Shown here: positions 1 through 64,000 of the stretch, piece by piece
Layout of the letters: the number at the start of each line of letters is the position of its first letter
How positions within the stretch are numbered: the first letter of the stretch is position 1
The notes under the pieces: generated by a model
Databases searched by the model: none
Seen by the model: only the letters and a program-made list of their open reading frames with translations
What the model was told of the DNA's origin: nothing
DNA from: Pelagibius sp.
GTDB lineage: Bacteria > Pseudomonadota > Alphaproteobacteria > Kiloniellales > Kiloniellaceae
DNA length: 64,000 nucleotides
Direction: 5' to 3'
Assembly: GCA_028280305.1 (NCBI GenBank)
Contig: JANQMC010000050.1
Span: 1-64,000, forward strand
Position numbers and translations under genes: made by a program

Positions 1-147
1 GGACCCGGGCCCCACAGTTCGACATGGGAGACCTGCGGAGATGGGGCTGTCGCCCCATCGAATGCGCCGCTAGCATGATCTGCCGCGCTGGGTACGGTCT
101 CCTGCGATCCGGACCGGCTGATCAAACGAGGCAGCCCCGGACATTCG

Positions 148-1047
148 ATGCAGACGTCCAAAGACCTTCATATCCAGCCGCTGGTGAATGCGCCGCTGCA
201 GGGCATTGCCCTGATGGTTGCCGCCTTCACCGTTTTTGCGGGGCTGGATGCGACGGCGAAATATCTTGTGCAGTTTTATCCGACCGAACAGGTGGTCTGG
301 GCGCGCTACACCGGACACTGCGTTTTTGCCTTGATCCTCTTCTGGCCGCGCCACGGCTTCGCAATGCTGCGCACCAAGCGGCTCGGCACTCAGATTTTCC
401 GCTCCCTTCTGCTGTTCTTCGGGACCTGCAGCAACTTTGTCGCGCTGCAATACCTGCAGTTGGCGGAGACGTCGGCGATCTTCTTTTCGGTTCCCTTGCT
501 GGTCGCTCTCTTTTCCGTGCCTTTGCTGGGCGAGAAAATCGGCCCGCGGCGCTGGGCCGCGATCTTCATCGGCTTTGTCGGCGTCTTGATCGTGGTGCGC
601 CCGGATATCGGGCTCATTCACTGGGCCGCGGGGCTCGCGCTCTTTACCGCCATCGCCATCGCGCTCTACCAGATCACCACCCGCAAGCTGGCAGGCGTCG
701 ACTCGGTGATAACGACACAGTTCTACACGGCCCTGGTGGGCACGCTGCTGGTGACCCCCGTCATGCCGTTTGTCTGGCAGGCGCCGGACCTGACCGGCTG
801 GCTGCTCATGGCCCTCATCGGCGCCCTCGGCGGGTTCGGTCACTGGATGCTGATCATCGCGCACCGCATGGCACCGGCACCGATCCTGGCGCCCTTCAAC
901 TACACCCAGATCGTGCCCATGATCCTGCTCGGCTTTCTGGTGTTCGGCGACCTGCCCGATTCCTGGACCCTGAGCGGCGCGGCGGTTGTTTTGGGCAGCG
1001 GCCTCTACCTGCTGTACCGCGAACGCCGGGTGAAAGGCTCTACCTGA
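148..1047 (+). CDS. DMT-superfamily (EamA) transporter
   Basis: A 299-residue inner-membrane protein made almost wholly of hydrophobic segments, about ten by eye, in two tandem EamA halves (roughly residues 15-145 and 155-290). A charged GEKIGPRRW turn near residue 130 and a YRERR end are typical of this drug/metabolite transporter superfamily, which usually exports amino acids, nucleotides or metabolites. The substrate cannot be read from the sequence. The start is the ATG that gives a short polar N-terminus ahead of the first membrane helix. The next gene is convergent and ends about 10 bp away. Confidence 0.85.
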   Translation: MQTSKDLHIQPLVNAPLQGIALMVAAFTVFAGLDATAKYLVQFYPTEQVVWARYTGHCVFALILFWPRHGFAMLRTKRLGTQIFRSLLLFFGTCSNFVALQYLQLAETSAIFFSVPLLVALFSVPLLGEKIGPRRWAAIFIGFVGVLIVVRPDIGLIHWAAGLALFTAIAIALYQITTRKLAGVDSVITTQFYTALVGTLLVTPVMPFVWQAPDLTGWLLMALIGALGGFGHWMLIIAHRMAPAPILAPFNYTQIVPMILLGFLVFGDLPDSWTLSGAAVVLGSGLYLLYRERRVKGST

Positions 1048-1057
1048 ACCTCTTCTT

Positions 1058-1723
1058 TCAGGAGCGCTCGGTCGCCAGACGCAGGCCTGCCCCAACGAAA
1101 AGCGCGCCCGTTATCCGCTCGACCCAGCGCCGCGCCCGCCCGTAGGCCGCCGCGACCCGGGGCCGTGCAAAGATCAGCGCCGCCAGGGCGTACCAGGCTA
1201 CGGCGATGGCGACCACCAGCAGACAGACGGCGAGCTGAAAGACCAGCGGACTGCCGGCGGGGATCGAGACCGCGAAAAGTGAGGCGAAAAAAGCCGCAGC
1301 CTTGGGATTTGCCAGATCGGTCGCCAAACCGAAAACAAAGGCGCGGCGCAACCCGCCGCCCTTGGGCGCTGTCAATTGGCTTGGCGCCGCCGCCGTGCGG
1401 CGCTGGAACAGCAGTTTCAGACCCACAACGATGAGATAAGCCGCACCGACCAGCTTCACCAGGGTGTAGGCCCAGGTGAAGGTCTCAAAGAGCACCGCCA
1501 GACCAGCAAGGCTGAGCCCGGCCCAGATTGCCGTGCCGAAGCCGATGCCGGCGGCAGTCGTCACCCCGGCCCGCGCGCCGCCCTGGGCTGTGGCGTGGAG
1601 GGTCGCCAGCAGGTTCGGTCCGGGGCTGAGGACCGTGACAGCCCAGATACCGGCAATAAAGGCCGCCGCGTAAAGGTTTTCGACCGAACCGAAAGAACTG
1701 CTGAAAAAAGAGATGCCAGACAA
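1058..1723 (-). CDS. LysE/RhtB-family amino-acid exporter
   Basis: About 221 residues with six hydrophobic segments and the LysE-family signature LSPGPNLLA near the N-terminus, followed by a Gly-rich stretch (GGARAGVTTAAGIGFG). The family exports amino acids such as lysine, homoserine or threonine. The frame stays open to an ATG at 1801, but that would overlap the divergent methyltransferase start and adds a non-family extension. A TTG at 1723 preceded by GGAGGG at 7 bp gives the usual family length and is preferred. The gene is convergent with the DMT transporter and divergent from the homocysteine methyltransferase gene. Confidence 0.8.
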   Translation of the reverse strand: MSGISFFSSSFGSVENLYAAAFIAGIWAVTVLSPGPNLLATLHATAQGGARAGVTTAAGIGFGTAIWAGLSLAGLAVLFETFTWAYTLVKLVGAAYLIVVGLKLLFQRRTAAAPSQLTAPKGGGLRRAFVFGLATDLANPKAAAFFASLFAVSIPAGSPLVFQLAVCLLVVAIAVAWYALAALIFARPRVAAAYGRARRWVERITGALFVGAGLRLATERS

Positions 1724-1799
1724 GGGCGCGCCCTCCAAGATGGTGACGGCATCAGAATAGATGAGCCCGCCCGGATCTGGGAGTCCCCGAACAAAGACC

Positions 1800-5285
<3,486 letters not shown>

Positions 5286-5381
5286 AGGGGTTCTTCCTCC
5301 AGATTCGTCTTTCGGCGCAAGGCTATCAGGCCCCATGCCGTGCTGCACCGCCTTTGCGGCGGGCTCTTCCTGCTGCTCAGA

Positions 5382-5891
5382 CTACGCCAAGTCCTTCGGA
5401 CGGACAAAGTCCTTCAGATCAGCTGGTGTGCCCCCCAGACCACTCCAGGAAGAGACCTTGAAGTGCGCCAGGGCGGCCGTCGGAAACTTTTCGGCCATCT
5501 TCCGGGCGGCCGGCGGCGGCGTCCCGCCCAACAGTTGGAAGGCCAAATGCTCCATGCCCGGATTGTGGGCGACGACCATGATGCTGCCCGTCGCGGCAGG
5601 CTGACGGTGCAACAGGGAAAGCATGCGGCTTGGCGGGGCCAGATAGAGTGATCTCAGAAAACGGACCTGCGGCCCGACCGGCAGTTCCGGCAGCACCAGA
5701 TCCAGGGTCTGGCGTGCCCGCAGCGCGCTGGAACAGAGCACGAGATCCGGCCGCCACTTCTTTTCTGCAATGAAGCGTCCGAGCAAAGGCGCCGCCCGCC
5801 GCCCCCGCTGCGCCAGCGGACGGTCGAAATCCGCCAAGGCCGGGTCCGACCAGTCCGACTTGGCATGGCGCAGCAACAGAAGATGCGGCAT
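5382..5891 (-). CDS. SixA-like phosphohistidine phosphatase (histidine phosphatase superfamily)
   Basis: A 169-residue branch-2-like histidine phosphatase. The phosphoacceptor motif LLRHAKS lies right at the start (about residues 5-11) and the second catalytic His is in VAHNPGMEHLA. SixA removes phosphate from phosphohistidine on phosphotransfer proteins, and relatives act on other small phospho-compounds. The ATG at 5891 puts RHAKS in its normal N-terminal place; a longer start at 5924 is unlikely. It is divergent from a CYTH-CHAD gene, a setting that suggests phosphate or polyphosphate metabolism. Confidence 0.85.
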   Translation of the reverse strand: MPHLLLLRHAKSDWSDPALADFDRPLAQRGRRAAPLLGRFIAEKKWRPDLVLCSSALRARQTLDLVLPELPVGPQVRFLRSLYLAPPSRMLSLLHRQPAATGSIMVVAHNPGMEHLAFQLLGGTPPPAARKMAEKFPTAALAHFKVSSWSGLGGTPADLKDFVRPKDLA

Positions 5892-6222
5892 GGAGCCCTT
5901 CACAGCTAAACAATACGTCAGCATTATTGAGATAAGACCTCAACCCCGTTCTTTTTGGGTTGCAGCCGCAAGCTGTTTCCCGCGATTGTATAGGTAGAAC
6001 AAGAACCAATCGAGCCTGACTTCGCCCTGGCGGTGAGGCAGAGCCGTTGGCACACAGGGACGCAGCCTGCCGGCATCAAGGCAGGCGAATGGTCGGAACC
6101 GACGCTGAAGCTGGGAGTGTCGAAATTGCCCGAGCACGCGAGAGCGTGCCGTCCTTGTTGTTTCCGGCCCAGCCCCCATCTCAGGAATCGCAGGCGCAAA
6201 CAGGGAGCGTTGAAGAAACCTG
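5892..6222. other. Divergent intergenic region with three hairpins
   Basis: This 331-bp gap between the SixA gene and the CYTH-CHAD gene has no convincing coding frame. It holds three compact inverted repeats in a row: a 7-bp stem at 6065-6071/6080-6086, GTCG-GAAC-CGAC at 6092-6103, and GCACGC-GAGA-GCGTGC with a GNRA-type loop at 6134-6149. The cluster could be a structured 5' leader of the plus-strand gene, which starts 74 bp later, or a small RNA. No T-run follows any of them, so they are not simple terminators. A weak promoter-like TGTATA lies near 5988-5993. Confidence 0.4.
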
Positions 6223-7812
6223 ATGGCACGGGATGTTTCAGCAGGAACCGAAGTCGAGCTTAAACTCGCGGCAGACCCGGAAACCTTAGAGCGACTGTGG
6301 CAGGCACCGCCGTTCCGCAGCGACGATGCTGCGACGCCAAAAATCAAACAGCTCGAAAACACCTACTACGACACGGCGGATCTGCGTTTGCGCAAGCGCG
6401 GGCTCGCTTTCCGCATTCGCCGCGACGGCACGCGCTTCATCCAAACCGTAAAGACCGGCGACGACACGGCAGCCGGTCTGTTCAGCCGCGGGGAGTGGGA
6501 GGGCGAGGTGCCCACAGCGGAACCGCAGCTCGACGTCATCGACGATCCGGAGATCCGCGCCGCCCTGGGATTGATCCTGCCAGGCGAACTGCGGCCGATC
6601 TTCACCACCCGGGTTCATCGTGAGGTCCTGAAGGTGAACGGCACCGACTCTCTGGGCCGCCTGAAAGTCATCGAAGCGGCCTTCGACCGCGGCGTGATCG
6701 AGGCTGCCGGCGCGGAGCAGCCGCTTTCAGAGATCGAACTGGAGTTGGTCGAAGGCACACCCCGGGCGCTTTTCGATCTGGCCCTGGCGCTTCAGGATAT
6801 CGCGCCGACACAGCTGGAAACCCGCAGCAAGTCGGCGCGCGGTTACGCCTTGGCGACGGGCCGGCGGCCTGCCTGGCACACGGCCAAGCCGCTGGACCTG
6901 AAGCCGCAAACCAAGACCGACAATGCCCTGGCGGCGATTTTGGAGACCTGCCTTCTGCACTGGACAGCCAACGAGGCGGCCGCTTTCGACGGCAGCGATC
7001 CGGAGGGCGTGCATCAGTTGCGCGTCGGCCTGCGCCGCTTCCGTTCCGCACTCTCGGTGTTTCGCGAACTGCTGCCGGAAGATCACTACACCTGGCTGAA
7101 CGGCGAGGCGCGCTGGGCCTTGGCAAGCCTGGGCCCCGCCCGTGACTGGGATGTTTTCCTGGCCGAGCTGCTGTCCCCTCTTGAGAAGGAGCGGCCCGAG
7201 GACGAAGACCTCGCAGTGCTGCGCAAGGCCGCCGAGCGGCGCCGTGACGAAGCTTATGACCAGGTTCGGGAGACCTTGAGCGACCCGCGCTATACACGCT
7301 TCCTGCTGCGCCTCGGCGGTTGGCTGGAGGACCGCTCCTGGCATTGCGCGGCGCTGACGCCGGCGCAAGCGGTCTGGCTCGATCAGCCGTTGATCACCCT
7401 GGCAAACAAGCTGCTCACCAAACGGCATCGAAAGACCCTGAAGCTGGGCCGAAACTTCGACAAGCTTTCCATAGAGAAGCGCCACGAGGTAAGGCTCGCG
7501 GTTAAGAAGATGCGCTACACGACTGAGTTCTTCCGCTCACTCTACGCGGCCAAGACGGAGAAGCCGTACCTGAAAGCCATGCGCGGTCTGCAGGAGAGCC
7601 TGGGTCACCTGAACGATGTCGCCGTCGCCGAGACCCTGCTCGCCGAGCTGACGGGCCCCGGCGCCGGGCGCCGTCCGGCCGGCCTGCAGCAGGCCGCCGG
7701 CAAGGTGATCGGATGGTATGCCTATGGCGTCCTTAGTTTCGAGCCGGAGATGCGGCAGAACTGGAAAGCCTTCGCCAAAACCGACCCATTCTGGACCAAG
7801 AAGCTCAAATGA
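6223..7812 (+). CDS. CYTH-CHAD protein, putative inorganic triphosphatase
   Basis: A 529-residue two-domain protein. Residues about 8-200 form a CYTH tunnel with the start motif EVELKL and the alternating charged strands RKRGLAFRIRR, QTVKTG and EIELELVEG, as in triphosphate-tunnel metalloenzymes that hydrolyse inorganic triphosphate. Residues about 235-510 form a helical CHAD domain with the conserved HQLRVGLRRFRSAL and RHEVRLAVKKMRY basic helices, known to bind polyphosphate. The fusion is the same architecture as E. coli YgiF. It is a cytosolic protein by the lack of signal or membrane segments. The SixA neighbour supports a phosphate-linked role. Confidence 0.88.
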   Translation: MARDVSAGTEVELKLAADPETLERLWQAPPFRSDDAATPKIKQLENTYYDTADLRLRKRGLAFRIRRDGTRFIQTVKTGDDTAAGLFSRGEWEGEVPTAEPQLDVIDDPEIRAALGLILPGELRPIFTTRVHREVLKVNGTDSLGRLKVIEAAFDRGVIEAAGAEQPLSEIELELVEGTPRALFDLALALQDIAPTQLETRSKSARGYALATGRRPAWHTAKPLDLKPQTKTDNALAAILETCLLHWTANEAAAFDGSDPEGVHQLRVGLRRFRSALSVFRELLPEDHYTWLNGEARWALASLGPARDWDVFLAELLSPLEKERPEDEDLAVLRKAAERRRDEAYDQVRETLSDPRYTRFLLRLGGWLEDRSWHCAALTPAQAVWLDQPLITLANKLLTKRHRKTLKLGRNFDKLSIEKRHEVRLAVKKMRYTTEFFRSLYAAKTEKPYLKAMRGLQESLGHLNDVAVAETLLAELTGPGAGRRPAGLQQAAGKVIGWYAYGVLSFEPEMRQNWKAFAKTDPFWTKKLK

Positions 7813-7885
7813 GGCCGTCTTTCGGCGACCTGATCAGAGCCAGGCAAAATAGCCCAAGGCCCACCCTCTCCTTCGGATCTGAGAT

Positions 7886-8542
7886 ATGATCACCATCCTC
7901 GTCGCAAACCCCAAGGGCGGCTGCGGTAAGACCACGGTCGCCACCCATCTGGCCGCGGCCTTCGCCAATTCCGGGCTGCGGACCGCACTGGCCGACGTGG
8001 ACAAACAGGGCAGTTCTCTGGGCTGGGCCAAAGCGCGGCCGGAAGGAGCCGCAGCGATCAAGGCGATCGACTGGCACAACGGTGCCGAGAAGATGCCGAA
8101 GAACGTGGACCGGCTCGTCATCGACCTGCCGGCGGCCATGAAGATGGGCAAGATCGACGATATGCTGCGTCTGGCGGATGTCATTGTCGTACCGGTACTG
8201 CCGTCCGGCTTCGACGTGGCGGCGACCGGCGATTTTCTGAAGAAGCTCGAAAGCCTGAAGCCGATCCGCAAGAGCAAGGCCGCGGTCGCCGTGGTGCGTA
8301 ACCGGGTACAGCTCGGCACCCGCTCCGCGGCGCAGCTCGACAGCTTCATGGTCGGTGTCGGCTTCAAGGGTGTCGGCCGCCTGCGCCACCGCACGATCTA
8401 CACCGAAGTCGCCGGCCAGGGCCTCAGCATCTTCGATCTGCCCGGCAAGCAGTATGACGAGCTGCGCGACGACTGGGCACCGCTGCTGCGCTACATCGAG
8501 AACAGCGACCCCGAGATCAGTGTACTCGCGGCCAGCCGATAA
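7886..8542 (+). CDS. ParA/MinD-family ATPase, orphan
   Basis: A 218-residue P-loop ATPase with the deviant Walker A KGGCGKTT near residue 11, Walker A' ADVDKQGSS near residue 38, and Walker B VIDLPA near residue 85. The short length, without a long N-terminal DNA-binding part, fits the small ParA/ParF group. No parB-like partner is adjacent, so this is an orphan whose cargo could be a plasmid remnant, a cytoplasmic cluster or polyphosphate granules; the last is only a guess from the CHAD neighbour 73 bp upstream. It converges on the dgoA gene with a 15-bp gap. Confidence 0.8.
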   Translation: MITILVANPKGGCGKTTVATHLAAAFANSGLRTALADVDKQGSSLGWAKARPEGAAAIKAIDWHNGAEKMPKNVDRLVIDLPAAMKMGKIDDMLRLADVIVVPVLPSGFDVAATGDFLKKLESLKPIRKSKAAVAVVRNRVQLGTRSAAQLDSFMVGVGFKGVGRLRHRTIYTEVAGQGLSIFDLPGKQYDELRDDWAPLLRYIENSDPEISVLAASR

Positions 8543-8557
8543 GGCCCTGCCGCTCGG

Positions 8558-9196
8558 TCAGGCAGCAACTCTCCGCGCTTTTTCGATGGCCGCCCTGAAG
8601 CCGGCAACCCGCCCGGCCACCGTCGGCGCATCGTCGCCGGGCTTGTAGAGGCTGCCGCCCAGGCCGAAGCCCCGCGCACCGGCGGCCCAGTACCCCTCGA
8701 TCTTTTCCGGCGTGATGGAGCCCACGGCCAAGACCGGCAGATCGGGAGGAAACACCGCACGCATGGCTTTGACCACCGGCGGCGGGTTGGCTTCGGCGGG
8801 AAAGAGTTTCACCGCGTCGGCACCGGCTGCAACCATGGCAAGTCCTTCGGTGGGCGTTGCGAAACCGGGCATCGCATAGAGGTTCAGGGCCTTGGCCCTC
8901 TTCACCACTGCCTCACCCGCGTTGGGAGTAACGATCAGCCGTCCGCCCGCCTCTGCCACGCGATCCACATCGGCCGGATCAAGCACCGTCCCGGCGCCGA
9001 CCAGCGCGTCCTCGCCACAGGCCTTTGCCAAGACTGCAATGCTATCGAAGGGACGCGGCGAGTTCAGCGGCACCTCGATCATGCCGAGCCCCTCTGCGAC
9101 CAATGCCTCACCGATGGCAACCACTTCTTCGGGCCTGACGCCGCGCAGGATCGCCACCAGCGGCATCGTCTCCATCCAGTCACTCAGATCCTTCAT
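8558..9196 (-). CDS. dgoA: 2-dehydro-3-deoxy-6-phosphogalactonate aldolase
   Basis: A 212-residue class I aldolase of the KDPG/KDPGal family, which splits 2-keto-3-deoxy-6-phosphogalactonate into pyruvate and glyceraldehyde 3-phosphate. Visible motifs are AILRG near residue 15, the general-base Glu in MIEVPLNSP, VGAGTVL, TPN and the Schiff-base Lys in DAVKLFPAE. The IEVPLNSP version and the adjacent kinase favour the galactonate (DgoA) over the gluconate (Eda) enzyme. It lies 9 bp downstream of the kinase gene on the same strand, so the two are probably co-transcribed. Confidence 0.88.
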   Translation of the reverse strand: MKDLSDWMETMPLVAILRGVRPEEVVAIGEALVAEGLGMIEVPLNSPRPFDSIAVLAKACGEDALVGAGTVLDPADVDRVAEAGGRLIVTPNAGEAVVKRAKALNLYAMPGFATPTEGLAMVAAGADAVKLFPAEANPPPVVKAMRAVFPPDLPVLAVGSITPEKIEGYWAAGARGFGLGGSLYKPGDDAPTVAGRVAGFRAAIEKARRVAA

Positions 9197-9205
9197 CGCC
9201 TCGTC

Positions 9206-10150
9206 CTATGCCGCCTTGCCGGGGAGCCTTTGCGCAAGCTGGAACAGGCCCTGCGCGACGGCATCGGCGCCGATCAGTTTCGCATCGCAGCCCAGGCTGC
9301 TTAATGCAGTCTCGTAGAGCTTTGCCAGCTTGGGCGCACCAAGCAGTATCACATCCCCGGCGCCATCATGCGCCCGAAGAGCGGCAGCCACTTCGTGCCC
9401 GATCAACAGGCCGGACAGATAGGCACGGGCGGCGCTTTCGGGCATCTCGGCGCTCAAGACCCGGCTGCGCACGGAAAACAGGAGGCGCAGCAGGGCTGTG
9501 TCGGCGGCGCCCTGCCCCACACCTTGAAGAAACCAGTCGTCAGGACCGACCGTATCGTCGGTCATCAGACGGCCGAGGATCGAGTGCGCCTGAAGCACAT
9601 CGTAGACCTCGCCGGTCATGTAGGTGGCAAAGCCGGTAATGGCGCCTGCCTCCAGCGTCACCCACTTGCTGTGGGTGCCCGGCAGACAGACCAGGCCGCT
9701 GCCTTCGGGCAGTTCGGCCAGGGCCCCGAAAACCTGCACTTCCTCGCCGCGCATAACGTCAGGCAGCCCGGCGATGCTGCGGTCGCTCAGCCCCGGCGCA
9801 ATCCAGACCTCGGCTTCGGGCCAGTCAAGCCGTTCAAGTTTGGCTGCAAGCCCCGCCAGATCGCAGGGACAGGGGCAATAGGGCACTTCCATCCAGCCCT
9901 GCCGGCTGCCGATCATGCCGCTCATGATCACCAGGGCGCCGGAACGCGCCTGCAGCCAATCGCCGATCTCCGCGGACAGCGCCTCGGCATAGTCGCCCGC
10001 TTCCAACCGCAGGATACCGCGCGGCGACTCGCGCCGCTCCTCGACCTCTCCCTCCGGGCCGAGGGCGTAGGCCCGAAACGAGGACGTTCCCCAGTCGACC
10101 GCAATGACGTCGGCTGCAATGACAGGGCGCGATCCTGCGGCAGTGGTCAC
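9206..10150 (-). CDS. dgoK: 2-dehydro-3-deoxygalactonokinase
   Basis: A 314-residue sugar-acid kinase of the DgoK family. The ATPase-fold phosphate loop DWGTSSFRAYAL is near residue 18, and MSGMIGSRQGW and LPGTHSKWV are characteristic of DgoK. It phosphorylates 2-keto-3-deoxygalactonate at C6 for the aldolase encoded next. The start overlaps the end of the upstream denD-like gene by 4 bp, which points to translational coupling within a denD-dgoK-dgoA operon. Confidence 0.88.
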   Translation of the reverse strand: MTTAAGSRPVIAADVIAVDWGTSSFRAYALGPEGEVEERRESPRGILRLEAGDYAEALSAEIGDWLQARSGALVIMSGMIGSRQGWMEVPYCPCPCDLAGLAAKLERLDWPEAEVWIAPGLSDRSIAGLPDVMRGEEVQVFGALAELPEGSGLVCLPGTHSKWVTLEAGAITGFATYMTGEVYDVLQAHSILGRLMTDDTVGPDDWFLQGVGQGAADTALLRLLFSVRSRVLSAEMPESAARAYLSGLLIGHEVAAALRAHDGAGDVILLGAPKLAKLYETALSSLGCDAKLIGADAVAQGLFQLAQRLPGKAA

Positions 10151-11127
10151 AGATAATCCTCGATATAGTTCTCGACGATCACATCCAGGCTGGCGTCCCT
10201 GGGCAGGCCCAGGGCCGTCGCCCGCTCGTAGGACGCGTCCTGCGGCCAGGTGGCGCAGATCGCTTCGATAAAGGGGTCCGGCTCGAAAACGATATCACCC
10301 AGATGGCGATTGCCGGCGACGCGCCGCAGCGCGGCGACCATCTCCTCCACGCTGACCGTGAAACTCGGCAGGCTGACCGCGCGGTCGTCTCCCAGGGAGT
10401 CGCCTTCGGCTTCGTGGAGCGCTATGAACCCGCCGACGATCGAGCGATAGCCCAGCACCGGCATCACCGTTTCCGGCGCCACCGGAATGCGGCAGACCTC
10501 GCCGTTTAGCGGTTCGCGGAATAGACCGGAGACGAAACTGGAGGCCGCCTGATTCGGCTTGCCGGGGCGCACGATAACGGTCGGCAGGCGGGCGGAGCGG
10601 CCATCGAAGAAGCCCTTGCGCGTGTAGTCGTTGACCATCAGTTCACAGATCGTCTTGGTCATACCGTAGGTTGTCTGGGGTGTCTGCTTTACGTGATCGC
10701 CGACAACCGCTGGCATCCCGGCGCCGCCGAAAACCGCAATCGAACTGGCGAAAACGACCCGCGGTAGGCTGTCCCGGGCCCGGCAAGCCTCAAAGACGTT
10801 CAGTCCGCCGTGCAGGTTCACCCTCATCGCAAGGTCGAAATCCAACTCTCCGCCCCCGCTCACCACCGAGGCCAAGTGGAAAACCGAGATATCGTCGCGG
10901 TCGATGAGCGCCGCGACGGTCTGCGCGTCGGCAATATCGCCGCTTTGGAAAACCACCCTTTCGTCGGCCCAGGATGGGCGCTCGGCGGGTTCATTGACAT
11001 CAAACAGCAACAGGGAGTCGATGGGTTCCTGGGATCCGCCGGGGGCCGTCAGTTGGCCGCGTTGCATGAGCGCCTCGGCAAGGCGCAGACCGACAAAACC
11101 GGCCCCTCCTGTTATAACAACCTTCAC
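10147..11127 (-). CDS. denD: D-erythronate dehydrogenase-like NAD-dependent epimerase/dehydratase
   Basis: A 326-residue extended SDR with the NAD loop TGGAGFVG at residue 6 and the catalytic Tyr-Lys in TTYGMTKT. The length, the SIAVFGG and RPGKPNQAASSF segments and the DGxxR region resemble DenD, which oxidises D-erythronate to 2-oxo-tetronate. The start is a GTG at 11127 with AAAGGGAG just upstream; the longer open frame to 11298 is low-complexity and unlikely. It overlaps dgoK by 4 bp. The substrate is inferred; a related four- or six-carbon sugar acid is possible because no otnK/otnC partner is visible here. Confidence 0.75.
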   Translation of the reverse strand: MKVVITGGAGFVGLRLAEALMQRGQLTAPGGSQEPIDSLLLFDVNEPAERPSWADERVVFQSGDIADAQTVAALIDRDDISVFHLASVVSGGGELDFDLAMRVNLHGGLNVFEACRARDSLPRVVFASSIAVFGGAGMPAVVGDHVKQTPQTTYGMTKTICELMVNDYTRKGFFDGRSARLPTVIVRPGKPNQAASSFVSGLFREPLNGEVCRIPVAPETVMPVLGYRSIVGGFIALHEAEGDSLGDDRAVSLPSFTVSVEEMVAALRRVAGNRHLGDIVFEPDPFIEAICATWPQDASYERATALGLPRDASLDVIVENYIEDYL

Positions 11128-11437
11128 ACCGCTCCCTTTCTCTTGTTTGTTTGGCTCTCTTGCTTGTTTGGCGATTGGCATCCGGCGGATTCCACCGGCG
11201 CGCCGATAGTGGCCTTCGCATCGCCCTCGCGCAACGAACGAACAAAAACCCGCTCTCAAACCCCGCTCCCAAACCCGGGCCACCCAAAAGACTTCCATGA
11301 GCCAGCTTGGCGCTGCGCAGAAGGTTTGCTATTGATCATACAGGCCCTGTCCGGCAATCGGCAGCGGCACAATATGACAGACCCGCCAGAGCGCGAAGCC
11401 TTCACGCCCCACGGCGCCCAGAAATACGGAGAAAGCA

Positions 11438-12376
11438 GTGAAGCCGGAGCTTGTTTTGGTCGGCCCGATGATGCCGCATGTCATGGAAGCATTGGACGAG
11501 GACTTCATTGTCCACCGCCTCTGGGAGGCGTCGGACCGCGATGCCCTGCTGGCGAAAGCCGCACCGCGCGCCCGCGCCATCGGCACCAACGGGCATCTGG
11601 GTGCCTCCGCTGCGCTGATCGATGCGTTGCCGAAGCTTGAGATTATCGGTTGCTACGGCGTTGGAACCGATTCCATAGATCTGGATCATGCTGCAGCGCG
11701 CAATGTCATCGTCACCAATACTCCGGACGTGCTGAACGATGACGTGGCCAATATGGCGATCGCCCTTCTGCTCGCGACCTCGCGGCGGATCTGCGAAGGC
11801 GACCGCTATGTCCGCTCCGGCAAGTGGCTGAAGAGCAATATGGCGCTGACCCGCAGTATCCGGAACAGAAAGATGGGAATCCTGGGGCTTGGCCGTATCG
11901 GCAAGAGCATTGCCGAGAAGGCAGCGGTCTTCGGTATGGAGATCAGCTATCACGGCCGACGCAAGCAGGACGACGTGCCCTACCGTTTCTTCGACAACCT
12001 TGTCGAGATGGCGCAGGACAGCGATTATCTGGTGGCGATCTGCCCCGGCGGAGAGGCCACCAACAAAATCGTCAATCGAGCCGTCATGGAGGCCCTGGGA
12101 CCGGAAGGGACACTGATCAACGTTGCCCGCGGCAGCGTCGTCGACGAACCCGAACTGGTTTCGGCCTTGCAGGATGGCCGCCTCGGCGCCGCAGGCCTCG
12201 ACGTTTTTGAGGAAGAACCCAAGGTGCCGGAAGCGCTCCTCGCCATGGACCAGGTCGTTCTGCAACCCCATGCGGCCAGTGCAACGGTCGAAACCCGACA
12301 CGCCATGGGCGATTTGGTGGTAAAGAATTTACGGGCGCATTTCGCCGGCCAAGCGGTTCTGACGCCGGTTCGATAA
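11438..12376 (+). CDS. D-isomer-specific 2-hydroxyacid dehydrogenase
   Basis: A 312-residue NAD(P)-dependent dehydrogenase with the Rossmann motif GLGRIGKSIAEKA, the substrate-binding GCYGVGTDSIDL and the active-site Arg-Glu-His set (VARGSVVDE, DVFEEEP, QPHAAS). The family reduces glyoxylate or hydroxypyruvate, or oxidises 2-hydroxy acids. The position, divergent from denD and ahead of an FAH-family hydrolase, suggests handling of a C2-C4 fragment from sugar-acid breakdown. It is followed after 31 bp by the hydrolase gene, with GGGAGAAAG as the next ribosome site. Confidence 0.85.
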   Translation: MKPELVLVGPMMPHVMEALDEDFIVHRLWEASDRDALLAKAAPRARAIGTNGHLGASAALIDALPKLEIIGCYGVGTDSIDLDHAAARNVIVTNTPDVLNDDVANMAIALLLATSRRICEGDRYVRSGKWLKSNMALTRSIRNRKMGILGLGRIGKSIAEKAAVFGMEISYHGRRKQDDVPYRFFDNLVEMAQDSDYLVAICPGGEATNKIVNRAVMEALGPEGTLINVARGSVVDEPELVSALQDGRLGAAGLDVFEEEPKVPEALLAMDQVVLQPHAASATVETRHAMGDLVVKNLRAHFAGQAVLTPVR

Positions 12377-12407
12377 GACGGCGAAAGCCAAGTTTAGGGA
12401 GAAAGTT

Positions 12408-13253
12408 ATGAAACTGCTGCGCTATGGCGCGCCGGGTCAGGAAAAACCGGGCGCAATGGACCGAAAGGGCGTTATCCGCGATCTTTCGGGTGAGATAGAC
12501 GATCTGGCCGGCGCAACACTGCTGCCCGAAAGCCTTGAAAAACTGAAGACTCTGGATGTCGAGCAACTGCCCGCCGTCGACGGAACACCGCGTATCGGTC
12601 CCTGCGTCGGCCAAGTCGGCAAATTCATCGCCATCGGGTTGAACTATGCCGACCACGCCAAGGAATCCGGTGTCGATGTGCCGCGGGAGCCGGTGATTTT
12701 CACCAAGGCCGTTTCCTGCATCTGCGGACCCAACGACAACGTGGAGATCCCGCGCGGCTCAGAAAAGACCGACTGGGAAGTCGAATTGGCGGTGGTCATC
12801 GGCACGCCCGGTAAATACATCGAGGAAGCCGATGCTTTGAACCACGTCGCCGGTTACTGCATCGTCAACGACGTCTCGGAGCGGGCCTATCAGCTCGAAG
12901 GCACAGGACAGTGGGTAAAGGGCAAAAGCGCTGACACCTTTGGCCCGGTCGGCCCCTGGCTGGTCACGACCGACGAGGTGCCCGACCCGCAAAACCTGCT
13001 CATTTGGCTGGAAGTAAATGGTCACCGCTACCAGGACGGCAGTACCAAGACCATGGTCTTTCCTGTGGCACATCTGATCAGCTACGTCAGCCAGTTCATG
13101 TCTCTTCAAAGCGGCGACATCATCACCACCGGAACGCCGCCGGGCGTTGGCATGGGCCAGAACCCGCCGACCTATCTGAATCCCGGCGACAGCATGCAGT
13201 TGGGCATCGAAGGTCTCGGCGAGCAGCGTCAGCACGTCGTTGCCGGCGACTAG
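12408..13253 (+). CDS. FAH-family hydrolase, possible 2,4-diketo-3-deoxy-L-fuconate hydrolase
   Basis: A 281-residue fumarylacetoacetate-hydrolase-fold enzyme. The metal-binding region shows DWEVELAVVIG, the catalytic segment GLNYADHAKE, and the C-terminal TGTPPGVGMG. Members with this N-terminus (MKLLRYG) and length include the diketo-deoxy sugar-acid hydrolases of the L-fucose and L-rhamnose routes, which give pyruvate and lactate. Many are misnamed ureidoglycolate lyase. Together with the SDR at 2737-3477 it would complete the diketo branch. It lies between two dehydrogenase genes on the same strand. Confidence 0.8.
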   Translation: MKLLRYGAPGQEKPGAMDRKGVIRDLSGEIDDLAGATLLPESLEKLKTLDVEQLPAVDGTPRIGPCVGQVGKFIAIGLNYADHAKESGVDVPREPVIFTKAVSCICGPNDNVEIPRGSEKTDWEVELAVVIGTPGKYIEEADALNHVAGYCIVNDVSERAYQLEGTGQWVKGKSADTFGPVGPWLVTTDEVPDPQNLLIWLEVNGHRYQDGSTKTMVFPVAHLISYVSQFMSLQSGDIITTGTPPGVGMGQNPPTYLNPGDSMQLGIEGLGEQRQHVVAGD

Positions 13254-13311
13254 AGTAATCGACCAAGGGCAGCCGGCTGCACAGCCGTAGCAACCCGAAA
13301 TCTGGAGAAAC

Positions 13312-14301
13312 ATGAGCGTGAGCGATCAAAAACAGCGAGTCGGATTTATCGGCGTCGGCCTGATGGGCCACGGCATGGCCAAGAACATCGTCGAAAAAGG
13401 CTATCCCCTCTCGATCATGGGCCACCGCAACAAGGCGCCGGTAAAGGACCTTGTGAAGCGGGGCGCCAAGGAAGCCAAGAGCCCGGCGGCCATGGCGAAA
13501 AGCTGCGACGTCATCTTTATCTGCGTCACCTCCTCGCTGCAGGTCGAGGATCTGATTCGCCGCCGCGACGGCATCAAGGCAGGTGCCCACAAGGGCCTCA
13601 TCGTCGTCGACTGCTCAACCGCCGACCCGAATTCGACCCTCGCCCTGGCGGCCGAGTTGAAGCCACTCGGCGTGCGCCTGATCGACGCGCCGCTCGGGCG
13701 CTCGCCCAAAGAGGCCGAACTCGGAAAACTGAACACGATGATCGGGGCCGACGCGAAAACCCTGAAGGAAGTCAGGCCGATCATCGAAACCTGGGCTGAA
13801 AACATCATCCATATCGGGCCCGTGGGCGCAGGACATAAGATCAAGTTGATCAACAACTTCATTTCCCTGAGCTTCTCGGCGACCTTTGCCGAAGCCTACA
13901 CGGCGGCGAAGAAGACCGGGGTGCCGCTGGAGAAGCTCTACGAAGTGGTATCCGCCGGCGGGATGAACAGCGGCTTTTTCCAGAACGTCAGCAAATGGGT
14001 GATCGGGCGCGACCCCAAGGCGCACGAATTTACCCTCGCCAACTGCCTGAAGGACATCAGCTACTATAACCAGATGGTGAATGCCGAGAAGCTGACCACC
14101 ATCGTTTCCTCAGCGGTGCAGCAGGATTATGCCATGGCCCTGGCCATGGGCCGCGGCGACCAGCATATGCCGATGCTGGCCGATGCCATCGCCAACTTCA
14201 ACGGTCTGGATCTGGCAGAGAAACCGGCGAAGGCCGCAGCCCGCAAGAAAGCCGGCACTAAGAAAGCCGCAAAAAAGAAACGCAGCGCAAAAAGGAAATA
14301 G
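13312..14301 (+). CDS. 3-hydroxyisobutyrate-dehydrogenase-like oxidoreductase with Lys-rich tail
   Basis: A 329-residue beta-hydroxyacid dehydrogenase. Seen: the NAD loop GFIGVGLMGHGMA at residue 11, the substrate motif DAPLGRSPKEAE and the catalytic Lys in GHKIKLINNF. Such enzymes oxidise 3-hydroxyisobutyrate, tartronate semialdehyde, L-threonate or related acids. The odd part is the last 25 or so residues, built almost only of Lys, Ala and Arg (KKAGTKKAAKKKRSAKRK), like a histone H1 tail, absent from the characterised family. The tail may bind nucleic acid, polyphosphate or membrane; that is inference. It ends 4 bp from the convergent lactonase gene. Confidence 0.82.
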   Translation: MSVSDQKQRVGFIGVGLMGHGMAKNIVEKGYPLSIMGHRNKAPVKDLVKRGAKEAKSPAAMAKSCDVIFICVTSSLQVEDLIRRRDGIKAGAHKGLIVVDCSTADPNSTLALAAELKPLGVRLIDAPLGRSPKEAELGKLNTMIGADAKTLKEVRPIIETWAENIIHIGPVGAGHKIKLINNFISLSFSATFAEAYTAAKKTGVPLEKLYEVVSAGGMNSGFFQNVSKWVIGRDPKAHEFTLANCLKDISYYNQMVNAEKLTTIVSSAVQQDYAMALAMGRGDQHMPMLADAIANFNGLDLAEKPAKAAARKKAGTKKAAKKKRSAKRK

Positions 14302-14305
14302 CCTT

Positions 14306-15181
14306 CTAGCCGCCGAACTGTCCCGGCGGCAGGCCGGTGGTGCCGACTTCGACTTCGAAGAGGCCGCCGGCCAGCGGCTGTTCCGCTAAATCGGCATCGC
14401 TGAGGCCGATCGCCGCCGAAGTGACAAAGAACCGGTCGAGATTCTCGCCGCCAAAAGCACAGCTCGTTACCTGTCCGACCGGCATCTCGATAACCCTGTC
14501 CAAGGTGCCGTTCGGTTTGAAGCGGCTGATGCGCCAGCCGCCCCAGTGCGCCACCCAGAGCCCGCCCTCGGCATCGCAGGTCATGCCGTCGGGATAACCG
14601 TCACCTTCGGGAATCTGGGCAAAGACACGCTTGCCCGAGAGCCTGCCGTCGTCGGAGAGGTCGAAGGCGTAGATGGTGCCCTCAAAAGTGTCGGTGTGAT
14701 AGAGACGCCGCTGGTCGGGACTGAGCGCCGGGCCATTGGTGACCACATAGTCCTTGTCGGCCCGTTGCCAGTCGAGGTCCGGATCAAGGCGGTAAAGACT
14801 GCCGCTCGCCTCGCGTTCGTTGTCGTCCATGGTGCCGGCCCAGATCCGCCCTTTCGAATCTGCCTTGGCATCGTTGAAGCGGTTGTCAGGGTAGTCCGGT
14901 TCCGGCTGGCCGATCGCTTCGACGGCCATACTGCCCGGGGTCAGGAAGACAAAGCCGCGATCCTTGAAGCCGGCGACCAGTCCCTCGCCGTTCGCGCGCT
15001 CAATAACCCAACCAATACGCTCCGGCATCACCCAGGATGTCGTATCGCCGTCAGCGAGACGGTAGCGATGTAGAGCCGGCGCCTTGATATCCACCCAATA
15101 GAGGGCACCCTCGCCGGGAGACCAGAGCGGTCCCTCCCCCAGGGTCGCCCCAGCGGGCCAAAGGCACTTCACCTCCGACAT
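14306..15181 (-). CDS. SMP-30/gluconolactonase-family sugar lactonase
   Basis: A 291-residue six-bladed propeller of the SMP-30/LRE family, which opens sugar lactones to aldonic acids with a divalent metal. The metal ligands can be placed: Glu in LGEGPLWSP, Asn in NRFNDAKAD, the Asn in YVVTNGPALS and the Asp in YPDGMTCD. It would supply the aldonic acid to the IlvD/Edd dehydratase. No sugar dehydrogenase making the lactone is seen in the cluster, although a PQQ enzyme is encoded at 25.3 kb. No signal peptide. Confidence 0.87.
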   Translation of the reverse strand: MSEVKCLWPAGATLGEGPLWSPGEGALYWVDIKAPALHRYRLADGDTTSWVMPERIGWVIERANGEGLVAGFKDRGFVFLTPGSMAVEAIGQPEPDYPDNRFNDAKADSKGRIWAGTMDDNEREASGSLYRLDPDLDWQRADKDYVVTNGPALSPDQRRLYHTDTFEGTIYAFDLSDDGRLSGKRVFAQIPEGDGYPDGMTCDAEGGLWVAHWGGWRISRFKPNGTLDRVIEMPVGQVTSCAFGGENLDRFFVTSAAIGLSDADLAEQPLAGGLFEVEVGTTGLPPGQFGG

Positions 15182-15297
15182 CCCCGTACTCCGTCCCGGT
15201 TTCGAATTCTGCGAGCGCTAGATTAAAGCGGAAAAGCCTTGGCCGAAAACACTTTATGGCGCCTGTCCGGGACGTCTAAATACTCAGTGTTTCCTTT

Positions 15298-16896
15298 CTA
15301 CAGATACTTCGTCCGGTAGTAGCGTCCGAAACCGTTGGCATCGCCGCCGTCCACCTGCAGATAATGCAGGACATCTTCGGCAACGCGGCGCCCGGAGATG
15401 TAGGCGCCATGCACCGCCAAGGGCTGATAACGGCGATCAAAAGCCGGGGCAACCGCCTCGCCGGCCCAGAACAGCGGCAACGTGTCGCGCGGGTCCTTCA
15501 AGGCTTCACGCGCCTGCTTTGCAAGCATCCGTCCCGGACGCCGCGGCGCATGGGCCAGGTAGGAGTTGCCGCCCTTGGCAAAGGGGTCCTTGGACCAGTC
15601 CTGCCGCAGAAAGTTGGGTTTGAACGTACCGCCGCGGCCGGTCTTGCCGACCAGCACCGCTTTTTGGGTCCAACGCCGATTGCGGCCATAGATCTTTCCC
15701 AAGGCCTCGAAAACGTGGGCGATGGCCGCGTCGTCATCCATCTCGGCAATCTGGTCATGGTCCTGGTTCATCAACAGACCGGTCAGAACATGGGGGCCGT
15801 GATGTTCTTTCGGGAAAGATGAGAAAAAGGTACGCGCCTTGCCGCCGGGATTGCTCAAGACCGCCATGTGACCGGCCGATTCGCCGTTGTCGTCGACCCA
15901 GACCCGTTCCTTGAACTCCAAGCTGAACTTGGTTATGGCCCCCATGCGCACAAGACCCAGAGCCTCGCGCTTCGGCGCCGTCAGCAGGGATCCGAAAATG
16001 GCGTCCCCCTCTCCGCTTTCCGTGTTCAACATACCGGCAGAGAAGGTGCAGACCGCCGTCTTTCCGACAAAAACCTGTCCGCCTGCGGTAATCACCTTGA
16101 TCCCGCCGCCGGCCAGGCGTTCCACCGCGACGACCTTTCGGCTGGTCGAGCCCGTCCGGCTCTTTTCAATCTTCCCGCCGGCCTTGCGGAACTCCTCGGC
16201 GATCTTGCCGGGCAGGGTATCGAAACCGCAGAGCCCGAAGGGCTTGGCGGCACCGTGTTCCATGCGCAGTTCCTTACGCTCCATCAACTGATCGACGATG
16301 GCGTCCGTCTTCAGCCCTGCGATGGAGATTTCATTCAACGGTCCCGGGGTATGGGCGGAGAGCGTGTATTCCAGCAGCGCCAGGCCGCGCTTGGAGAGCC
16401 CTTCCTTCGCCGCGTAGCGCTTGATAAAGCTTTCTGCCGTTATGTCTGCTCTGGTTTCGGCATCGAACTCCTGGATTTTCTGCAAGGCGTCGGGCAGCGA
16501 CCAGAACTCCGGCTGGACGATCACCTCCGCCAGCATCTTGGTCCGTTTCCAGGGGCTGAAGTACATGCGGTTGCGCGGTATCTTCAAGATGCCCATACCG
16601 CACTTGTGAAACGGCGAGGTCGTGAAGCCGTGCTTGCGCACCTCCTGCCAGAATTCCTTGTAGCGTTCCTGCTCCGGTACGTGGATGTACTCAGCACCGC
16701 CTTCGACAGGCACCGGCTTGCCGCTTTTCTTGACGATGTCGCGGCGGGAGTACATGCGCCCGCCGATGCGGCTGGAACCTTCGAGCAACAGTACCTTCAA
16801 GCCGGCAGCCTGCAGGTCGCGCGCCGCGGTCACACCGCTGATACCGGCGCCCAATACGATACAGTCGTAGACGATGTCGGATGCTGTGGTCGGCAT
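15298..16896 (-). CDS. Flavin-containing amine oxidase family protein
   Basis: A 532-residue FAD-dependent oxidoreductase with the N-terminal dinucleotide motif VLGAGISGVTAARDL and the second FAD motif GSSRIGGRMYS that follows it in amine oxidases. The C-terminal FAD segment LFWAGEAVAP is also present, though the usual TxxG is replaced. Substrates of the family include polyamines, aromatic amines, tryptophan and carotenoid-like compounds, so function stays open. There is no signal peptide. It is a single gene between the lactonase and aldose epimerase genes, with a 116-bp gap after its stop. Confidence 0.8.
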   Translation of the reverse strand: MPTTASDIVYDCIVLGAGISGVTAARDLQAAGLKVLLLEGSSRIGGRMYSRRDIVKKSGKPVPVEGGAEYIHVPEQERYKEFWQEVRKHGFTTSPFHKCGMGILKIPRNRMYFSPWKRTKMLAEVIVQPEFWSLPDALQKIQEFDAETRADITAESFIKRYAAKEGLSKRGLALLEYTLSAHTPGPLNEISIAGLKTDAIVDQLMERKELRMEHGAAKPFGLCGFDTLPGKIAEEFRKAGGKIEKSRTGSTSRKVVAVERLAGGGIKVITAGGQVFVGKTAVCTFSAGMLNTESGEGDAIFGSLLTAPKREALGLVRMGAITKFSLEFKERVWVDDNGESAGHMAVLSNPGGKARTFFSSFPKEHHGPHVLTGLLMNQDHDQIAEMDDDAAIAHVFEALGKIYGRNRRWTQKAVLVGKTGRGGTFKPNFLRQDWSKDPFAKGGNSYLAHAPRRPGRMLAKQAREALKDPRDTLPLFWAGEAVAPAFDRRYQPLAVHGAYISGRRVAEDVLHYLQVDGGDANGFGRYYRTKYL

Positions 16897-17320
16897 CTCG
16901 CCCCCCTTCGTTTTGCAAAACTGTCCCGACGGGCTTGAGAACCCGGACAGTCATGGAAAGGACAAGGATGGCGAACCCCCCGGCGCCGCAGGGGCACCGC
17001 GGACCGACCGCAGCAAACCCCGAAACAAATCTAGGGCACCCGGCGAAACCAATCCAGGATTCCGGGCTTCCGCCAAAGCACAGCATTACCAGAAGACAGG
17101 ACAGGGGGTGACGGCAACCCGGGGCTAATCCGAAAGAGAACCGGCAGGTTGGAGGTGGCACGCCAACACCGAAGATAGATCTGCCTGCAGACAAAGTTGC
17201 GCCGTTCGATGGCAATGGCGTGTAACCTCTTGCCCGGGGATCATGTCCCTGACAGAGTTTTTGTTCCCAGAGAGCGCCTGGGGAACGGACAGACAAAGAT
17301 GGGGCTGAGGGAGCAGCGCT
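16897..17320. other. Intergenic region, no gene seen
   Basis: A 424-bp gap between the divergent amine oxidase and aldose epimerase genes. Open frames here are short and on composition look like chance. It probably holds both promoters. I find no clear hairpin with a T-run and no repeat. Confidence 0.5.
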
Positions 17321-18256
17321 ATGTCGGGCGATAACCCGGAAATCAAGACCAGGACTGACGATCGCCTGACTCTGCGGGCGGAGCAGGCCGAACTGGAGCT
17401 GTCATTGGACGGCGGCTGCATTACCGCCTTTCGATGGCATGGGGAGGGCGGCGCGCTCAACTGGATGCGCCCGGCGCCGGCGGGCAGCGGATTTCCGCCC
17501 ACCGACGCGGCCTGTTTTCCTCTGGTTCCCTATTCGAACCGCATTCGGAACGGCCGCTTCGAATTCGACGGCCGGGTTTTCCAGCTTCCTCTGAACTTTC
17601 CGCCGGAACAGCACTCCATTCACGGTCACGGCTGGCAGAATCGTTGGCGGGTAGAAGCGCAGAGCGCAGCGACTGCGACCCTGGTGTTTGAAGACCTCGA
17701 GGGCGGCGAAAACGCATGGCCTTCAGGCTATCGCGCCGAACAGCGCTTTGAACTCAGCAAGCAGGATCTTCTCATCGAAATCTCCGTATCCAACGAGGGC
17801 TTTGAGCGCATGCCGGCCGGGCTGGGGCTGCATCCCTACTTTCCGCGCACACCGCTATGCCGCCTCACCGCCAACGTCGGCCAGATGTGGGAGAGTGACG
17901 ACGAGGTCATGCCCACCCTGATGATCGCACCGCCGGACGGCTTAAACCCCGGCGCCGGTATCGAAGTGAGCAGCACACAACTGGACAACGTTTTCACCGG
18001 GTTTGATGGCAAGGCCGTCATCGAGTGGCCGGAATGGCGCGCCAAGATGACCATTCAGTCCGGTGCCTCCCTCGGCTTCTTGGTGATCTTCACCCCGCCG
18101 GGTGAGGACTTCTTTTGCGTCGAGCCCGTCTCGGCCATGACCGATGCCATCAACCAGGCGGCAGAAGGGCGCGGGGACAGCGGCCTGCGCATACTGGCGC
18201 CCGGCGAGCGCTTTACCGCCAAGGTGCGCTACGCACCGGAACTGGAGCCCCAGTAA
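17321..18256 (+). CDS. Aldose 1-epimerase (galactose mutarotase) family protein
   Basis: A 311-residue beta-sandwich mutarotase that interconverts sugar anomers before oxidation. Substrate-binding NRIRNGRF, the conserved HGHGW (first catalytic His region), GLHPYFPR (second His) and the catalytic Glu in FFCVEPVSAMTDA are all visible. It is cytosolic. The likely partner is the sugar-acid cluster upstream, where it would prepare a galactose- or fucose-type aldose for a dehydrogenase. Confidence 0.88.
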   Translation: MSGDNPEIKTRTDDRLTLRAEQAELELSLDGGCITAFRWHGEGGALNWMRPAPAGSGFPPTDAACFPLVPYSNRIRNGRFEFDGRVFQLPLNFPPEQHSIHGHGWQNRWRVEAQSAATATLVFEDLEGGENAWPSGYRAEQRFELSKQDLLIEISVSNEGFERMPAGLGLHPYFPRTPLCRLTANVGQMWESDDEVMPTLMIAPPDGLNPGAGIEVSSTQLDNVFTGFDGKAVIEWPEWRAKMTIQSGASLGFLVIFTPPGEDFFCVEPVSAMTDAINQAAEGRGDSGLRILAPGERFTAKVRYAPELEPQ

Positions 18257-18511
18257 CTCCTCAGACAGATTCGGCAGGCTGCCAGTCCTGAGAACTCTTC
18301 GTTTGTTGATCGCCCGCTGCTCAAGCGAATCAGGGGGTGTCGCGCGACCGCTGTGGCGAATTTTGTGCAGTGCCACACAAGACCTCGCTGTATCAGTATT
18401 TTCAAGTAAACTCCCAAGTGCAGGAAATGAAAGGATTCGCCCGCCGGTGCAGGTCCACTACTACATCACCCCGGTCGCACAGCTATTTGCGATCCAGAAG
18501 GCACAGCAGCC

Positions 18512-20398
18512 ATGAATCCTGCCGACTTCCTGGCGCCCTTCCAGATGGTCTTTCTCTTCATTGTCGTTGTCGTTGTGCTTGCGCTGCTGGCTACGGAAGC
18601 GGTGTCGATCGAGCTGACGTCGCTCACCACCATTGCCCTGTTGGTGCTGTTCTTTCATTTCTTCCCGGTCGTCGGGCCGGACGGCAACGACCGGTTGGAC
18701 CTGCGTCAGTTGTTCTCGGGCTTCGCAAATCCGGCGCTCATCGCGGTCCTCGCCCTCCTGGTGCTGGGCGAGGGATTGACGCGCACAGGTGTGCTCGACC
18801 TGGCGGCCAATGTGGTCATTCATTGGACGAAGTCGAATCCCTTTTTCGCGGTTACCCTGATGCTACTGGTGGTCATGGCCTTCAGCGCCGTGCTGAACAA
18901 CATCCCGGTGGTGGTGCTGTTTATCCCCATCATGCAGAGCCTGACCAAGCGTTTCCGGCAGTCACCGAGCCGCTACATGATGTTGCTGAGCTACGCCTCG
19001 GTCCTGGGCGGCATGACCACACTGATCGGTTCCTCGACCAACCTGCTGGTTTCGCTGGAGTTGGATGATCTGGGTGAAGAGGCCTTCGGCTTTTTCGACT
19101 TCACCGTTCCCGGGCTGGTGATGGCCACCTGCGGCCTCGTCTATCTGCTGCTGGTGGCGCCCCGCCTGCTGCCCGACCGCCCGGCGGAACAGGGCGGCCA
19201 CGAAGAACAGGGCCGGCATTTCGTGGCTCAGGTGTCAGTGACCGAGGGATCGCGGCTCGTCGGCCTGACACCGGTTGGCGGCATCTTCCCGGCGCTGCCG
19301 GACATCACCATCCTGATGATCCAGCGCGGCGAGCGGGCGGTCCTGCCGCCGTTCGAAGATGTGGTTCTCGAGGTGAACGACCTTGTGGTGATCGCCGCAA
19401 CCCGATCTGCGCTTTCGGCGCTGGGACAGGGCGAACCGGAGTTGCTGCATCCCGAACTGGTCGCCGGCGCCTACGACCTTCAGACTGCCGCCGACACCTC
19501 GGGCGAGGAGCGCAAAGCGCCCTGGCTGGCCGGCGGCCAGGTGCAGGCGGAAGTCATGGTTCGGCCGGATTCACAAATCGTCGGCCATACGCTGGAAGAG
19601 GTAGGGTTCCGCTACAAGCATCACTGCATCGTGCTGGGCATCGAGCGCCGCAGCCGGATGCTGCGCGAACGCATCACCCGCATTCCGCTAAAGGACGGCG
19701 ATGTCCTGCTGATTCAGGGGCGGCCGGAAGATGTCGACCGCCTGCGCGGTGAACGCAGCGTCGTGCTCATGGAATGGTCACGCCAACCCCTGGTGACGCC
19801 ACAGCATCAGCGCAGCGCGGCGATCATCTTTCTCGGTGTCGTCGCCGCTTCCGCCAGCGGCCTGCTGCCCATCGCCCTGGCCGCCTTCTGCGGCGCCACC
19901 GCGATGATCGCCACCAGGATATTGTCGCTGGGGGATGCGCTGAGGGTCTTGGACCGAAAGATCGTGCTCACCATCGCCATGGCACTGGCTCTCGGCGCCG
20001 CGATGCAGGCAACCGGCGGCGCACAGTTCCTGGCGGATTCCATGATGGCCGCGCTCAGCGGCGCCACGCCGGCGCAGATCCTCTCCGCCTTTTTCCTGCT
20101 GCTGGCACTGCTCTCCAATCTCTTGAGCACCAAGGCGACAGCGGTTCTCTTCACCCCAATAGCCGTCGATCTCGCCTATGCCCTGAACCTGCCCGTAGAG
20201 CCCTTCGCGGTGGCGGTCATCTTTGCCTCCAACTGCTCCTTCGCATCCCCCATCGGCTACCAGACCAACCTCGTAGTGATGACCCCGGGCAACTATCGTT
20301 TCATGGATTTCGTCAGGGTGGGGCTGCCGCTGATCCTGCTGGTCTGGATCGCCTTCAGTCTCTTTGCACCCTGGTACTACGATCTGCCGAGCCGGTGA
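18512..20398 (+). CDS. SLC13-family permease with two RCK_C (TrkA-C) domains
   Basis: A 628-residue transporter of the divalent anion/sodium symporter group. Hydrophobic helices occupy about residues 10-205 and 430-625, and the first block carries the GSSTNLLVS motif. Between them, residues about 225-310 and 340-420 form two cytoplasmic RCK_C-type domains (VTEGSRLVGLT; RPDSQIVGHTLEEVG), which sense ligands or nucleotides in related carriers. Sulfate, dicarboxylates or another anion may be the substrate; sulfate or sulfonate handling would suit the xsc-pta operon 11 kb away, but that is only suggestive. Confidence 0.85.
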   Translation: MNPADFLAPFQMVFLFIVVVVVLALLATEAVSIELTSLTTIALLVLFFHFFPVVGPDGNDRLDLRQLFSGFANPALIAVLALLVLGEGLTRTGVLDLAANVVIHWTKSNPFFAVTLMLLVVMAFSAVLNNIPVVVLFIPIMQSLTKRFRQSPSRYMMLLSYASVLGGMTTLIGSSTNLLVSLELDDLGEEAFGFFDFTVPGLVMATCGLVYLLLVAPRLLPDRPAEQGGHEEQGRHFVAQVSVTEGSRLVGLTPVGGIFPALPDITILMIQRGERAVLPPFEDVVLEVNDLVVIAATRSALSALGQGEPELLHPELVAGAYDLQTAADTSGEERKAPWLAGGQVQAEVMVRPDSQIVGHTLEEVGFRYKHHCIVLGIERRSRMLRERITRIPLKDGDVLLIQGRPEDVDRLRGERSVVLMEWSRQPLVTPQHQRSAAIIFLGVVAASASGLLPIALAAFCGATAMIATRILSLGDALRVLDRKIVLTIAMALALGAAMQATGGAQFLADSMMAALSGATPAQILSAFFLLLALLSNLLSTKATAVLFTPIAVDLAYALNLPVEPFAVAVIFASNCSFASPIGYQTNLVVMTPGNYRFMDFVRVGLPLILLVWIAFSLFAPWYYDLPSR

Positions 20399-20438
20399 CC
20401 ATCGCCGCGCAAAAAGCTGGCGGCGCGACGCCGTATCG

Positions 20439-21146
20439 TCAGCGAAGCACCGCCGGCAGGGTGCCGCAGTCGGCGGCGCCGCGATACTGACACAAGCGGT
20501 AGCGGACCAGCACGGCGTAGTCCTGCAGCAGTTCGTTGACATCGGTCCAGCTTGTCAACGCATCCGGATCGATCGCCTTGCGGCCGAAGTGACGATCAAC
20601 CGTGGCGCCGAGAACCGCGCCGCTCTGGGAGTCTGTCCACTCCGCCTCAACGATGAACTCCCGGCCTTTCAGCAGCGGGCTCGCCAGCAAGTCCCGAACA
20701 ACGGCATCATCACCACTGCCAGGCGTCACGGTGGAGACAGTGTCAAGGGCGACGGCATCGGCGGTAACCGGCAGGACGGCGAACTGGACCCGGGCGGCAC
20801 CGGGTTCGGGAAAACGCACCAGCGTAAAGTCCTTCTCCAGCTCCCGGCTCAGGAGCAGATAGAAATTGTTCATCAGAATCTGTCGGTCGCCGGGTGACAC
20901 CAGGCGCATCTGCTCCAGGGGCGCGAAGTAGAGCAAGGGATCCAACAGAATCTTGTCGTAGCGGACTTCCGAAGCCGGCTGTGCAATGTAGACAAGGTCC
21001 GGCGCAAAGTCCGCACGCCCCGGCTGAAGGTCGTCCCGAATCTCGGCCGGCAAAATGGCGGAACTCATGGTCGGCTCTTTGGCCGGGCCGGCGGCACAGC
21101 CTGCGGTCAGAGCCACCAACATCGTCACCACCACACAACGATACAT
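20439..21146 (-). CDS. DUF3313-like lipoprotein
   Basis: A 235-residue secreted lipoprotein: the first 16 residues form a signal with the lipobox ALTAGC, so Cys16 or so is lipidated. The rest is a soluble domain with YDKILLDPLLYFAP and ADAVALDTVSTVTPGSG, in the style of DUF3313 outer-membrane lipoproteins whose role is unknown. The start at 21146 is chosen because it places the signal peptide at the N-terminus; the frame is open a further 168 bp upstream. It is convergent with the SLC13 gene. Confidence 0.7.
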   Translation of the reverse strand: MYRCVVVTMLVALTAGCAAGPAKEPTMSSAILPAEIRDDLQPGRADFAPDLVYIAQPASEVRYDKILLDPLLYFAPLEQMRLVSPGDRQILMNNFYLLLSRELEKDFTLVRFPEPGAARVQFAVLPVTADAVALDTVSTVTPGSGDDAVVRDLLASPLLKGREFIVEAEWTDSQSGAVLGATVDRHFGRKAIDPDALTSWTDVNELLQDYAVLVRYRLCQYRGAADCGTLPAVLR

Positions 21147-21326
21147 CGAATCGCCTCCCTTTCCTGCCACCCACGATGCGGCCCGCCGACGGGCCTTGGC
21201 AATCCCTAAGTGTAAAAAAACGCCTCTCGGTGAACCGATCCCGCAGTCCCCGCGACTGAGAGACGTGGGGGACACGGGAGAAGTGAAACCCGCCCCCCTT
21301 GGAAAGGGCTTCAAACGGGGTGGAAA

Positions 21327-22442
21327 ATGTACTGGATCAGGTTTCCGGCAGCCTTTTTGCCAAGTCTCGTATTTCTTTACTTCCTAAATCAGGGCTCTCA
21401 ATCGGTGCTCGGGATGGCCCTTCCGGAGGCCCTGCAGCAGACCTGGGCTGTCAGCAGTGCCGACGTCCTGTTCGCCCTTGGCGTCGTTACCATTCTATGC
21501 GGCGTTTTTCTGGGACTCGTCGGCCTGATGTTCGGTGACTGGGCGGTGCGGGCCACCACCCGCCACGGCGGCCTGCGCTGCTGCCTGTTCCTCGGCGAGA
21601 CCTATGCCGGGACCCGCTATTACCTGAAGAGTGCCCCCACCGAGGACCGCGAGGTTTCAAGAGACGCCGTACTGACCATCGAAACGGATACCGGTGCCGC
21701 ACCGAAAGCGCAGAGCTTCCGCAATATCTTCCGCTTCCACCTTCTGGATGAAGAAGGACTGCGCCTGGAGGGTCGCGAAATCGGCCTGCAGCGCGCCGTC
21801 GAACAGTTGATTGTCTCTCCGGTCACGCTCTGGTTGATCTTCATTTTTGCCGGCCTAGCTTTTCTGCCGTCTCTTGTCTTTGAGGTACTGCTGTCGCCTG
21901 CCGGCCGGCCCGAGGAAACGCCCCTCGTATTGGAGCCGCCTTACACGGATCGGGTGCTGTTGCCCGAGATGCCGGAACTGGCCCTGGCTTTCGCCCTGAC
22001 CATCGCAATCGGCGGAGCGGCCTTGTGGCGGCGCTACCGCCTGATGAACGGTTTCCAGGCAACGAGCCCGAACGCACAAGCCAAGCCGCGTGTGCAAAGC
22101 GGCGATATCTTGGAGGGCAGGGTCGTCGAGCGCGCCTCAATCGATCCAGGTTGGTACCTTTCACCCCGGATCGGTTACAGCTTGAAGATCGAAGACCGCT
22201 TCGAGGCACCGGTGATTATCGGATTCAGCGTGGCCTCCAGCCCCGACTGTCCACTGTTCAGAAGCCTGGAACACGCCGTCGCGGAGAAAAGCGCTGTGCG
22301 GGTCTGGGTCGACCCCGACGCAAAAGTCCGCCCTTTCATGGAGCCGCTGCCGCCCCTTATCGAGTACAAGGCCCAGAAAAACACTGTCAAACGAAGCGCC
22401 ACTGTGCCCGGACAGCAGACTTCGGTGATGCCCAATAGCTAG
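21327..22442 (+). CDS. Membrane protein, DUF3592-like, unknown function
   Basis: 371 residues with hydrophobic segments at about 5-24, 48-70, 168-190 and 212-230, so an integral inner-membrane protein. The part after the last helix is a soluble domain with GWYLSPRIGYSLKIEDRF and a VWVDPDA segment reminiscent of DUF3592 proteins; the likeness is by eye and weak. No catalytic motif is visible. It stands alone between a divergent lipoprotein gene and the YbaN-like gene. Confidence 0.6.
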   Translation: MYWIRFPAAFLPSLVFLYFLNQGSQSVLGMALPEALQQTWAVSSADVLFALGVVTILCGVFLGLVGLMFGDWAVRATTRHGGLRCCLFLGETYAGTRYYLKSAPTEDREVSRDAVLTIETDTGAAPKAQSFRNIFRFHLLDEEGLRLEGREIGLQRAVEQLIVSPVTLWLIFIFAGLAFLPSLVFEVLLSPAGRPEETPLVLEPPYTDRVLLPEMPELALAFALTIAIGGAALWRRYRLMNGFQATSPNAQAKPRVQSGDILEGRVVERASIDPGWYLSPRIGYSLKIEDRFEAPVIIGFSVASSPDCPLFRSLEHAVAEKSAVRVWVDPDAKVRPFMEPLPPLIEYKAQKNTVKRSATVPGQQTSVMPNS

Positions 22443-22584
22443 GGAATCCGCCAGTTTTCGAGAAGCGGCCCGGCGGATCAACACTATTGAAATAAACGAT
22501 TGGCAAAGTAGCGGTGGCTGCCCTATCTCCATTCAAGGACTTGGCGCCAGGACAAATCGCGTCCGGAGCAAAGGATTCGAGACA

Positions 22585-23022
22585 ATGAGCGGCGAGACGG
22601 CAACAGAGCGCAGAGACAGCCTCACCGGCGGCAAGACCGCCGAGGCGGCGGTGCGCAGCCGTGCCAACTGGGCCTGGAGCGGTATCGGCTACTGTCTGTT
22701 CCTGGTCGGCCTCGTCGGATTGGCTCTGCCAGTTCTCCCAACGACTATTTTCTGGATCGGCGCGGCCGCTTGTTTCGCAAAAAGCTGCCCAGCCATGCAG
22801 CAGAAGATTTTCGCCTGGCCGGTGGTCGGTCGGTCTGTGGAAGATTTTCTGACTCACGGCGTGATTCGAACGAAGTCCAAGAAGGCCGCCTTTCTGGGCA
22901 TGACCCTGGCAGCAGGAATTCTGATTTTCGTGTCGTCTTCGCTCCTTGCGACGACGATCGGGCTCGCCCTTATCCTGATCGGCGCGATCTACGTCGGCAC
23001 CCGGCCGTCACGGACCTCCTGA
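22585..23022 (+). CDS. YbaN/DUF454-family membrane protein
   Basis: A 145-residue protein with three hydrophobic segments. The segment GLALPVLPTTIFWIGAA, then CFAKS and FAWPVVGRSVEDF matches the YbaN (DUF454) pattern of LPLLPTTPF, FARSS and HPxxGxxxxD. The family is widespread and of unknown function, sometimes next to haem or iron genes. Nothing nearby narrows its role. Confidence 0.8.
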   Translation: MSGETATERRDSLTGGKTAEAAVRSRANWAWSGIGYCLFLVGLVGLALPVLPTTIFWIGAAACFAKSCPAMQQKIFAWPVVGRSVEDFLTHGVIRTKSKKAAFLGMTLAAGILIFVSSSLLATTIGLALILIGAIYVGTRPSRTS

Positions 23023-23158
23023 TACCCTCACCGCTCCCTCGCCCATATGCATCGCTTGCCACGCTTTTTTGCCAAGCGGTACTAATGGCTTGAGCGCTGT
23101 TGTCGCGGGGCGCTAGCTTGCAATCGAGAGCGATGGCACCCAGCGGACGGTGAGGATC

Positions 23159-24058
23159 ATGACAGACGATTTGTTTCCGGGTTTCACGGAGGGCCGGGCC
23201 GCCGGCGCAGGAACCGAAATCTACTTTCGCATCGGCGGTTCCGGACCACCCCTGGTCCTGCTGCACGGCTACCCTCAGTGTCACGCCACCTGGCATCGCA
23301 TCGCCCCGACCCTGGCAAAGCACTTCACCTGCGTGCTGCCGGACCTGCGCGGCTATGGGCAGAGCGGCATACCGGCGAACGAGGCCGAACATCGGAGCTA
23401 TTCCAAGCGCCGCATGGCCGAAGATGTCGTCGCGCTGATGCAGGGCCTTGGCCACCGGACCTTTCGGCTTGTCGGGCACGACCGTGGCGCGCGTGTCAGC
23501 TATCGCCTGGCTTTCGATCATCCGGCCGCCGTCGAACGCCTCGCCATCATCGAGGTGGTACCGACCCTGATCATGTGGGAGGCATTCTCTTCCGAAATGG
23601 CGCTCAAGGCCTACCATTGGCCTTTCCTGGCCCAGCCCGCCCCCCTGCCGGAGCGGCTGATCGCCAGCCACGCCGAATACTATCTCGACCACACCCTGGC
23701 ATCCTGGACCCGGGACAAGTCCCTGAAGGTCTTCGACCCCCAGGCCCTGGCGCTTTACCGCAGCGCCTACGGCGACCCGGATCGGCTTCATGCCTTCTGC
23801 GAGGACTACCGCGCCGGCGCCACCTGCGACCGGGCCGACGACGAGGCCGAGCGCGCCGAGGGCCGGAAAATCGCCGCTCCCCTGCACTTCGTCTGGGGTC
23901 AGGCCGGCTTTCCGGCCAAGACCGGCGATCCCTTGGGCATCTGGCGCGACTGGGCGGAAAATGTCACCGGATCATCAACGGACTCCGGCCATTTCGGCCC
24001 GGAAGAAGACCCGGACGGCACGCTGCAAGGCTTGCTGCCCTTCCTGCTTCAGGACTGA
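23159..24058 (+). CDS. Fluoroacetate/haloacetate dehalogenase-like alpha/beta hydrolase
   Basis: A 299-residue alpha/beta hydrolase closely patterned on the fluoroacetate dehalogenase RPA1163. With ATG 23159 as residue 1 every known functional residue appears two positions earlier: nucleophile D108, carboxylate-binding R109 and R112, halide-pocket H153, W154 and Y217, and base H278. The one change is E132 where RPA1163 has the triad Asp. Segments AYHWPFLAQPAPLPE and CEDYRAGA are shared. The predicted reaction is hydrolysis of a haloacetate to glycolate in the cytosol; the Asp-to-Glu change makes this uncertain. The GTG 9 bp upstream is a possible alternative start. Confidence 0.82.
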   Translation: MTDDLFPGFTEGRAAGAGTEIYFRIGGSGPPLVLLHGYPQCHATWHRIAPTLAKHFTCVLPDLRGYGQSGIPANEAEHRSYSKRRMAEDVVALMQGLGHRTFRLVGHDRGARVSYRLAFDHPAAVERLAIIEVVPTLIMWEAFSSEMALKAYHWPFLAQPAPLPERLIASHAEYYLDHTLASWTRDKSLKVFDPQALALYRSAYGDPDRLHAFCEDYRAGATCDRADDEAERAEGRKIAAPLHFVWGQAGFPAKTGDPLGIWRDWAENVTGSSTDSGHFGPEEDPDGTLQGLLPFLLQD

Positions 24059-24175
24059 GGCGACGCGCGCAGGCGCCCCTACCACAAATTATCACTGAAC
24101 CGAAGCGAAGGCGGCCCCGACCCATGGGAACAAGCCGCCGCAATTGGGCGCGGTCCATGACCAAAGGATACCGCT

Positions 24176-25033
24176 ATGACCCAGTACATAAACAATAAGT
24201 ACATGACCAAGAACCGTTTCTCAGCGCCGAAGGCAGCCTTTGCCGCCCTTGCCGTTCTGCTCTCTTCCGCCACTGCCGGCCAGGCCGGACCCTTCAACGG
24301 TGCCGAAGCCGTCGCCGTTCCTGGTGGGGGCAACAACAATTTCGTCCAGTTGAAGCAGGTCTCAGGCTTCACCGGCCAGATGGGTTTCAACTACGTCGGT
24401 GACGGCGGGTACAACCCCGTCGGCGCGCCCTTCAACAAGTACATCAAGTTGAGCTTTTCGGTGAACTGCCCGGTCGGTTACCGGGTCAATGAAGCCGGAA
24501 TCAGGGTGCGCGGAGACGACGTCTTCAACTTCGACTTCGAGCTGGTGAGCCCCGGCGACATCCCCGTCAACCAGAACACCTGGCAACAGGCCTTGGAGCA
24601 GGAACCCTGGGACTTCGATACCGTCGTCGCCATCGGCATCGATGCCGTCGACGGTCCGGGTTACTCCGGCCCGGTCTACATCAGCTTGGACGAGGTGATG
24701 GACAGCCGGACGGAATACTACGGCAGCTGCGTTGCCAGTGACCCCTTCTCCGGTCTGCCGTTCCTCTACTACGACAGCCACGCCGACAACAACGATATGC
24801 GGCCGATGACCCGCGTACGGTTTCAGCTGCAAAACAGCTTTGCCGTCGGCAGCGGTCCGCAGATCAAGGCACCGGCGGTGAAAGCGGTCCTGCCGCAGAA
24901 AGCCCAGCGCCTGCGCCACCGCGAACGCGCTGTTGTCGCCGTCCCGGGTGCGAAGCCGAAGGCCTTCAAGGCCAACGGCGGCTGTCCCTACGACTGCCCG
25001 CCCCCGGCAGCCCAGCGCCGCCTTGCCCGATAA
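24176..25033 (+). CDS. Secreted protein of unknown function
   Basis: 285 residues with a signal peptide (Lys/Arg-rich start, hydrophobic core FAALAVLLSSATA, likely cut after GQAG). The mature part is acidic and Gly/Asn-rich with four scattered Cys, and ends in a basic, Ala/Lys-rich tail with a CPYDCPP motif that may form a disulfide. I recognise no family. The ATG at 24176 has AAAGGA 7 bp upstream; a second ATG at 24203 would give a shorter signal. A terminator follows 22 bp after the stop. Confidence 0.65.
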   Translation: MTQYINNKYMTKNRFSAPKAAFAALAVLLSSATAGQAGPFNGAEAVAVPGGGNNNFVQLKQVSGFTGQMGFNYVGDGGYNPVGAPFNKYIKLSFSVNCPVGYRVNEAGIRVRGDDVFNFDFELVSPGDIPVNQNTWQQALEQEPWDFDTVVAIGIDAVDGPGYSGPVYISLDEVMDSRTEYYGSCVASDPFSGLPFLYYDSHADNNDMRPMTRVRFQLQNSFAVGSGPQIKAPAVKAVLPQKAQRLRHRERAVVAVPGAKPKAFKANGGCPYDCPPPAAQRRLAR

Positions 25034-25054
25034 CATCGCCGCATAGCCAAAGAA

Positions 25055-25085
25055 GGGGTCCCGCGTCAGACGCGGGGCCCTTTTT
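25055..25085 (+). terminator. Rho-independent terminator
   Basis: A stem of 11 pairs (25056-25066 with 25070-25080, one G-T pair) with a CAG loop, followed by TTTTT. It ends the transcript of the secreted protein gene. Confidence 0.9.
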
Positions 25086-25276
25086 GCCGTCCGCTCTGGT
25101 TTTACAAACAGACCAATCAGCAAACTCTCAAGAAGAACACAGTCCCAAGGTGAGGTTTTTCCTGCAGTTTCGTCGTCCGGTTGACCCCGCCGCGTAGTAT
25201 GCTCCTACTACCTATGGTCGGCTGGTCCGGCTAGGCTTAAAGCACAAACAAGAAAAATCACGGGAGGAGTCTCATT

Positions 25277-26536
25277 ATGTTCAGAGCCATGCCCGCCAAA
25301 TCCCTTGCCCTTTCGGTTGCCGCGACGCTCGTCGCCCTGCCGGCTTTTGCCCAGAGCAACCTGGAAAAGCTGAGCGGCTTCAAACAAACCGGCGTGACGG
25401 AGTTCACCTTCGTGGAACAGGGCGGCGACAACGCTGCGGCCATCCGCGAGACCTTGAAACGCATCAAGATGCCGCCCGGTTTCAAGATCGATCTCTATGC
25501 AGTGGTTCCCGATGCCCGCCATATGGCGGTCGGCCCCCAAGGCATCGTCACCTTTGTCGGCACCCGCAAAACGGACGTCTGGTCGGTAACCGACCGCAAC
25601 AAGGATCGGGTCGCCGACGAGGTGAAGCGCTTTGCGCCCTCCATCGACCTGGCCATTCCCAACGGCCCCTGTTTCTCAAAAGACGGCTTTCTCTACATCG
25701 CCGAGCAGAACCGGGTCCTGGTCTATCCGGCTGCGGAGTTCTTCTATGAAAGCCCTGATGTCGCAGCCTTCAACGTCGTGGCCAAGGGCGATCTGATTCC
25801 GGTGGAGGAAGAGAGCTACAATCACACCGCGCGGGTCTGTGTTATCGGCCCTGACGACAAGCTCTACATCACGCTCGGCCAACCCTTCAATGTTTTCGCG
25901 CCGGAAAAGATGGACCTCTATAACCAGACCGGTATCGGCGGCATCATCCGCATGAATCGCGACGGCACGGATCGCGAGGTCTACACCTACGGGGTGCGCA
26001 ACTCGGTCGGCCTGGACTTCAATCCGGCCAACGGCGAACTTTGGTTTACCGACAATCAGGTCGACGGCATGGGAGACGACATTCCGCCGGGCGAACTGAA
26101 CCGGCAGACCGCCAAGGGCCAGCACTTCGGCTTTCCCTGGTATGGCGGCGGCGACACCCGCACCAACGAGTACCTCGGTTCCGAGCCGCCTGCCGATCTG
26201 GTGTTCCCCGCGGTTGATATGATTGCCCATGCCGCCGATCTCGGCATGCACTTCTACACCGGCAGGATGTTCCCGGCGCAATACCGCGGCGGCATCTTCT
26301 CGGCGCAGCATGGCTCCTGGAACCGCACCACGCCGGTGGGCGCGCGGGTGATGTTCACAGCGGTGAACGCGGACGGCTCGGTGGGTGAGAGCATGCCCTT
26401 CGCAGAAGGCTGGATCGACGAGAACGGCGAATACCTCGGCCGCCCGGTCGACGTGAAACAGTTGCGTGACGGGTCGCTTCTGGTTTCCGACGACCTCGTC
26501 GGTGCGCTCTATCGCATCTCCTACAGCAGCGAATAG
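25277..26536 (+). CDS. PQQ-dependent sugar dehydrogenase (sorbosone dehydrogenase family)
   Basis: A 419-residue periplasmic protein. A signal peptide (MFRAMPAKSLALSVAAT to ALPAFAQS) is followed by a six-bladed propeller with the family signatures VYTYGVRNSVGLDF, LWFTDNQVDGMGDDIPPGE and SAQHGSWNRTTPVG. This soluble quinoprotein family oxidises aldoses or related sugars to lactones with PQQ and passes electrons to a cytochrome. The start has GGAGGAG 7 bp upstream. A cytochrome c gene follows after 71 bp and is the likely electron acceptor. It could feed lactone to the SMP-30 enzyme, although that enzyme is cytosolic. Confidence 0.85.
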   Translation: MFRAMPAKSLALSVAATLVALPAFAQSNLEKLSGFKQTGVTEFTFVEQGGDNAAAIRETLKRIKMPPGFKIDLYAVVPDARHMAVGPQGIVTFVGTRKTDVWSVTDRNKDRVADEVKRFAPSIDLAIPNGPCFSKDGFLYIAEQNRVLVYPAAEFFYESPDVAAFNVVAKGDLIPVEEESYNHTARVCVIGPDDKLYITLGQPFNVFAPEKMDLYNQTGIGGIIRMNRDGTDREVYTYGVRNSVGLDFNPANGELWFTDNQVDGMGDDIPPGELNRQTAKGQHFGFPWYGGGDTRTNEYLGSEPPADLVFPAVDMIAHAADLGMHFYTGRMFPAQYRGGIFSAQHGSWNRTTPVGARVMFTAVNADGSVGESMPFAEGWIDENGEYLGRPVDVKQLRDGSLLVSDDLVGALYRISYSSE

Positions 26537-26607
26537 GCTGGCAGGATCATGGCGGCCGGGAAATCCGGCCCGGCCGCCGCACCCGCAACACAGCAGCGAC
26601 CTTGCCC

Positions 26608-26949
26608 ATGCATCCGATCCGATCGACTTCTCTGCTGACGGGGCTGTTCGCCCTTGCGGCAAGCGCCCTGCCCGCAGAGGTTCTCGGCGCCGACGCCGAG
26701 GCCGGACGCCAGAAGGCCCGGCAATGCCAGACCTGCCATGGCCTCGACGGTATCGCCAAAATCCCCATCGCGCCCCATATCGCCGGAGAGAACGAGATCT
26801 ATCTGATCACGCAGTTGAAGGCTTTCCGCTCCGGCAAACGGACCCACGAGATCATGTCGGTGGTTGCCGAAACCCTGAGCGACGAGGACATGGCCGACTT
26901 GGCCGCCTGGTATGCGTCCATTAAGATCACGGCCACACTGCCGGAGTAG
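26608..26949 (+). CDS. Class I cytochrome c, likely acceptor for the PQQ dehydrogenase
   Basis: A 113-residue periplasmic monohaem cytochrome. The signal peptide ends near ALPAEVLGA; the haem site is CQTCHG near residue 40 and the distal Met is probably in HEIMSVVAETLSDEDM. The latter segment and LAAWYASI match the cytochrome c553/c4 type. It directly follows the PQQ dehydrogenase gene on the same strand, a common pairing. Confidence 0.88.
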   Translation: MHPIRSTSLLTGLFALAASALPAEVLGADAEAGRQKARQCQTCHGLDGIAKIPIAPHIAGENEIYLITQLKAFRSGKRTHEIMSVVAETLSDEDMADLAAWYASIKITATLPE

Positions 26950-27017
26950 CCGCAAGCCGCACTATCCTGCGCCTTTCGCGCGCTGGCGCGGCGAGGCAAA
27001 TCAACTAAAATGACCGG

Positions 27018-27908
27018 ATGCACGGATTCCTGCATCACACCGCCGCCCGGGCCGTCAGCCTTGCAATCCTCTTGTTCCTGGCGGCTGCGAGCGTCAATGG
27101 TCTGGCCGCAACGGAACCGGGGCTGACGGATCCCGAGTTGCAGGAGCTGGAGTCTTTGTTGCGGGACCTGGGGTTTGACCCCGGCGCCGTCGACGGCGTC
27201 GTTGACGATGCCACGCTGGCGGCAATCGGCCGTTACCAGGACTTCGCCTCCCTGCCCGGTGATCCGGAAGCCAACCAAGCCCTTCTCACCGAGTTGCGCG
27301 GCGTCGCCGCCGCCTTTGCCGCCCTTCGAAACCCGGTGGAGCCTGCGCCCGAACCGGCGGCCGCCATTGAACCCGAAACAATGGTTTCAAACCCGCCGGA
27401 CGGAGGCGCCCTCGAGACGACCGAACCCGATGCGCCGGAGCCTGTCGAGACCGGGAAAGTGATCGTGCCGCCGCCGCCGGCACCACCCAAACTGAAGCCG
27501 CAGGTCGCTGCTTTGCCGCCGGCCACATCCGTCCAGGAAAACGAAAGGGCAGAGTCCTCCGCAGTAGATACGGATGAGCAAGCCCCCGACGAAATCGATC
27601 CGGCAGCCGAGCGCCAAGCACGGATAGACGCGGCGCTGCAACCGCACCGCCAGGCCCTGGCCGACGGCAGCCTTACCCGCACGGAGCTGGCCCGGCAGTT
27701 CAATCAGGAAGGCCGGCAGCTTCTGGCCGCCGCCGACTACGAGGCCGCCATCATCAGGTTCGATGTCGCGATCTTTCTCGATGCGGGCTTTGCCGGTGCA
27801 TACTCAAATCGGGGCACGGCCCATGAACTGATGGGCGACCGCGAGACGGCCCTTGACGACTTCGACCAGGCTAAACGACTGGGATTCGGCGGCTTTCGAA
27901 GCAACTGA
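27018..27908 (+). CDS. Secreted peptidoglycan-binding-like and TPR protein
   Basis: 296 residues: signal peptide to about residue 32, a peptidoglycan-binding-1-like helical unit at 38-80 (LLRDLGFDPGAVDGVVDDAT), a long Pro/Ala/Glu-rich linker at 95-190, and a C-terminal TPR-like pair at about 215-295 (FNQEGRQLLAAADYEAAI; AYSNRGTAHELMGD). The design suggests an envelope scaffold that touches the cell wall. The exact role is unknown. Confidence 0.7.
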   Translation: MHGFLHHTAARAVSLAILLFLAAASVNGLAATEPGLTDPELQELESLLRDLGFDPGAVDGVVDDATLAAIGRYQDFASLPGDPEANQALLTELRGVAAAFAALRNPVEPAPEPAAAIEPETMVSNPPDGGALETTEPDAPEPVETGKVIVPPPPAPPKLKPQVAALPPATSVQENERAESSAVDTDEQAPDEIDPAAERQARIDAALQPHRQALADGSLTRTELARQFNQEGRQLLAAADYEAAIIRFDVAIFLDAGFAGAYSNRGTAHELMGDRETALDDFDQAKRLGFGGFRSN

Positions 27909-28086
27909 GGCAAACGATCCCGCCGCGACCGACGCCCTCGGAGGGCGATCCTCGGCGCAATAATCACCCGATGATTGCCGTCCGCGGTTCAAAGGATTAA
28001 CCCGCGTCGACTCCCGAATTAACCAAAACTGAATGCAATCGACCTAGGGTTGGCGGGCGTTTCCCCCGCAACAGGAACCTTCCGGC

Positions 28087-30042
28087 ATGACCGCCCGGCT
28101 CCGATCGGTGGCTCAGAGTTTCAGCCTTCTCAGATCCCGGCTCAGCCGACGGATCGCGCTGTTCGTCTGCCTGAGCTTCCTGCTGGTTGAAGCCGCCATC
28201 CTGATCCCCTCCTATCTGAATCTCCGCAGCAGTCTCTACGACAATCTCGAAAAAGACGTGCTGACAATAACGCAGTTGACCCTGAACCTGCATGAGGGCG
28301 AAGACCTGGCGCTGACGCTGAACCGAAACTGGCCGGCCTTTCAGAACATCGGTGTAAGCGGGCTCGCCGTCTTCGACGCGCAAGGCCGCATGCTGGAGGC
28401 CATGGGCGATCCCGTTGTCCTGGTTCCTGATATCAGACAATCGTCGGCGAGCCCTGCGCGGAAGACAAACACGCTGTCGCGTAAAGGCGGCGATGGCGGG
28501 ACGGTCCAGCGGCGTTTCCGAGAACAACTTGGCTTCTACGCCATTCTCTGGCCAAGCGACCACCTTGGTCTGCCTTACATCGTCTCGGCCCGTATCGGCA
28601 CTCAGACCATTGACGCCGAGCTCTTGGCTTTCGTTTTGAGGATCGGCGGCTTGGTATTGATCCTGGCTGCCGTTGTTTCGGCCGCCACCATCACCGTTCT
28701 GGGCCGGGAAGTGCTGTCACCGGTTTTGGCCATCCATAGGAATCTCATGGCCGCTCACGCCGACCCAAGCCATGCAGACGCCTACAAATTGCAGACCGGC
28801 GCGCGCACCGAGATTGGCGAAACCGTCACCGCTCTGAACGCGCTGCTTGACCGGCTGGCCAACCTGCGGCGCAGTGACCTGCGCGAACAGGAGCAACGCT
28901 TCGAAGACTTCGCCAAATCAAGTTCCGACTGGTTCTGGGAAATGGACCGGGATCTTCGCTTTTCTTTCTTCTCAGAACGGTTCAGCGAGGTGACCGGCGT
29001 GGATGAGCGCGAGTTGCTTGGCAAGACACGCCAGGAGACCGGCATCCCAGGCGTCGAGCAGAAGGTATGGGAAGAGCATCTGGCGGCTCTGGCCAACCAT
29101 CAGCCGTTCAGGAATTTCACGCACCCCAGAGAAAAGGTGGACGGGACCGTCGTCTGGCTGGCAATCAGCGGAACACCGGCCTTCGACGAGCAGGGCAATT
29201 TCACCGGCTATCGCGGCACGGGTCGCGATATCACCGCCGAGATCGAGCTTCACAACAAACTGCGCGGCGCCAAGGAACTCGCCGAAGCAGCCAACCGCAC
29301 CAAGTCGGAGTTCCTGGCCAATATGAGCCACGAGCTGCGCACCCCCCTGAACGCCATCATCGGGTTCTCGGAACTCATGCTGGTCACAGCCAAGGCCGAC
29401 ACCAGCAGTCAGCAGCAGGAGTATCTGACAGACATTCACGACGCCGCGCACCACCTGCTGTCCCTGATCAACGACATCCTCGACCTCTCGAAGATCGAGG
29501 CCGGGGCCAGCGAGTTGAACGAAGAAGTCGTCGACGCCGCGGAAGTCGCCGAATCCGTCTTTCGCGTGGTCAGAGAACGCGCGGACAAGGCAGGGGTCGT
29601 CCTCACCTTCACCCAGGAAGAGCCGCTCCCGCCGATATTCGTCGACGAGCGCAAGCTGAAGCAGGCGCTTTTGAACCTCCTGACGAACGCGATCAAGTTT
29701 ACCGAGGAGAGCGGGTTCGTGACCTTGAAGATCAAGTCTGCGGCAGATAGCGGCTTCATCTTCCAGGTTGCCGACAGCGGCATCGGCATGGCGCCGGAAG
29801 ACGTGCCCAAGGCATTGCGCAAATTCGGTCAGGTCGACAGCGACCTGAATCGCCGCTACGAAGGCACCGGCCTTGGCCTGCCGTTGACCAAGGCCCTTAT
29901 CGAGATGCACCAGGGCACGCTCGAGGTAAAAAGCAAACGCGGCAAGGGCACCACCGTGACTCTGCGTCTGCCCGCGATCCGCATCGTGCATGGGGAGATG
30001 CAGCCGGTGTCTCTGCCGCCATCGCAAAGCGCGGCCGAGTAA
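28087..30042 (+). CDS. PAS-domain sensor histidine kinase
   Basis: 651 residues. Membrane helices at about 22-44 and 184-206 flank a periplasmic sensor of about 140 residues. Then come a HAMP-like linker (210-262), a PAS domain (275-390, with GYRGTGRDITAE as its end), HisKA with the phospho-acceptor H415 in ANMSHELRTPLNAIIGF, and a HATPase with NLLTNAIKF, DSGIGM and GTGLGLPL. No receiver domain is fused and no response regulator gene is adjacent, so the partner is unknown. The catalytic part resembles PleC/DivJ-type kinases of alphaproteobacteria. Confidence 0.88.
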   Translation: MTARLRSVAQSFSLLRSRLSRRIALFVCLSFLLVEAAILIPSYLNLRSSLYDNLEKDVLTITQLTLNLHEGEDLALTLNRNWPAFQNIGVSGLAVFDAQGRMLEAMGDPVVLVPDIRQSSASPARKTNTLSRKGGDGGTVQRRFREQLGFYAILWPSDHLGLPYIVSARIGTQTIDAELLAFVLRIGGLVLILAAVVSAATITVLGREVLSPVLAIHRNLMAAHADPSHADAYKLQTGARTEIGETVTALNALLDRLANLRRSDLREQEQRFEDFAKSSSDWFWEMDRDLRFSFFSERFSEVTGVDERELLGKTRQETGIPGVEQKVWEEHLAALANHQPFRNFTHPREKVDGTVVWLAISGTPAFDEQGNFTGYRGTGRDITAEIELHNKLRGAKELAEAANRTKSEFLANMSHELRTPLNAIIGFSELMLVTAKADTSSQQQEYLTDIHDAAHHLLSLINDILDLSKIEAGASELNEEVVDAAEVAESVFRVVRERADKAGVVLTFTQEEPLPPIFVDERKLKQALLNLLTNAIKFTEESGFVTLKIKSAADSGFIFQVADSGIGMAPEDVPKALRKFGQVDSDLNRRYEGTGLGLPLTKALIEMHQGTLEVKSKRGKGTTVTLRLPAIRIVHGEMQPVSLPPSQSAAE

Positions 30043-30130
30043 CCCGCCCCCCGAGTAACCCAGCCCCCGCGGAACTGTAACGCCCGGCAGGATTGACGGT
30101 CCAGAGAGGTTGGAAAAGACGGTATCGGTG

Positions 30131-31129
30131 CTACTGCGTTGCCGCCTGCACGCTGGTGACGCCGATGATGTGATAGACGTCTTCGGCGCTACAACCCCGG
30201 GAGAGATCGTTTGCCGGCTTGGCGAGGCCCTGCAGGATCGGGCCGATCGCCGCTGCGCCGCCGATACGATGGGCAATCTTGTAGCCGATATTGGCCGCCT
30301 CCAAGTTTGGGAAAACCATCACATTGGCTTCCCCTTCAAGCGGCGAGTCCACGGCCTTTGACGCGGCGACCGCGGGTACGAAGGCGGCATCGAACTGGAT
30401 GTCACCATGGATGATCAGATCCGGCCGCTGCGACTTGACCAGATCGGCCGCGGCAATCACGCGGTCGACGCGGGCATGGCTGGCACTGCTGTCGGTCGAG
30501 AACGACAGCATGGCGACACGGGGCACCTCTCCGATCAGAGCGCGGAATGAATCGGCTGAAGATATCGCGATCTCCGCCAGTTCCGCCACGCTCGGCTCGA
30601 CGATCAATCCGCAGTCGGCGAAGGCGAGCGCGCCCTTCTTCGCGTGGTGGGGCTCGCAAAGCAGCATCAGGAAAAAGCTCGAGACGGTCTTTACCCCCGG
30701 CGCCGGGCCGATGATTTGGAAGGCCGTGCGCACCGTATCGGCAGTGGTCGCCACCGCGCCCGCGACGGTGCCCGCCGCGTCGCCCTGCCGAACCATCATG
30801 GCCGCAAACTTCAGGGGATCAGCCATGGCCGCGCGCGCGGCCCCGCGGTCGATGCCCTTATGCTTGCGAAGGTCGAAGTAGGCGGCCGCGTAGGCTTCTG
30901 CCTGAGCCGCCTCGGCGGGGTCGACGATGTCGAAATCCGCCGGGTTGGCTCCGACCAACGCGAGCCTTTCCGCGATTACCCCCGGGTTACCGAGAAGCAC
31001 GATTTTCGCGAGACCATCGCGCGTGGCCTTGGCCGCGCCCTCGATGATCCGCGGGTCCTCACCCTCGGCCAGGACGATGCGCTGCGGCGCCCTGACCGCC
31101 GCAGCGAGAAGATCGTCCAAGGGTTTCAT
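30131..31129 (-). CDS. pta: Phosphate acetyltransferase
   Basis: A 332-residue short-form Pta (PTA/PTB family) converting acetyl phosphate and CoA to acetyl-CoA. Motifs ILAEGEDPRIIEGA-like (VLAEGEDPRI), GPAPGVKTVSSFFLM and NVMVFPNLEAANIGYK are visible. It sits 17 bp downstream of xsc on the same strand, the classic arrangement in which Pta uses the acetyl phosphate released from sulfoacetaldehyde. Confidence 0.92.
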   Translation of the reverse strand: MKPLDDLLAAAVRAPQRIVLAEGEDPRIIEGAAKATRDGLAKIVLLGNPGVIAERLALVGANPADFDIVDPAEAAQAEAYAAAYFDLRKHKGIDRGAARAAMADPLKFAAMMVRQGDAAGTVAGAVATTADTVRTAFQIIGPAPGVKTVSSFFLMLLCEPHHAKKGALAFADCGLIVEPSVAELAEIAISSADSFRALIGEVPRVAMLSFSTDSSASHARVDRVIAAADLVKSQRPDLIIHGDIQFDAAFVPAVAASKAVDSPLEGEANVMVFPNLEAANIGYKIAHRIGGAAAIGPILQGLAKPANDLSRGCSAEDVYHIIGVTSVQAATQ

Positions 31130-31146
31130 CGGCCGCTACCGGCCGC

Positions 31147-32925
31147 TCAGGCCCCCTGCTGAGGGCGCATGTCGTCCTTGCTGATACCGGCAACCACAAC
31201 GGGCTTCTTCATGGCGTCGCGGCGGAAGGGTTCGCCCAGTTCCTGGTTCAAAACCACTTCCAGGAAGGTGGTTTCGTTATTTTCCATCTGGCCCTTCACC
31301 GCGGCACGCAGCGCCTCGCTCAGCTCGTCCATGGTCCGGACCTGCACGCCTTTCAGGCCGCAGCCTTCGGCAATCTTGGCGTACTCGACGCCGAGATTGA
31401 GTTCGGTGCCGACGAAGTTGTCGTCGTACCACAGCGTGGTGTTACGCTTCTCCGCGCCCCACTGGTAATTGCGGAAGATCACCATGGTTATCGGCGGCCA
31501 GTCGTTGCGGCCGCAGGCGGTCATCTCGTTCATGGAGATGCCGAAGGCACCGTCACCGGCAAAACCGATCACCGGCACGTCGGGGCGGCCGATCTTGGCC
31601 CCCAGGATCGAGGGGAAACCGTAACCGCAGGGCCCGAAGAGACCCGGCGCCAGATACTTCCGTCCCTCTTCAAAGGTCGGATAGGCATTGCCGATGGCGC
31701 AGTTGTTGCCGATATCGGAGGAGATGATGGCATCGCGCGGCATGGCGGCCTGGATGGCGCGCCAGGCCATACGCGGCGACATGTGTTCCGGCTGGCGCTT
31801 GCGCGAACGCTCGTTCCAGTTGGTGCCCGGATCGTCGTCCTCGTGGTCCATGGAGGACAGAGTCTGCAGCCAGCGCGACTTGGTCTCGGCGATCGTCTCC
31901 TTGCGCTGGGTGCGGTCCTGGTCGCCGGCATTGGCGGCCAGCAGTTCGAGGATCTGCTCAGCCACCGCCTTGGCGTCGCCCTGGATACCGACCGAGACCT
32001 TCTTGGTGAGGCCGATGCGGTCGGCGTTGATGTCGACCTGGATGATCTTGGCGTCCTTGGGCCAGTAGTCGATGCCGTAGCCCGGCAGCGTCGAGAAGGG
32101 ATTGAGCCGCGTGCCCAGCGCCAGCACCACGTCGGCCTTGGCGATCAGTTCCATCCCGGCCTTGGAGCCGTTGTAGCCGAGCGGGCCGGCGAAGAGCGGA
32201 TGCGAACCGGGGAAGGCATCGTTGTGCTGATAGCCGCAGCAGGCCGGCGCGTCGAGACGCTCCGCCAGAGCCTTTGAGGCCTCGATGGCGCCGCCGATGA
32301 CCACACCGGCGCCGTTCAGGATCACCGGGAATTTGGCTTTCGACAGCAGCTGCGCCGCCTCGGCGATGGCCGCCCGGCCGCCGGAGGGCCGCTCGAACTG
32401 CACGCGCTGCGGCAGGTCGACGTCGATCACCTGAGTCCAGAAGTCACGCGGCACGTTGATCTGCGCCGGCGCACAGCCGCGCCAGGCCTTTTCGATCACC
32501 CGGTTCAGGACTTCAGGAATGCGCGAGGGATCGCGGACCTCTTCCTGATAGCAGACCATGTCCTCGAAGAGGGCCATCTGCTCGATCTCCTGGAAGCCGC
32601 CCTGGCCGATGGTCTTGTTGGCCGCCTGAGGCGTCACCAGCAGCATCGGCGTGTGGTTCCAGTAGGCGGTCTTGATCGGCGTCACGAAGTTGGTGATGCC
32701 CGGCCCGTTCTGGGCGATGGCCATGGACATCTTGCCGGTGGAGCGGGTGTAGCCGTCGGCGATCATGCCGGCGCTGGTTTCGTGGGCGCAGTCCCAGAAC
32801 TTGATTCCGGCCGCCGGGAAGAGGTCGGAAATCGGCATCATGGCCGACCCGATAATCCCGAAAGCGTGCTCGATGCCATGCATCTGCAGAACCTTCACGA
32901 AAGCCTCTTCGGTCGTCATTTTCAT
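31147..32925 (-). CDS. xsc: Sulfoacetaldehyde acetyltransferase
   Basis: A 592-residue thiamine-diphosphate enzyme that turns sulfoacetaldehyde and phosphate into acetyl phosphate and sulfite. The catalytic Glu lies in AHETSAGMIADGY near residue 48, and the ThDP/Mg motif is GDGAFGISMNEMTACGRN. The start MKMTTEEAFVKVLQ with AAGGA upstream (ATG 32925) matches Xsc proteins; the open frame upstream to 33009 is noncoding by composition. It forms an operon with pta. The taurine or isethionate uptake and oxidation genes and a sulfite exporter are not in the window. Confidence 0.92.
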   Translation of the reverse strand: MKMTTEEAFVKVLQMHGIEHAFGIIGSAMMPISDLFPAAGIKFWDCAHETSAGMIADGYTRSTGKMSMAIAQNGPGITNFVTPIKTAYWNHTPMLLVTPQAANKTIGQGGFQEIEQMALFEDMVCYQEEVRDPSRIPEVLNRVIEKAWRGCAPAQINVPRDFWTQVIDVDLPQRVQFERPSGGRAAIAEAAQLLSKAKFPVILNGAGVVIGGAIEASKALAERLDAPACCGYQHNDAFPGSHPLFAGPLGYNGSKAGMELIAKADVVLALGTRLNPFSTLPGYGIDYWPKDAKIIQVDINADRIGLTKKVSVGIQGDAKAVAEQILELLAANAGDQDRTQRKETIAETKSRWLQTLSSMDHEDDDPGTNWNERSRKRQPEHMSPRMAWRAIQAAMPRDAIISSDIGNNCAIGNAYPTFEEGRKYLAPGLFGPCGYGFPSILGAKIGRPDVPVIGFAGDGAFGISMNEMTACGRNDWPPITMVIFRNYQWGAEKRNTTLWYDDNFVGTELNLGVEYAKIAEGCGLKGVQVRTMDELSEALRAAVKGQMENNETTFLEVVLNQELGEPFRRDAMKKPVVVAGISKDDMRPQQGA

Positions 32926-33265
32926 TTTCTGAGATTCCTTGTTCTTGGATACGCCCCATCGGCGGCTCGACTGCCCGGTTTTGAGACCGGGGCGCGGCGC
33001 GCACTTCATCAGCGCAAGATCTGTAGTTCAGGCGCCGTCAGCCCTGGCCTGCCCTATGATATAGAGCAGCCGCGGGGCCAATCCCAAGAGCCAATTGGGC
33101 CAGCCCTATGGAGCCAAGAGGGCCAGCGACGCACAGGGAGTCTCAATAACAACACCAAATGCAAACAAGGCCCCGTCCCTCTCGGGCCAAGGCCTTGTTT
33201 TTGTTGGTAGCGGGGGAAGGCTACCACCGGCATCAGCCGAAACCGGCAGCGATCGTTATTGCCGC
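32926..33265. other. Host-prophage junction region, no gene seen
   Basis: A 340-bp gap between the xsc start and the first prophage-side gene. It must hold the xsc promoter. It contains a hairpin CCCGGT/ACCGGG at about 32975-32992, a strong bidirectional terminator-like hairpin at 33163-33202 and a second stem GGTAGC/GCTACC near 33207-33226. Left attachment site of the prophage is probably here, but no tRNA or recognisable core can be named. Confidence 0.45.
33163..33202. terminator. Terminator hairpin at the host-prophage boundary
   Basis: A perfect 10-bp stem, 33163-33172 paired with 33191-33200. On the plus strand it runs into TTTTT; on the minus strand it is followed by the T-rich TTGTTTGCATTT. 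It is placed to stop minus-strand prophage late transcripts before xsc, so it may work in both directions. Confidence 0.7.
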
Positions 33266-33568
33266 CTAATAGCGCGACGGCAGCGGCCGCCAGTCCGGCA
33301 TGCCGGCCTCTTCTTTCATATGACCAAGCAGCCGAGGCGGGATCCCGCGCTCGTAGACCATCCCACAGGCGCCGCAGCGCGCCAGGTTGTCGGGATTGGC
33401 AACGCCGGTCATGGCCCAGACATCCCCGGTCACCAGCGCCCGCTCCGCCCCAGTCAAGCCGCGCTGCAAGAAGCGGACGCCGCCGCCGCAGTCTGCGGCC
33501 GGACAACCGAGCGCGGCCGAGGCCCGCCTGGGCTGTGAGGCGAAAGCCCGAACCGCGCGCTCAGTCAT
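33266..33568 (-). CDS. Small prophage protein with Cys pairs, unknown function
   Basis: A 100-residue protein with a C-terminal CGACGMVYERGIPP segment that looks like half of a zinc knuckle and an upstream CPAADCGGG that could complete it. Its ATG overlaps the end of the next gene upstream by 8 bp, so the two are coupled. It is the last minus-strand gene before the boundary terminator and probably the left end of the prophage. No known family recognised. Confidence 0.5.
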   Translation of the reverse strand: MTERAVRAFASQPRRASAALGCPAADCGGGVRFLQRGLTGAERALVTGDVWAMTGVANPDNLARCGACGMVYERGIPPRLLGHMKEEAGMPDWRPLPSRY

Positions 33569-33809
33569 CGTCGCGCCCGGGTGCGCCGGTCTTAGGAAAG
33601 TAGTTCTGCAGTGTCGGCCTCGGCCGGAAGAAGCGGACGCCGGATAGCTTCAGATGCCCAAGAACGGCCTCCGCCTCCCTATAGCAGACTTCGAGATCGA
33701 CCTTTTTGAAGCGCTCCCGCCACAGCGCATAGCCGAGACTCAGCCGCAGATCGTCACGATTGATCTCTTCCAGATCCGGTTTCATGCCCGGATCATGGCA
33801 TGAGAACAT
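33561..33809 (-). CDS. Small hypothetical prophage protein
   Basis: 82 residues, charged and probably helical (LRLSLGYALWRERFKKVDLEVCYREAEAVLGHL). An internal ATG at 33785 would remove eight residues and is equally possible. It overlaps the gene after it by 8 bp and lies 20 bp after the methyltransferase gene. No family recognised. Confidence 0.5.
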   Translation of the reverse strand: MFSCHDPGMKPDLEEINRDDLRLSLGYALWRERFKKVDLEVCYREAEAVLGHLKLSGVRFFRPRPTLQNYFPKTGAPGRDDD

Positions 33810-33829
33810 TAAGAGAACAAGCCTTCAGT

Positions 33830-34642
33830 CTATAGCAAGGAATCTTGCTTTGTCTCTGGCAAAGCCGCGACAGCATTGATCATCGGCCGGGCCTGAGCCG
33901 CTTCGATCCGCCGGCAGGCAACGTCAAAATAGTGTGGGTCTAGTTCCACTCCCACGAAGCGCCGGCCGAGCTGCAGGGCAGCCACGCCGGTGGTTCCCGA
34001 ACCCATGAAAGGATCGAGCACAGTGCGGCCAGCGATCGAGTTGATGACCTGGAAGACGCTAACCGGCTTTTCGGTCATGTGTTGCTTTTCGCGGCCGATG
34101 ACTGGCGCGCGGATCACCCCAGGGGCAGCGGGCCCAACAAGTGGGCGCGGACCGTTGGAGCCCCAAACAAAGAACTCTGCTTGATGCCTGAAGCGGCCCA
34201 ACTGCGGGCGGGTCGCCTCGCCCTTATCCCAGACACCTATGCCGCGCCATACAAAGCCGCCGGCCTGTATGTAGTCGGTGGTCACCGGGAGCTGTCGCCA
34301 ATCGGTGAACAGGACGCACAAAGCGCCCTCTGCAGCTATCTCCCTGCATCGAGAGAGCCACAATGTTGACCAGAAGTGAAAGCCGCGCTGGTCGCGATTG
34401 TCACCAGTGAAGTCCCGGTAACGGTCGCGATACTCGGTGCCCTGGTACTTGCTGGCAGTGCGCTGCGAGCGGTCGCCGCGAAACTGACCGCCGGAACTGT
34501 AGGGCGGATCGGTGATCACCGCGTCGACTTCGCCGAGCGTTGGCAACACCGCCAAGCTGTCGGCCAGATAGAGAGTAGCTTCGCCAATGCGTTCTTTTCG
34601 CTTGTACGGAACAGAATCGCTTTTCACCGCAGAGAGACCCAC
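33830..34642 (-). CDS. Prophage DNA methyltransferase (beta class, N4/N6)
   Basis: A 270-residue DNA methylase. Motif IV, VITDPPYSSGG, comes early (about residue 42) and the AdoMet-binding FMGSGTTGVAALQLGRRFVG late (about 215-235), the order of beta-class amino methyltransferases that modify adenine N6 or cytosine N4. No restriction enzyme gene is adjacent, so it is a solitary phage enzyme, likely protecting or marking phage DNA. Target unknown. Confidence 0.85.
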   Translation of the reverse strand: MGLSAVKSDSVPYKRKERIGEATLYLADSLAVLPTLGEVDAVITDPPYSSGGQFRGDRSQRTASKYQGTEYRDRYRDFTGDNRDQRGFHFWSTLWLSRCREIAAEGALCVLFTDWRQLPVTTDYIQAGGFVWRGIGVWDKGEATRPQLGRFRHQAEFFVWGSNGPRPLVGPAAPGVIRAPVIGREKQHMTEKPVSVFQVINSIAGRTVLDPFMGSGTTGVAALQLGRRFVGVELDPHYFDVACRRIEAAQARPMINAVAALPETKQDSLL

Positions 34643-34784
34643 CTAGAGTCCCGCCGCCCTCGGGGGCAGGCGGGCCGGCCGCGATGCGGCCGCATCGATG
34701 CTGGGCGAGCGGTATTCTCGCGGTTCGGGCTGTTGGCGCAGCCCGGCCCCCGCCCTTTACCTGGACGGGGGATGCAGGGGAGAA

Positions 34785-34799
34785 ACGAACGGCGTTCGC
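34785..34799. repeat. Dispersed palindrome, copy 1
   Basis: CGAACGGCGTTCG at 34786-34798 in the gap between the methylase and lipoprotein genes. One of six copies of CGAACGNCGTTCG in the prophage late region and the only one outside a gene. Confidence 0.7.
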
Positions 34800-34811
34800 G
34801 GGCGCTCGGCG

Positions 34812-35279
34812 CTACCCGCAGGGCGCCTTGGTCACAATCAAACAGACGCTGTCTACCAAGCCCGTCTTGATCTCCGGGGCGACGCTCTCCCAGAGATCGC
34901 CCAGCCTGGCCGCCAGGTCGCTTTCAACCTGGGCCCGCGCCAACTGGCCCTCGAAAGCCCGCAGACCGGAGGCGTCATAGCTGAAGACGTTACCGTCCGG
35001 CGTGGCGAAGCTGACGATCGCCGCCTCGGCTTCCTTGCCGGAGAACCACTCGGCGACCACGGGATCGCCGCCATCCGCGTCGGGATAGATAATCCGCCCA
35101 GCGGTCATGCCGGCGTAGTTCGGCGGCGACCAGTTGAAGGGCGAATAGGAAGCCTCGCTGCCGCTCGGCCTGTCGTCGGCATCGAGGCTTTGCTGGCCGG
35201 TGGGCCCGAAGGTCGAGCAGCCGGCAAGAAAAAGGCCCGCAGCCAAGGCGAGCCCAACACCATTCGATAACAAACGCAT
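34812..35279 (-). CDS. Prophage lipoprotein
   Basis: 155 residues with a lipoprotein signal (LALAAGLFLAGCS, lipidated Cys at about residue 21). The mature part is acidic with few helices. It lies at the end of the lysis segment, where an outer-membrane spanin component would be expected, but it is longer than most Rz1-type lipoproteins and a host-surface-altering protein is also possible. Confidence 0.65.
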   Translation of the reverse strand: MRLLSNGVGLALAAGLFLAGCSTFGPTGQQSLDADDRPSGSEASYSPFNWSPPNYAGMTAGRIIYPDADGGDPVVAEWFSGKEAEAAIVSFATPDGNVFSYDASGLRAFEGQLARAQVESDLAARLGDLWESVAPEIKTGLVDSVCLIVTKAPCG

Positions 35280-35284
35280 GGTCT

Positions 35285-35545
35285 TTACTCCTTCTGGTTT
35301 TCAGGTGGTGGGGATGAAGGGGCCGGCACCGGCGCGATGCCGAGCAGGCGGAGCACAAGGGCAGTGGGGCCGGCGAGCGTGGCGGCCGCGCCTGCGATCT
35401 CCCACTGGCTCGCAAGGAATAAGGCCCAGCCTTCGTCGCTGGTCAGGCACTGCACCAGGTTCCGGAGGGTCACGACGACACCGGCCGCCCAAGCGCTTAC
35501 GGTCACGCCGAAGGCCGTCGCCAGGCGAGCAAAGATCTGGTCCAT
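35285..35545 (-). CDS. Small membrane protein of the lysis region
   Basis: 86 residues with two hydrophobic segments (about 14-32 and 44-66) and a Pro-rich tail (PVPAPSSPPPENQ). The start is the ATG at 35545 with AAGGA 7 bp upstream. Position beside the endolysin and holin candidates suggests a second holin, antiholin or pinholin-like role; sequence alone does not prove it. Confidence 0.55.
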   Translation of the reverse strand: MDQIFARLATAFGVTVSAWAAGVVVTLRNLVQCLTSDEGWALFLASQWEIAGAAATLAGPTALVLRLLGIAPVPAPSSPPPENQKE

Positions 35546-35574
35546 GTTGGAGTCCTTTTTCAAAAAGTGAGGGG

Positions 35575-36078
35575 TCAGATCGCCGAGCGGAACACGGCCG
35601 CATGGGGCTCGACCTGGTCGAGGAAATGCTCGACGGTGCCCTTCCCAGCCGACGTGTTGTAAACGCGCTTCCAGTACGCGCCGAGCGCCGGCAGGTCCTC
35701 GGCTGGCGGCAGCGGCTGCGGATCCCGCAGGTAGACGATGCGCGCGATCGCCGTTGCATAAGCGAGATTCCAGATCAGCTCATTATGGGCCAAGGACGCC
35801 CCACGCCATTCCACGGTCGAGAGGCTCCAAACCGTGTCCGCAAGCGTGTCCCGAAAGCGGAGGTAGTTCTCCCAGACATCGCGATGGGTCGCCGGCTCGA
35901 TCTGGTAGATCCCCAGCGCCGGCCCGCCGCTGCGCTGCTTCAGATACTGCATGCCGCCGGCTGTGCTTTCGACGATCGCCGTCGCGAGAAGCAGGTTGAC
36001 GGCCGCCGGCGACGACAGGCCGAGCCGCTCCAGGGTCGGGCGGATGACCAAGCGCTTCAGGTCCCTTGGGTCAATCAT
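35575..36078 (-). CDS. Putative phage endolysin (lysozyme/transglycosylase-like)
   Basis: 167 residues, no signal peptide. The helix-Glu-Ser motif AIVESTAGG near residue 37, then GPALGIYQIEPATHRD, follows the layout of SLT/lysozyme-like muramidases (catalytic Glu then GxxQI). It overlaps the holin candidate gene by 4 bp, a usual lysis-cassette coupling. The start MIDPRDLKRL is chosen because the frame upstream is arginine-rich and overlaps the holin gene in another frame. Confidence 0.65.
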   Translation of the reverse strand: MIDPRDLKRLVIRPTLERLGLSSPAAVNLLLATAIVESTAGGMQYLKQRSGGPALGIYQIEPATHRDVWENYLRFRDTLADTVWSLSTVEWRGASLAHNELIWNLAYATAIARIVYLRDPQPLPPAEDLPALGAYWKRVYNTSAGKGTVEHFLDQVEPHAAVFRSAI

Positions 36079-36443
36079 TGGTCGTTCCCCTTCTCGCGAA
36101 CGTCGTTCGCCGGCGGACACTGCGCCGGCGCAAAGCGGTCCAGCACCCGATAGAAGATGACCTCGACACCCCGCGGCCCCAGGTAGCCGAGCAGGCTGCA
36201 GCCGGCCACGATAACCAGAAGGTGCAGCTCGAAGTAGACGCCGGCCCCGCCGGCGACGGCGCCGCAAAACAACGCCAGCGGCACCTCCCACAGCAGATCG
36301 AGCGACCAGAAACGCCGTTTGCCGGCACGCACCTGGACGGTGTGCCACGCCACGCGGCCCAAAAACGCCGCGGCCGCGAAGACCGCCGATGCCGTGGTCA
36401 TTGCCTTCCACTGCCCGCCGCCAAGCGGATCCATATCGGCCAT
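36075..36443 (-). CDS. Putative phage holin
   Basis: 122 residues with three predicted membrane segments (about 15-33, 50-70 and 72-90) and a charged C-terminus, resembling LydA-type/superfamily III holins. It precedes the endolysin gene with an ATGA overlap. The coding sequence near its end contains copy 2 of the dispersed palindrome. Confidence 0.65.
   Translation of the reverse strand: MADMDPLGGGQWKAMTTASAVFAAAAFLGRVAWHTVQVRAGKRRFWSLDLLWEVPLALFCGAVAGGAGVYFELHLLVIVAGCSLLGYLGPRGVEVIFYRVLDRFAPAQCPPANDVREKGNDQ
36096..36110. repeat. Dispersed palindrome, copy 2
   Basis: GCGAACGTCGTTCGC, a 15-bp perfect palindrome (centre unpaired), inside the holin gene where it encodes Ala-Asn-Asp-Val-Arg. 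Confidence 0.7.
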
Positions 36444-36456
36444 GCTTTTCCCTTTT

Positions 36457-36780
36457 CTAAACAGCCGGATCAGCCTGCACCTGGACCGGCACGTCGCGCC
36501 AACCCTCGCCGGAGGAGACCATGCAGGTCGGACCGCCGGGCACGGTGACCAGGATGGTCCAGGATCCGGACGGGCTCGCCAGGATCTCGATCAGCGAGCC
36601 GGTCGAGGTGACGCCCATGTTGACCGGCGCTTCCTGATAGTTCTTCGATAGGCTCTTCAGCAGCGCTTCCCGCGGTGCGCACTGCGGGCCCTGGACTTCA
36701 TGATGCAGCGCCTCAGCGCGCGCAGGCGGCGCGGTTACGGCAAGGACCAACAGAAAAGCCGACACAAAGGCGGCGATCAT
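36457..36780 (-). CDS. Small secreted prophage protein
   Basis: About 107 residues with a signal peptide (MIAAFVSAFLLVLAVTAPP, cut near ARA) and two mature Cys (QCAPREALL and GGPTCMVSSGEGW) that likely form a disulfide. The pattern C-x-R-x-x-LL-x-x-L...GSWTILV...C resembles a small periplasmic protein often found in alphaproteobacterial genomes, function unknown. The start is uncertain; the frame is open to an ATG at 36831. Confidence 0.6.
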   Translation of the reverse strand: MIAAFVSAFLLVLAVTAPPARAEALHHEVQGPQCAPREALLKSLSKNYQEAPVNMGVTSTGSLIEILASPSGSWTILVTVPGGPTCMVSSGEGWRDVPVQVQADPAV

Positions 36781-36882
36781 CCAAAAGGGCGCATGGGTTT
36801 CTCCTGTTCTGCTTGTCCCTGCGCGGACCATCTGACTGACAGTGCATGCCTTCGCCTTACAACTCAGACAAGAAAACAGCCG

Positions 36883-36911
36883 TTGACAGCGGCGATTAAC
36901 TGGGCAAGAAA
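36883..36911 (+). promoter_or_regulatory. Possible promoter of the plus-strand methyltransferase gene
   Basis: A perfect TTGACA -35 hexamer at 36883-36888 lies 52 bp ahead of the methyltransferase start. The -10 at 17 bp spacing (AAGAAA) is poor, so this is a weak call, but it fits an independently expressed moron gene. Confidence 0.25.
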
Positions 36912-36939
36912 CACCATTCTTTGGCTGGGACTATTGCCT

Positions 36940-37917
36940 GTGAACCAGTTTGACCAACGTCTCTACGCCATCCTCAAGGACGGCGCCCAAACCGGCGAGA
37001 TCCTGCGGTTCGTCGAAGCAGCCGCCCCAGGGCCAGCCGAGGCTTTCGCCTACAAGTGGCAACGCTCACCGACCTTTGGCCTGGACAGCAGCACCTCGGC
37101 GGCGATGATCCAGTGGACGATGGATACGCTGGGCCATGCCTCAGAAGCAGCCTTCGCGGAGCACTTGGCAGGGGCCGGCACCATCCTCGATGCCGGTTGC
37201 GGCAATGGCCGCGTCGCGGTTCGCGCCGCCGCCCTTAACCCGGAAGCGTTGATCGTCGGTATGGATGTCACCGACGCGGTGGACGCCGCCGCCAGGAACG
37301 GACAAGGCCTGGACAACCTGCGGCTCGTACAAGCCGACTTGATGAGTCCGCCCTTCAAACCCGCGTCCTTCGACTACATCATGTCGATCGGCGTTCTGCA
37401 CCATACACGGAACACGCGCGAGGCATTCGATTCGATGGTCAGGCTCATGGCCCCGGGCGGCAGCTTTGCGTTCTACATCTACAAACAGAAAGCGCCGATC
37501 CGCGAGTTTGCCGACGACTACCTGCGCCGAACCATCCGGACCATGGCACCTGCCGAGGCCTGGGCCGAGATGGAGCGACTCTCGCTCTTCGGAAAGGCGC
37601 TCAGCGACATCGACGCCAAAGTGACCGTCCCCGCGGTTCCCAGTCTCGGAATCGAAGCCGGCGAGCATGACGTGCAACGGCTCATCTACTACACCATGTT
37701 GAAATGCTACTGGCGCGACGAGTGGTCGCTGGAAGAAAACGCCCACATCAACTTTGATTGGTACTACCCGGAATTCGCGCACCGGCATACTGCTGAAGAA
37801 GTGCGGGACTGGATCGCGCTTTGGCCGGAGCTGCGCGAGGTTGACTTCATAGACGCGCCCGCCGGCATGACGTTCCGTGTAGTCAGGGATAAAACATCCC
37901 CTCCCACGCCGTCTTAG
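36940..37917 (+). CDS. Class I SAM-dependent methyltransferase, moron-like
   Basis: About 325 residues. The AdoMet-binding motif TILDAGCGNGRVAV lies near residue 82, with VGMDVT, VQADLMSPPFKPASFDYI and SIGVLHHTRN completing a UbiE/small-molecule-type fold. It has a long C-terminal helical part with aromatic clusters (FDWYYPEFAHRH). The GTG at 36940 is preferred; upstream codons in the frame overlap the secreted-protein gene on the other strand. It is the only plus-strand gene in the prophage and its last 35 bp overlap the convergent transglutaminase-like gene. The target is unknown: lipid, small molecule or phage protein. Confidence 0.75.
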   Translation: MNQFDQRLYAILKDGAQTGEILRFVEAAAPGPAEAFAYKWQRSPTFGLDSSTSAAMIQWTMDTLGHASEAAFAEHLAGAGTILDAGCGNGRVAVRAAALNPEALIVGMDVTDAVDAAARNGQGLDNLRLVQADLMSPPFKPASFDYIMSIGVLHHTRNTREAFDSMVRLMAPGGSFAFYIYKQKAPIREFADDYLRRTIRTMAPAEAWAEMERLSLFGKALSDIDAKVTVPAVPSLGIEAGEHDVQRLIYYTMLKCYWRDEWSLEENAHINFDWYYPEFAHRHTAEEVRDWIALWPELREVDFIDAPAGMTFRVVRDKTSPPTPS

Positions 37918-38701
37918 AGACCACGCGGTAAGCACCGCTGAGAGCGAGGACCCAGCTCTGCCGCGACTCCATGCCTGCGGGCAGATAGAAATAGGTCAGC
38001 CCGTCGCTGTGCAGGATACCGGGCATCTGCAATACCCGCTCACGCTCGGACCGGCTTTGCCCTGGCGTTCGCATGGTCGTCTCCTGCCACATGGTCACGT
38101 CGAAGCTACCCGGCGCCCAGCCTTCGACAGCGTAGCCGTCGGCGGCGATCGCCACATCCGGTGTTGGCGGCAGCAGTGGTAGCGCGTCCTTCAGCGGCAA
38201 GCCCCCATATGTAAAGTTGTTGCTGAGATCATACAGCTTCCAGACTTCACCAAGCTTGGCCTCGATCATGACATGACCGTCGTAGTAGTTGGTTGGCGCT
38301 GCACCCGTTAAGGCATTGCAGATCCGCGCCTCGACCCCCAGGGAATCGCAGATCGCCTTGGCCCATTCCACCGTCTTGCCGCACAGCATCGACAGTTTCG
38401 AAGTAACCGCTTTGTTCGTCATGGCCGAAACCGAAAGGGCTTCATCCGCCCTGCCGTTGACCACGACCCAGGCAAGCCCCGACATCAGGGCATCCACGTC
38501 ACTGTGATAAACGAGTCGCTGCTGAGTCTGGCCGAGCGGATCCCAAAAACGGTAGAGCCCCTCCTCGGTGCAGTTGTAGTTGGCGCCGCCGAAGGTGTAG
38601 ACACCCGGCGGGATCACGAAGCCGGCAGGCAGCGCGCCGGCCGGCGGTTGTGTCGGCACGACGGTATCGATGTCGTTGTGAAATCGCTTGACGATTGGCA
38701 T
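37883..38701 (-). CDS. Transglutaminase-like cysteine protein
   Basis: 272 residues without a signal peptide. A Cys-His-Asp set with transglutaminase-like spacing is seen: C107 at the start of a helix (LCGKTVEWAKAICDSLGV), H143 in DGHVMIEA and D158 in WKLYDLSNN, each in the usual secondary-structure context. Such folds act as amidases, cross-linkers or proteases. It lies directly after the tail fibre gene (18 bp) in the late operon, so it may be part of, or processed with, the adhesion structure. Its 3' end overlaps the plus-strand methyltransferase gene. Confidence 0.6.
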   Translation of the reverse strand: MPIVKRFHNDIDTVVPTQPPAGALPAGFVIPPGVYTFGGANYNCTEEGLYRFWDPLGQTQQRLVYHSDVDALMSGLAWVVVNGRADEALSVSAMTNKAVTSKLSMLCGKTVEWAKAICDSLGVEARICNALTGAAPTNYYDGHVMIEAKLGEVWKLYDLSNNFTYGGLPLKDALPLLPPTPDVAIAADGYAVEGWAPGSFDVTMWQETTMRTPGQSRSERERVLQMPGILHSDGLTYFYLPAGMESRQSWVLALSGAYRVVSKTAWEGMFYP

Positions 38702-38718
38702 GAGTCTAAATCCTTGCT

Positions 38719-40137
38719 TTACCAGCCTGAGATTGGAATGGATGCGTTGAGCGACAGGGTCTGACCCGTTGACCCAACGGTGCTAGCATTTAGTTTTGCA
38801 AGTCCCTGCACCCCGGCTGCCATGTATCCGAAGGTGATGTAACCCACGTTGCTTTCGATGAGGGCGTGTCCGGACAATGCAACAGGCGCTGTTGACCACC
38901 ACGGTCCCGCCGATTGAATTGACGGCACCTTGCCGGCGTCCGAAGTCACGTTGGCATCGGTGCCGCCAAAGCCCAGCGTCATCCGCGCTTCGACTGACGT
39001 GGGAACGCCAAGTGTGAACTTCCCTCGGATCTCCAGCGTGTCGCCCACCCTGCGCGACCAGATTGACACTCCCGACGCAACGCCAAACCCGGTGAAGGTC
39101 GGCGTGTACTCGACCCAGTCAGTGATCTTCGCGTCGAAGGAACGAGAAACTTCGTCCCAGCCTGCCGCGCGGCGCTGCAGCACCAATCGCTTAGACAAAT
39201 CATCGAGCACGAAATCGCCCTCTGACAAGGCAAGGTTGCCGATGCCGTCCTTCACGGTCACCACGCGCGCGGCGTCCTCCGCACGAAGAGTCAGCACAGC
39301 GCCCTCGTAGAGCCCGATCGTGGAAATCGTGGTAACTTCATCGGCCGCCACGCCGTCCGGGTTGCCGCCATCCGCTTCCGTGTCCACGCTGTGATAGTTG
39401 GTTGTCGGCGTGATGCTTCCCGCGTCGATCGTCAGTTCTGTTGCTGCAGCGAGCAGCGGCACGCGCGCCGGATCGAGAAGCCCCCCGGCCTGTAGCACAG
39501 GAACATCACCTTCCGCCGTCCCGGCGCCCTGAGTCATGGAAACAAGTTGAAAGCGGTCGCCCGTGGCGTCGTAGACAAAGGTGCAGATCGCCGCGGCCGG
39601 CAAGCGCCCGGCCGGCACTGCCGCCCCGCCCGGCAAGACGATCGTCCGGGCCGCCAGATCGTTCACCTCCAGCGTCGGCGTTGTCGTCAGATTGGTGTTG
39701 GCGATGCGGGTCTTGAAAGTCATTCCCGCCACCAGTGCCGTCACTTTCGGCGATGGTGTGATGTTATAGGCGTCGGCGGTGCCACCGTCCGCCCAGAAGT
39801 CGGCATAGCCGAACAGCAGTTGCTCGACAGCCTGACCCGATACGGCGCTGTGGACGTAAATCTGTCCGTCCGCCGGCTGCCAGTTCACCGCAGCACCGGC
39901 GCTGCTCGATGCGATGATCGTGTCGCGCGTCAGCGTGTCCGGCGTGCCGCTGGCGACCGTGCCGATGCCGAACTCCTTCTTGCCGTCGCTATTGCGCGCG
40001 ACGTAATAGACCTGCGCATCGGCCCCTGCCCCGCTGACGAAGGACCGCCAGTTGGAGTCCGGCGGCCCGGCGAGGCTGTAAGTCCCGGTGCCGGTGGTCG
40101 CGGTCAGTTCAAGCACGTTCTCCGGTGCAACGGCCAT
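38719..40137 (-). CDS. Tail fibre / host-recognition protein
   Basis: 472 residues, rich in Thr, Ala, Gly and short beta strands. The N-terminal 170 residues (ENVLELTATTGTGTY; GTVASGTPDTLTRDTI) are of the type that attaches siphovirus fibres to the tail; the rest varies, with a beta-rich C-terminal part that probably binds the receptor. It follows the tail tip genes with a 1-bp gap. Identification rests on position and composition. Confidence 0.7.
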   Translation of the reverse strand: MAVAPENVLELTATTGTGTYSLAGPPDSNWRSFVSGAGADAQVYYVARNSDGKKEFGIGTVASGTPDTLTRDTIIASSSAGAAVNWQPADGQIYVHSAVSGQAVEQLLFGYADFWADGGTADAYNITPSPKVTALVAGMTFKTRIANTNLTTTPTLEVNDLAARTIVLPGGAAVPAGRLPAAAICTFVYDATGDRFQLVSMTQGAGTAEGDVPVLQAGGLLDPARVPLLAAATELTIDAGSITPTTNYHSVDTEADGGNPDGVAADEVTTISTIGLYEGAVLTLRAEDAARVVTVKDGIGNLALSEGDFVLDDLSKRLVLQRRAAGWDEVSRSFDAKITDWVEYTPTFTGFGVASGVSIWSRRVGDTLEIRGKFTLGVPTSVEARMTLGFGGTDANVTSDAGKVPSIQSAGPWWSTAPVALSGHALIESNVGYITFGYMAAGVQGLAKLNASTVGSTGQTLSLNASIPISGW

Positions 40138-40138
40138 A

Positions 40139-40951
40139 TCAGACCAACTCCTCGATACGGTAGCGTTTTACCCAGTTGCCCTGCCCGTCAGCGCCGGGGT
40201 AGTTCGGCGAGATCGGCGACAGCGAGCGCACCAGGCAGGTAAAAAGCCTTTGGTGCAGGCGCGTTGTTTCCTCCGGATCCATCGCAAAAACCAGATCGCG
40301 GGACAGCCCGCGCAGGCGGTCGAACTCGAAGAGATCGCCCCAGGCTTCCTCGGCCGACAAGGTATTGAACAGCGGTTCCCAGACACGCCGACGGCCGCCC
40401 TCGGTCGGGACAAGCCCGCCCCCGGCCGTTTCCGCCACTGTCGAAGTGTCGATCCAGCCGGCAGAGCTGCCGAAGCCGAAGTTCGTGGTGGGGCGAAAGG
40501 CGGAGGCCAGGATCAGTCGCCCGATCTCGAAATAGCCCGCGGGATTGGCGGCATCGAGGAAGTCGAAGCGCCACCACCGCCAGCTCTGTGACGGCCCCAG
40601 AGTGCGCAGCGAGTTGAGATGCGGCCAGGCCTCGGCGACATCGACCACATTGAGATCATAGGTCGCGTCGAAGCCGGGCGACGCTGTCAGATTGGCTTCG
40701 CTGGCCGCCGCCCTGACCCGCACCGTCGCCGCGTTGCTGCCGTTGTGCGACCCGAAGTAAAGCGTATCGATAGCCGGGGCGGCGCCCAGATCCAAGGTCG
40801 CAAACATCCCGGGCAGCGCTGTCCAGCGGCAGCGCTGCGAGGGCTGCAGGGTCAGCAGATTCCCGAAGCCCATGGCCTCGGCGACCGTGCCGCCGCCGGC
40901 GACACTGCCGGCATCGGAAAGCGCCGGCGAGGCGATCAAGCAATTGCCCAA
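40139..40951 (-). CDS. Conserved tail-tip associated protein
   Basis: 270 residues, beta-rich, with YFGSHNGSNAATVRVRA and WRWWRFDFLDAANPAGYFEIGRL segments typical of carbohydrate-binding or discoidin-like folds. The C-terminal third (LFEFDRLRGLSRDLVFAMDP) is a common module of alphaproteobacterial phage tail-tip operons. It starts 4 bp after the large hub gene. Function is inferred from position. Confidence 0.6.
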   Translation of the reverse strand: MGNCLIASPALSDAGSVAGGGTVAEAMGFGNLLTLQPSQRCRWTALPGMFATLDLGAAPAIDTLYFGSHNGSNAATVRVRAAASEANLTASPGFDATYDLNVVDVAEAWPHLNSLRTLGPSQSWRWWRFDFLDAANPAGYFEIGRLILASAFRPTTNFGFGSSAGWIDTSTVAETAGGGLVPTEGGRRRVWEPLFNTLSAEEAWGDLFEFDRLRGLSRDLVFAMDPEETTRLHQRLFTCLVRSLSPISPNYPGADGQGNWVKRYRIEELV

Positions 40952-40955
40952 AGCC

Positions 40956-43655
40956 TTAACCCCAGAGGGTCAGGCGCGGGTCGCGGAACCGCGCGCCTTC
41001 CTCAATGCCGATGACAACGAAGTCTTTCGGCAGGTCGTAGCGAACGTCGTTCGCTTGCTGCGTCGGTTTCAGCGTCACCGTGTCGCCGAGCCAGAGGCGG
41101 CGCCCGAGCCCCAGAGCCTGGCATTCATAGCTGTCCCGCAGAACGCCGTGCAGCGCCTGGCGCCGCGTCGCTTCCGCGCCGGCGTCGTCCTCTTCCGCCC
41201 AGAGCCCGATGCTCTCGGCATCCTCGGCAAGGCGATGCTTCGTGAGGACGGCCTCCGCTGTCGCGGCCGCCGGATTCGCGAAGCGCGCCGGCGTCGAATA
41301 GCGGTCACGCGCCTCTGCCGAAAGGCTGCCGGCCAGGCCGTCGGGATCCTGCACCACGCCGAGCGCAGCATGGCCGATACGCCAGCGCCAGGTCGGTTGC
41401 GGCCCCTGACGGCTCGGCCGCCGGCGCTCGCTGATATTGCTGTGATCCAGCACGGCAACCGGATTCTCCGGGGCCTTGAGCACGCCCACGGTCAAGAGAC
41501 CCAGAGGCGTGAAAGCCCACCAGCCGCCCGCGGAAGCCATGATTTCGGTCAGCGCCTGGGCAAAGTTCTTGACGTCCGGCCCCGACCACCAGCCCACCTC
41601 GCCCGGCTGGTCCAGATCCAGAGTCGCGAAGGCCGCCTCGTCCAGCTCGATCGGGGCCACGCCCGAGCGCGTCTCGACGAGGCGCCGCACGATGGCGCCA
41701 TGGGTCGCCGCGAAGTCGCCGCCGGTCGCATCGCCGCGGACATCGCAGGTGATCCGGCCGTCCGGCGAGGCGCCCAGCTTCAGCCAGGACCCCCCGTCGG
41801 TAATCGCCAAGGCGTACTCCCCCGGCTCGATATCCTGCCCCGCGCCTGTGGTCAGCGCCTTCAAGGCAGCATAGCTCGCCGGCACCTGGCCGCTGTCTGT
41901 CAACACCGCGCCACGATCCCGGACTTCAGTCAAGGCCTCGATCCGACCGTCATGAACATGAAAGATCAGAGACGGCGGGTCGTTCAGCACTGGTTCGACG
42001 TTTCGCTTGTCGCCGAGCACGATCGGCATCGGCGCGCCGGCCAGTTCTGCCGAGCCCTGCGCGTCACCTGCGCCGGTATAGAACCGCGTCTGCACCGGGC
42101 GATTGAGGATGGTCTGGCGGTCGCGCAGCTCCAGGATCAGATGCTCTTCCGTCCAGGAAACCGCGCCGATGGTGCCGACAAAAGCCTTTTCGAAGCGGCG
42201 GAAAGGATCGCCGCGATAGCCGGTGAACACTTCGAGCGTCCGCCCGGTCAGGCCGAGCCGCGTGACGGCATCCAGGGCGCCGTCGCCGTTAGCCAGGCGA
42301 ATGCTGCCGCTGCTTTCGCTGGCGCGGCCGTCGGGACGGCTGCCGCGAAAGGCCCGGACGGAGAACTCGTAACCCCGGCGCCCTTCGATCCTGGCATCGA
42401 AAGTCTTGTTTGCCGGGGTGTCGTCGGGACCGGAGGAATAGTCCGTATCGGCGACGCAGAACTGCCGCTCGCCGCCCAGCACCATGAAGGAAAGCCCTTC
42501 GCCCGGAAGCTGTTCCAGGCCAACCGGCCAGGGCGGCCCCGCGATGGTCGCGGCCAGGGTCTCGTCGTAGGCCGAAAACAGCACCGCCAGAACCTCTGAC
42601 TCGCGTTGCCACCGCGGCGCCGCGACGCGGATCGCCGGCGGCGCGGCTTCCGTGACGCTCTCCGCCGCCGCCGGCACTGCCGTGAAGTCATTGTTGATGG
42701 AGAAGACGGCGGGCGCGGCTTCCGTCAGGCTCTCCGCCCCCGCGGCGACCAGGGACACAGATTCCAGAACGGTGCCGATCAGGAAGATCTGCGGTCTGCC
42801 CGCCGTGCTGCCGAGGCTCGCAAAGACTTCGATCTTGCGGTCGCCATCCGCTTCCGCCAGAGCCAGGCTCACGCTCTGCGACGGGCGGAAAACCGCAGCC
42901 TCGCTGCTTCCTTTCTTCCGGATGCCCCATTGACCCGGCTGCGTACTGTCAAGGATCCAAAAGATCCCGGCGCGCGATCCTTCGGGCAGGGTCACTTCGG
43001 TCCAGATCGCGTCGGCGGCCGGCGTGACTTCCGTCGCGTTGTCTGGAAAGTTCACACCGCCGGTCAGCCAACCGCGCAAATAGAGGGACTCGCTACTGCT
43101 CCCGCGGTAAAACTCGAATTGCTGGCTGCCGTCAAGCCCCACGAGGTAGGCATGCAGGTTGTCTTTCTGTCTTTGGAGCGAGTCAGTCGACCCGGCCTTT
43201 CGGGCATAGACATCGGTCGCCCGCGGACGCGAAAACAGAAAAGCGGCTGTCGCCGTCTCGGAGCCGGTCAAGCCCGCGATGCTAACGGTCTCGTATGTCT
43301 CGCGGGTGCCCAGTCCGACGCCTTGGATCTCATCCGGAAACGTCGCCTCCGTTTCGAAGTAGGCGACCAGGTCCAGGACGATGTTGATCGTATCCCCGAC
43401 CCAGACTTCGATTTCCTTGGCGGGACTAAGGCCGCAGAAGTCGAAGGTCGCCGCGTTGGCGTCAAGCTCGTCGGCAAAGGCGACCGCCGCGCCTGGCTTG
43501 CGCAGCCCCCAATCGCGGTCGCCGTCAACAAGGTTGCGCACCCGGATCGCGACGCCGGTCGCCGCCGCCGAGACTTCGCTTGACAGGTCGATCGTGACCC
43601 AGGCATTCGCCGCGCCTGGCGACAGGGTGACAAAGGGATCCTTGAAGACGATCAT
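40956..43655 (-). CDS. Large tail tip/hub protein with duplicated N-terminal domains
   Basis: 899 residues. The C-terminal 550 or so form a tail hub-like region (RNVEPVLNDPPSLIFHVHDG; SNISERRRPSRQGPQ; WLGDTVTL). The N-terminus holds two related beta-sandwich units at about residues 1-115 and 205-310 that share a WTxxxLxx...WGxRKxGxxxAxxF...IEV pattern, an internal duplication probably for surface binding. It starts with a 4-bp overlap with the preceding gene. Copy 3 of the dispersed palindrome lies near its 3' end. Confidence 0.65.
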   Translation of the reverse strand: MIVFKDPFVTLSPGAANAWVTIDLSSEVSAAATGVAIRVRNLVDGDRDWGLRKPGAAVAFADELDANAATFDFCGLSPAKEIEVWVGDTINIVLDLVAYFETEATFPDEIQGVGLGTRETYETVSIAGLTGSETATAAFLFSRPRATDVYARKAGSTDSLQRQKDNLHAYLVGLDGSQQFEFYRGSSSESLYLRGWLTGGVNFPDNATEVTPAADAIWTEVTLPEGSRAGIFWILDSTQPGQWGIRKKGSSEAAVFRPSQSVSLALAEADGDRKIEVFASLGSTAGRPQIFLIGTVLESVSLVAAGAESLTEAAPAVFSINNDFTAVPAAAESVTEAAPPAIRVAAPRWQRESEVLAVLFSAYDETLAATIAGPPWPVGLEQLPGEGLSFMVLGGERQFCVADTDYSSGPDDTPANKTFDARIEGRRGYEFSVRAFRGSRPDGRASESSGSIRLANGDGALDAVTRLGLTGRTLEVFTGYRGDPFRRFEKAFVGTIGAVSWTEEHLILELRDRQTILNRPVQTRFYTGAGDAQGSAELAGAPMPIVLGDKRNVEPVLNDPPSLIFHVHDGRIEALTEVRDRGAVLTDSGQVPASYAALKALTTGAGQDIEPGEYALAITDGGSWLKLGASPDGRITCDVRGDATGGDFAATHGAIVRRLVETRSGVAPIELDEAAFATLDLDQPGEVGWWSGPDVKNFAQALTEIMASAGGWWAFTPLGLLTVGVLKAPENPVAVLDHSNISERRRPSRQGPQPTWRWRIGHAALGVVQDPDGLAGSLSAEARDRYSTPARFANPAAATAEAVLTKHRLAEDAESIGLWAEEDDAGAEATRRQALHGVLRDSYECQALGLGRRLWLGDTVTLKPTQQANDVRYDLPKDFVVIGIEEGARFRDPRLTLWG
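41040..41054. repeat. Dispersed palindrome, copy 3
   Basis: GCGAACGTCGTTCGC, identical to copy 2, within the tail hub gene where it again encodes Ala-Asn-Asp-Val-Arg. Confidence 0.7.
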
Positions 43656-44059
43656 GCCGGCGCTGCCGACTGGCGGTCTGTGATGGTCTGCGCTTCGATC
43701 GTCCCGACTTGGCCGGCCGACACCGCGATCGGCGCCGCCAAGGGCCTAACATGCTTCAGCCTCGAATTCACGGTGTCCACCCAGGCGACGTGATCGGCCG
43801 TACCATCGATGCTGATCGGCACGCTGCCCTGCGCATTCGAGACCAGCTTGCGGCCGTCGACATCGCCGGCACTCGGCCCGGTGAAGTCGGCGGCCGAGAC
43901 GGTTACTTCGCCCAGGCGTTTGCCCGAGCCCACGCCGAAGTTCGTTTGGGCTTCAGAGAAGTTAGCCGGCTCACCCGCGCAGAGCACAAGCCGGGTGGTG
44001 TTGTTCTTCAGATCGTTCAGCTTGGCGTCGAGCGCCTGGGAATCGTCCGCGTAGCCCAT
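43652..44059 (-). CDS. Small tail-region protein, unknown function
   Basis: 135 residues. The first 25 are helical (DSQALDAKLNDLKNNTTRLV) and the rest beta-rich with many Val and Ala. It sits between tape measure and hub genes, overlapping the hub start by 4 bp, where a distal-tail or initiator protein is usually found. No family recognised. Confidence 0.55.
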   Translation of the reverse strand: MGYADDSQALDAKLNDLKNNTTRLVLCAGEPANFSEAQTNFGVGSGKRLGEVTVSAADFTGPSAGDVDGRKLVSNAQGSVPISIDGTADHVAWVDTVNSRLKHVRPLAAPIAVSAGQVGTIEAQTITDRQSAAPA

Positions 44060-44066
44060 GGTTACC

Positions 44067-47000
44067 TCACGCTGCCTGCTTTTTCAGTTCGGCCAGAATG
44101 TCCTCCAACGCCGTGATCACGGCGGCCTGCCCCTCTTCGCCCTTGTTAAGAGCATCGATAATCCTCACGGCATCAAAGGCCTGGCGGTCAGAGGCAGCCG
44201 CGATGGCCGCAGCCGTGTTGTCGTTGGCCCCGCCGGCCCCGCCGATCCGGCTCTGCACAACGGCCTGCACCCGCGCCAGGTCATCGAAGAAGTTGGTCGA
44301 GCTGGCGTTGAAGCTCCGCGACGCACCGATGAACTCCCGGCCCAGGGTGATGATCCGTTGCGCCGAGGCGCCCTGGGCGACCGCTGCCTCGAAGGCGCCA
44401 CGGGCGCCGGACAGCGCATTGCCCGGCGCCGCGCCTGAGAGACCGCCGAAGGTGATCTCGTTCAGGAAATCCGACAGGCCGTTGTTGCTCTGCTCGATCA
44501 CCCGCGCGCGCTCCAGGGCGTTCAGCTTCTCCAGCGCGACCAGGTCAGCGCCGAGGGCCTTGGCTTCCTTCAGGCGTTCTTCCTGGGTCTTCGCTAGGTC
44601 ATCCAGGGCCGCCTGCATCGGATCGGTGAAGCCGAGAATCGACAACTGGATCGCGTCGTCGAAACCTTCCGTCAGGTCCTGCAGCGCCTTGGCGTGCAGC
44701 TCCTCGATCTTTGTCACCTCCAGCCCCAGCGCCTCGGCGCGGCTGGCCGCATCTTCGAAGGCCGCCTCCAGGTCCTTGATGGCCTGCTCGGCCTGGGTGA
44801 TTTCCTCGACATCGAACAGCTCGTCGCCGAGGATCGCCTGGGCGAGCGAAACATTCGCGGAGAACTCGTCCAGGTCTTTGCTGATCTGGCCGGCGCGCCG
44901 CACCGCATCCCCCAAGGCCGGATCGATCCCTCCCAACTGCGAGCCGCTGAATCCGAAGAGGACAGACTGTTCAACCGCGCTGCGGTAGTCGGTGCCGAGC
45001 GCGCGGTCTAGACGCCCTTCGTTGTAGGCCCGGCCGACCCGGAACTGGCCGCCGAAAGTACCGACCTGGTTGACGCCGGCATTGATGATCTCGGCCCCCA
45101 GCGCCTCGGTAATGGCGTTGAAGGTACTGGCCACGTCCCGCGCGAAGCGTTCCGCCTCGGCACGGTTGCCGCCGTTGTCCGCGTTGGCGGTGCCGAAAAC
45201 GAGCGCACCGTTGGAGACGCCGAGACTGGCGACCGCGTTGGGCCCGACCGTCCGCCCGTCGCCGCCGAACAGACCGCCGAACAGACCGCCACCGCCACCG
45301 CCGATCAGACCGCCCAGGATGGTGCCGACGCCTGGAAGAATCGCGGAGCCGATTGCGGCGCCCGCGGCCGCGCCGACGCCGGAGCCGATGGTGCCGCCGA
45401 CCGGGTTGCCGCCAACCAAGCTGTTCAGCAGCGAACCCGCGCCGAAGCCAAGACCGGCACCGCCGAGGAAGCTGCTAAAGGTGGTCGAGCCGAAGAGGCC
45501 ACCCGTCGAGGCAGCATTGCTGAGGCCGCCCGGCACCGCCGCCACGCCGAGGTTGGCCGCCGCGCCACCAGGCGCCGCGAAGCCGAGACTGGCGCCGAAG
45601 CTGTTGAGCGCCGTCGTCAGGCTGCCGGCCGAGCCGAACAGGCTGTCGAGGCCTGGAATGGAAGGTACGCCGAACCCGAAGCCACCACCCCCGCCACCGG
45701 GCAGCGACGATGCCGAGGCACCAAGTTGGCCAGCTAGGCCGCCGAGGCCTGCCGCATTCAGAACGCCCCCGACCACCGGCCGGAACACCAGCAACGCGGC
45801 GATCTCGCCCGCCGTGCGGACCATGATCCGCTTTAGGGCATCCGACAGCTTTTCGAAGCTATCGACGCCGCCGTCGAAGACATCGGTGAAGAAGTCGGCA
45901 AAGGAGTCCTGGATGCCGTCGATAGCATTCAGGAAGGGCTGCTGCATCAGCCGCGCCTCTTCCTCCCGCGCCCGCTTCAGATCCTCCGCGGCCTGTTCTG
46001 CCGCGCGGACGCGCTCGGCTTCTGCTTCGGTCAGGGCGTCAATGGACCGCCGCAACTCGGCGTTCGCAAAGACAAGGTCCGAGATTTCTCGACCTTCCGC
46101 TGACATGATGTCTACGCCGGCAGCGCGGAGCTGATTGGTCGTTTCGATAGCGGTGTTGGTTCGCCAAACGTCGGAGCGCAGACCCCTGTGGGCTTGCTCT
46201 AAGGCGGTCAGTTCCTCGTTTTCAATGCGAAGCTGTTTAACAACATCCTCGACAGCCTTACCGTGGGCCGCCACCGCCGGCGTGCCACCGCTCGCGATGG
46301 TTTGGCCCATCTTCGTTACGTCGACGATGACATCGTCGATACTCGCACCGAAGGCCTCATAGGCAAGCGCCGCGGCCGCAGCCATGGCGGCGACCTGGGC
46401 GACCGCCGTGATCAGGTTCGCCCGCATCACGATCGACAGCAACCGGGCGCCCTTGGCCGCGGCCGCGGTGGCCACGACGAACTTGCCCACCGCCACCGCC
46501 ATGCCGACGAAGACCGCGGCCGCCTTCATGGCGATCAGCGCAGCCAGCACCGCGGCGATCTCCCGGATGTTGCGGGCGACGAATTCCGCCGCCGCGGCAA
46601 CCCCGCGCATGGAGACGCCGACCGCGTGGCCGAAGTTCTGGCCGATCTCCCGCGCCTCGCGCATCGAGGCGGCGGAGGCGTCGACCGCACCGGCCATGCC
46701 CAAGACAATCTCGGTATCGAAGCCCGCCTGGAAAGCGCGCTGCAGGAGCGTGACCTGGTCGTTCAACTGCTCGGACGCGGCCAGCATTTCATTGCTGCGC
46801 AGCGTAACAGCCACCATCTCATCGCTAACGGTCCCCGTCGATTCCGCCAGCAAGACCATGTTGGTGCCCGCCGTCCGTCCGAAGGCCGCCGCCGACAAGG
46901 CGAGGCGGTCGAAATCGTTCGGCGCCCGGGCGATGGCGGTGAGCATGATGTCCAGCGCCTCGCCGGTGCTGTTCGCAGCGAGGAGCTGGTTCTTTAGAGA

Positions 47001-47444
47001 GACGTTGGCCTTATCGAGAAAGGTTGTCAGGGTGCCGGTGCCGGCGCGCAGCTCGCCCACCTTCTTGATGAACTGCGCCGCGCTCGCGTCCATTTGCTGG
47101 ATGGTGACCCCCGTCACCTCGCCCCGGATCCGGAACTCCTGCAGCGCCTCCGCGGCTAGGCCGATCCGCCGCGCCTGCTTGTTGAGCGCGTCGGCATTGT
47201 CGAGGGCCGCCTTCGTGAAGCCCTGGAACTGACGCACCGCCAGGGCGCCGGCTAGGGAGGCCGCCCCGGCCCGCATGGTCCGGAAAGCGCGGTTCACCCC
47301 GCGCGAGGCGTTCTGCACCTCGCGCAGGGCGCGCTTCTGGATCGCCGTCTGCTTCTTCAGCAGCGAGGTAGTCTTCTGAAGGTTCCGCTCGAAGGCCGCG
47401 GACTTCAGCGCCATGTCGGCAACCAGCGATCCGATACTTGCCAT
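44067..47444 (-). CDS. Tail tape measure protein
   Basis: 1125 residues, the longest gene in the prophage. It has an N-terminal coiled region (FERNLQKTTSLLKKQTAIQK), a long helical body, a hydrophobic stretch at about 290-360, a Gly-rich low-complexity stretch at about 565-740 and a charged helical C-terminus. By the usual rule of about 0.15 nm per residue it predicts a tail near 170 nm. The start MASIGSLVADMALKSAAF is typical of siphovirus tape measure proteins. It follows the frameshifted chaperone cassette. Confidence 0.88.
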   Translation of the reverse strand: MASIGSLVADMALKSAAFERNLQKTTSLLKKQTAIQKRALREVQNASRGVNRAFRTMRAGAASLAGALAVRQFQGFTKAALDNADALNKQARRIGLAAEALQEFRIRGEVTGVTIQQMDASAAQFIKKVGELRAGTGTLTTFLDKANVSLKNQLLAANSTGEALDIMLTAIARAPNDFDRLALSAAAFGRTAGTNMVLLAESTGTVSDEMVAVTLRSNEMLAASEQLNDQVTLLQRAFQAGFDTEIVLGMAGAVDASAASMREAREIGQNFGHAVGVSMRGVAAAAEFVARNIREIAAVLAALIAMKAAAVFVGMAVAVGKFVVATAAAAKGARLLSIVMRANLITAVAQVAAMAAAAALAYEAFGASIDDVIVDVTKMGQTIASGGTPAVAAHGKAVEDVVKQLRIENEELTALEQAHRGLRSDVWRTNTAIETTNQLRAAGVDIMSAEGREISDLVFANAELRRSIDALTEAEAERVRAAEQAAEDLKRAREEEARLMQQPFLNAIDGIQDSFADFFTDVFDGGVDSFEKLSDALKRIMVRTAGEIAALLVFRPVVGGVLNAAGLGGLAGQLGASASSLPGGGGGGFGFGVPSIPGLDSLFGSAGSLTTALNSFGASLGFAAPGGAAANLGVAAVPGGLSNAASTGGLFGSTTFSSFLGGAGLGFGAGSLLNSLVGGNPVGGTIGSGVGAAAGAAIGSAILPGVGTILGGLIGGGGGGLFGGLFGGDGRTVGPNAVASLGVSNGALVFGTANADNGGNRAEAERFARDVASTFNAITEALGAEIINAGVNQVGTFGGQFRVGRAYNEGRLDRALGTDYRSAVEQSVLFGFSGSQLGGIDPALGDAVRRAGQISKDLDEFSANVSLAQAILGDELFDVEEITQAEQAIKDLEAAFEDAASRAEALGLEVTKIEELHAKALQDLTEGFDDAIQLSILGFTDPMQAALDDLAKTQEERLKEAKALGADLVALEKLNALERARVIEQSNNGLSDFLNEITFGGLSGAAPGNALSGARGAFEAAVAQGASAQRIITLGREFIGASRSFNASSTNFFDDLARVQAVVQSRIGGAGGANDNTAAAIAAASDRQAFDAVRIIDALNKGEEGQAAVITALEDILAELKKQAA

Positions 47445-47470
47445 GGTTAGACTGTCACCTCCCTAGTGCC

Positions 47471-47507
47471 CGCCTCGACGGCGCAATGCGCCGGTGTGAC
47501 GGGGCGG
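47471..47507. repeat. 37-bp hairpin repeat, downstream copy
   Basis: One of two direct repeats (36 of 37 bases identical) flanking the tail chaperone genes. It contains GGCGCA-A-TGCGCC and, on the minus strand, an outer CCGCC/GGCGG pairing, so it can fold as a nested hairpin between the chaperone stop and the tape measure start. Confidence 0.75.
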
Positions 47508-47521
47508 GCACCCCATAAGAC

Positions 47522-48138
47522 TTATCGACGGCCGACACTGCGCCGGGCAAAGACGGTCTGACGTTGCGCCTCCGCGGCGGCCTCGCGCCGCATTTCGGCC
47601 TCCTTCCGCTCTTCGGCCTCCAGCTCGTAGAGCGCCACATACTCTGTGATCTCGGCCGAGGTGACGGAGGCGAGGAAGGCGGGCAAAGTCAGCCCGTGGT
47701 CTCGGGCGATGACGAAGAGGAGGCGGCGGAATGGCCGCTCGCGGAGTTTCCCTTGGCTTCCTCCAGATCCTCATCACGGATACCGGACAGCCGGGCGGCC
47801 ACTTCCCAGAGGCGGTCGATCACCTTGCCGCTCTTCGCGCCGAGAGCCGCGGCATCTTCCGGCTTGAACAGTGGGGCGCCGTCTCGGTGGACAAGGCAAT
47901 GAACCAGGCCGCGCGCCCGCGGGTTGCCGACGCGTACGATCTTGTCGACTTTGCTGCCTTTCCACTTGATGTCCTGGTGACTTTGCTCCCAGGCGTCGCG
48001 CTGCTCGCCGGTCATGCAGCGGACGTAGACAGTCCCGCCCCATTCGGGAACTGGAACCGCCTCGACGGCAATATCATCGGCCTCCAGGATAGCCCCGCGC
48101 GACAATGCTGTCGCTTCCTTTAACTCGGTTTTGCTCAT
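47522..48138 (-). CDS. Tail assembly chaperone fusion (gpGT-like) by -1 frameshift
   Basis: Predicted 205-residue product. Ribosomes read residues 1-130 of the upstream chaperone, slip back one base on GGGAAAC and continue in the -1 frame for about 75 residues: KLRERPFRRLLFVIARDHG, then LTLPAFLASV, a Glu-rich helix YELEAEERKEAE and an RRSVGRR end, stopping at 47522. The extension has no good start of its own. The arrangement copies lambda gpG/gpGT, where the fusion recruits tail tube protein to the tape measure and is lost from mature tails. Confidence 0.82.
47689..48138 (-). CDS. Tail assembly chaperone (gpG-like)
   Basis: 149 residues in the zero frame. An alpha/beta N-terminal domain (VPEWGGTVYVRCMTGEQRDAW; HCLVHRDGAPLFKPEDAAALG) matches the phage tail assembly chaperone type, and the last 20 residues are a Ser-rich run (SAASSSSSPETTG) that replaces the -1 extension. 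It sits between the tail tube and tape measure genes, exactly where lambda has G. The start ATG is at 48138. Confidence 0.82.
   Translation of the reverse strand: MSKTELKEATALSRGAILEADDIAVEAVPVPEWGGTVYVRCMTGEQRDAWEQSHQDIKWKGSKVDKIVRVGNPRARGLVHCLVHRDGAPLFKPEDAAALGAKSGKVIDRLWEVAARLSGIRDEDLEEAKGNSASGHSAASSSSSPETTG
47746..47752 (-). promoter_or_regulatory. -1 frameshift slippery heptamer GGGAAAC
   Basis: On the minus strand the heptamer reads G-GGA-AAC in the zero frame, a canonical X-XXY-YYZ site differing from the lambda G/T site (GGGAAAG) only at the last base. It is 57 bases before the zero-frame stop, and the -1 frame stays open for 75 codons. Confidence 0.85.
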
Positions 48139-48166
48139 GTCTCTCTCTTCGGGTTGCGCGCAGGCA

Positions 48167-48198
48167 CCGGCCCGGCCACCCGAACAGAGCCGGGCCGG
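48167..48198. repeat. Long GC-rich hairpin upstream of the chaperone gene
   Basis: A perfect 10-bp stem (48167-48176 with 48189-48198) and 12-base loop in the gap between the tail tube and chaperone genes. No T-run follows on either strand, so it may act as mRNA structure or processing signal rather than a terminator. Confidence 0.6.
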
Positions 48199-48248
48199 CC
48201 AGATCCTGCGCAGGTCTGTAGCGTCTGTGTTCGGGTGAAGGACTCAGC

Positions 48249-48285
48249 CGCCTCGACGGCGCAAAGCGCCGGTGTGACGGGGCGG
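48249..48285. repeat. 37-bp hairpin repeat, upstream copy
   Basis: Second copy of the direct repeat at 47471-47507, one base different in the hairpin loop (GGCGC-AAA-GCGCC). It lies just after the stop of the tail tube gene, so the two copies bracket the chaperone cassette. Confidence 0.75.
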
Positions 48286-48292
48286 CGTTAAC

Positions 48293-48703
48293 TCAGGAAG
48301 TGGCCCGGGCCAGTGTGCCCGCGGCCACGAAATTGATTGGCGTGTTCGCCATGTCGCCGATGTTGCCGGCAACCGGCGTGTAACTGGCGAGGATCGCCTG
48401 TCCGGAGAACTGCGGATTGGCCACCCCGACAGGCGCACTTGTCGGCCGAACAATAATCGCAGCCTCGACACCAATCAGCGGAAACAGCACCGAGTCCAAT
48501 TCAGCGCCGTCGAAATCGGTGTTTGCCGTCAATGACAGGGACCAGTTCTTCAGGCCGCCGGCTGCCATTTCGTGGGTATCGTCACCGAAGCCGGTTTTCT
48601 CCGGTGTGTCGGCGCTGTAGTCCAGGGTAACCTGGTTGCACATGTTAGAGATATCGGTGCCGCCGACACTGATAAAGGCATCCGTAAGGACTCTTTTTGG
48701 CAT
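48293..48703 (-). CDS. Tail tube protein, short paralogue
   Basis: 136 residues, beta-rich. Residues about 28-55 (VTLDYSADTPEKTGFGDDTH, then EMAAGGLK) repeat the pattern of the longer protein encoded just upstream, so the two are paralogues. The fold and place suit a major tail subunit or a minor tube/decoration protein. It is followed by a hairpin-bearing gap and the chaperone gene. Confidence 0.75.
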   Translation of the reverse strand: MPKRVLTDAFISVGGTDISNMCNQVTLDYSADTPEKTGFGDDTHEMAAGGLKNWSLSLTANTDFDGAELDSVLFPLIGVEAAIIVRPTSAPVGVANPQFSGQAILASYTPVAGNIGDMANTPINFVAAGTLARATS

Positions 48704-48748
48704 GGGTTGATGCTCCTGTGTTGCGGAACGCCGCCGCCGGCGTCCTGG

Positions 48749-49477
48749 TTACTGGATTCCGAGAACGCCGGTGACGTTGAAGGAAGGCGCCGTCCCGCCG
48801 ATGGCGAAGGTGAGACGCCAGAAGCTGTCGGTGATCGGCCCGGCAACCGGCGCCGCAAACGCCGCGCCGATCGCGTTGAACTGTGCGAAGGTGACCCGCG
48901 TCACCGGCGAGGCGAAGCCGGCGCTGTCGTCCGACTCGACCGTAACGTCAAGCGTCGGCAGCGTGCCGCCGACGGCAGAGACGTGCAGGCCGGCATAGAG
49001 CCTTTGTTGCGCGCTGACTGCACCGGCCTCGACCGCGGGACCGCTGCCGCTTGCGCCGATGGTGTCGGCCTTGTGCAGCAGGACGCCGCGCACCAGGGGC
49101 GACTCCCCCGCCGCCGCGCTAAGAGAAAATGCGAACATCTCCCCAAGGCTGCCGCCCGGGGCATACTGGCTTGTAAGCGCCCTGAAGAAATAGGCAAGGC
49201 TACCGTCAGTGTCGCGGTTCGGAAGAACCGTAAGCAGCTCGTCATTGAAGCCCACTTTCTCAAACAGCGCCGCGTCGGCGTTCTCCGCGTTGAAGTATCC
49301 GGCGCCGCCGAGCGTTGTCACCTTCAGCCCGCCGGCGGCCATGACGTGGGTATCGTCGCCGAAGCAGGTGCGCTCCGGCGTATCCACGCCGTGCTCTAGC
49401 TGGACGCTGTTCATGTCGGTGCCGATTTCATAGCCGCCGATCAAAATGCCGACGTTCTGCAGGATCTGCTTAGCCAT
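48749..49477 (-). CDS. Tail tube protein, long paralogue
   Basis: 242 residues. Residues about 23-53 (VQLEHGVDTPERTCFGDDTH, then VMAAGGLK) match the shorter neighbour. A C-terminal beta domain of about 100 residues (LDVTVESDDSAGFASP) is added, of the Ig-like or surface-exposed type often seen on tail tube proteins. One of the pair is probably the major tail tube subunit; the other may form the last rings or a decoration. Confidence 0.75.
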   Translation of the reverse strand: MAKQILQNVGILIGGYEIGTDMNSVQLEHGVDTPERTCFGDDTHVMAAGGLKVTTLGGAGYFNAENADAALFEKVGFNDELLTVLPNRDTDGSLAYFFRALTSQYAPGGSLGEMFAFSLSAAAGESPLVRGVLLHKADTIGASGSGPAVEAGAVSAQQRLYAGLHVSAVGGTLPTLDVTVESDDSAGFASPVTRVTFAQFNAIGAAFAAPVAGPITDSFWRLTFAIGGTAPSFNVTGVLGIQ

Positions 49478-49489
49478 GCTCTATCCTCC

Positions 49490-49918
49490 TTAGCCATCCC
49501 AATGGACGATCAGATCCTGTTGCCGCCGGAACAGCCCCTCACTCTCGGGGCCCGCGTTGAGATCCGGCGGCACGTCCCGCTCGGCCTCGATCAGGATGTC
49601 CTGGATCTCGATCCCGCCGACAGTGCCGCGGAAGCGCAGATAGGCCGCGGCGACGCCTTCCGCCACCTCCGCCGCGCCGATGATCCCGCCGCCGGAAAAC
49701 TGCTGCAGGCTCCAGGAGTCGAATTGAAAGCGGGATGAACGAACGCCGTTCGTCACGCTCATGGTGTCATACCGCACCGTCGACACCAGGCCGAAGCTCA
49801 CATAGGGCCTTGTCACGTTCTGCGGCACCGAGCCCCAATAGTAGAGCTGCGATCCGATCAAGCCGGTCAGCGCCGGCACCGCCTGGCCGCGCGTGTAAAG
49901 CGCCGTCTCGATGCTCAC
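49490..49918 (-). CDS. DUF3168-like tail completion protein
   Basis: 142 residues, starting MSIETALYTRGQAVPALTGLIG and holding the DUF3168-like YVSFGLVSTVRYDTM and FQFDSWSLQQ strands. These proteins (lambda gpU / HK97 gp10-adjacent type) cap the tail at the head end. It lies upstream of the tail tube genes in the standard order. Palindrome copy 4 lies inside. Confidence 0.75.
   Translation of the reverse strand: MSIETALYTRGQAVPALTGLIGSQLYYWGSVPQNVTRPYVSFGLVSTVRYDTMSVTNGVRSSRFQFDSWSLQQFSGGGIIGAAEVAEGVAAAYLRFRGTVGGIEIQDILIEAERDVPPDLNAGPESEGLFRRQQDLIVHWDG
49739..49753. repeat. Dispersed palindrome, copy 4
   Basis: ACGAACGCCGTTCGT, palindromic over 15 bp, inside the tail completion gene, encoding Thr-Asn-Gly-Val-Arg. 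Confidence 0.7.
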
Positions 49919-49921
49919 TGC

Positions 49922-50356
49922 TCAACGCCGCCGCGAACGCCGTTCGCCGGCCAGCTTCGCCGCCTCGCGCTCCATCCCCTGCGCCATCTTCTCGCCCATG
50001 GCGTCCAGGGCCGCGCCGGCCTTCTCGTCCATGGCGGGCCGCATGAAGGGTTTAGCCGGCGACCCTTCCGCGCCAAACTCGGTCAAATGTGCGCGGCGGC
50101 TCGTCGGCGGCTCGAAGCCGATGTTATAGAGGACTTCGTCGCTCTGCGCGCGCCGACCCTTCACGACGGTAATCGAGTCCGCCAGCGCCTCGGTGTCCTT
50201 CGGGGCCAGCTCGCGCGCCCGCTCGGCAACCACCTCCGCGCCAGCCTTGACCGAACGCCCGGCGACCTGGCGGGCGATCCTGGGCCCCAGATCGCGCAGG
50301 ACTCTGTCCATCTCCTCGATGCCGGTTAGATCGAAGACGATCAGCTCGTCGGCCAT
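49922..50356 (-). CDS. HK97 gp10-family neck protein
   Basis: 144 residues. Helical N-terminus (LTGIEEMDRVLRDLGPRIARQ), the conserved KAGAEVVAERARELAP segment and FGAEGSPAKPFMRPAMD are typical of the HK97-gp10 head-tail joining family. An Arg-rich C-terminus (GERRSRRR) contains palindrome copy 5. It is part of the connector gene run. Confidence 0.82.
   Translation of the reverse strand: MADELIVFDLTGIEEMDRVLRDLGPRIARQVAGRSVKAGAEVVAERARELAPKDTEALADSITVVKGRRAQSDEVLYNIGFEPPTSRRAHLTEFGAEGSPAKPFMRPAMDEKAGAALDAMGEKMAQGMEREAAKLAGERRSRRR
49933..49947. repeat. Dispersed palindrome, copy 5
   Basis: GCGAACGCCGTTCGC near the 3' end of the gp10-like gene, read there as Gly-Glu-Arg-Arg-Ser, a different frame from the other coding copies. 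Confidence 0.7.
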
Positions 50357-50357
50357 G

Positions 50358-50573
50358 TCAGCGCCGGCGGCCCGTATTGCGTGCCGCAGTCTTCTTTGCC
50401 GGCTTGCGCGCTGGCGACTTCTTCGCCGCGGTCGCCTTCAAGGCCGCGGCGATGCTGCGGCCGTCGCAACCGAACAGCCGCGCCAGCTCCGCCCGGTCGA
50501 ACTCGCCCAGCGCGTCGACCGCGCGGATCGCCCGCCGGCGCTTGCCTTCGAAAGTCTCGTTCATGTCAGTCAC
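50358..50573 (-). CDS. Small basic protein with Lys/Ala-rich tail
   Basis: 71 residues. A helical N-terminal half with a possible helix-turn-helix (DRAELARLFGCDGRSIAAAL) is followed by a histone H1-like tail (KKSPARKPAKKTAARNTG). It overlaps the next gene upstream by 4 bp and is 1 bp from the gp10-like gene, so it is made with the head proteins. It could bind phage DNA during packaging or act as a regulator. No named family. Confidence 0.55.
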   Translation of the reverse strand: MTDMNETFEGKRRRAIRAVDALGEFDRAELARLFGCDGRSIAAALKATAAKKSPARKPAKKTAARNTGRRR

Positions 50574-50893
50574 TCCGGTTTGCCTTTGCAGTAAAGCTCC
50601 AGGCCCTCGCGGCGCCCTAGCTCGACCACATGCAAGATGTTGAACTCGGCGCCCTCGTAGATCACCCGCTGCTCGCGCTTCACGCCGTCGAGCCAGCGGA
50701 TTTTGAACATCACCTCGACCTCGGCCTGCCGCGCCAGGCCTTCGATCACTTCGCCCCCGCGCACTTCTCGCTTCATCGCCCAGATATCGGCGCCGCCTGG
50801 CAGTGCCGCCCAGATGTAAGTCACCTGCGGCCCGGCCTGCACAGCGGTCCTTTCCTGGATCGTGATCTGACGATCGAGCGCCCCGGCACGCAT
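50570..50893 (-). CDS. Phage head closure protein (head-tail adaptor)
   Basis: 107 residues with the family opening MRAGALDRQITIQERT and the strands RQAEVEVMFKIRWLDGV and EFNILHVVELGRREGLEL, typical of the SPP1 gp16-like/HK97 head closure proteins that stop DNA leakage and take the tail. Its start overlaps the connector stop by one base. Confidence 0.85.
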   Translation of the reverse strand: MRAGALDRQITIQERTAVQAGPQVTYIWAALPGGADIWAMKREVRGGEVIEGLARQAEVEVMFKIRWLDGVKREQRVIYEGAEFNILHVVELGRREGLELYCKGKPE

Positions 50894-51462
50894 CAGACCG
50901 ACCGGATCGAGTCAGACATCATCAGATCGAGCGCCGTCTGCGGCAGGCGCGCCGCAACCGTGCCGACAACAATGCTGCCGCGGTTGTCATAGAGATCGTT
51001 CACCGCGATATAGAGCCCGGCCTTGATGTTGTCCGGTACGTCGGCAGCCGTACCGAAGCCGGCCACAAACTCCAGGCGAACGGCGTTCGCCACCGGATAA
51101 CTGGTCGGCCAGGTCTGGCCAAAGTCCGTTGTGACCCGCGCCGGCCGGCTGAATAGATCGCTGCGGTAGACGGCAGAATCCAGTGTCTGCTCGACCCCCG
51201 CGTCATCGAGATACTTGATCGCCGTCACCGACTGAACCGGGTTCAGCGGCAATTCGAAGAACCGCGGAAACGCGTCGAGATACCAGGTCCAGGCCTGCGT
51301 GACGAAAGCGAGTTTCGTATCAGCTTCCGCCCTGCGCCTGGCGGCGCCGATCAGCTGAGTCAGCAGCGGATCCTCGGCCGCCCCGCTGACCCGCGAGTGA
51401 ACCTTCACCTCAGCGGCGGTGATCGGTTCCTCCGCCGGCGGCGATGTCAGCTGCAGCGCCAC
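50893..51462 (-). CDS. Head-tail connector protein (gp6-like)
   Basis: 189 residues. The start LTSPPAEEPITAAEVKVHSR and the region SDLFSRPARVTTDF with LEFVAGFG fit the HK97 gp6/phiE125 gp8-type connectors that form a ring below the portal. Copy 6 of the palindrome is inside the gene. The next gene upstream begins 6 bp away. Confidence 0.85.
   Translation of the reverse strand: MALQLTSPPAEEPITAAEVKVHSRVSGAAEDPLLTQLIGAARRRAEADTKLAFVTQAWTWYLDAFPRFFELPLNPVQSVTAIKYLDDAGVEQTLDSAVYRSDLFSRPARVTTDFGQTWPTSYPVANAVRLEFVAGFGTAADVPDNIKAGLYIAVNDLYDNRGSIVVGTVAARLPQTALDLMMSDSIRSV
51076..51090. repeat. Dispersed palindrome, copy 6
   Basis: GCGAACGGCGTTCGC (extends to 17 bp with the flanking G/C) inside the connector gene, encoding Ala-Asn-Ala-Val-Arg. 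Confidence 0.7.
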
Positions 51463-51468
51463 CGCCCG

Positions 51469-51738
51469 CTAGACCTTCGCGGCCTTCTTCTTGGCCAAGG
51501 CTGCCTTGCTCGCCGTGTTCTTGGGGGTCTTTTTGGCTGACTTCTTCTTCGTGGACCGGGTGGTCGGGCGCTTCGCCTTTGCCGAAGCTTTGATCGCAAC
51601 GCGCTCTGCGGCACCTTCGCGCAAAAGATCGGACGCCTCGGCTTCGGTCAAGTTGATGACCTTGCCCCGCCGCAGACTCCGGCGTACGCCGCCGATCTGG
51701 CGAAAGCGCAAATCCCGGATAATCTTGACTTGTGGCAT
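51469..51738 (-). CDS. Small protein with histone-like Lys/Ala tail
   Basis: 89 residues. The first 50 contain a basic segment and an acidic helix (VINLTEAEASDLLREGAAE); the last 40 are almost only Lys, Ala, Thr and Ser (STKKKSAKKTPKNTASK), as in histone H1. It lies between the major capsid group and the connector genes. A DNA-binding or capsid-internal role is inferred. Confidence 0.55.
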   Translation of the reverse strand: MPQVKIIRDLRFRQIGGVRRSLRRGKVINLTEAEASDLLREGAAERVAIKASAKAKRPTTRSTKKKSAKKTPKNTASKAALAKKKAAKV

Positions 51739-51815
51739 TGCTGCCTCCTGTTTCTGGGGAAGGAACGGCCGCGGCGATGCTATGCGCCGCGGCCGAGGGG
51801 TAGCGACTTTGCCGT

Positions 51816-52262
51816 TTAGGCCACAACCTCGTCGATGCTCGCCGCCTGGTCGGCAGGCTGATAGCGGGCATCCATGCCCAGAACAATCGCGCCGGCATCG
51901 CTATTTGCCGTCCCGATCGTCATCGAGAGCCGGACATGGGTGAAACTGTTCTCCAGGTCCAGCTCATCCGAACGGCAGTTGATGATCGCCTGCTTGTCGG
52001 AGTCGGCGCCGGCCTGAGTCAACTGCGTGATCGCCTTGCCGGTGATGTCCTTCGCACCGGTCCCCGTATCGTCGCTCGCCTGTTCAAGCTTGGCATCGAG
52101 GGTCGCACTTGCGCCAAGCGTGCCTGCCTGGATGACCGCCATGATGTTGTCGAACACACTCATGGCGATCCAAGCACTAGTCACTGTAGACGCTGCGTAG
52201 GCGTCCGGATCGATAACGCCGGCTACCGCGATGCGGTCGCTCGGCAGAACATTGGGGTTCAT
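51816..52262 (-). CDS. Small head-region structural protein candidate
   Basis: 148 residues, acidic and Ala/Thr-rich, with mixed helix and strand (VFDNIMAVIQAGTLG; DLENSFTHVRLSMTIG). The place directly after the major capsid gene suggests a head decoration or stabilising protein. No motif confirms it. Confidence 0.5.
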   Translation of the reverse strand: MNPNVLPSDRIAVAGVIDPDAYAASTVTSAWIAMSVFDNIMAVIQAGTLGASATLDAKLEQASDDTGTGAKDITGKAITQLTQAGADSDKQAIINCRSDELDLENSFTHVRLSMTIGTANSDAGAIVLGMDARYQPADQAASIDEVVA

Positions 52263-52326
52263 GTCACCCTCCGATGGTTTGTGGTGTTTTCGGAATTCCG
52301 ACAGCCGCGATAGACGGACGAACGGA

Positions 52327-53697
52327 CTAGGCGCGAGCTGCCAGCGTTACGAAATGAGACTTCGCATTGGGACTCTTCGGCGGCACGACAGGCTTGTTGA
52401 GGTAGGCTTGGCCGCCGAGTCGGAATGTCCAACGAAAGGCCTGCATGCCGTAATCGAAGAACAGATGCATAGACTGGGCGAATTGAATACCTGCCGCCTT
52501 CCGCGCCAGGTAGTAACCCAGCGGATCCACCAGCATGATGTCACCCTTATCGCCCAGGGTCGTGCAGTGTTCTGTGGGAATCACCGGCCGCCCAAACAGG
52601 AACCCGCCGGGTGCGTTCGCGAAGCCCGTCGAGGGCGGAGTCCAAATCGGCTTGTCGCCGAGGGTCATCGTCAGGAACTCCGGCAAGGTGTCGCTGTTGA
52701 TGAACCATACCGCACGCGACAGACTGCCGGCGAGCAAGCGGCTGTACATCTTCGCCACATTCTTGGCCACGATCGTATCGGCCGGCTGGCTGGCTTCCTT
52801 GGCAACGGTGATCAGCGATCCGCTGTTCATCCAGCCTTTCAGCTGACCCACGCCGCTGCCCCACATGACCGCTTCATCGGCTTTCCAGTTCATTGCCCGC
52901 GCCGACTGCCGGCTTAGACGAGCATTGAGGCGCGGTGCATCTTCAAGTAGTTCGTCGGTGGCCAAGACGAATGCGTACAGCTCGTTGAGGCGCAGCTGGT
53001 CGAGATTATCCTCCATCTTTGAGGCGTTCATCTTCGTCGCCTCCGATCGCCAAAACGCCTGAACGCCTGTCGAGCCCCAAGGCGTCGTTTCGTCTTTCAG
53101 CATCTGAACAGAATTGCTGCCAGTCGGCTCGCCATCGACCATCCCCAGCAGCGAGGAGGGCTCTTCCAACATCAGCTCGTATACCTCTTGCCGAAAGGCT
53201 GGCGGCACTTGATACCCCTCACCGTCCGTGCCACCGCTTTCTTGGTGGAAGTTGGTCGGCGCTGCGCCCGGTTCCGGCCGGCGGAAGAGTGCCGCAAGGC
53301 GGTCATCCATGCGATGATTCGGCGCCGCTGGATTGGCGCGCATCACCGCCATTGCAAAGTCCGCAAGGTTGTGAAAGCCGCCGGTACGCGCCGGGTCGGG
53401 CTCACTGGAAATGATAGAACGCGCCGCCGTCAGGGCCGTGCTCGAATCCAGCGGCGCGAACAAACGCTCGCGGGTCAACTTCTTCTCTTCCTCTTCCAAC
53501 TCCGCGGCCGCGGCCTCTACTTTCGGCTGCAGCGCCTCGATGTCCGCCTCAAGCTGCGCAAGCTGTGCAGCCTGCTCTTCACTGGCTTCATTCTCGCCGA
53601 TCTCACCGTTCAGCTTTTCCAGCTGCGCCAGCTTTCCGCGACCCTCGTCTTTCAAGGCGCTGAGCCGCTGGCGCAGCTTCTTCAAGTCTTTACGCAT
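52327..53697 (-). CDS. Major capsid protein, HK97 fold, with delta-domain
   Basis: 456 residues. Residues 1-80 are a highly charged coiled coil (LKKLRQRLSALKDEGRGKL; AELEEEEKKLTRERLFA), the scaffolding delta-domain removed by the protease. Beyond it come a shell domain with VPPAFRQEVYELML and a C-terminal P/A-domain part with SLITVAKEASQ and WFINSDTLPEF. The S49 protease gene is immediately upstream, as expected for HK97-type prohead maturation. Confidence 0.88.
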   Translation of the reverse strand: MRKDLKKLRQRLSALKDEGRGKLAQLEKLNGEIGENEASEEQAAQLAQLEADIEALQPKVEAAAAELEEEEKKLTRERLFAPLDSSTALTAARSIISSEPDPARTGGFHNLADFAMAVMRANPAAPNHRMDDRLAALFRRPEPGAAPTNFHQESGGTDGEGYQVPPAFRQEVYELMLEEPSSLLGMVDGEPTGSNSVQMLKDETTPWGSTGVQAFWRSEATKMNASKMEDNLDQLRLNELYAFVLATDELLEDAPRLNARLSRQSARAMNWKADEAVMWGSGVGQLKGWMNSGSLITVAKEASQPADTIVAKNVAKMYSRLLAGSLSRAVWFINSDTLPEFLTMTLGDKPIWTPPSTGFANAPGGFLFGRPVIPTEHCTTLGDKGDIMLVDPLGYYLARKAAGIQFAQSMHLFFDYGMQAFRWTFRLGGQAYLNKPVVPPKSPNAKSHFVTLAARA

Positions 53698-53793
53698 GGG
53701 TTGCTCCTAACAATGCCGGGGGCAGGGATCCCCAAATGGTCTGCCGCCCCGGTTAACGGCAGAGACCGGGAAATAGAGAAAGCCTGAAACGGT

Positions 53794-54741
53794 TCAGCTG
53801 AAGGCGAGACGCGCTTTCAACGCCTTCGCTGCGCGACCGCCGCGTCCGCCGGCGGGCCGGCCACTGCGACCGCCCTGCAGCCGCTTGATCGTGGCCGGCA
53901 GCGCCTCGACGCGGTCAACCATGCCCTCACGCTGCGCTGCCTGGGCCATGACTGTGCGGCCTTCACCAAATCCGTTGCGCACGGCCGCCGGCGTCACACC
54001 GCGCGAAGAGGCCACAGCTTTGACGAAAGCCTTGTAATAGTCGTTCACGTCGGACTGAATTGCCGCGCGGGCCTCATCGTCAAGCGGTCCGAACGGGTGA
54101 CCCTCCGTCTTGTACTTGCCGGCGGAGATCAGCTCGACCTCCACGCCCATGCCTTCCAGCAGGCCTGCGATGTTCTCATGCGCTGTGTAGACGCCGATCG
54201 ACCCCACCACGCCGGAAGGCGTGACCACCAGTTCATCCGCTGCCGCACCGATCCAATAGGCGGCACTGGCTGCCATGGCGGAGGCGCTGGCGACGATACG
54301 CTTGTCGCCGCCGCGCAGGTTCATCAGGTGGTCGGCAAACTCCGGCACGCCGAAGACGCCACCGCCCGGGCTGTCGATATGCAGGATGATCGAACTCACA
54401 TCGGGGTCGGCCACGGCCCGGTCGAGTTGCGCGCGGGCCTTGTCGAGCGAAACAGCGCCGCTCATTTCGTCGAACATGTCCGCCCGCTGCATGATGACAC
54501 CGTGCAGCGGAATGATCGCGATGCTGCCGGCACGTACCCGGCCAACTTGTTGGCTGGGCTCGGCCGCACCGATCCGGGCGCGGATCTCCTCCTGGCCGAG
54601 ACGCCCGCCAGCAGAACGGAATTTCAGCAGATCCACGATGGTCGCCAGCATATGCGGCATGATCGCCCAGGGCATCTCGGCCACGGCACGGCAAACACGT
54701 GGGTAACGGTTGTCAATCGCGGAGATCTCGTCGTCTGGCAT
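53794..54741 (-). CDS. S49-family prohead protease
   Basis: 315 residues of SppA/S49 type. An oxyanion-type strand LHIDSPGGGVFG, the nucleophile Ser in ASASAMAASAAYWI and the base Lys in ISAGKYKTEGHPFG are visible. Phage members process the portal/capsid scaffold rather than signal peptides. The C-terminal 40 residues are Gly/Arg-rich (GGRSGRPAGGRGGRAAK) and may bind nucleic acid or the capsid. It lies between portal and capsid genes. Confidence 0.88.
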   Translation of the reverse strand: MPDDEISAIDNRYPRVCRAVAEMPWAIMPHMLATIVDLLKFRSAGGRLGQEEIRARIGAAEPSQQVGRVRAGSIAIIPLHGVIMQRADMFDEMSGAVSLDKARAQLDRAVADPDVSSIILHIDSPGGGVFGVPEFADHLMNLRGGDKRIVASASAMAASAAYWIGAAADELVVTPSGVVGSIGVYTAHENIAGLLEGMGVEVELISAGKYKTEGHPFGPLDDEARAAIQSDVNDYYKAFVKAVASSRGVTPAAVRNGFGEGRTVMAQAAQREGMVDRVEALPATIKRLQGGRSGRPAGGRGGRAAKALKARLAFS

Positions 54742-54753
54742 GGTCAGCCCTCT

Positions 54754-56043
54754 CTAGTCGTCGCCCGCGGCGACCAGGCGCGGCCGTTCGCCCGTGCTTG
54801 CGTTGTTGCTGTCTGGCGAGCCCGTGTCCGGCGCAGCGCCGACCGGTTCCATGTTCAGCGGCCGCAGGTACGAGTCGCCGCCCTCGACCGGGTTTCTGTT
54901 CAGCATCGCCCGGACATCGTTGATCGAATACCAGCCGCTCTGAATGCCCGCTTGGAAAGCTTCCGCCTGTTTTTTCATGTCCCCGCGCAATAGCCCGGCG
55001 ACGTTGTACTCGGCGAAGTACTCGTCTCCGTCGACGGTCAGCGGATCGACGATGTTGGTGTTGAAGCCGTCTTCCCAATTGCAGCCAACGGGCAAGAAGC
55101 TGTCGACCACGAATTCTATGGCTTGCGACTCGATGTTGTTGTTCGTCGCTCGGTCCAGCGCCCGGATCTTGTGCGGCGGTACGTTCAAGATCCGCGCGAT
55201 ATCAATGGCGCTTTCCTTTCGGGTTTCCAGGAACTGCGCGTGTTCGTTGTTGCGCTCCGGACCCTTCTCGAACTTGCCGGGGAAATCGATCAAGCCGATC
55301 TGGTGCGCCTCGGCGCCGGTCCGCGCTTTCTTGAAGGCCCTCTTGAACTTCTCGCGGTCTTCGGGCGTCTTGAAGGGCTGATCCAGAAAGACGAAGCCGC
55401 CGGCCTGGCCGTCGTTCTCGAAGAAGCGCGCGCCGTACTCAGCCACTGCCAGGGCATGAGCGAAGGTTTCGCGGTGGGTGCAATAGATCGGCACACCGCA
55501 GAGACCGTCCGTGGTGAACGGCCCCGCCTTCATATGCCAGATCTCATCGTCCCGCAGGCTTCGGACCTGGCCGCCGTTGGGATCCTGGACCCGGAACCAG
55601 ACCCGCCCGCCCCGGCGCTCCGGCGTTACATACGACGGATGGATCGGCCTCAGCTCGGCGATGGCGCTACCCATGCCCGGCACGATCTCAGCATAGGCGT
55701 TGCGGTGCAAAGAAAGATTGTCCTGCTGAAATGCGCGCCATTGAAAGCGGGTCCAGCCCTCGGCGGGGCGCCTTAGCAACTTCGCCGCGGGATGCTCTGG
55801 CGCCGGCAGTTTCTTATTGTCGCTGACGCGGCGGAACAACTGGAAAGGCAAGCTGGCGATCGGGTTGGTGATGGCCGCCATGCCGTCCTGCACCGCCGGA
55901 ATCGACCGGACCGTCTCGGCCGTCACTGGAATGCGCGGCAACGCCATCGCATGCGCCGGCGCGCGCTCGTACCAAAAATCGTTGCCGGGATCTCGATTGC
56001 CGCTCCCCGCGCTCATCCCGAACAGTCGACCGATCCAACTCAT
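54754..56043 (-). CDS. Portal protein (HK97 family)
   Basis: 429 residues. The FQWRAFQQDNLSLHRNAYAEI segment near residue 99 and LNVPPHKIRALDRATNNNIE near residue 290 are HK97 portal family hallmarks; the portal ring docks terminase and conducts DNA. The start overlaps the terminase stop by 4 bp. The C-terminus is Asn/Ser-rich and probably disordered. Confidence 0.9.
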   Translation of the reverse strand: MSWIGRLFGMSAGSGNRDPGNDFWYERAPAHAMALPRIPVTAETVRSIPAVQDGMAAITNPIASLPFQLFRRVSDNKKLPAPEHPAAKLLRRPAEGWTRFQWRAFQQDNLSLHRNAYAEIVPGMGSAIAELRPIHPSYVTPERRGGRVWFRVQDPNGGQVRSLRDDEIWHMKAGPFTTDGLCGVPIYCTHRETFAHALAVAEYGARFFENDGQAGGFVFLDQPFKTPEDREKFKRAFKKARTGAEAHQIGLIDFPGKFEKGPERNNEHAQFLETRKESAIDIARILNVPPHKIRALDRATNNNIESQAIEFVVDSFLPVGCNWEDGFNTNIVDPLTVDGDEYFAEYNVAGLLRGDMKKQAEAFQAGIQSGWYSINDVRAMLNRNPVEGGDSYLRPLNMEPVGAAPDTGSPDSNNASTGERPRLVAAGDD

Positions 56044-57764
56044 ACCGTCAACACCTCGTAATCGTCCGGAACGGAAATCCCACCCGACGCCGGGTTGCGG
56101 CTCATGAGCTGGAAGGCATTGAACGCTGCGACCAGGGGATCGATCTTGGCCGCCCCGGCCGTCTCTTTGTCGATCATGGTCGCATTGCCTTTCGCAATCG
56201 GCTTGGCATTACCGATGCACCAGGCCATGAGCGGCTGATCGGCGTGGATCAATGAGCGGTCTTTCAGTTTCCGCTCCATACCCTTAATCGCTCCGTTGAG
56301 CCGGTAGCCCTGGGGTACACCGCAAACCGGCCCGCCGTTGGCGTCGATCTCGATGCCCCGTTCCGACAGCGCATCGACCAGCACTGCAACGCCGATCGGG
56401 TCAAGGCCGACGCCGTACTTTTCCGGCAACAAGCCGGCCTGATGAATCTGCTCGACCAGGTCGGCGATCTGCTCGATATCTTCGGTGCCGATCTCACAGA
56501 TCACCAGATCGCCATCGGTCTCAAAATCACGAAGCCGCTCGGCGATATCCTTGCGCAGTTCCAGGACCGCGGCGTCGACCCAGGCGCGGCACCAAAGGAG
56601 CCAACGACCCGTCGTCCTGCAGCGACCGATCACCGCCAGCCCGAAGAGATCATCCAGTCCGCCGCCGTCGATGCCGACGGTTACGACTTCGCTGCGGGCG
56701 AGCAGCTCTTCAAGGGTCAGGACCCGCTCGGTCGCGGCCTCCCAGAAGTTGGAGGCACGCCAACTGCCGATGGCGACACCGATTTCGACATTGAGGTGTT
56801 GGGAAGCCCAACTCCGGACCTCCGCCTCGCCGTCTTCCCGCGCCTTGGCAAAGCCGTCTTCCAGGTCCTGGAGCATGACAGAGAGGCCGAGGTTTGGGTT
56901 GACCATGTGCCAGGTGCGGGGATCCTGCCAGGGCTTGGCGGGATCGGCCTGCATGTCCAAAGGGAACTCGTAGAGGACCGGCAGCAAGCGGACGTTGGCG
57001 GTGATCTTTCCGTCGCGCACCTTGCGCGCGTAGCTCAACTCGATCTTGAAGATGCCGGCCGGTGGACCGTCGCTCTGGGTCGTGATGATGACCAAGAGGC
57101 TTTCCGGCTTGGGCAGAAGGCCGCCGCGGATCTGGCGCAAGACCTTCGACGCATAGCTGTAAGACGACAGCTCGTGAAGCTCGTCCAGGATCACAATCAT
57201 CGGCTTGGTGCCGGTCATGACCTTGGTGTCAAAAGTCTTGATCTTCAGCACCGCCCTGGTCGTTCGGTCGACGACTTCCTTGCGGTGATCGCGGATGTGG
57301 AATCGCTTCTGGAGATAGCCTTCTTCGTCGGCATCGATCATGCCGACAACCTGCCCGAAACACTCGTCGGCGATCTCTTGGGTCGGTCCGACGACAAGGA
57401 TCTGCGCCCGGGGCCGCTTGTTGTCGATCAGGAACGTAAGGCCCATGCCGGCGGCGCCGGTGGTCTTGTTGTTCTTTTTCGGCACCAGGCCCAAGATCTC
57501 CCCGACCATGCGCTTGCCGCTGATCGGATCAATGGATCCAGCCGCTGCGCGCAGGATGTCGCGGAACCACTCGCCGGCTGCTTCGCCGAAGGTCGGCGTG
57601 CCCGGGACATCCGGCAGCCGCAGCTTGTTGAAGATCGAGACCGCGCGCTCGGCCGCCGTCGTGTCGAGCGGCAGCGGCGGCACCAGCGACGCCCCGCGCT
57701 CCAGCCTCTCCTTCCAGTCCGGACAGGCGAAACACCAGGTCTTCTCTGTGAGCGGCAGACTCAA
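56040..57764 (-). CDS. Terminase large subunit
   Basis: 574 residues. The ATPase domain has a Walker A-like LVPKKNNKTT (about residue 100) and Walker B MIVILDELHE (about 195-204). The C-terminal nuclease domain has the acidic cluster GIDGGGLDDLFGL, then CEIGTEDIEQ. It packages DNA into proheads. A TTG at 57764 with AAGGGG 8 bp upstream overlaps the small-subunit stop by 4 bp and is preferred over an in-frame TTG at 57782. Confidence 0.92.
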   Translation of the reverse strand: MSLPLTEKTWCFACPDWKERLERGASLVPPLPLDTTAAERAVSIFNKLRLPDVPGTPTFGEAAGEWFRDILRAAAGSIDPISGKRMVGEILGLVPKKNNKTTGAAGMGLTFLIDNKRPRAQILVVGPTQEIADECFGQVVGMIDADEEGYLQKRFHIRDHRKEVVDRTTRAVLKIKTFDTKVMTGTKPMIVILDELHELSSYSYASKVLRQIRGGLLPKPESLLVIITTQSDGPPAGIFKIELSYARKVRDGKITANVRLLPVLYEFPLDMQADPAKPWQDPRTWHMVNPNLGLSVMLQDLEDGFAKAREDGEAEVRSWASQHLNVEIGVAIGSWRASNFWEAATERVLTLEELLARSEVVTVGIDGGGLDDLFGLAVIGRCRTTGRWLLWCRAWVDAAVLELRKDIAERLRDFETDGDLVICEIGTEDIEQIADLVEQIHQAGLLPEKYGVGLDPIGVAVLVDALSERGIEIDANGGPVCGVPQGYRLNGAIKGMERKLKDRSLIHADQPLMAWCIGNAKPIAKGNATMIDKETAGAAKIDPLVAAFNAFQLMSRNPASGGISVPDDYEVLTV

Positions 57765-58204
57765 TTGAGCAGCCCCTTCCAACTCGTGGCCTCATGGGCT
57801 GTTTTCGCGTCGGCATCCGCCTGGGCTTTCTTGCCGAGAGTCTCTGGGTTGGCTTGTTCCGCCCCCGGTACTGCGGGCACAAACTCCAGGCGCCGGATCT
57901 CTTCGCCGAGCTGCTTGATGCAACTCGCGTTGCCGTTCGCCGCCTCGCGGTAAAGCATCATCAGGTGCGAGGCTTTCAGCCGCTCAAGAGCATCTTCACG
58001 AGACTGCAGCTCGCGAAAATAATGCTTCTTCAGGGTCGGCTTGGTGATACCCAACGCCGCCGCGATCCGCTCATCGGTTCGACCGATTGCCAGTAACATC
58101 ATGACTTTAATACGATTTTCCTCAGTCACGATATGCGGCGGCCGCCCGCGCTTGCCCCAGTTCTCCGGGATCGGGTCGCCAAGAAGGTCGAAATTCTCGC
58201 TCAT
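57761..58204 (-). CDS. Terminase small subunit
   Basis: 147 residues. A helix-turn-helix (GRTDERIAAALGITKPTLKKHY, about 48-70) precedes an acidic helical core that forms the ring around DNA. The gene is directly upstream of, and overlaps, the large subunit. Confidence 0.82.
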   Translation of the reverse strand: MSENFDLLGDPIPENWGKRGRPPHIVTEENRIKVMMLLAIGRTDERIAAALGITKPTLKKHYFRELQSREDALERLKASHLMMLYREAANGNASCIKQLGEEIRRLEFVPAVPGAEQANPETLGKKAQADADAKTAHEATSWKGLLN

Positions 58205-58285
58205 GGAAAAAAAATCCCCGAATGAGATGGGCAGCGGTCCTGGAACCGCAGGGCTGAAGAGATTTGACCCCCCCTGGGGTCTAGG

Positions 58286-58705
58286 TCAGTCTTCGCACTT
58301 CGGCAGCTCGCGGCGCGCGATTTCGAGGGCGATCGGGCTGTCGAGCCAGAGATCGTCTGCGGTGATCTTGCCGGCGTCGAACATCTGCTCCAGGATCTGC
58401 TTGACCACGTTGTGGCACCAGTCGCAGGACGCCTGCCATAGCGCACGATCCCAGAAGCGTTTCATGTCGCCGCGATGCGGGATGACATGGTCGGTGACTG
58501 TGGTTGCCTCGACAAAGCCGAGCGCCGTGCAACAGCGGCAGAGCGGGTTGTCACGCTTGAACGCCTTCGATGCTCTATCCCATCGCGCGTCATAGCCGCG
58601 AGCCCGGGCAGAGCCCCGGCGGCTGTCCGGCAGCGCTGCCGGCGCAGGTGCCAGGGCGGAGGGCGCCGCGGTCAAGCGCGCCAACTTACTGCTGCGCCGC
58701 GTCAA
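58286..58705 (-). CDS. HNH endonuclease
   Basis: 139 residues. The zinc-knuckle Cys pairs (PLCRCC and SCDWCH) flank the HNH core with VTDHVIPHRGD and HNVVKQ. In HK97-like phages an HNH protein next to terminase helps packaging, which suits its place before the small subunit. It overlaps the small gene upstream by 20 bp in another frame. Confidence 0.85.
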   Translation of the reverse strand: MTRRSSKLARLTAAPSALAPAPAALPDSRRGSARARGYDARWDRASKAFKRDNPLCRCCTALGFVEATTVTDHVIPHRGDMKRFWDRALWQASCDWCHNVVKQILEQMFDAGKITADDLWLDSPIALEIARRELPKCED

Positions 58706-58838
58706 GAGGCGGCAATAGATCTTTCAGCTTGAACCGCTCCCATGCAGCGAGCCCGCCCTCGGTATGACGGCATACCAGCAGGTCGCCCTGCTCGGTCACT
58801 TTGTATTCGTGCTCGCTCTCGGGAAGGGCTTCTCGCAT
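58686..58838 (-). CDS. Small hypothetical protein heading the late operon
   Basis: 50 residues, acidic with a CRHTEGGLAAWERF segment. The ATG at 58838 has AAGAGG 6-7 bp upstream; an ATG at 58913 would read through a terminator. It is the first gene after the terminator at 58869-58900. No family recognised. Confidence 0.55.
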   Translation of the reverse strand: MREALPESEHEYKVTEQGDLLVCRHTEGGLAAWERFKLKDLLPPLDAAQQ

Positions 58839-58868
58839 GTCGACCTCTTGCGTCGCCGATTGGCCATG

Positions 58869-58900
58869 AAAAAGCCCGCCTCGGCAAGCCGCCGGGCGGG
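58869..58900 (-). terminator. Terminator between the NusG-like gene and the late genes
   Basis: On the minus strand, CCCGCC/GGCGGG (58895-58900 with 58875-58880) stacks on an inner CGGC/GCCG with one bulged base and a five-base loop, followed by CTTTTT. It lies 10 bp after the NusG-like stop and 31 bp before the next gene, where lambda has the late terminator controlled by its antiterminator. Confidence 0.85.
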
Positions 58901-58909
58901 TCATCGGCA

Positions 58910-59557
58910 TCATCCGCGATGCCTCCGGACAACGGGTGAAAGCGCTTCGATGTAGAACTGCGCTTTGACCCGTCGATCAAACAAGGTTGTCCATAAGGTA
59001 ACTTCGCGGCCATTGTCAAGCTCGACAATTCCGGTTGTTCCCGCGAAGGGTCCTTCGATGATCCTAACCTCTTGGCCCGACTCAAGTTTTGCCCGGTTGC
59101 GGTCATGCACGGAAGGCACGTCCAAGACGCCGTCTTTGCCCATGCGTTCACGCCATTCGGTGACCAACGAATCCGAAAGCTGTTGCGGACGGCCGCCGCT
59201 GTGCAGAACCGTGGCGACGCCATGCGCGTTGTTCACATCGAAAAGCCCCTGCCTCGGCGCGACACCGACGAAGAGATAACGCGGCAGCAAGGCCCGCACG
59301 ACGGGCTTGATCTTGCGCGCGTGCCGCACCAGCTTGCGATAGCGCGGAAAGAATGTCTCATAGCCCAGGCTGCGCAGCTTCTGATCAGCCAGCGTTTCGG
59401 CCTGGCGGTTTGTGTGAACGACGAACCAGTCGAGCCAGTGCAGCGCGTTGCCGCCGCACTCGGGACAGCGTGACGGCGCGGCATCATTCACGCCCTGGCG
59501 CGCCGTGAACTTCGCCTGACAGCTCAAGCAGCGGCAGGAGACCAAGCGCACCGTCAT
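58910..59557 (-). CDS. Phage NusG/RfaH-type transcription factor with N-terminal zinc ribbon
   Basis: 215 residues. The first 36 carry C10-x2-C13 and C31-x2-C34, a zinc-ribbon pattern not found in host NusG. Then comes an NGN domain starting WFVVHTNRQAETLADQKL (about 43-130, with RYLFVGVAP) and a C-terminal KOW motif (GQEVRIIEGPFAGTTGIVEL, about 155-175). NusG paralogues bind RNA polymerase and change termination. The gene is coupled to the replication gene (4-bp overlap) and followed at once by a terminator and the late operon, which points to a late-gene antiterminator. Confidence 0.85.
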   Translation of the reverse strand: MTVRLVSCRCLSCQAKFTARQGVNDAAPSRCPECGGNALHWLDWFVVHTNRQAETLADQKLRSLGYETFFPRYRKLVRHARKIKPVVRALLPRYLFVGVAPRQGLFDVNNAHGVATVLHSGGRPQQLSDSLVTEWRERMGKDGVLDVPSVHDRNRAKLESGQEVRIIEGPFAGTTGIVELDNGREVTLWTTLFDRRVKAQFYIEALSPVVRRHRG

Positions 59558-60615
59558 GCGCGCCGCCTGTTGGACTTCGCCAGTGCCGCCCGCTCGACGG
59601 CCTCTTTCTCCTCGCGCCGCTTGCGGTTCGCCTTCGCCCTGTGGTCGTAGGTCCCGGATAGCACATAGCCGGTCGCCTTCACGATTTCACGCCGCCATTT
59701 GAACAGGCGACCTGAATGGATCTGGTCCGCCAGGGCCAACTTCAGCACGACGACGGGCACCGGATCGCCGAAAGGGATCTTGCCGTCCGGGCTGCTGTCC
59801 TGCCACTCGTCTTCCAACCGTTCGGTTACAAACGCGTCCTTCAGCGTGTATTCGACCACCGACCGCGGCGCCGAACGGATGCCGTCGAGGATCTTCGGCA
59901 TGATTGCCCGCAGCTCCGCCGCCATCGACGACGGCGGCTCGCACTCTCCAGCCGCTAGCGCTTCGCTTTCCCCTTGCGGGTCAGGCGGCCCATCGGGGTC
60001 GCCGCCTGGCGCGCAAGGGTTACTTTGGGTTTTTTTTAAGGGGTTTATGGGGTCCACCCTTATGGACCCTTTTGTATCTCCCGGTGGACCCTTTTCATCA
60101 CTCCGGTGGACCCTTTCGGGTTCCTTAAACTGTCCACCCGGTGGACCCTTTTGCGACGCTGCGTTGCCATCCTGGCCCGCCTGAAACTGTCCACCCGGTG
60201 GACCGTTTTGCGAGTCGGCCCCATCGATGCCGGCAGCCCGCAGGGGGTTCTCATAGGGCGACTTCTTCAGCGCCGCGAGCGCACGCCGATAGCCTTGGTC
60301 GTCGAAGTTTTTGACGTGCGGGTACAGTTCAGCGATGCGCTGCAGGTTCAGCGTCCAGTGCCGCGCCTTACCGCGGCCACCGCCCTCGCCTTCGTCCTTT
60401 TTGCTGTCCGGCGCAATGATGCCGTGCTCCTGAAACTCTTTCAGAAATTTGCGGTATGTGCTCCGGGCGATCGAGCAACGCATATAGACGTTGTGCGCTT
60501 TCGGAAAGACGGAGGTTCCGTCGTCGTTGCCGCACTCGGCGAACTTCATCAGAACCATTTTGCGGGACAGCTCCATGACGCGATCAGAGATGAAACCCTG
60601 CGCAGTGTTGCTCAA
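59554..60615 (-). CDS. Replication initiator-like (O-type) helix-turn-helix protein
   Basis: 353 residues. The N-terminal 120 residues form a winged-helix unit (KMVLMKFAECGNDDGTSVFP; SIARSTYRKFLKEFQEHGI) of the phage replication initiator/primosome loader type. The middle (about 125-200) is low-complexity and repeats KGPPGGQF-like peptides, because the DNA there holds an iteron array. The C-terminal part is helical and basic. The start is a TTG at 60615 with GGAG 7 bp upstream. It precedes and overlaps the NusG-like gene. Confidence 0.7.
   Translation of the reverse strand: MSNTAQGFISDRVMELSRKMVLMKFAECGNDDGTSVFPKAHNVYMRCSIARSTYRKFLKEFQEHGIIAPDSKKDEGEGGGRGKARHWTLNLQRIAELYPHVKNFDDQGYRRALAALKKSPYENPLRAAGIDGADSQNGPPGGQFQAGQDGNAASQKGPPGGQFKEPERVHRSDEKGPPGDTKGSIRVDPINPLKKTQSNPCAPGGDPDGPPDPQGESEALAAGECEPPSSMAAELRAIMPKILDGIRSAPRSVVEYTLKDAFVTERLEDEWQDSSPDGKIPFGDPVPVVVLKLALADQIHSGRLFKWRREIVKATGYVLSGTYDHRAKANRKRREEKEAVERAALAKSNRRRA
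60021..60050. other. A/T-rich segment next to the iterons
   Basis: A run of eight T then AA and a TTTA step (about 60030-60047) in otherwise GC-rich DNA. It lies at one end of the iteron array, as the unwinding element does in lambda-type origins. Confidence 0.5.
60051..60213. repeat. Iteron array, candidate replication origin
   Basis: Five copies of a motif with core CCGGTGGACCCTTT (plus strand) at about 60051-60074, 60081-60096, 60103-60118, 60127-60156 and 60184-60213. The first three are 22 bp apart; the last two are the longest and each contain a perfect 15-bp palindrome GTCCACC-C-GGTGGAC. The copies fall in different reading frames of the surrounding gene, so the DNA, not the peptide, is what is kept. 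Confidence 0.75.
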
Positions 60616-60626
60616 TGCCAGGCTCC

Positions 60627-60673
60627 AAAAAGACCCCCGGCGGCGGCACCTGCAGAGCAGCCGCCGCCGGGGG
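60627..60673 (-). terminator. Strong terminator/attenuator before the replication gene
   Basis: A perfect 14-bp GC stem (60634-60647 with 60660-60673) and 12-base loop, followed on the minus strand by TCTTTTT. It ends 12 bp before the start codon, next to the ribosome site of the replication gene, so it splits early genes from the replication-NusG block. Confidence 0.88.
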
Positions 60674-60796
60674 CAGTTGATGGGAGGGAAGGCAACACGC
60701 CTTCAGAGACGGTCAGGCGGTCGAACCGCCCGCGCCGCCCTTCGCCGCGACGACAGGCTTGCCGCGGGAAGCTCTTGAAACGGATTGGGCCGCGAT

Positions 60797-61036
60797 TCAA
60801 AGCAACCTGCCCTGGTCGGGCCCGTCGACGCGCAGGAAGCCCTTTTGACGCGCCAGGGGCCGCGACAGCGTGATTTCCACCGTCTGCCCCATATCGAAGT
60901 CAGCCGGCGCAACAGTGACCCAGGAAATCGGCACAAAGGTGCTATGCCCGCTGTCATCCTGGATGCGATAGGCACGGTTCGGCGTCTTGCAAAGGATCTT
61001 GCCTTTGAAGGTGAAGCTGTCTGCCGGAAGCTTCAT
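60797..61036 (-). CDS. Small hypothetical protein
   Basis: 79 residues, beta-rich with an OB-like look (FTFKGKILCKTPNRAYRIQD; GQTVEITLSRPLAR). It begins with an ATGA overlap with the ASCH gene stop, so it is coupled to it. No function recognised. Confidence 0.55.
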   Translation of the reverse strand: MKLPADSFTFKGKILCKTPNRAYRIQDDSGHSTFVPISWVTVAPADFDMGQTVEITLSRPLARQKGFLRVDGPDQGRLL

Positions 61037-61479
61037 CGCCGCCTGCCCCGCCGCGCCGGCGGCGGCGTGAAATCGGGATAGAAGAAGCCCTGTTTCCCGC
61101 GGCATGGCCTGAAGGGACGCGCCTTCGCCTCCGCGAGGGCATAGCCATAGCCGCCGGTAAACCAGGGGGAGTCGTCGATGAAATGCCGATGCCAGTTGGG
61201 GATCGCGTCGCCGACCGTCCCACAGCCGACGACGCGGACCCGGCCGACGATGCCGCCGCGCGGATATAGATTCGGATCTTCCGGCATCACCACGCCGAAG
61301 TCGCGTTTCAGGCGCTCCTGGGCCCAGGCCCAATCAAAGTCGGGATCGAAGGTCAGCCCGGCATGGATCAGCAGCGTGCCGCGGTGGCGCGTCGCCCTGG
61401 AGCGGTTCTCGACATCCTTGAAGCCGTTGACGACAAGCCAGGCCCAAGGTTGCCAGATTGACAGCGCCGGGTAGGTCAT
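61033..61479 (-). CDS. ASCH-domain protein
   Basis: 148 residues. The opening PALSIWQPWAWLVVNGFKDV with ENRS and HRGTLLIHAG is the ASCH domain pattern (PUA-like fold that binds RNA or modified nucleosides). ASCH proteins are frequent in phages and may act as RNA-binding regulators or nucleic acid hydrolases. It overlaps both neighbours by ATGA junctions. Confidence 0.8.
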   Translation of the reverse strand: MTYPALSIWQPWAWLVVNGFKDVENRSRATRHRGTLLIHAGLTFDPDFDWAWAQERLKRDFGVVMPEDPNLYPRGGIVGRVRVVGCGTVGDAIPNWHRHFIDDSPWFTGGYGYALAEAKARPFRPCRGKQGFFYPDFTPPPARRGRRR

Positions 61480-61757
61480 AGCTTCAGCCCGCCTTGCCGT
61501 TCGTCTGCCTTGGTCTTCGGTGCCGGCAGACAGGCCTGGATCCCCTTGACCACCAGTCGCCAGACCGAAACCGCTTCGCTGGGATGACCTTCGACGCGCC
61601 CGGACTTCCAGGCCTGCCGCTTCACATTGAGAAGCTCAACGTCGTAGTTGCGCCGCGTCTTGCTGCCGGTCCCGTCGTTACAGAGCCGCATGACCGCGAG
61701 GGTCTTCATGGTGCCCGGGCGGCTCGCCGGCCATAGCTCGACTTTTACGACGATCAT
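61476..61757 (-). CDS. Small hypothetical phage protein
   Basis: 93 residues, basic and mainly beta (MIVVKVELWPASRPGTM; NYDVELLNVKRQAWKSG). It is coupled to the ASCH gene by a 4-bp overlap and to the gene upstream in the same way. No family recognised. Confidence 0.55.
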   Translation of the reverse strand: MIVVKVELWPASRPGTMKTLAVMRLCNDGTGSKTRRNYDVELLNVKRQAWKSGRVEGHPSEAVSVWRLVVKGIQACLPAPKTKADERQGGLKL

Positions 61758-62173
61758 GACTTCGGATCCTCGACCAACGGGTTCCGCAGCTCGACCAAGA
61801 GCCGACCACTCTTTGACGCTGTTTCGATCCGGTCATAGAGGTTGCGGGCTGCTTCCGGCCCGGAGCATCTGAAGCAGATCGAGACTGAGTCTTCGCCCTG
61901 GACCAAGCCGACATCCTCGCGACCGACGATCACGCTTTGCTGCCGCAGAACCAACTGGCGGAGCCGACCCCTTGTTTCCGGCCCTTCAAGTGGGATCATT
62001 CGCCAGGAAAAACCCTCGATCACAGCTACTGCTTCGCCTGGAGACAGGCCTCCGCGCCGCGCAAGCTGTTCCAGACTCTGGCAATGGTTCCGCTTTGCCT
62101 GTTCTTCGTGTGGGCCGATCACCGACCAGGGGATGTCTTCCCCGCCCATGATTGGGAACATGCGATCTTTCAC
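61754..62173 (-). CDS. Hypothetical phage protein
   Basis: 139 residues, mixed helix and strand, with a possible DNA-binding helical stretch (LEQLARRGGLSPGEAVAVIEGF). It overlaps genes on both sides by 4 bp. Role unknown. Confidence 0.5.
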   Translation of the reverse strand: MKDRMFPIMGGEDIPWSVIGPHEEQAKRNHCQSLEQLARRGGLSPGEAVAVIEGFSWRMIPLEGPETRGRLRQLVLRQQSVIVGREDVGLVQGEDSVSICFRCSGPEAARNLYDRIETASKSGRLLVELRNPLVEDPKS

Positions 62174-63294
62174 AGCAATTCCCCCTGTGCGGCCTTCGCC
62201 GTAAGCTGCGGCGGCTGCAGATCCCAGATCGCGCAGTCGAGGACGCGGCCGGCGTTGTGCTTGCCGACCTTCACGTAAAAGACGCCGTCCTCGCCCAAGC
62301 GCCCCTCGAAGGCCTTGCCGTGGAACATCGGCCCGTCGTCGTTATGGAGCCGCCCGCGGTTGCCGCGGGTCTTTTCGAAGCGGGTCGCGCCGAGCTGATC
62401 CATCGGTGCCCATTCGCCCCATTGTTTGAAAAAGAAGGCCACCAGGGCCGCGAGACACTGGTCCCTGGCCGAGCGCACAGCCGCCGGGTTCGTTATGCGT
62501 GCGACCTGCCCCCGCCGCTCGCTCTCACCGCCGCAGATGACTTGATCGATACGCGGCCAGGCGATGTCCTCTGGCGGCGTGGTTGCCGGATCATGATAAG
62601 GCAGTTCAAACACCTCATTGTCCGGCCCTTCGCTGGTCAACAACGCCTCTTCCTCGTGGGTGTAGATGAAGAGGAAGGGGTTAAAGTCGACGGGTTCGAG
62701 TGCCGGCTCATAGCTCACAAAACGCCAGGCCGTCGACGTCTTCAGCAGCAGCGGAATTCGCTGATCAGCCGTCTTCTGATCTTCGACGGAGACGCCGAGC
62801 CCGACGTTTGGTAGCGGCCAGGGTGGCGCCTCACAGCCCAACCGGCTTTCGTCAATTTCGACGAGCTTCACCCAAACCCGGAACCCGGAGCCCCGTTTCT
62901 CGATGTATTCGAACATCCGCTCCGGGCGCTTGGTCAGGATCTGGAAGCGGTGCTGTGGACACAGCGCCATGACGGCGAAGATCTTGTCCAGCCAGTGGTC
63001 GTCGACCCAGTCACCGAAAACATCGGTCATCGAGCAAACGAAGATCATGCGCGGCCTGCGCCACGTCAACGGCTGCAACAGCGTCTCTTCGTCCAGGAAG
63101 ATCTCGACCTTGTCCCGGTCCTGCTTGGCATAGCGGATGAAGTTTCGGAACCGCTTCTGCATGGCCTCGGCATAGCAGTTGCGGCAACCCTCCGAGACGT
63201 GTTCGCAGAAATGCCCGATGCCGCCCGTTTCCAGATTGCGCGCCCGGATCGGGTCCCAGGTTTCGTCGGTCCACTCGATACGCGACTTTGCCAT
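62170..63294 (-). CDS. DUF5131 / phage Gp37-Gp68 family protein
   Basis: 374 residues. The N-terminus SRIEWTDETWDPIRARN and the cysteines C30, C37 and C40 (FCEHVSEGCRNCYAE, CX6CX2C) are the hallmarks of the Gp37/Gp68 family, related to radical-SAM-type iron-sulfur proteins. VCSMTDVFGDWV and RFVSYEPALEPVD are also typical. The family is common in phages of alphaproteobacteria and actinobacteria; its reaction is unknown, possibly base or nucleotide modification. Confidence 0.88.
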   Translation of the reverse strand: MAKSRIEWTDETWDPIRARNLETGGIGHFCEHVSEGCRNCYAEAMQKRFRNFIRYAKQDRDKVEIFLDEETLLQPLTWRRPRMIFVCSMTDVFGDWVDDHWLDKIFAVMALCPQHRFQILTKRPERMFEYIEKRGSGFRVWVKLVEIDESRLGCEAPPWPLPNVGLGVSVEDQKTADQRIPLLLKTSTAWRFVSYEPALEPVDFNPFLFIYTHEEEALLTSEGPDNEVFELPYHDPATTPPEDIAWPRIDQVICGGESERRGQVARITNPAAVRSARDQCLAALVAFFFKQWGEWAPMDQLGATRFEKTRGNRGRLHNDDGPMFHGKAFEGRLGEDGVFYVKVGKHNAGRVLDCAIWDLQPPQLTAKAAQGELL

Positions 63295-63297
63295 GGG

Positions 63298-63501
63298 TCA
63301 GCCTCCAGTCTTCTTTGAAGCGCTACCGAGGACACACCAGAGCGCCCCTGCAGCCATGCAAGACGCCATGCCGATGGACACCGCCACAGCAGACGGAAGA
63401 TCAAAAAAGCGATCAATCATCCGCGTTGCGCCCATCACGAAGACGGCTGATGTGAAATAGCCAGCGCCATAGATCATTCCCTTGGCCAATGCGTCCCACA
63501 T
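63298..63501 (-). CDS. Small membrane protein
   Basis: 67 residues with two hydrophobic segments (YGAGYFTSAVFVMGA and AVAVSIGMASCMAAGALWCVLG). It follows the Cys-rich gene after 3 bp. Function unknown. Confidence 0.55.
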   Translation of the reverse strand: MWDALAKGMIYGAGYFTSAVFVMGATRMIDRFFDLPSAVAVSIGMASCMAAGALWCVLGSASKKTGG

Positions 63502-63504
63502 CGA

Positions 63505-63681
63505 TCAGTCCTCTTCATCATCGGGAGGCCAGCACGCGACCTCGTGATAACCCTCGTCATCGTCGATGCATCCGCCATCGCAGTTCGGGCATTCGATTTC
63601 ACCCCGCCCGCAGACGCACATATCCCCGCCGCAGAGACACTCGATCACGCCCATGTTGTGGCAGGTGTCGCAGTAGCCCAC
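63505..63681 (-). CDS. Cys-rich mini-protein
   Basis: 58 residues from a GTG at 63681 with GGGAGG about 8 bp upstream. It has nine Cys in CxxC, CxC and CxxC groups (YCDTCHN; ECLCGG; MCVCGRG; ECPNCDGGC) and an acidic C-terminus (WPPDDEED). The pattern looks like one or two zinc-finger units of rubredoxin or DnaJ type. It fits exactly between neighbours with 3-bp gaps, which supports it being a real gene despite its size. Confidence 0.7.
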   Translation of the reverse strand: MGYCDTCHNMGVIECLCGGDMCVCGRGEIECPNCDGGCIDDDEGYHEVACWPPDDEED

Positions 63682-63684
63682 GGG

Positions 63685-63936
63685 TCAGCCCTCCCAGTTG
63701 TCAGGCAGGATGATTTCGACCTTGCCGGTCAGGGTGTGTTGGGCGATTTGTTTCGGATTGTCGGGGTCGAGGGTGAGGTTGCCGTTGCCATTGAGCTTGA
63801 AGCAGAGAACTTCTCCCAGCTCCTCATCCGCCGTCAGCGGCTTAGGCACCTCGACACCGTCCAGCAGGACACGCACGCCCCGGCCCTTTGCGCGGGGATC
63901 GTAACCCCGGTCGGTCTCGATGATTGAAAGGCGCAT
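63685..63936 (-). CDS. Small hypothetical phage protein
   Basis: 83 residues, beta-rich (RLSIIETDRGYDPRAKGRG; LCFKLNGNGNLTLDPDN). It is upstream of the Cys-rich gene in a compact run. No family recognised. Confidence 0.55.
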   Translation of the reverse strand: MRLSIIETDRGYDPRAKGRGVRVLLDGVEVPKPLTADEELGEVLCFKLNGNGNLTLDPDNPKQIAQHTLTGKVEIILPDNWEG

Positions 63937-63945
63937 GAACGTCTC

Positions 63946-64000
63946 CTAAGCCGTTCGGTCGCCATCCGGCGACGCGGGGTCGACGCCGATCGCCGTCACC
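63946..64000 (-). CDS. C-terminal end of an early phage gene, cut by the window edge
   Basis: The last 17 codons of a minus-strand frame (VTAIGVDPASPDGDRTA, then TAG) end 9 bp before the next start. The spacing and composition fit the compact early operon. Nothing can be said of function. Confidence 0.4.
   Translation of the reverse strand, partial: VTAIGVDPASPDGDRTA

Follow-up and report, generated by a model that had tools for sequence, protein, structure and literature searches.

LoaP of Bacillus velezensis is a NusG paralogue; it binds a small hairpin in the leader RNA of its target and there lets polymerase read through an intrinsic terminator (PMC12691694). RfaH is loaded at a DNA element, ops, and works poorly at intrinsic terminators (PMC7593976, PMC7819879); rfaH-like genes on prophages have been noted earlier (PMC7593976). 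Lambda Q, AlpA and Caulobacter GafZ are unrelated to NusG and load at DNA elements in promoters; their genes occupy a slot ahead of the late genes of a phage or GTA, where a terminator has to be bypassed (PMC11150451).

The window analysed here, a stretch of 64,000 nucleotides from a Pelagibius sp. contig (JANQMC010000050.1), carries a prophage gene in the same slot, but with a product of the NusG fold, and where lambda Q, AlpA and GafZ have DNA sites, relatives of the window phage have an RNA element. With RfaH and other specialised NusG paralogues the window protein shares NGN and KOW domains and, putatively, a long operon as client (PMC7593976, PMC7819879), whereas its KOW is predicted to be a beta barrel and that of RfaH has a helical form. 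By virtue of its NusG paralogue, leader RNA hairpin and intrinsic terminator, LoaP is the nearest working analogue of the system proposed below. Structured RNA precedes an intrinsic terminator in LoaP client leaders and likewise in rhizobial and Bradyrhizobium relatives of the window phage. The clients of LoaP, however, are antibiotic operons and its small hairpin has a UNCG loop, whereas here the putative client is a phage late operon, the gene lies next to its presumed target, and the rhizobial relatives carry a larger two-hairpin element with GNRA-type loops. Unlike LoaP, the window protein has an extra candidate zinc ribbon, and RNA binding is proposed for it. The protein matches PHROG 6386, 'transcription antiterminator' (E 1.8e-23), a family that has no zinc ribbon, also matches host housekeeping NusG, and as a genome query returns mostly housekeeping NusG; its annotation is silent on an RNA element, a terminator or a role in late-gene expression.

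The NusG paralogue and its setting

The gene (58910..59557, minus strand, as are all window features below) is an ORF of 215 aa with an ATG start, encoding an N-terminal CxxC/CxxC region (probable zinc ribbon) followed by NGN and KOW domains, according to profiles and predicted fold. The NGN domain scores 50.2 bits to PF02357, over the Pfam cut-off, and the KOW domain falls slightly short for PF00467 (20.0 bits against a cut-off of 22.3). AlphaFold2, given a 24-sequence alignment, modelled the NGN domain confidently and the C-terminal KOW as a beta barrel with high confidence, and a Foldseek search with this model returned NusG, RfaH in elongation complexes and 8f5g, a 'NusG-RNA complex'. The protein belongs to the NusG superfamily. 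Within it, the best curated NCBIfam profile is RfaH (TIGR01955, 60.8 against a cut-off of 144.5), with UpxY at 56.1 bits, far under its cut-off; neither housekeeping NusG (TIGR00922, 32.3 against 135.7) nor LoaP (NF033641, 29.5 against 125) is reached, and a quick tree places the protein on the RfaH-like side. Searches of Pfam, NCBIfam and PHROG matched it to NusG-type and zinc-ribbon families and to no Q family. In the host assembly (86.6% complete) the window gene is accompanied by one RfaH-like paralogue, encoded on contig C117; no housekeeping nusG turned up, probably because the assembly is incomplete. Order-level NGN matches without the zinc ribbon were set aside as relatives; they resemble RfaH-type host paralogues.

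An intrinsic terminator (58869..58900; stem 58900-58875 plus a U5 T tract, by hairpin prediction) begins 9 nt past the stop codon of the NusG paralogue. Its energy of -27 kcal/mol (z -3.4) was equalled by 2 of 200 shuffles, which bears out the first-pass annotation of a strong terminator directly behind the gene. Downstream lie an HNH endonuclease gene, the first recognised late gene (58286..58705; phrog_2323, E 2.7e-25), and genes for a terminase small subunit-like protein (TerS, 57761..58204; phrog_12540, E 1.5e-47, a TerS in related phages), the terminase large subunit (TerL, 56040..57782; phrog_9, E 9e-107; PF20441, PF03354), a portal protein (54754..56043; PF04860) and an S49 head maturation protease (53794..54741; PF01343), then the major head, adaptor and tape measure genes. 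The late genes for packaging, head and tail that had been read as following the terminator are thus in place, on one strand, and the lambda Q-type layout, in which the gene precedes a terminator and then the late operon, is present. A possible ORF of 75 aa (58686..58913), whose ATGA overlaps the NusG-paralogue stop, reads through the terminator; an alternative start at 58838 would give 50 aa, and no family match was found for the 75-aa frame. Because that frame crosses the terminator hairpin, ribosomes could in principle affect termination.

Upstream, the NusG-paralogue ORF overlaps by 4 nt a rep-like HTH gene (59554..60615), assigned from weak PHROG replication-initiation matches and from the same neighbour in relatives. 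A further, very strong terminator-like hairpin with a T5 tract (60622-60676; -42.6 kcal/mol over 73 nt, z -3.3) stands directly before the ribosome-binding site of the rep gene, so that the rep-NusG pair is bracketed by two terminators; this hairpin may be a second target. Within the rep-like gene, five spaced GGTGGACCCTTTT-like repeats (60061-60209), a number that none of 100 shuffles reached, are possible replication-origin iterons, by analogy with lambda O. On the early side, a large serine recombinase, preceded by a ParB-like gene, is encoded at L354:8107-9732 (contig C32:72107-73732) and may mark where the prophage has its integrase end; the prophage would in that case cover about 33-74 kb of the contig.

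Layout and RNA elements in related phages

The arrangement recurs in at least nine named phages. The common order is a rep/HTH gene, an NGN/KOW gene (often overlapping it), a gap, then HNH, TerS, TerL and portal genes, with a variant that has the same genes without HNH. It occurs in Sinorhizobium phages phi3LM21 and phi2LM21, Mesorhizobium phage vB_MseS-P1, Agrobacterium phage Rivra, two Bradyrhizobium phages, Labrenzia phage V1 and phage Nsp-JY10, and in Rhizobium phage PPF1 as far as the end of the record allows. TerL lies downstream of the NGN gene in 64 of 118 and 27 of 80 fetched viral loci, counts constrained by the length of the loci and the choice of TerL seeds; in none is it upstream. 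A terminator-like hairpin lies within 260 nt of the stop codon for 86 of 173 phage NGN genes, as against 29 of 489 control ORFs; the share is 74 of 101 in the rhizobial-type set and 12 of 72 in the wider set, and five relatives (L061, L066, L069, L073 and L077) have no recognisable terminator. The order of gene, terminator and late genes thus recurs in many phages, and the hairpin follows NGN genes oftener than control genes. Depositors had already annotated relatives as NusG or antitermination protein.

Comparison of the gaps in phi3LM21 and vB_MseS-P1 revealed a shared structured stretch, and two DNA patterns drawn from it retrieved 120 copies of what we call the type-1 element, the one that occupies the gap in the main rhizobial group. 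In 107 of the 107 copies with at least 600 nt of upstream sequence, an NGN/KOW ORF ends 87-150 nt upstream of the element; in none does it lie downstream. Clustering of the 109 linked NGN proteins gives 77 groups at 90% identity and 24 at 50%, and the copies are therefore not one phage repeated. In an alignment of 50 sequences, 90.5% of stem cells are paired, changes on both sides of a pair number 54 where 18.2 are expected, and covariation scores 0.230 against 0.113, a value as high being reached in 0 of 500 shuffles. When the partner is slid by 1-3 columns, pairing falls to 15-47%; since shuffles leave relatedness in, these displaced-partner controls and the distribution across 24 protein groups weigh more. 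Loops of the second hairpin are mostly GNRA (GUAA 33, GAAA 29, GCAA 26), with UACA in 26. A terminator-like hairpin begins 10-28 nt downstream of the element in 99 of 119 copies, compared with 1 at the control position. Rfam 15 holds no credible family match to the element. Marginal matches of the type-1 model in five other genomes were dismissed, there being no NGN gene there. Phage Nsp-JY10 (L143), whose recorded host is the cyanobacterial Nostoc, carries a rhizobial-type element, an NGN gene and an alphaproteobacterial-type terminase; that host entry may be in error.

A second, type-2 element is common to six Bradyrhizobium-type loci and consists of a CCTGATTCCAGG-like stem, GACGCGCGAAGCG and a terminator. 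An NGN-type ORF ends 0-63 nt upstream of it in all five loci with enough sequence, and overlaps it in one locus. In a quick tree the proteins linked to type 1 form one clade and those linked to type 2 another, each with SH-aLRT of 96%.

Some related phages fill the slot differently. In RcapNL (L142:139-897), Pthi1 (L141:3524-4282) and two further loci (L076 and L080), another gene stands before HNH, TerS and TerL; the RcapNL and Pthi1 versions are 38% identical, have no Pfam match, and possibly encode an alternative late antiterminator or activator that invites comparison with GafZ/GafA. None of these four gave a credible match to the type-1 model. A related prophage with TerL at 50% (G334) has no recognisable NGN gene.

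Window hairpins and the zinc ribbon

Neither the type-1 nor the type-2 element was found in the window, and the type-1 model gave no credible match in the host genome. The position between the NGN 3' end and the terminator, where relatives carry their RNA element, is occupied in the window by two hairpins. The larger, an imperfect hairpin of the 15-bp class inside the 3' end of the NusG ORF (58930..58975), has an energy of -24 kcal/mol (z -5.9), with 0 of 200 shuffles and 1 of 500 random 51-nt prophage windows equally low. The smaller (GGCATC-GCGGAT-GATGCC, 58906..58923) lies between it and the terminator. The prophage of the nearest phage-type relative (G240, TerL E about 1e-200) has an NGN gene, two small hairpins, a terminator and then late genes. 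A loading hairpin of a window type is a plausible candidate, an idea that rests on one or two sequences; the hairpin at 58930-58975 is a single sequence in coding DNA, was sought when the comparative result was already known, and found no close relative by which to judge its conservation. We infer from its position that it could be the loading site of the window phage.

The fused architecture of CxxC/CxxC, NGN and KOW described in the first-pass annotation is present, with CxxC at residues 10-13 and 31-34. The N-terminus scores 26.3 bits to Zn_ribbon_8 (Pfam cut-off 34.4) and 27.3 to the FmdB-type model TIGR02605 (cut-off 31.3). The structure prediction proposed for the ribbon gave confident NGN and KOW domains and did not confidently model a ribbon fold, the N-terminal 40 residues having a pLDDT of 47-57; the ribbon assignment thus rests on the cysteine pattern and weak profile matches. 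The further idea that the fusion is the key to the system is not supported. Two N-terminal CxxC motifs occur in none of the other approximately 270 NGN ORFs, gathered from phage, prophage and host sequences, and no further zinc-ribbon/NGN fusion was found in IMG/VR, GTDB genomes, phages, plasmids or several hundred whole genomes, while ribbon-less phages keep the same layout. A sequence with 'PECGG' in locus L286 was rejected as a second zinc-ribbon case, being a chance match that lacks the first CxxC. Several other phage NGN proteins bear different N-terminal extensions of similar length. As the ribbon is found in no other collected NGN ORF, it is not a defining part of the system, and by this comparison it is a lineage-specific variable part. 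Contact of the ribbon with RNA, DNA or polymerase is a candidate role and a guess; a role in cis like that of Spt4 is conceivable by analogy, Spt4 being the zinc-finger partner of Spt5 (PMC7819879).

A proposed late-gene switch and its alternatives

We regard the window protein as a phage NusG paralogue that probably acts as late-gene antiterminator or processivity factor of the prophage, at a probability of roughly 0.7. The overlap of the rep and NusG genes suggests that the protein would be made with the early/replication operon. Polymerase going past the gene would halt at the terminator just behind it, and expression of the packaging, head and tail genes would stay low. As the protein builds up to a sufficient level, its NGN domain would bind elongating polymerase, as those of NusG, RfaH and LoaP do, probably loaded by an RNA structure transcribed right before the terminator, and the modified polymerase would read through that terminator and later stops. 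The domains, the layout and its recurrence, the terminator and, in relatives, an RNA element tied to gene and terminator are observed; the read-through activity and the RNA binding are what we infer. More tentatively, and at somewhat less than even odds, many alphaproteobacterial phages may switch on their late genes by a self-encoded NusG paralogue acting on a dedicated RNA beside its own gene, an RNA-guided class in which each of two or more RNA types goes with its own protein clade; the window would hold a third type, its zinc ribbon helping to read the in-gene hairpin.

A terminator behind a gene is also the normal end of an operon, which counts against reading it as a switch. So do the relatives that lack a recognisable terminator, its low frequency in the wider phage set, the absence of both comparative elements from the window, and scores under each curated NusG, RfaH and LoaP cut-off. 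The protein might be an RfaH-like processivity and anti-Rho factor that would spare the long late operon pausing and Rho action, with the terminator only trimming the early transcript and the late genes having a promoter of their own. RfaH is its best curated profile, at 60.8 bits, the tree agrees, and specialised NusG paralogues typically have clients such as a late operon of about 25 kb. We consider this improbable, however: the close and recurrent spacing of element and intrinsic terminator in relatives fits control of the terminator, and no sigma-70-like minus-strand promoter was found in 55000-64000 by a scan that is weak for GC-rich alphaproteobacteria.

The gap element of the rhizobial phages could instead be a packaging (cos) site beside HNH-TerS, linked to the NGN gene by position only. 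It does lie just upstream of the HNH and TerS genes, where cos sites are common, and in RcapNL this gene block is preceded by cohesive ends. Compensatory changes in the pairs, and loops that are mostly GNRA, nevertheless point to an RNA, every copy that could be scored has its NGN gene at 87-150 nt, and the related HNH-TerS-TerL phages without an NGN gene carry no credible match, leaving the cos explanation unlikely, with a slim chance. Slimmer still is the chance that the window protein acts on host transcription, for instance by displacing host NusG, and not on its own late operon. Any NGN protein could compete with host NusG, and the unexplained zinc ribbon may count in its favour; against a host target speak the position of the gene directly ahead of the late block in many diverse phages and the RNA element that relatives carry with it.

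The preferred reading, late antitermination by a phage NusG paralogue, keeps the layout recognised in the first-pass annotation, and the antitermination function assigned there is probably right too; the zinc ribbon moves from the centre, and the RNA elements of the relatives, which had been missed, come in. As a kind of protein the window gene product is known, a specialised NusG paralogue, and what is new is its predicted use as a phage late antiterminator. We found no description of the phage arrangement or of the RNA element in the open-access literature. If the reading is true, these phages would join LoaP as a second natural case of NusG antitermination recruited by RNA, and the type-1 element would add a new RNA family, absent from Rfam 15. 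The system would be a compact cassette of gene plus site, with a mechanism that laboratory strains make directly testable, in a group of phages, those of alphaproteobacteria, whose late-gene control beyond the lambda-like model has been little described.
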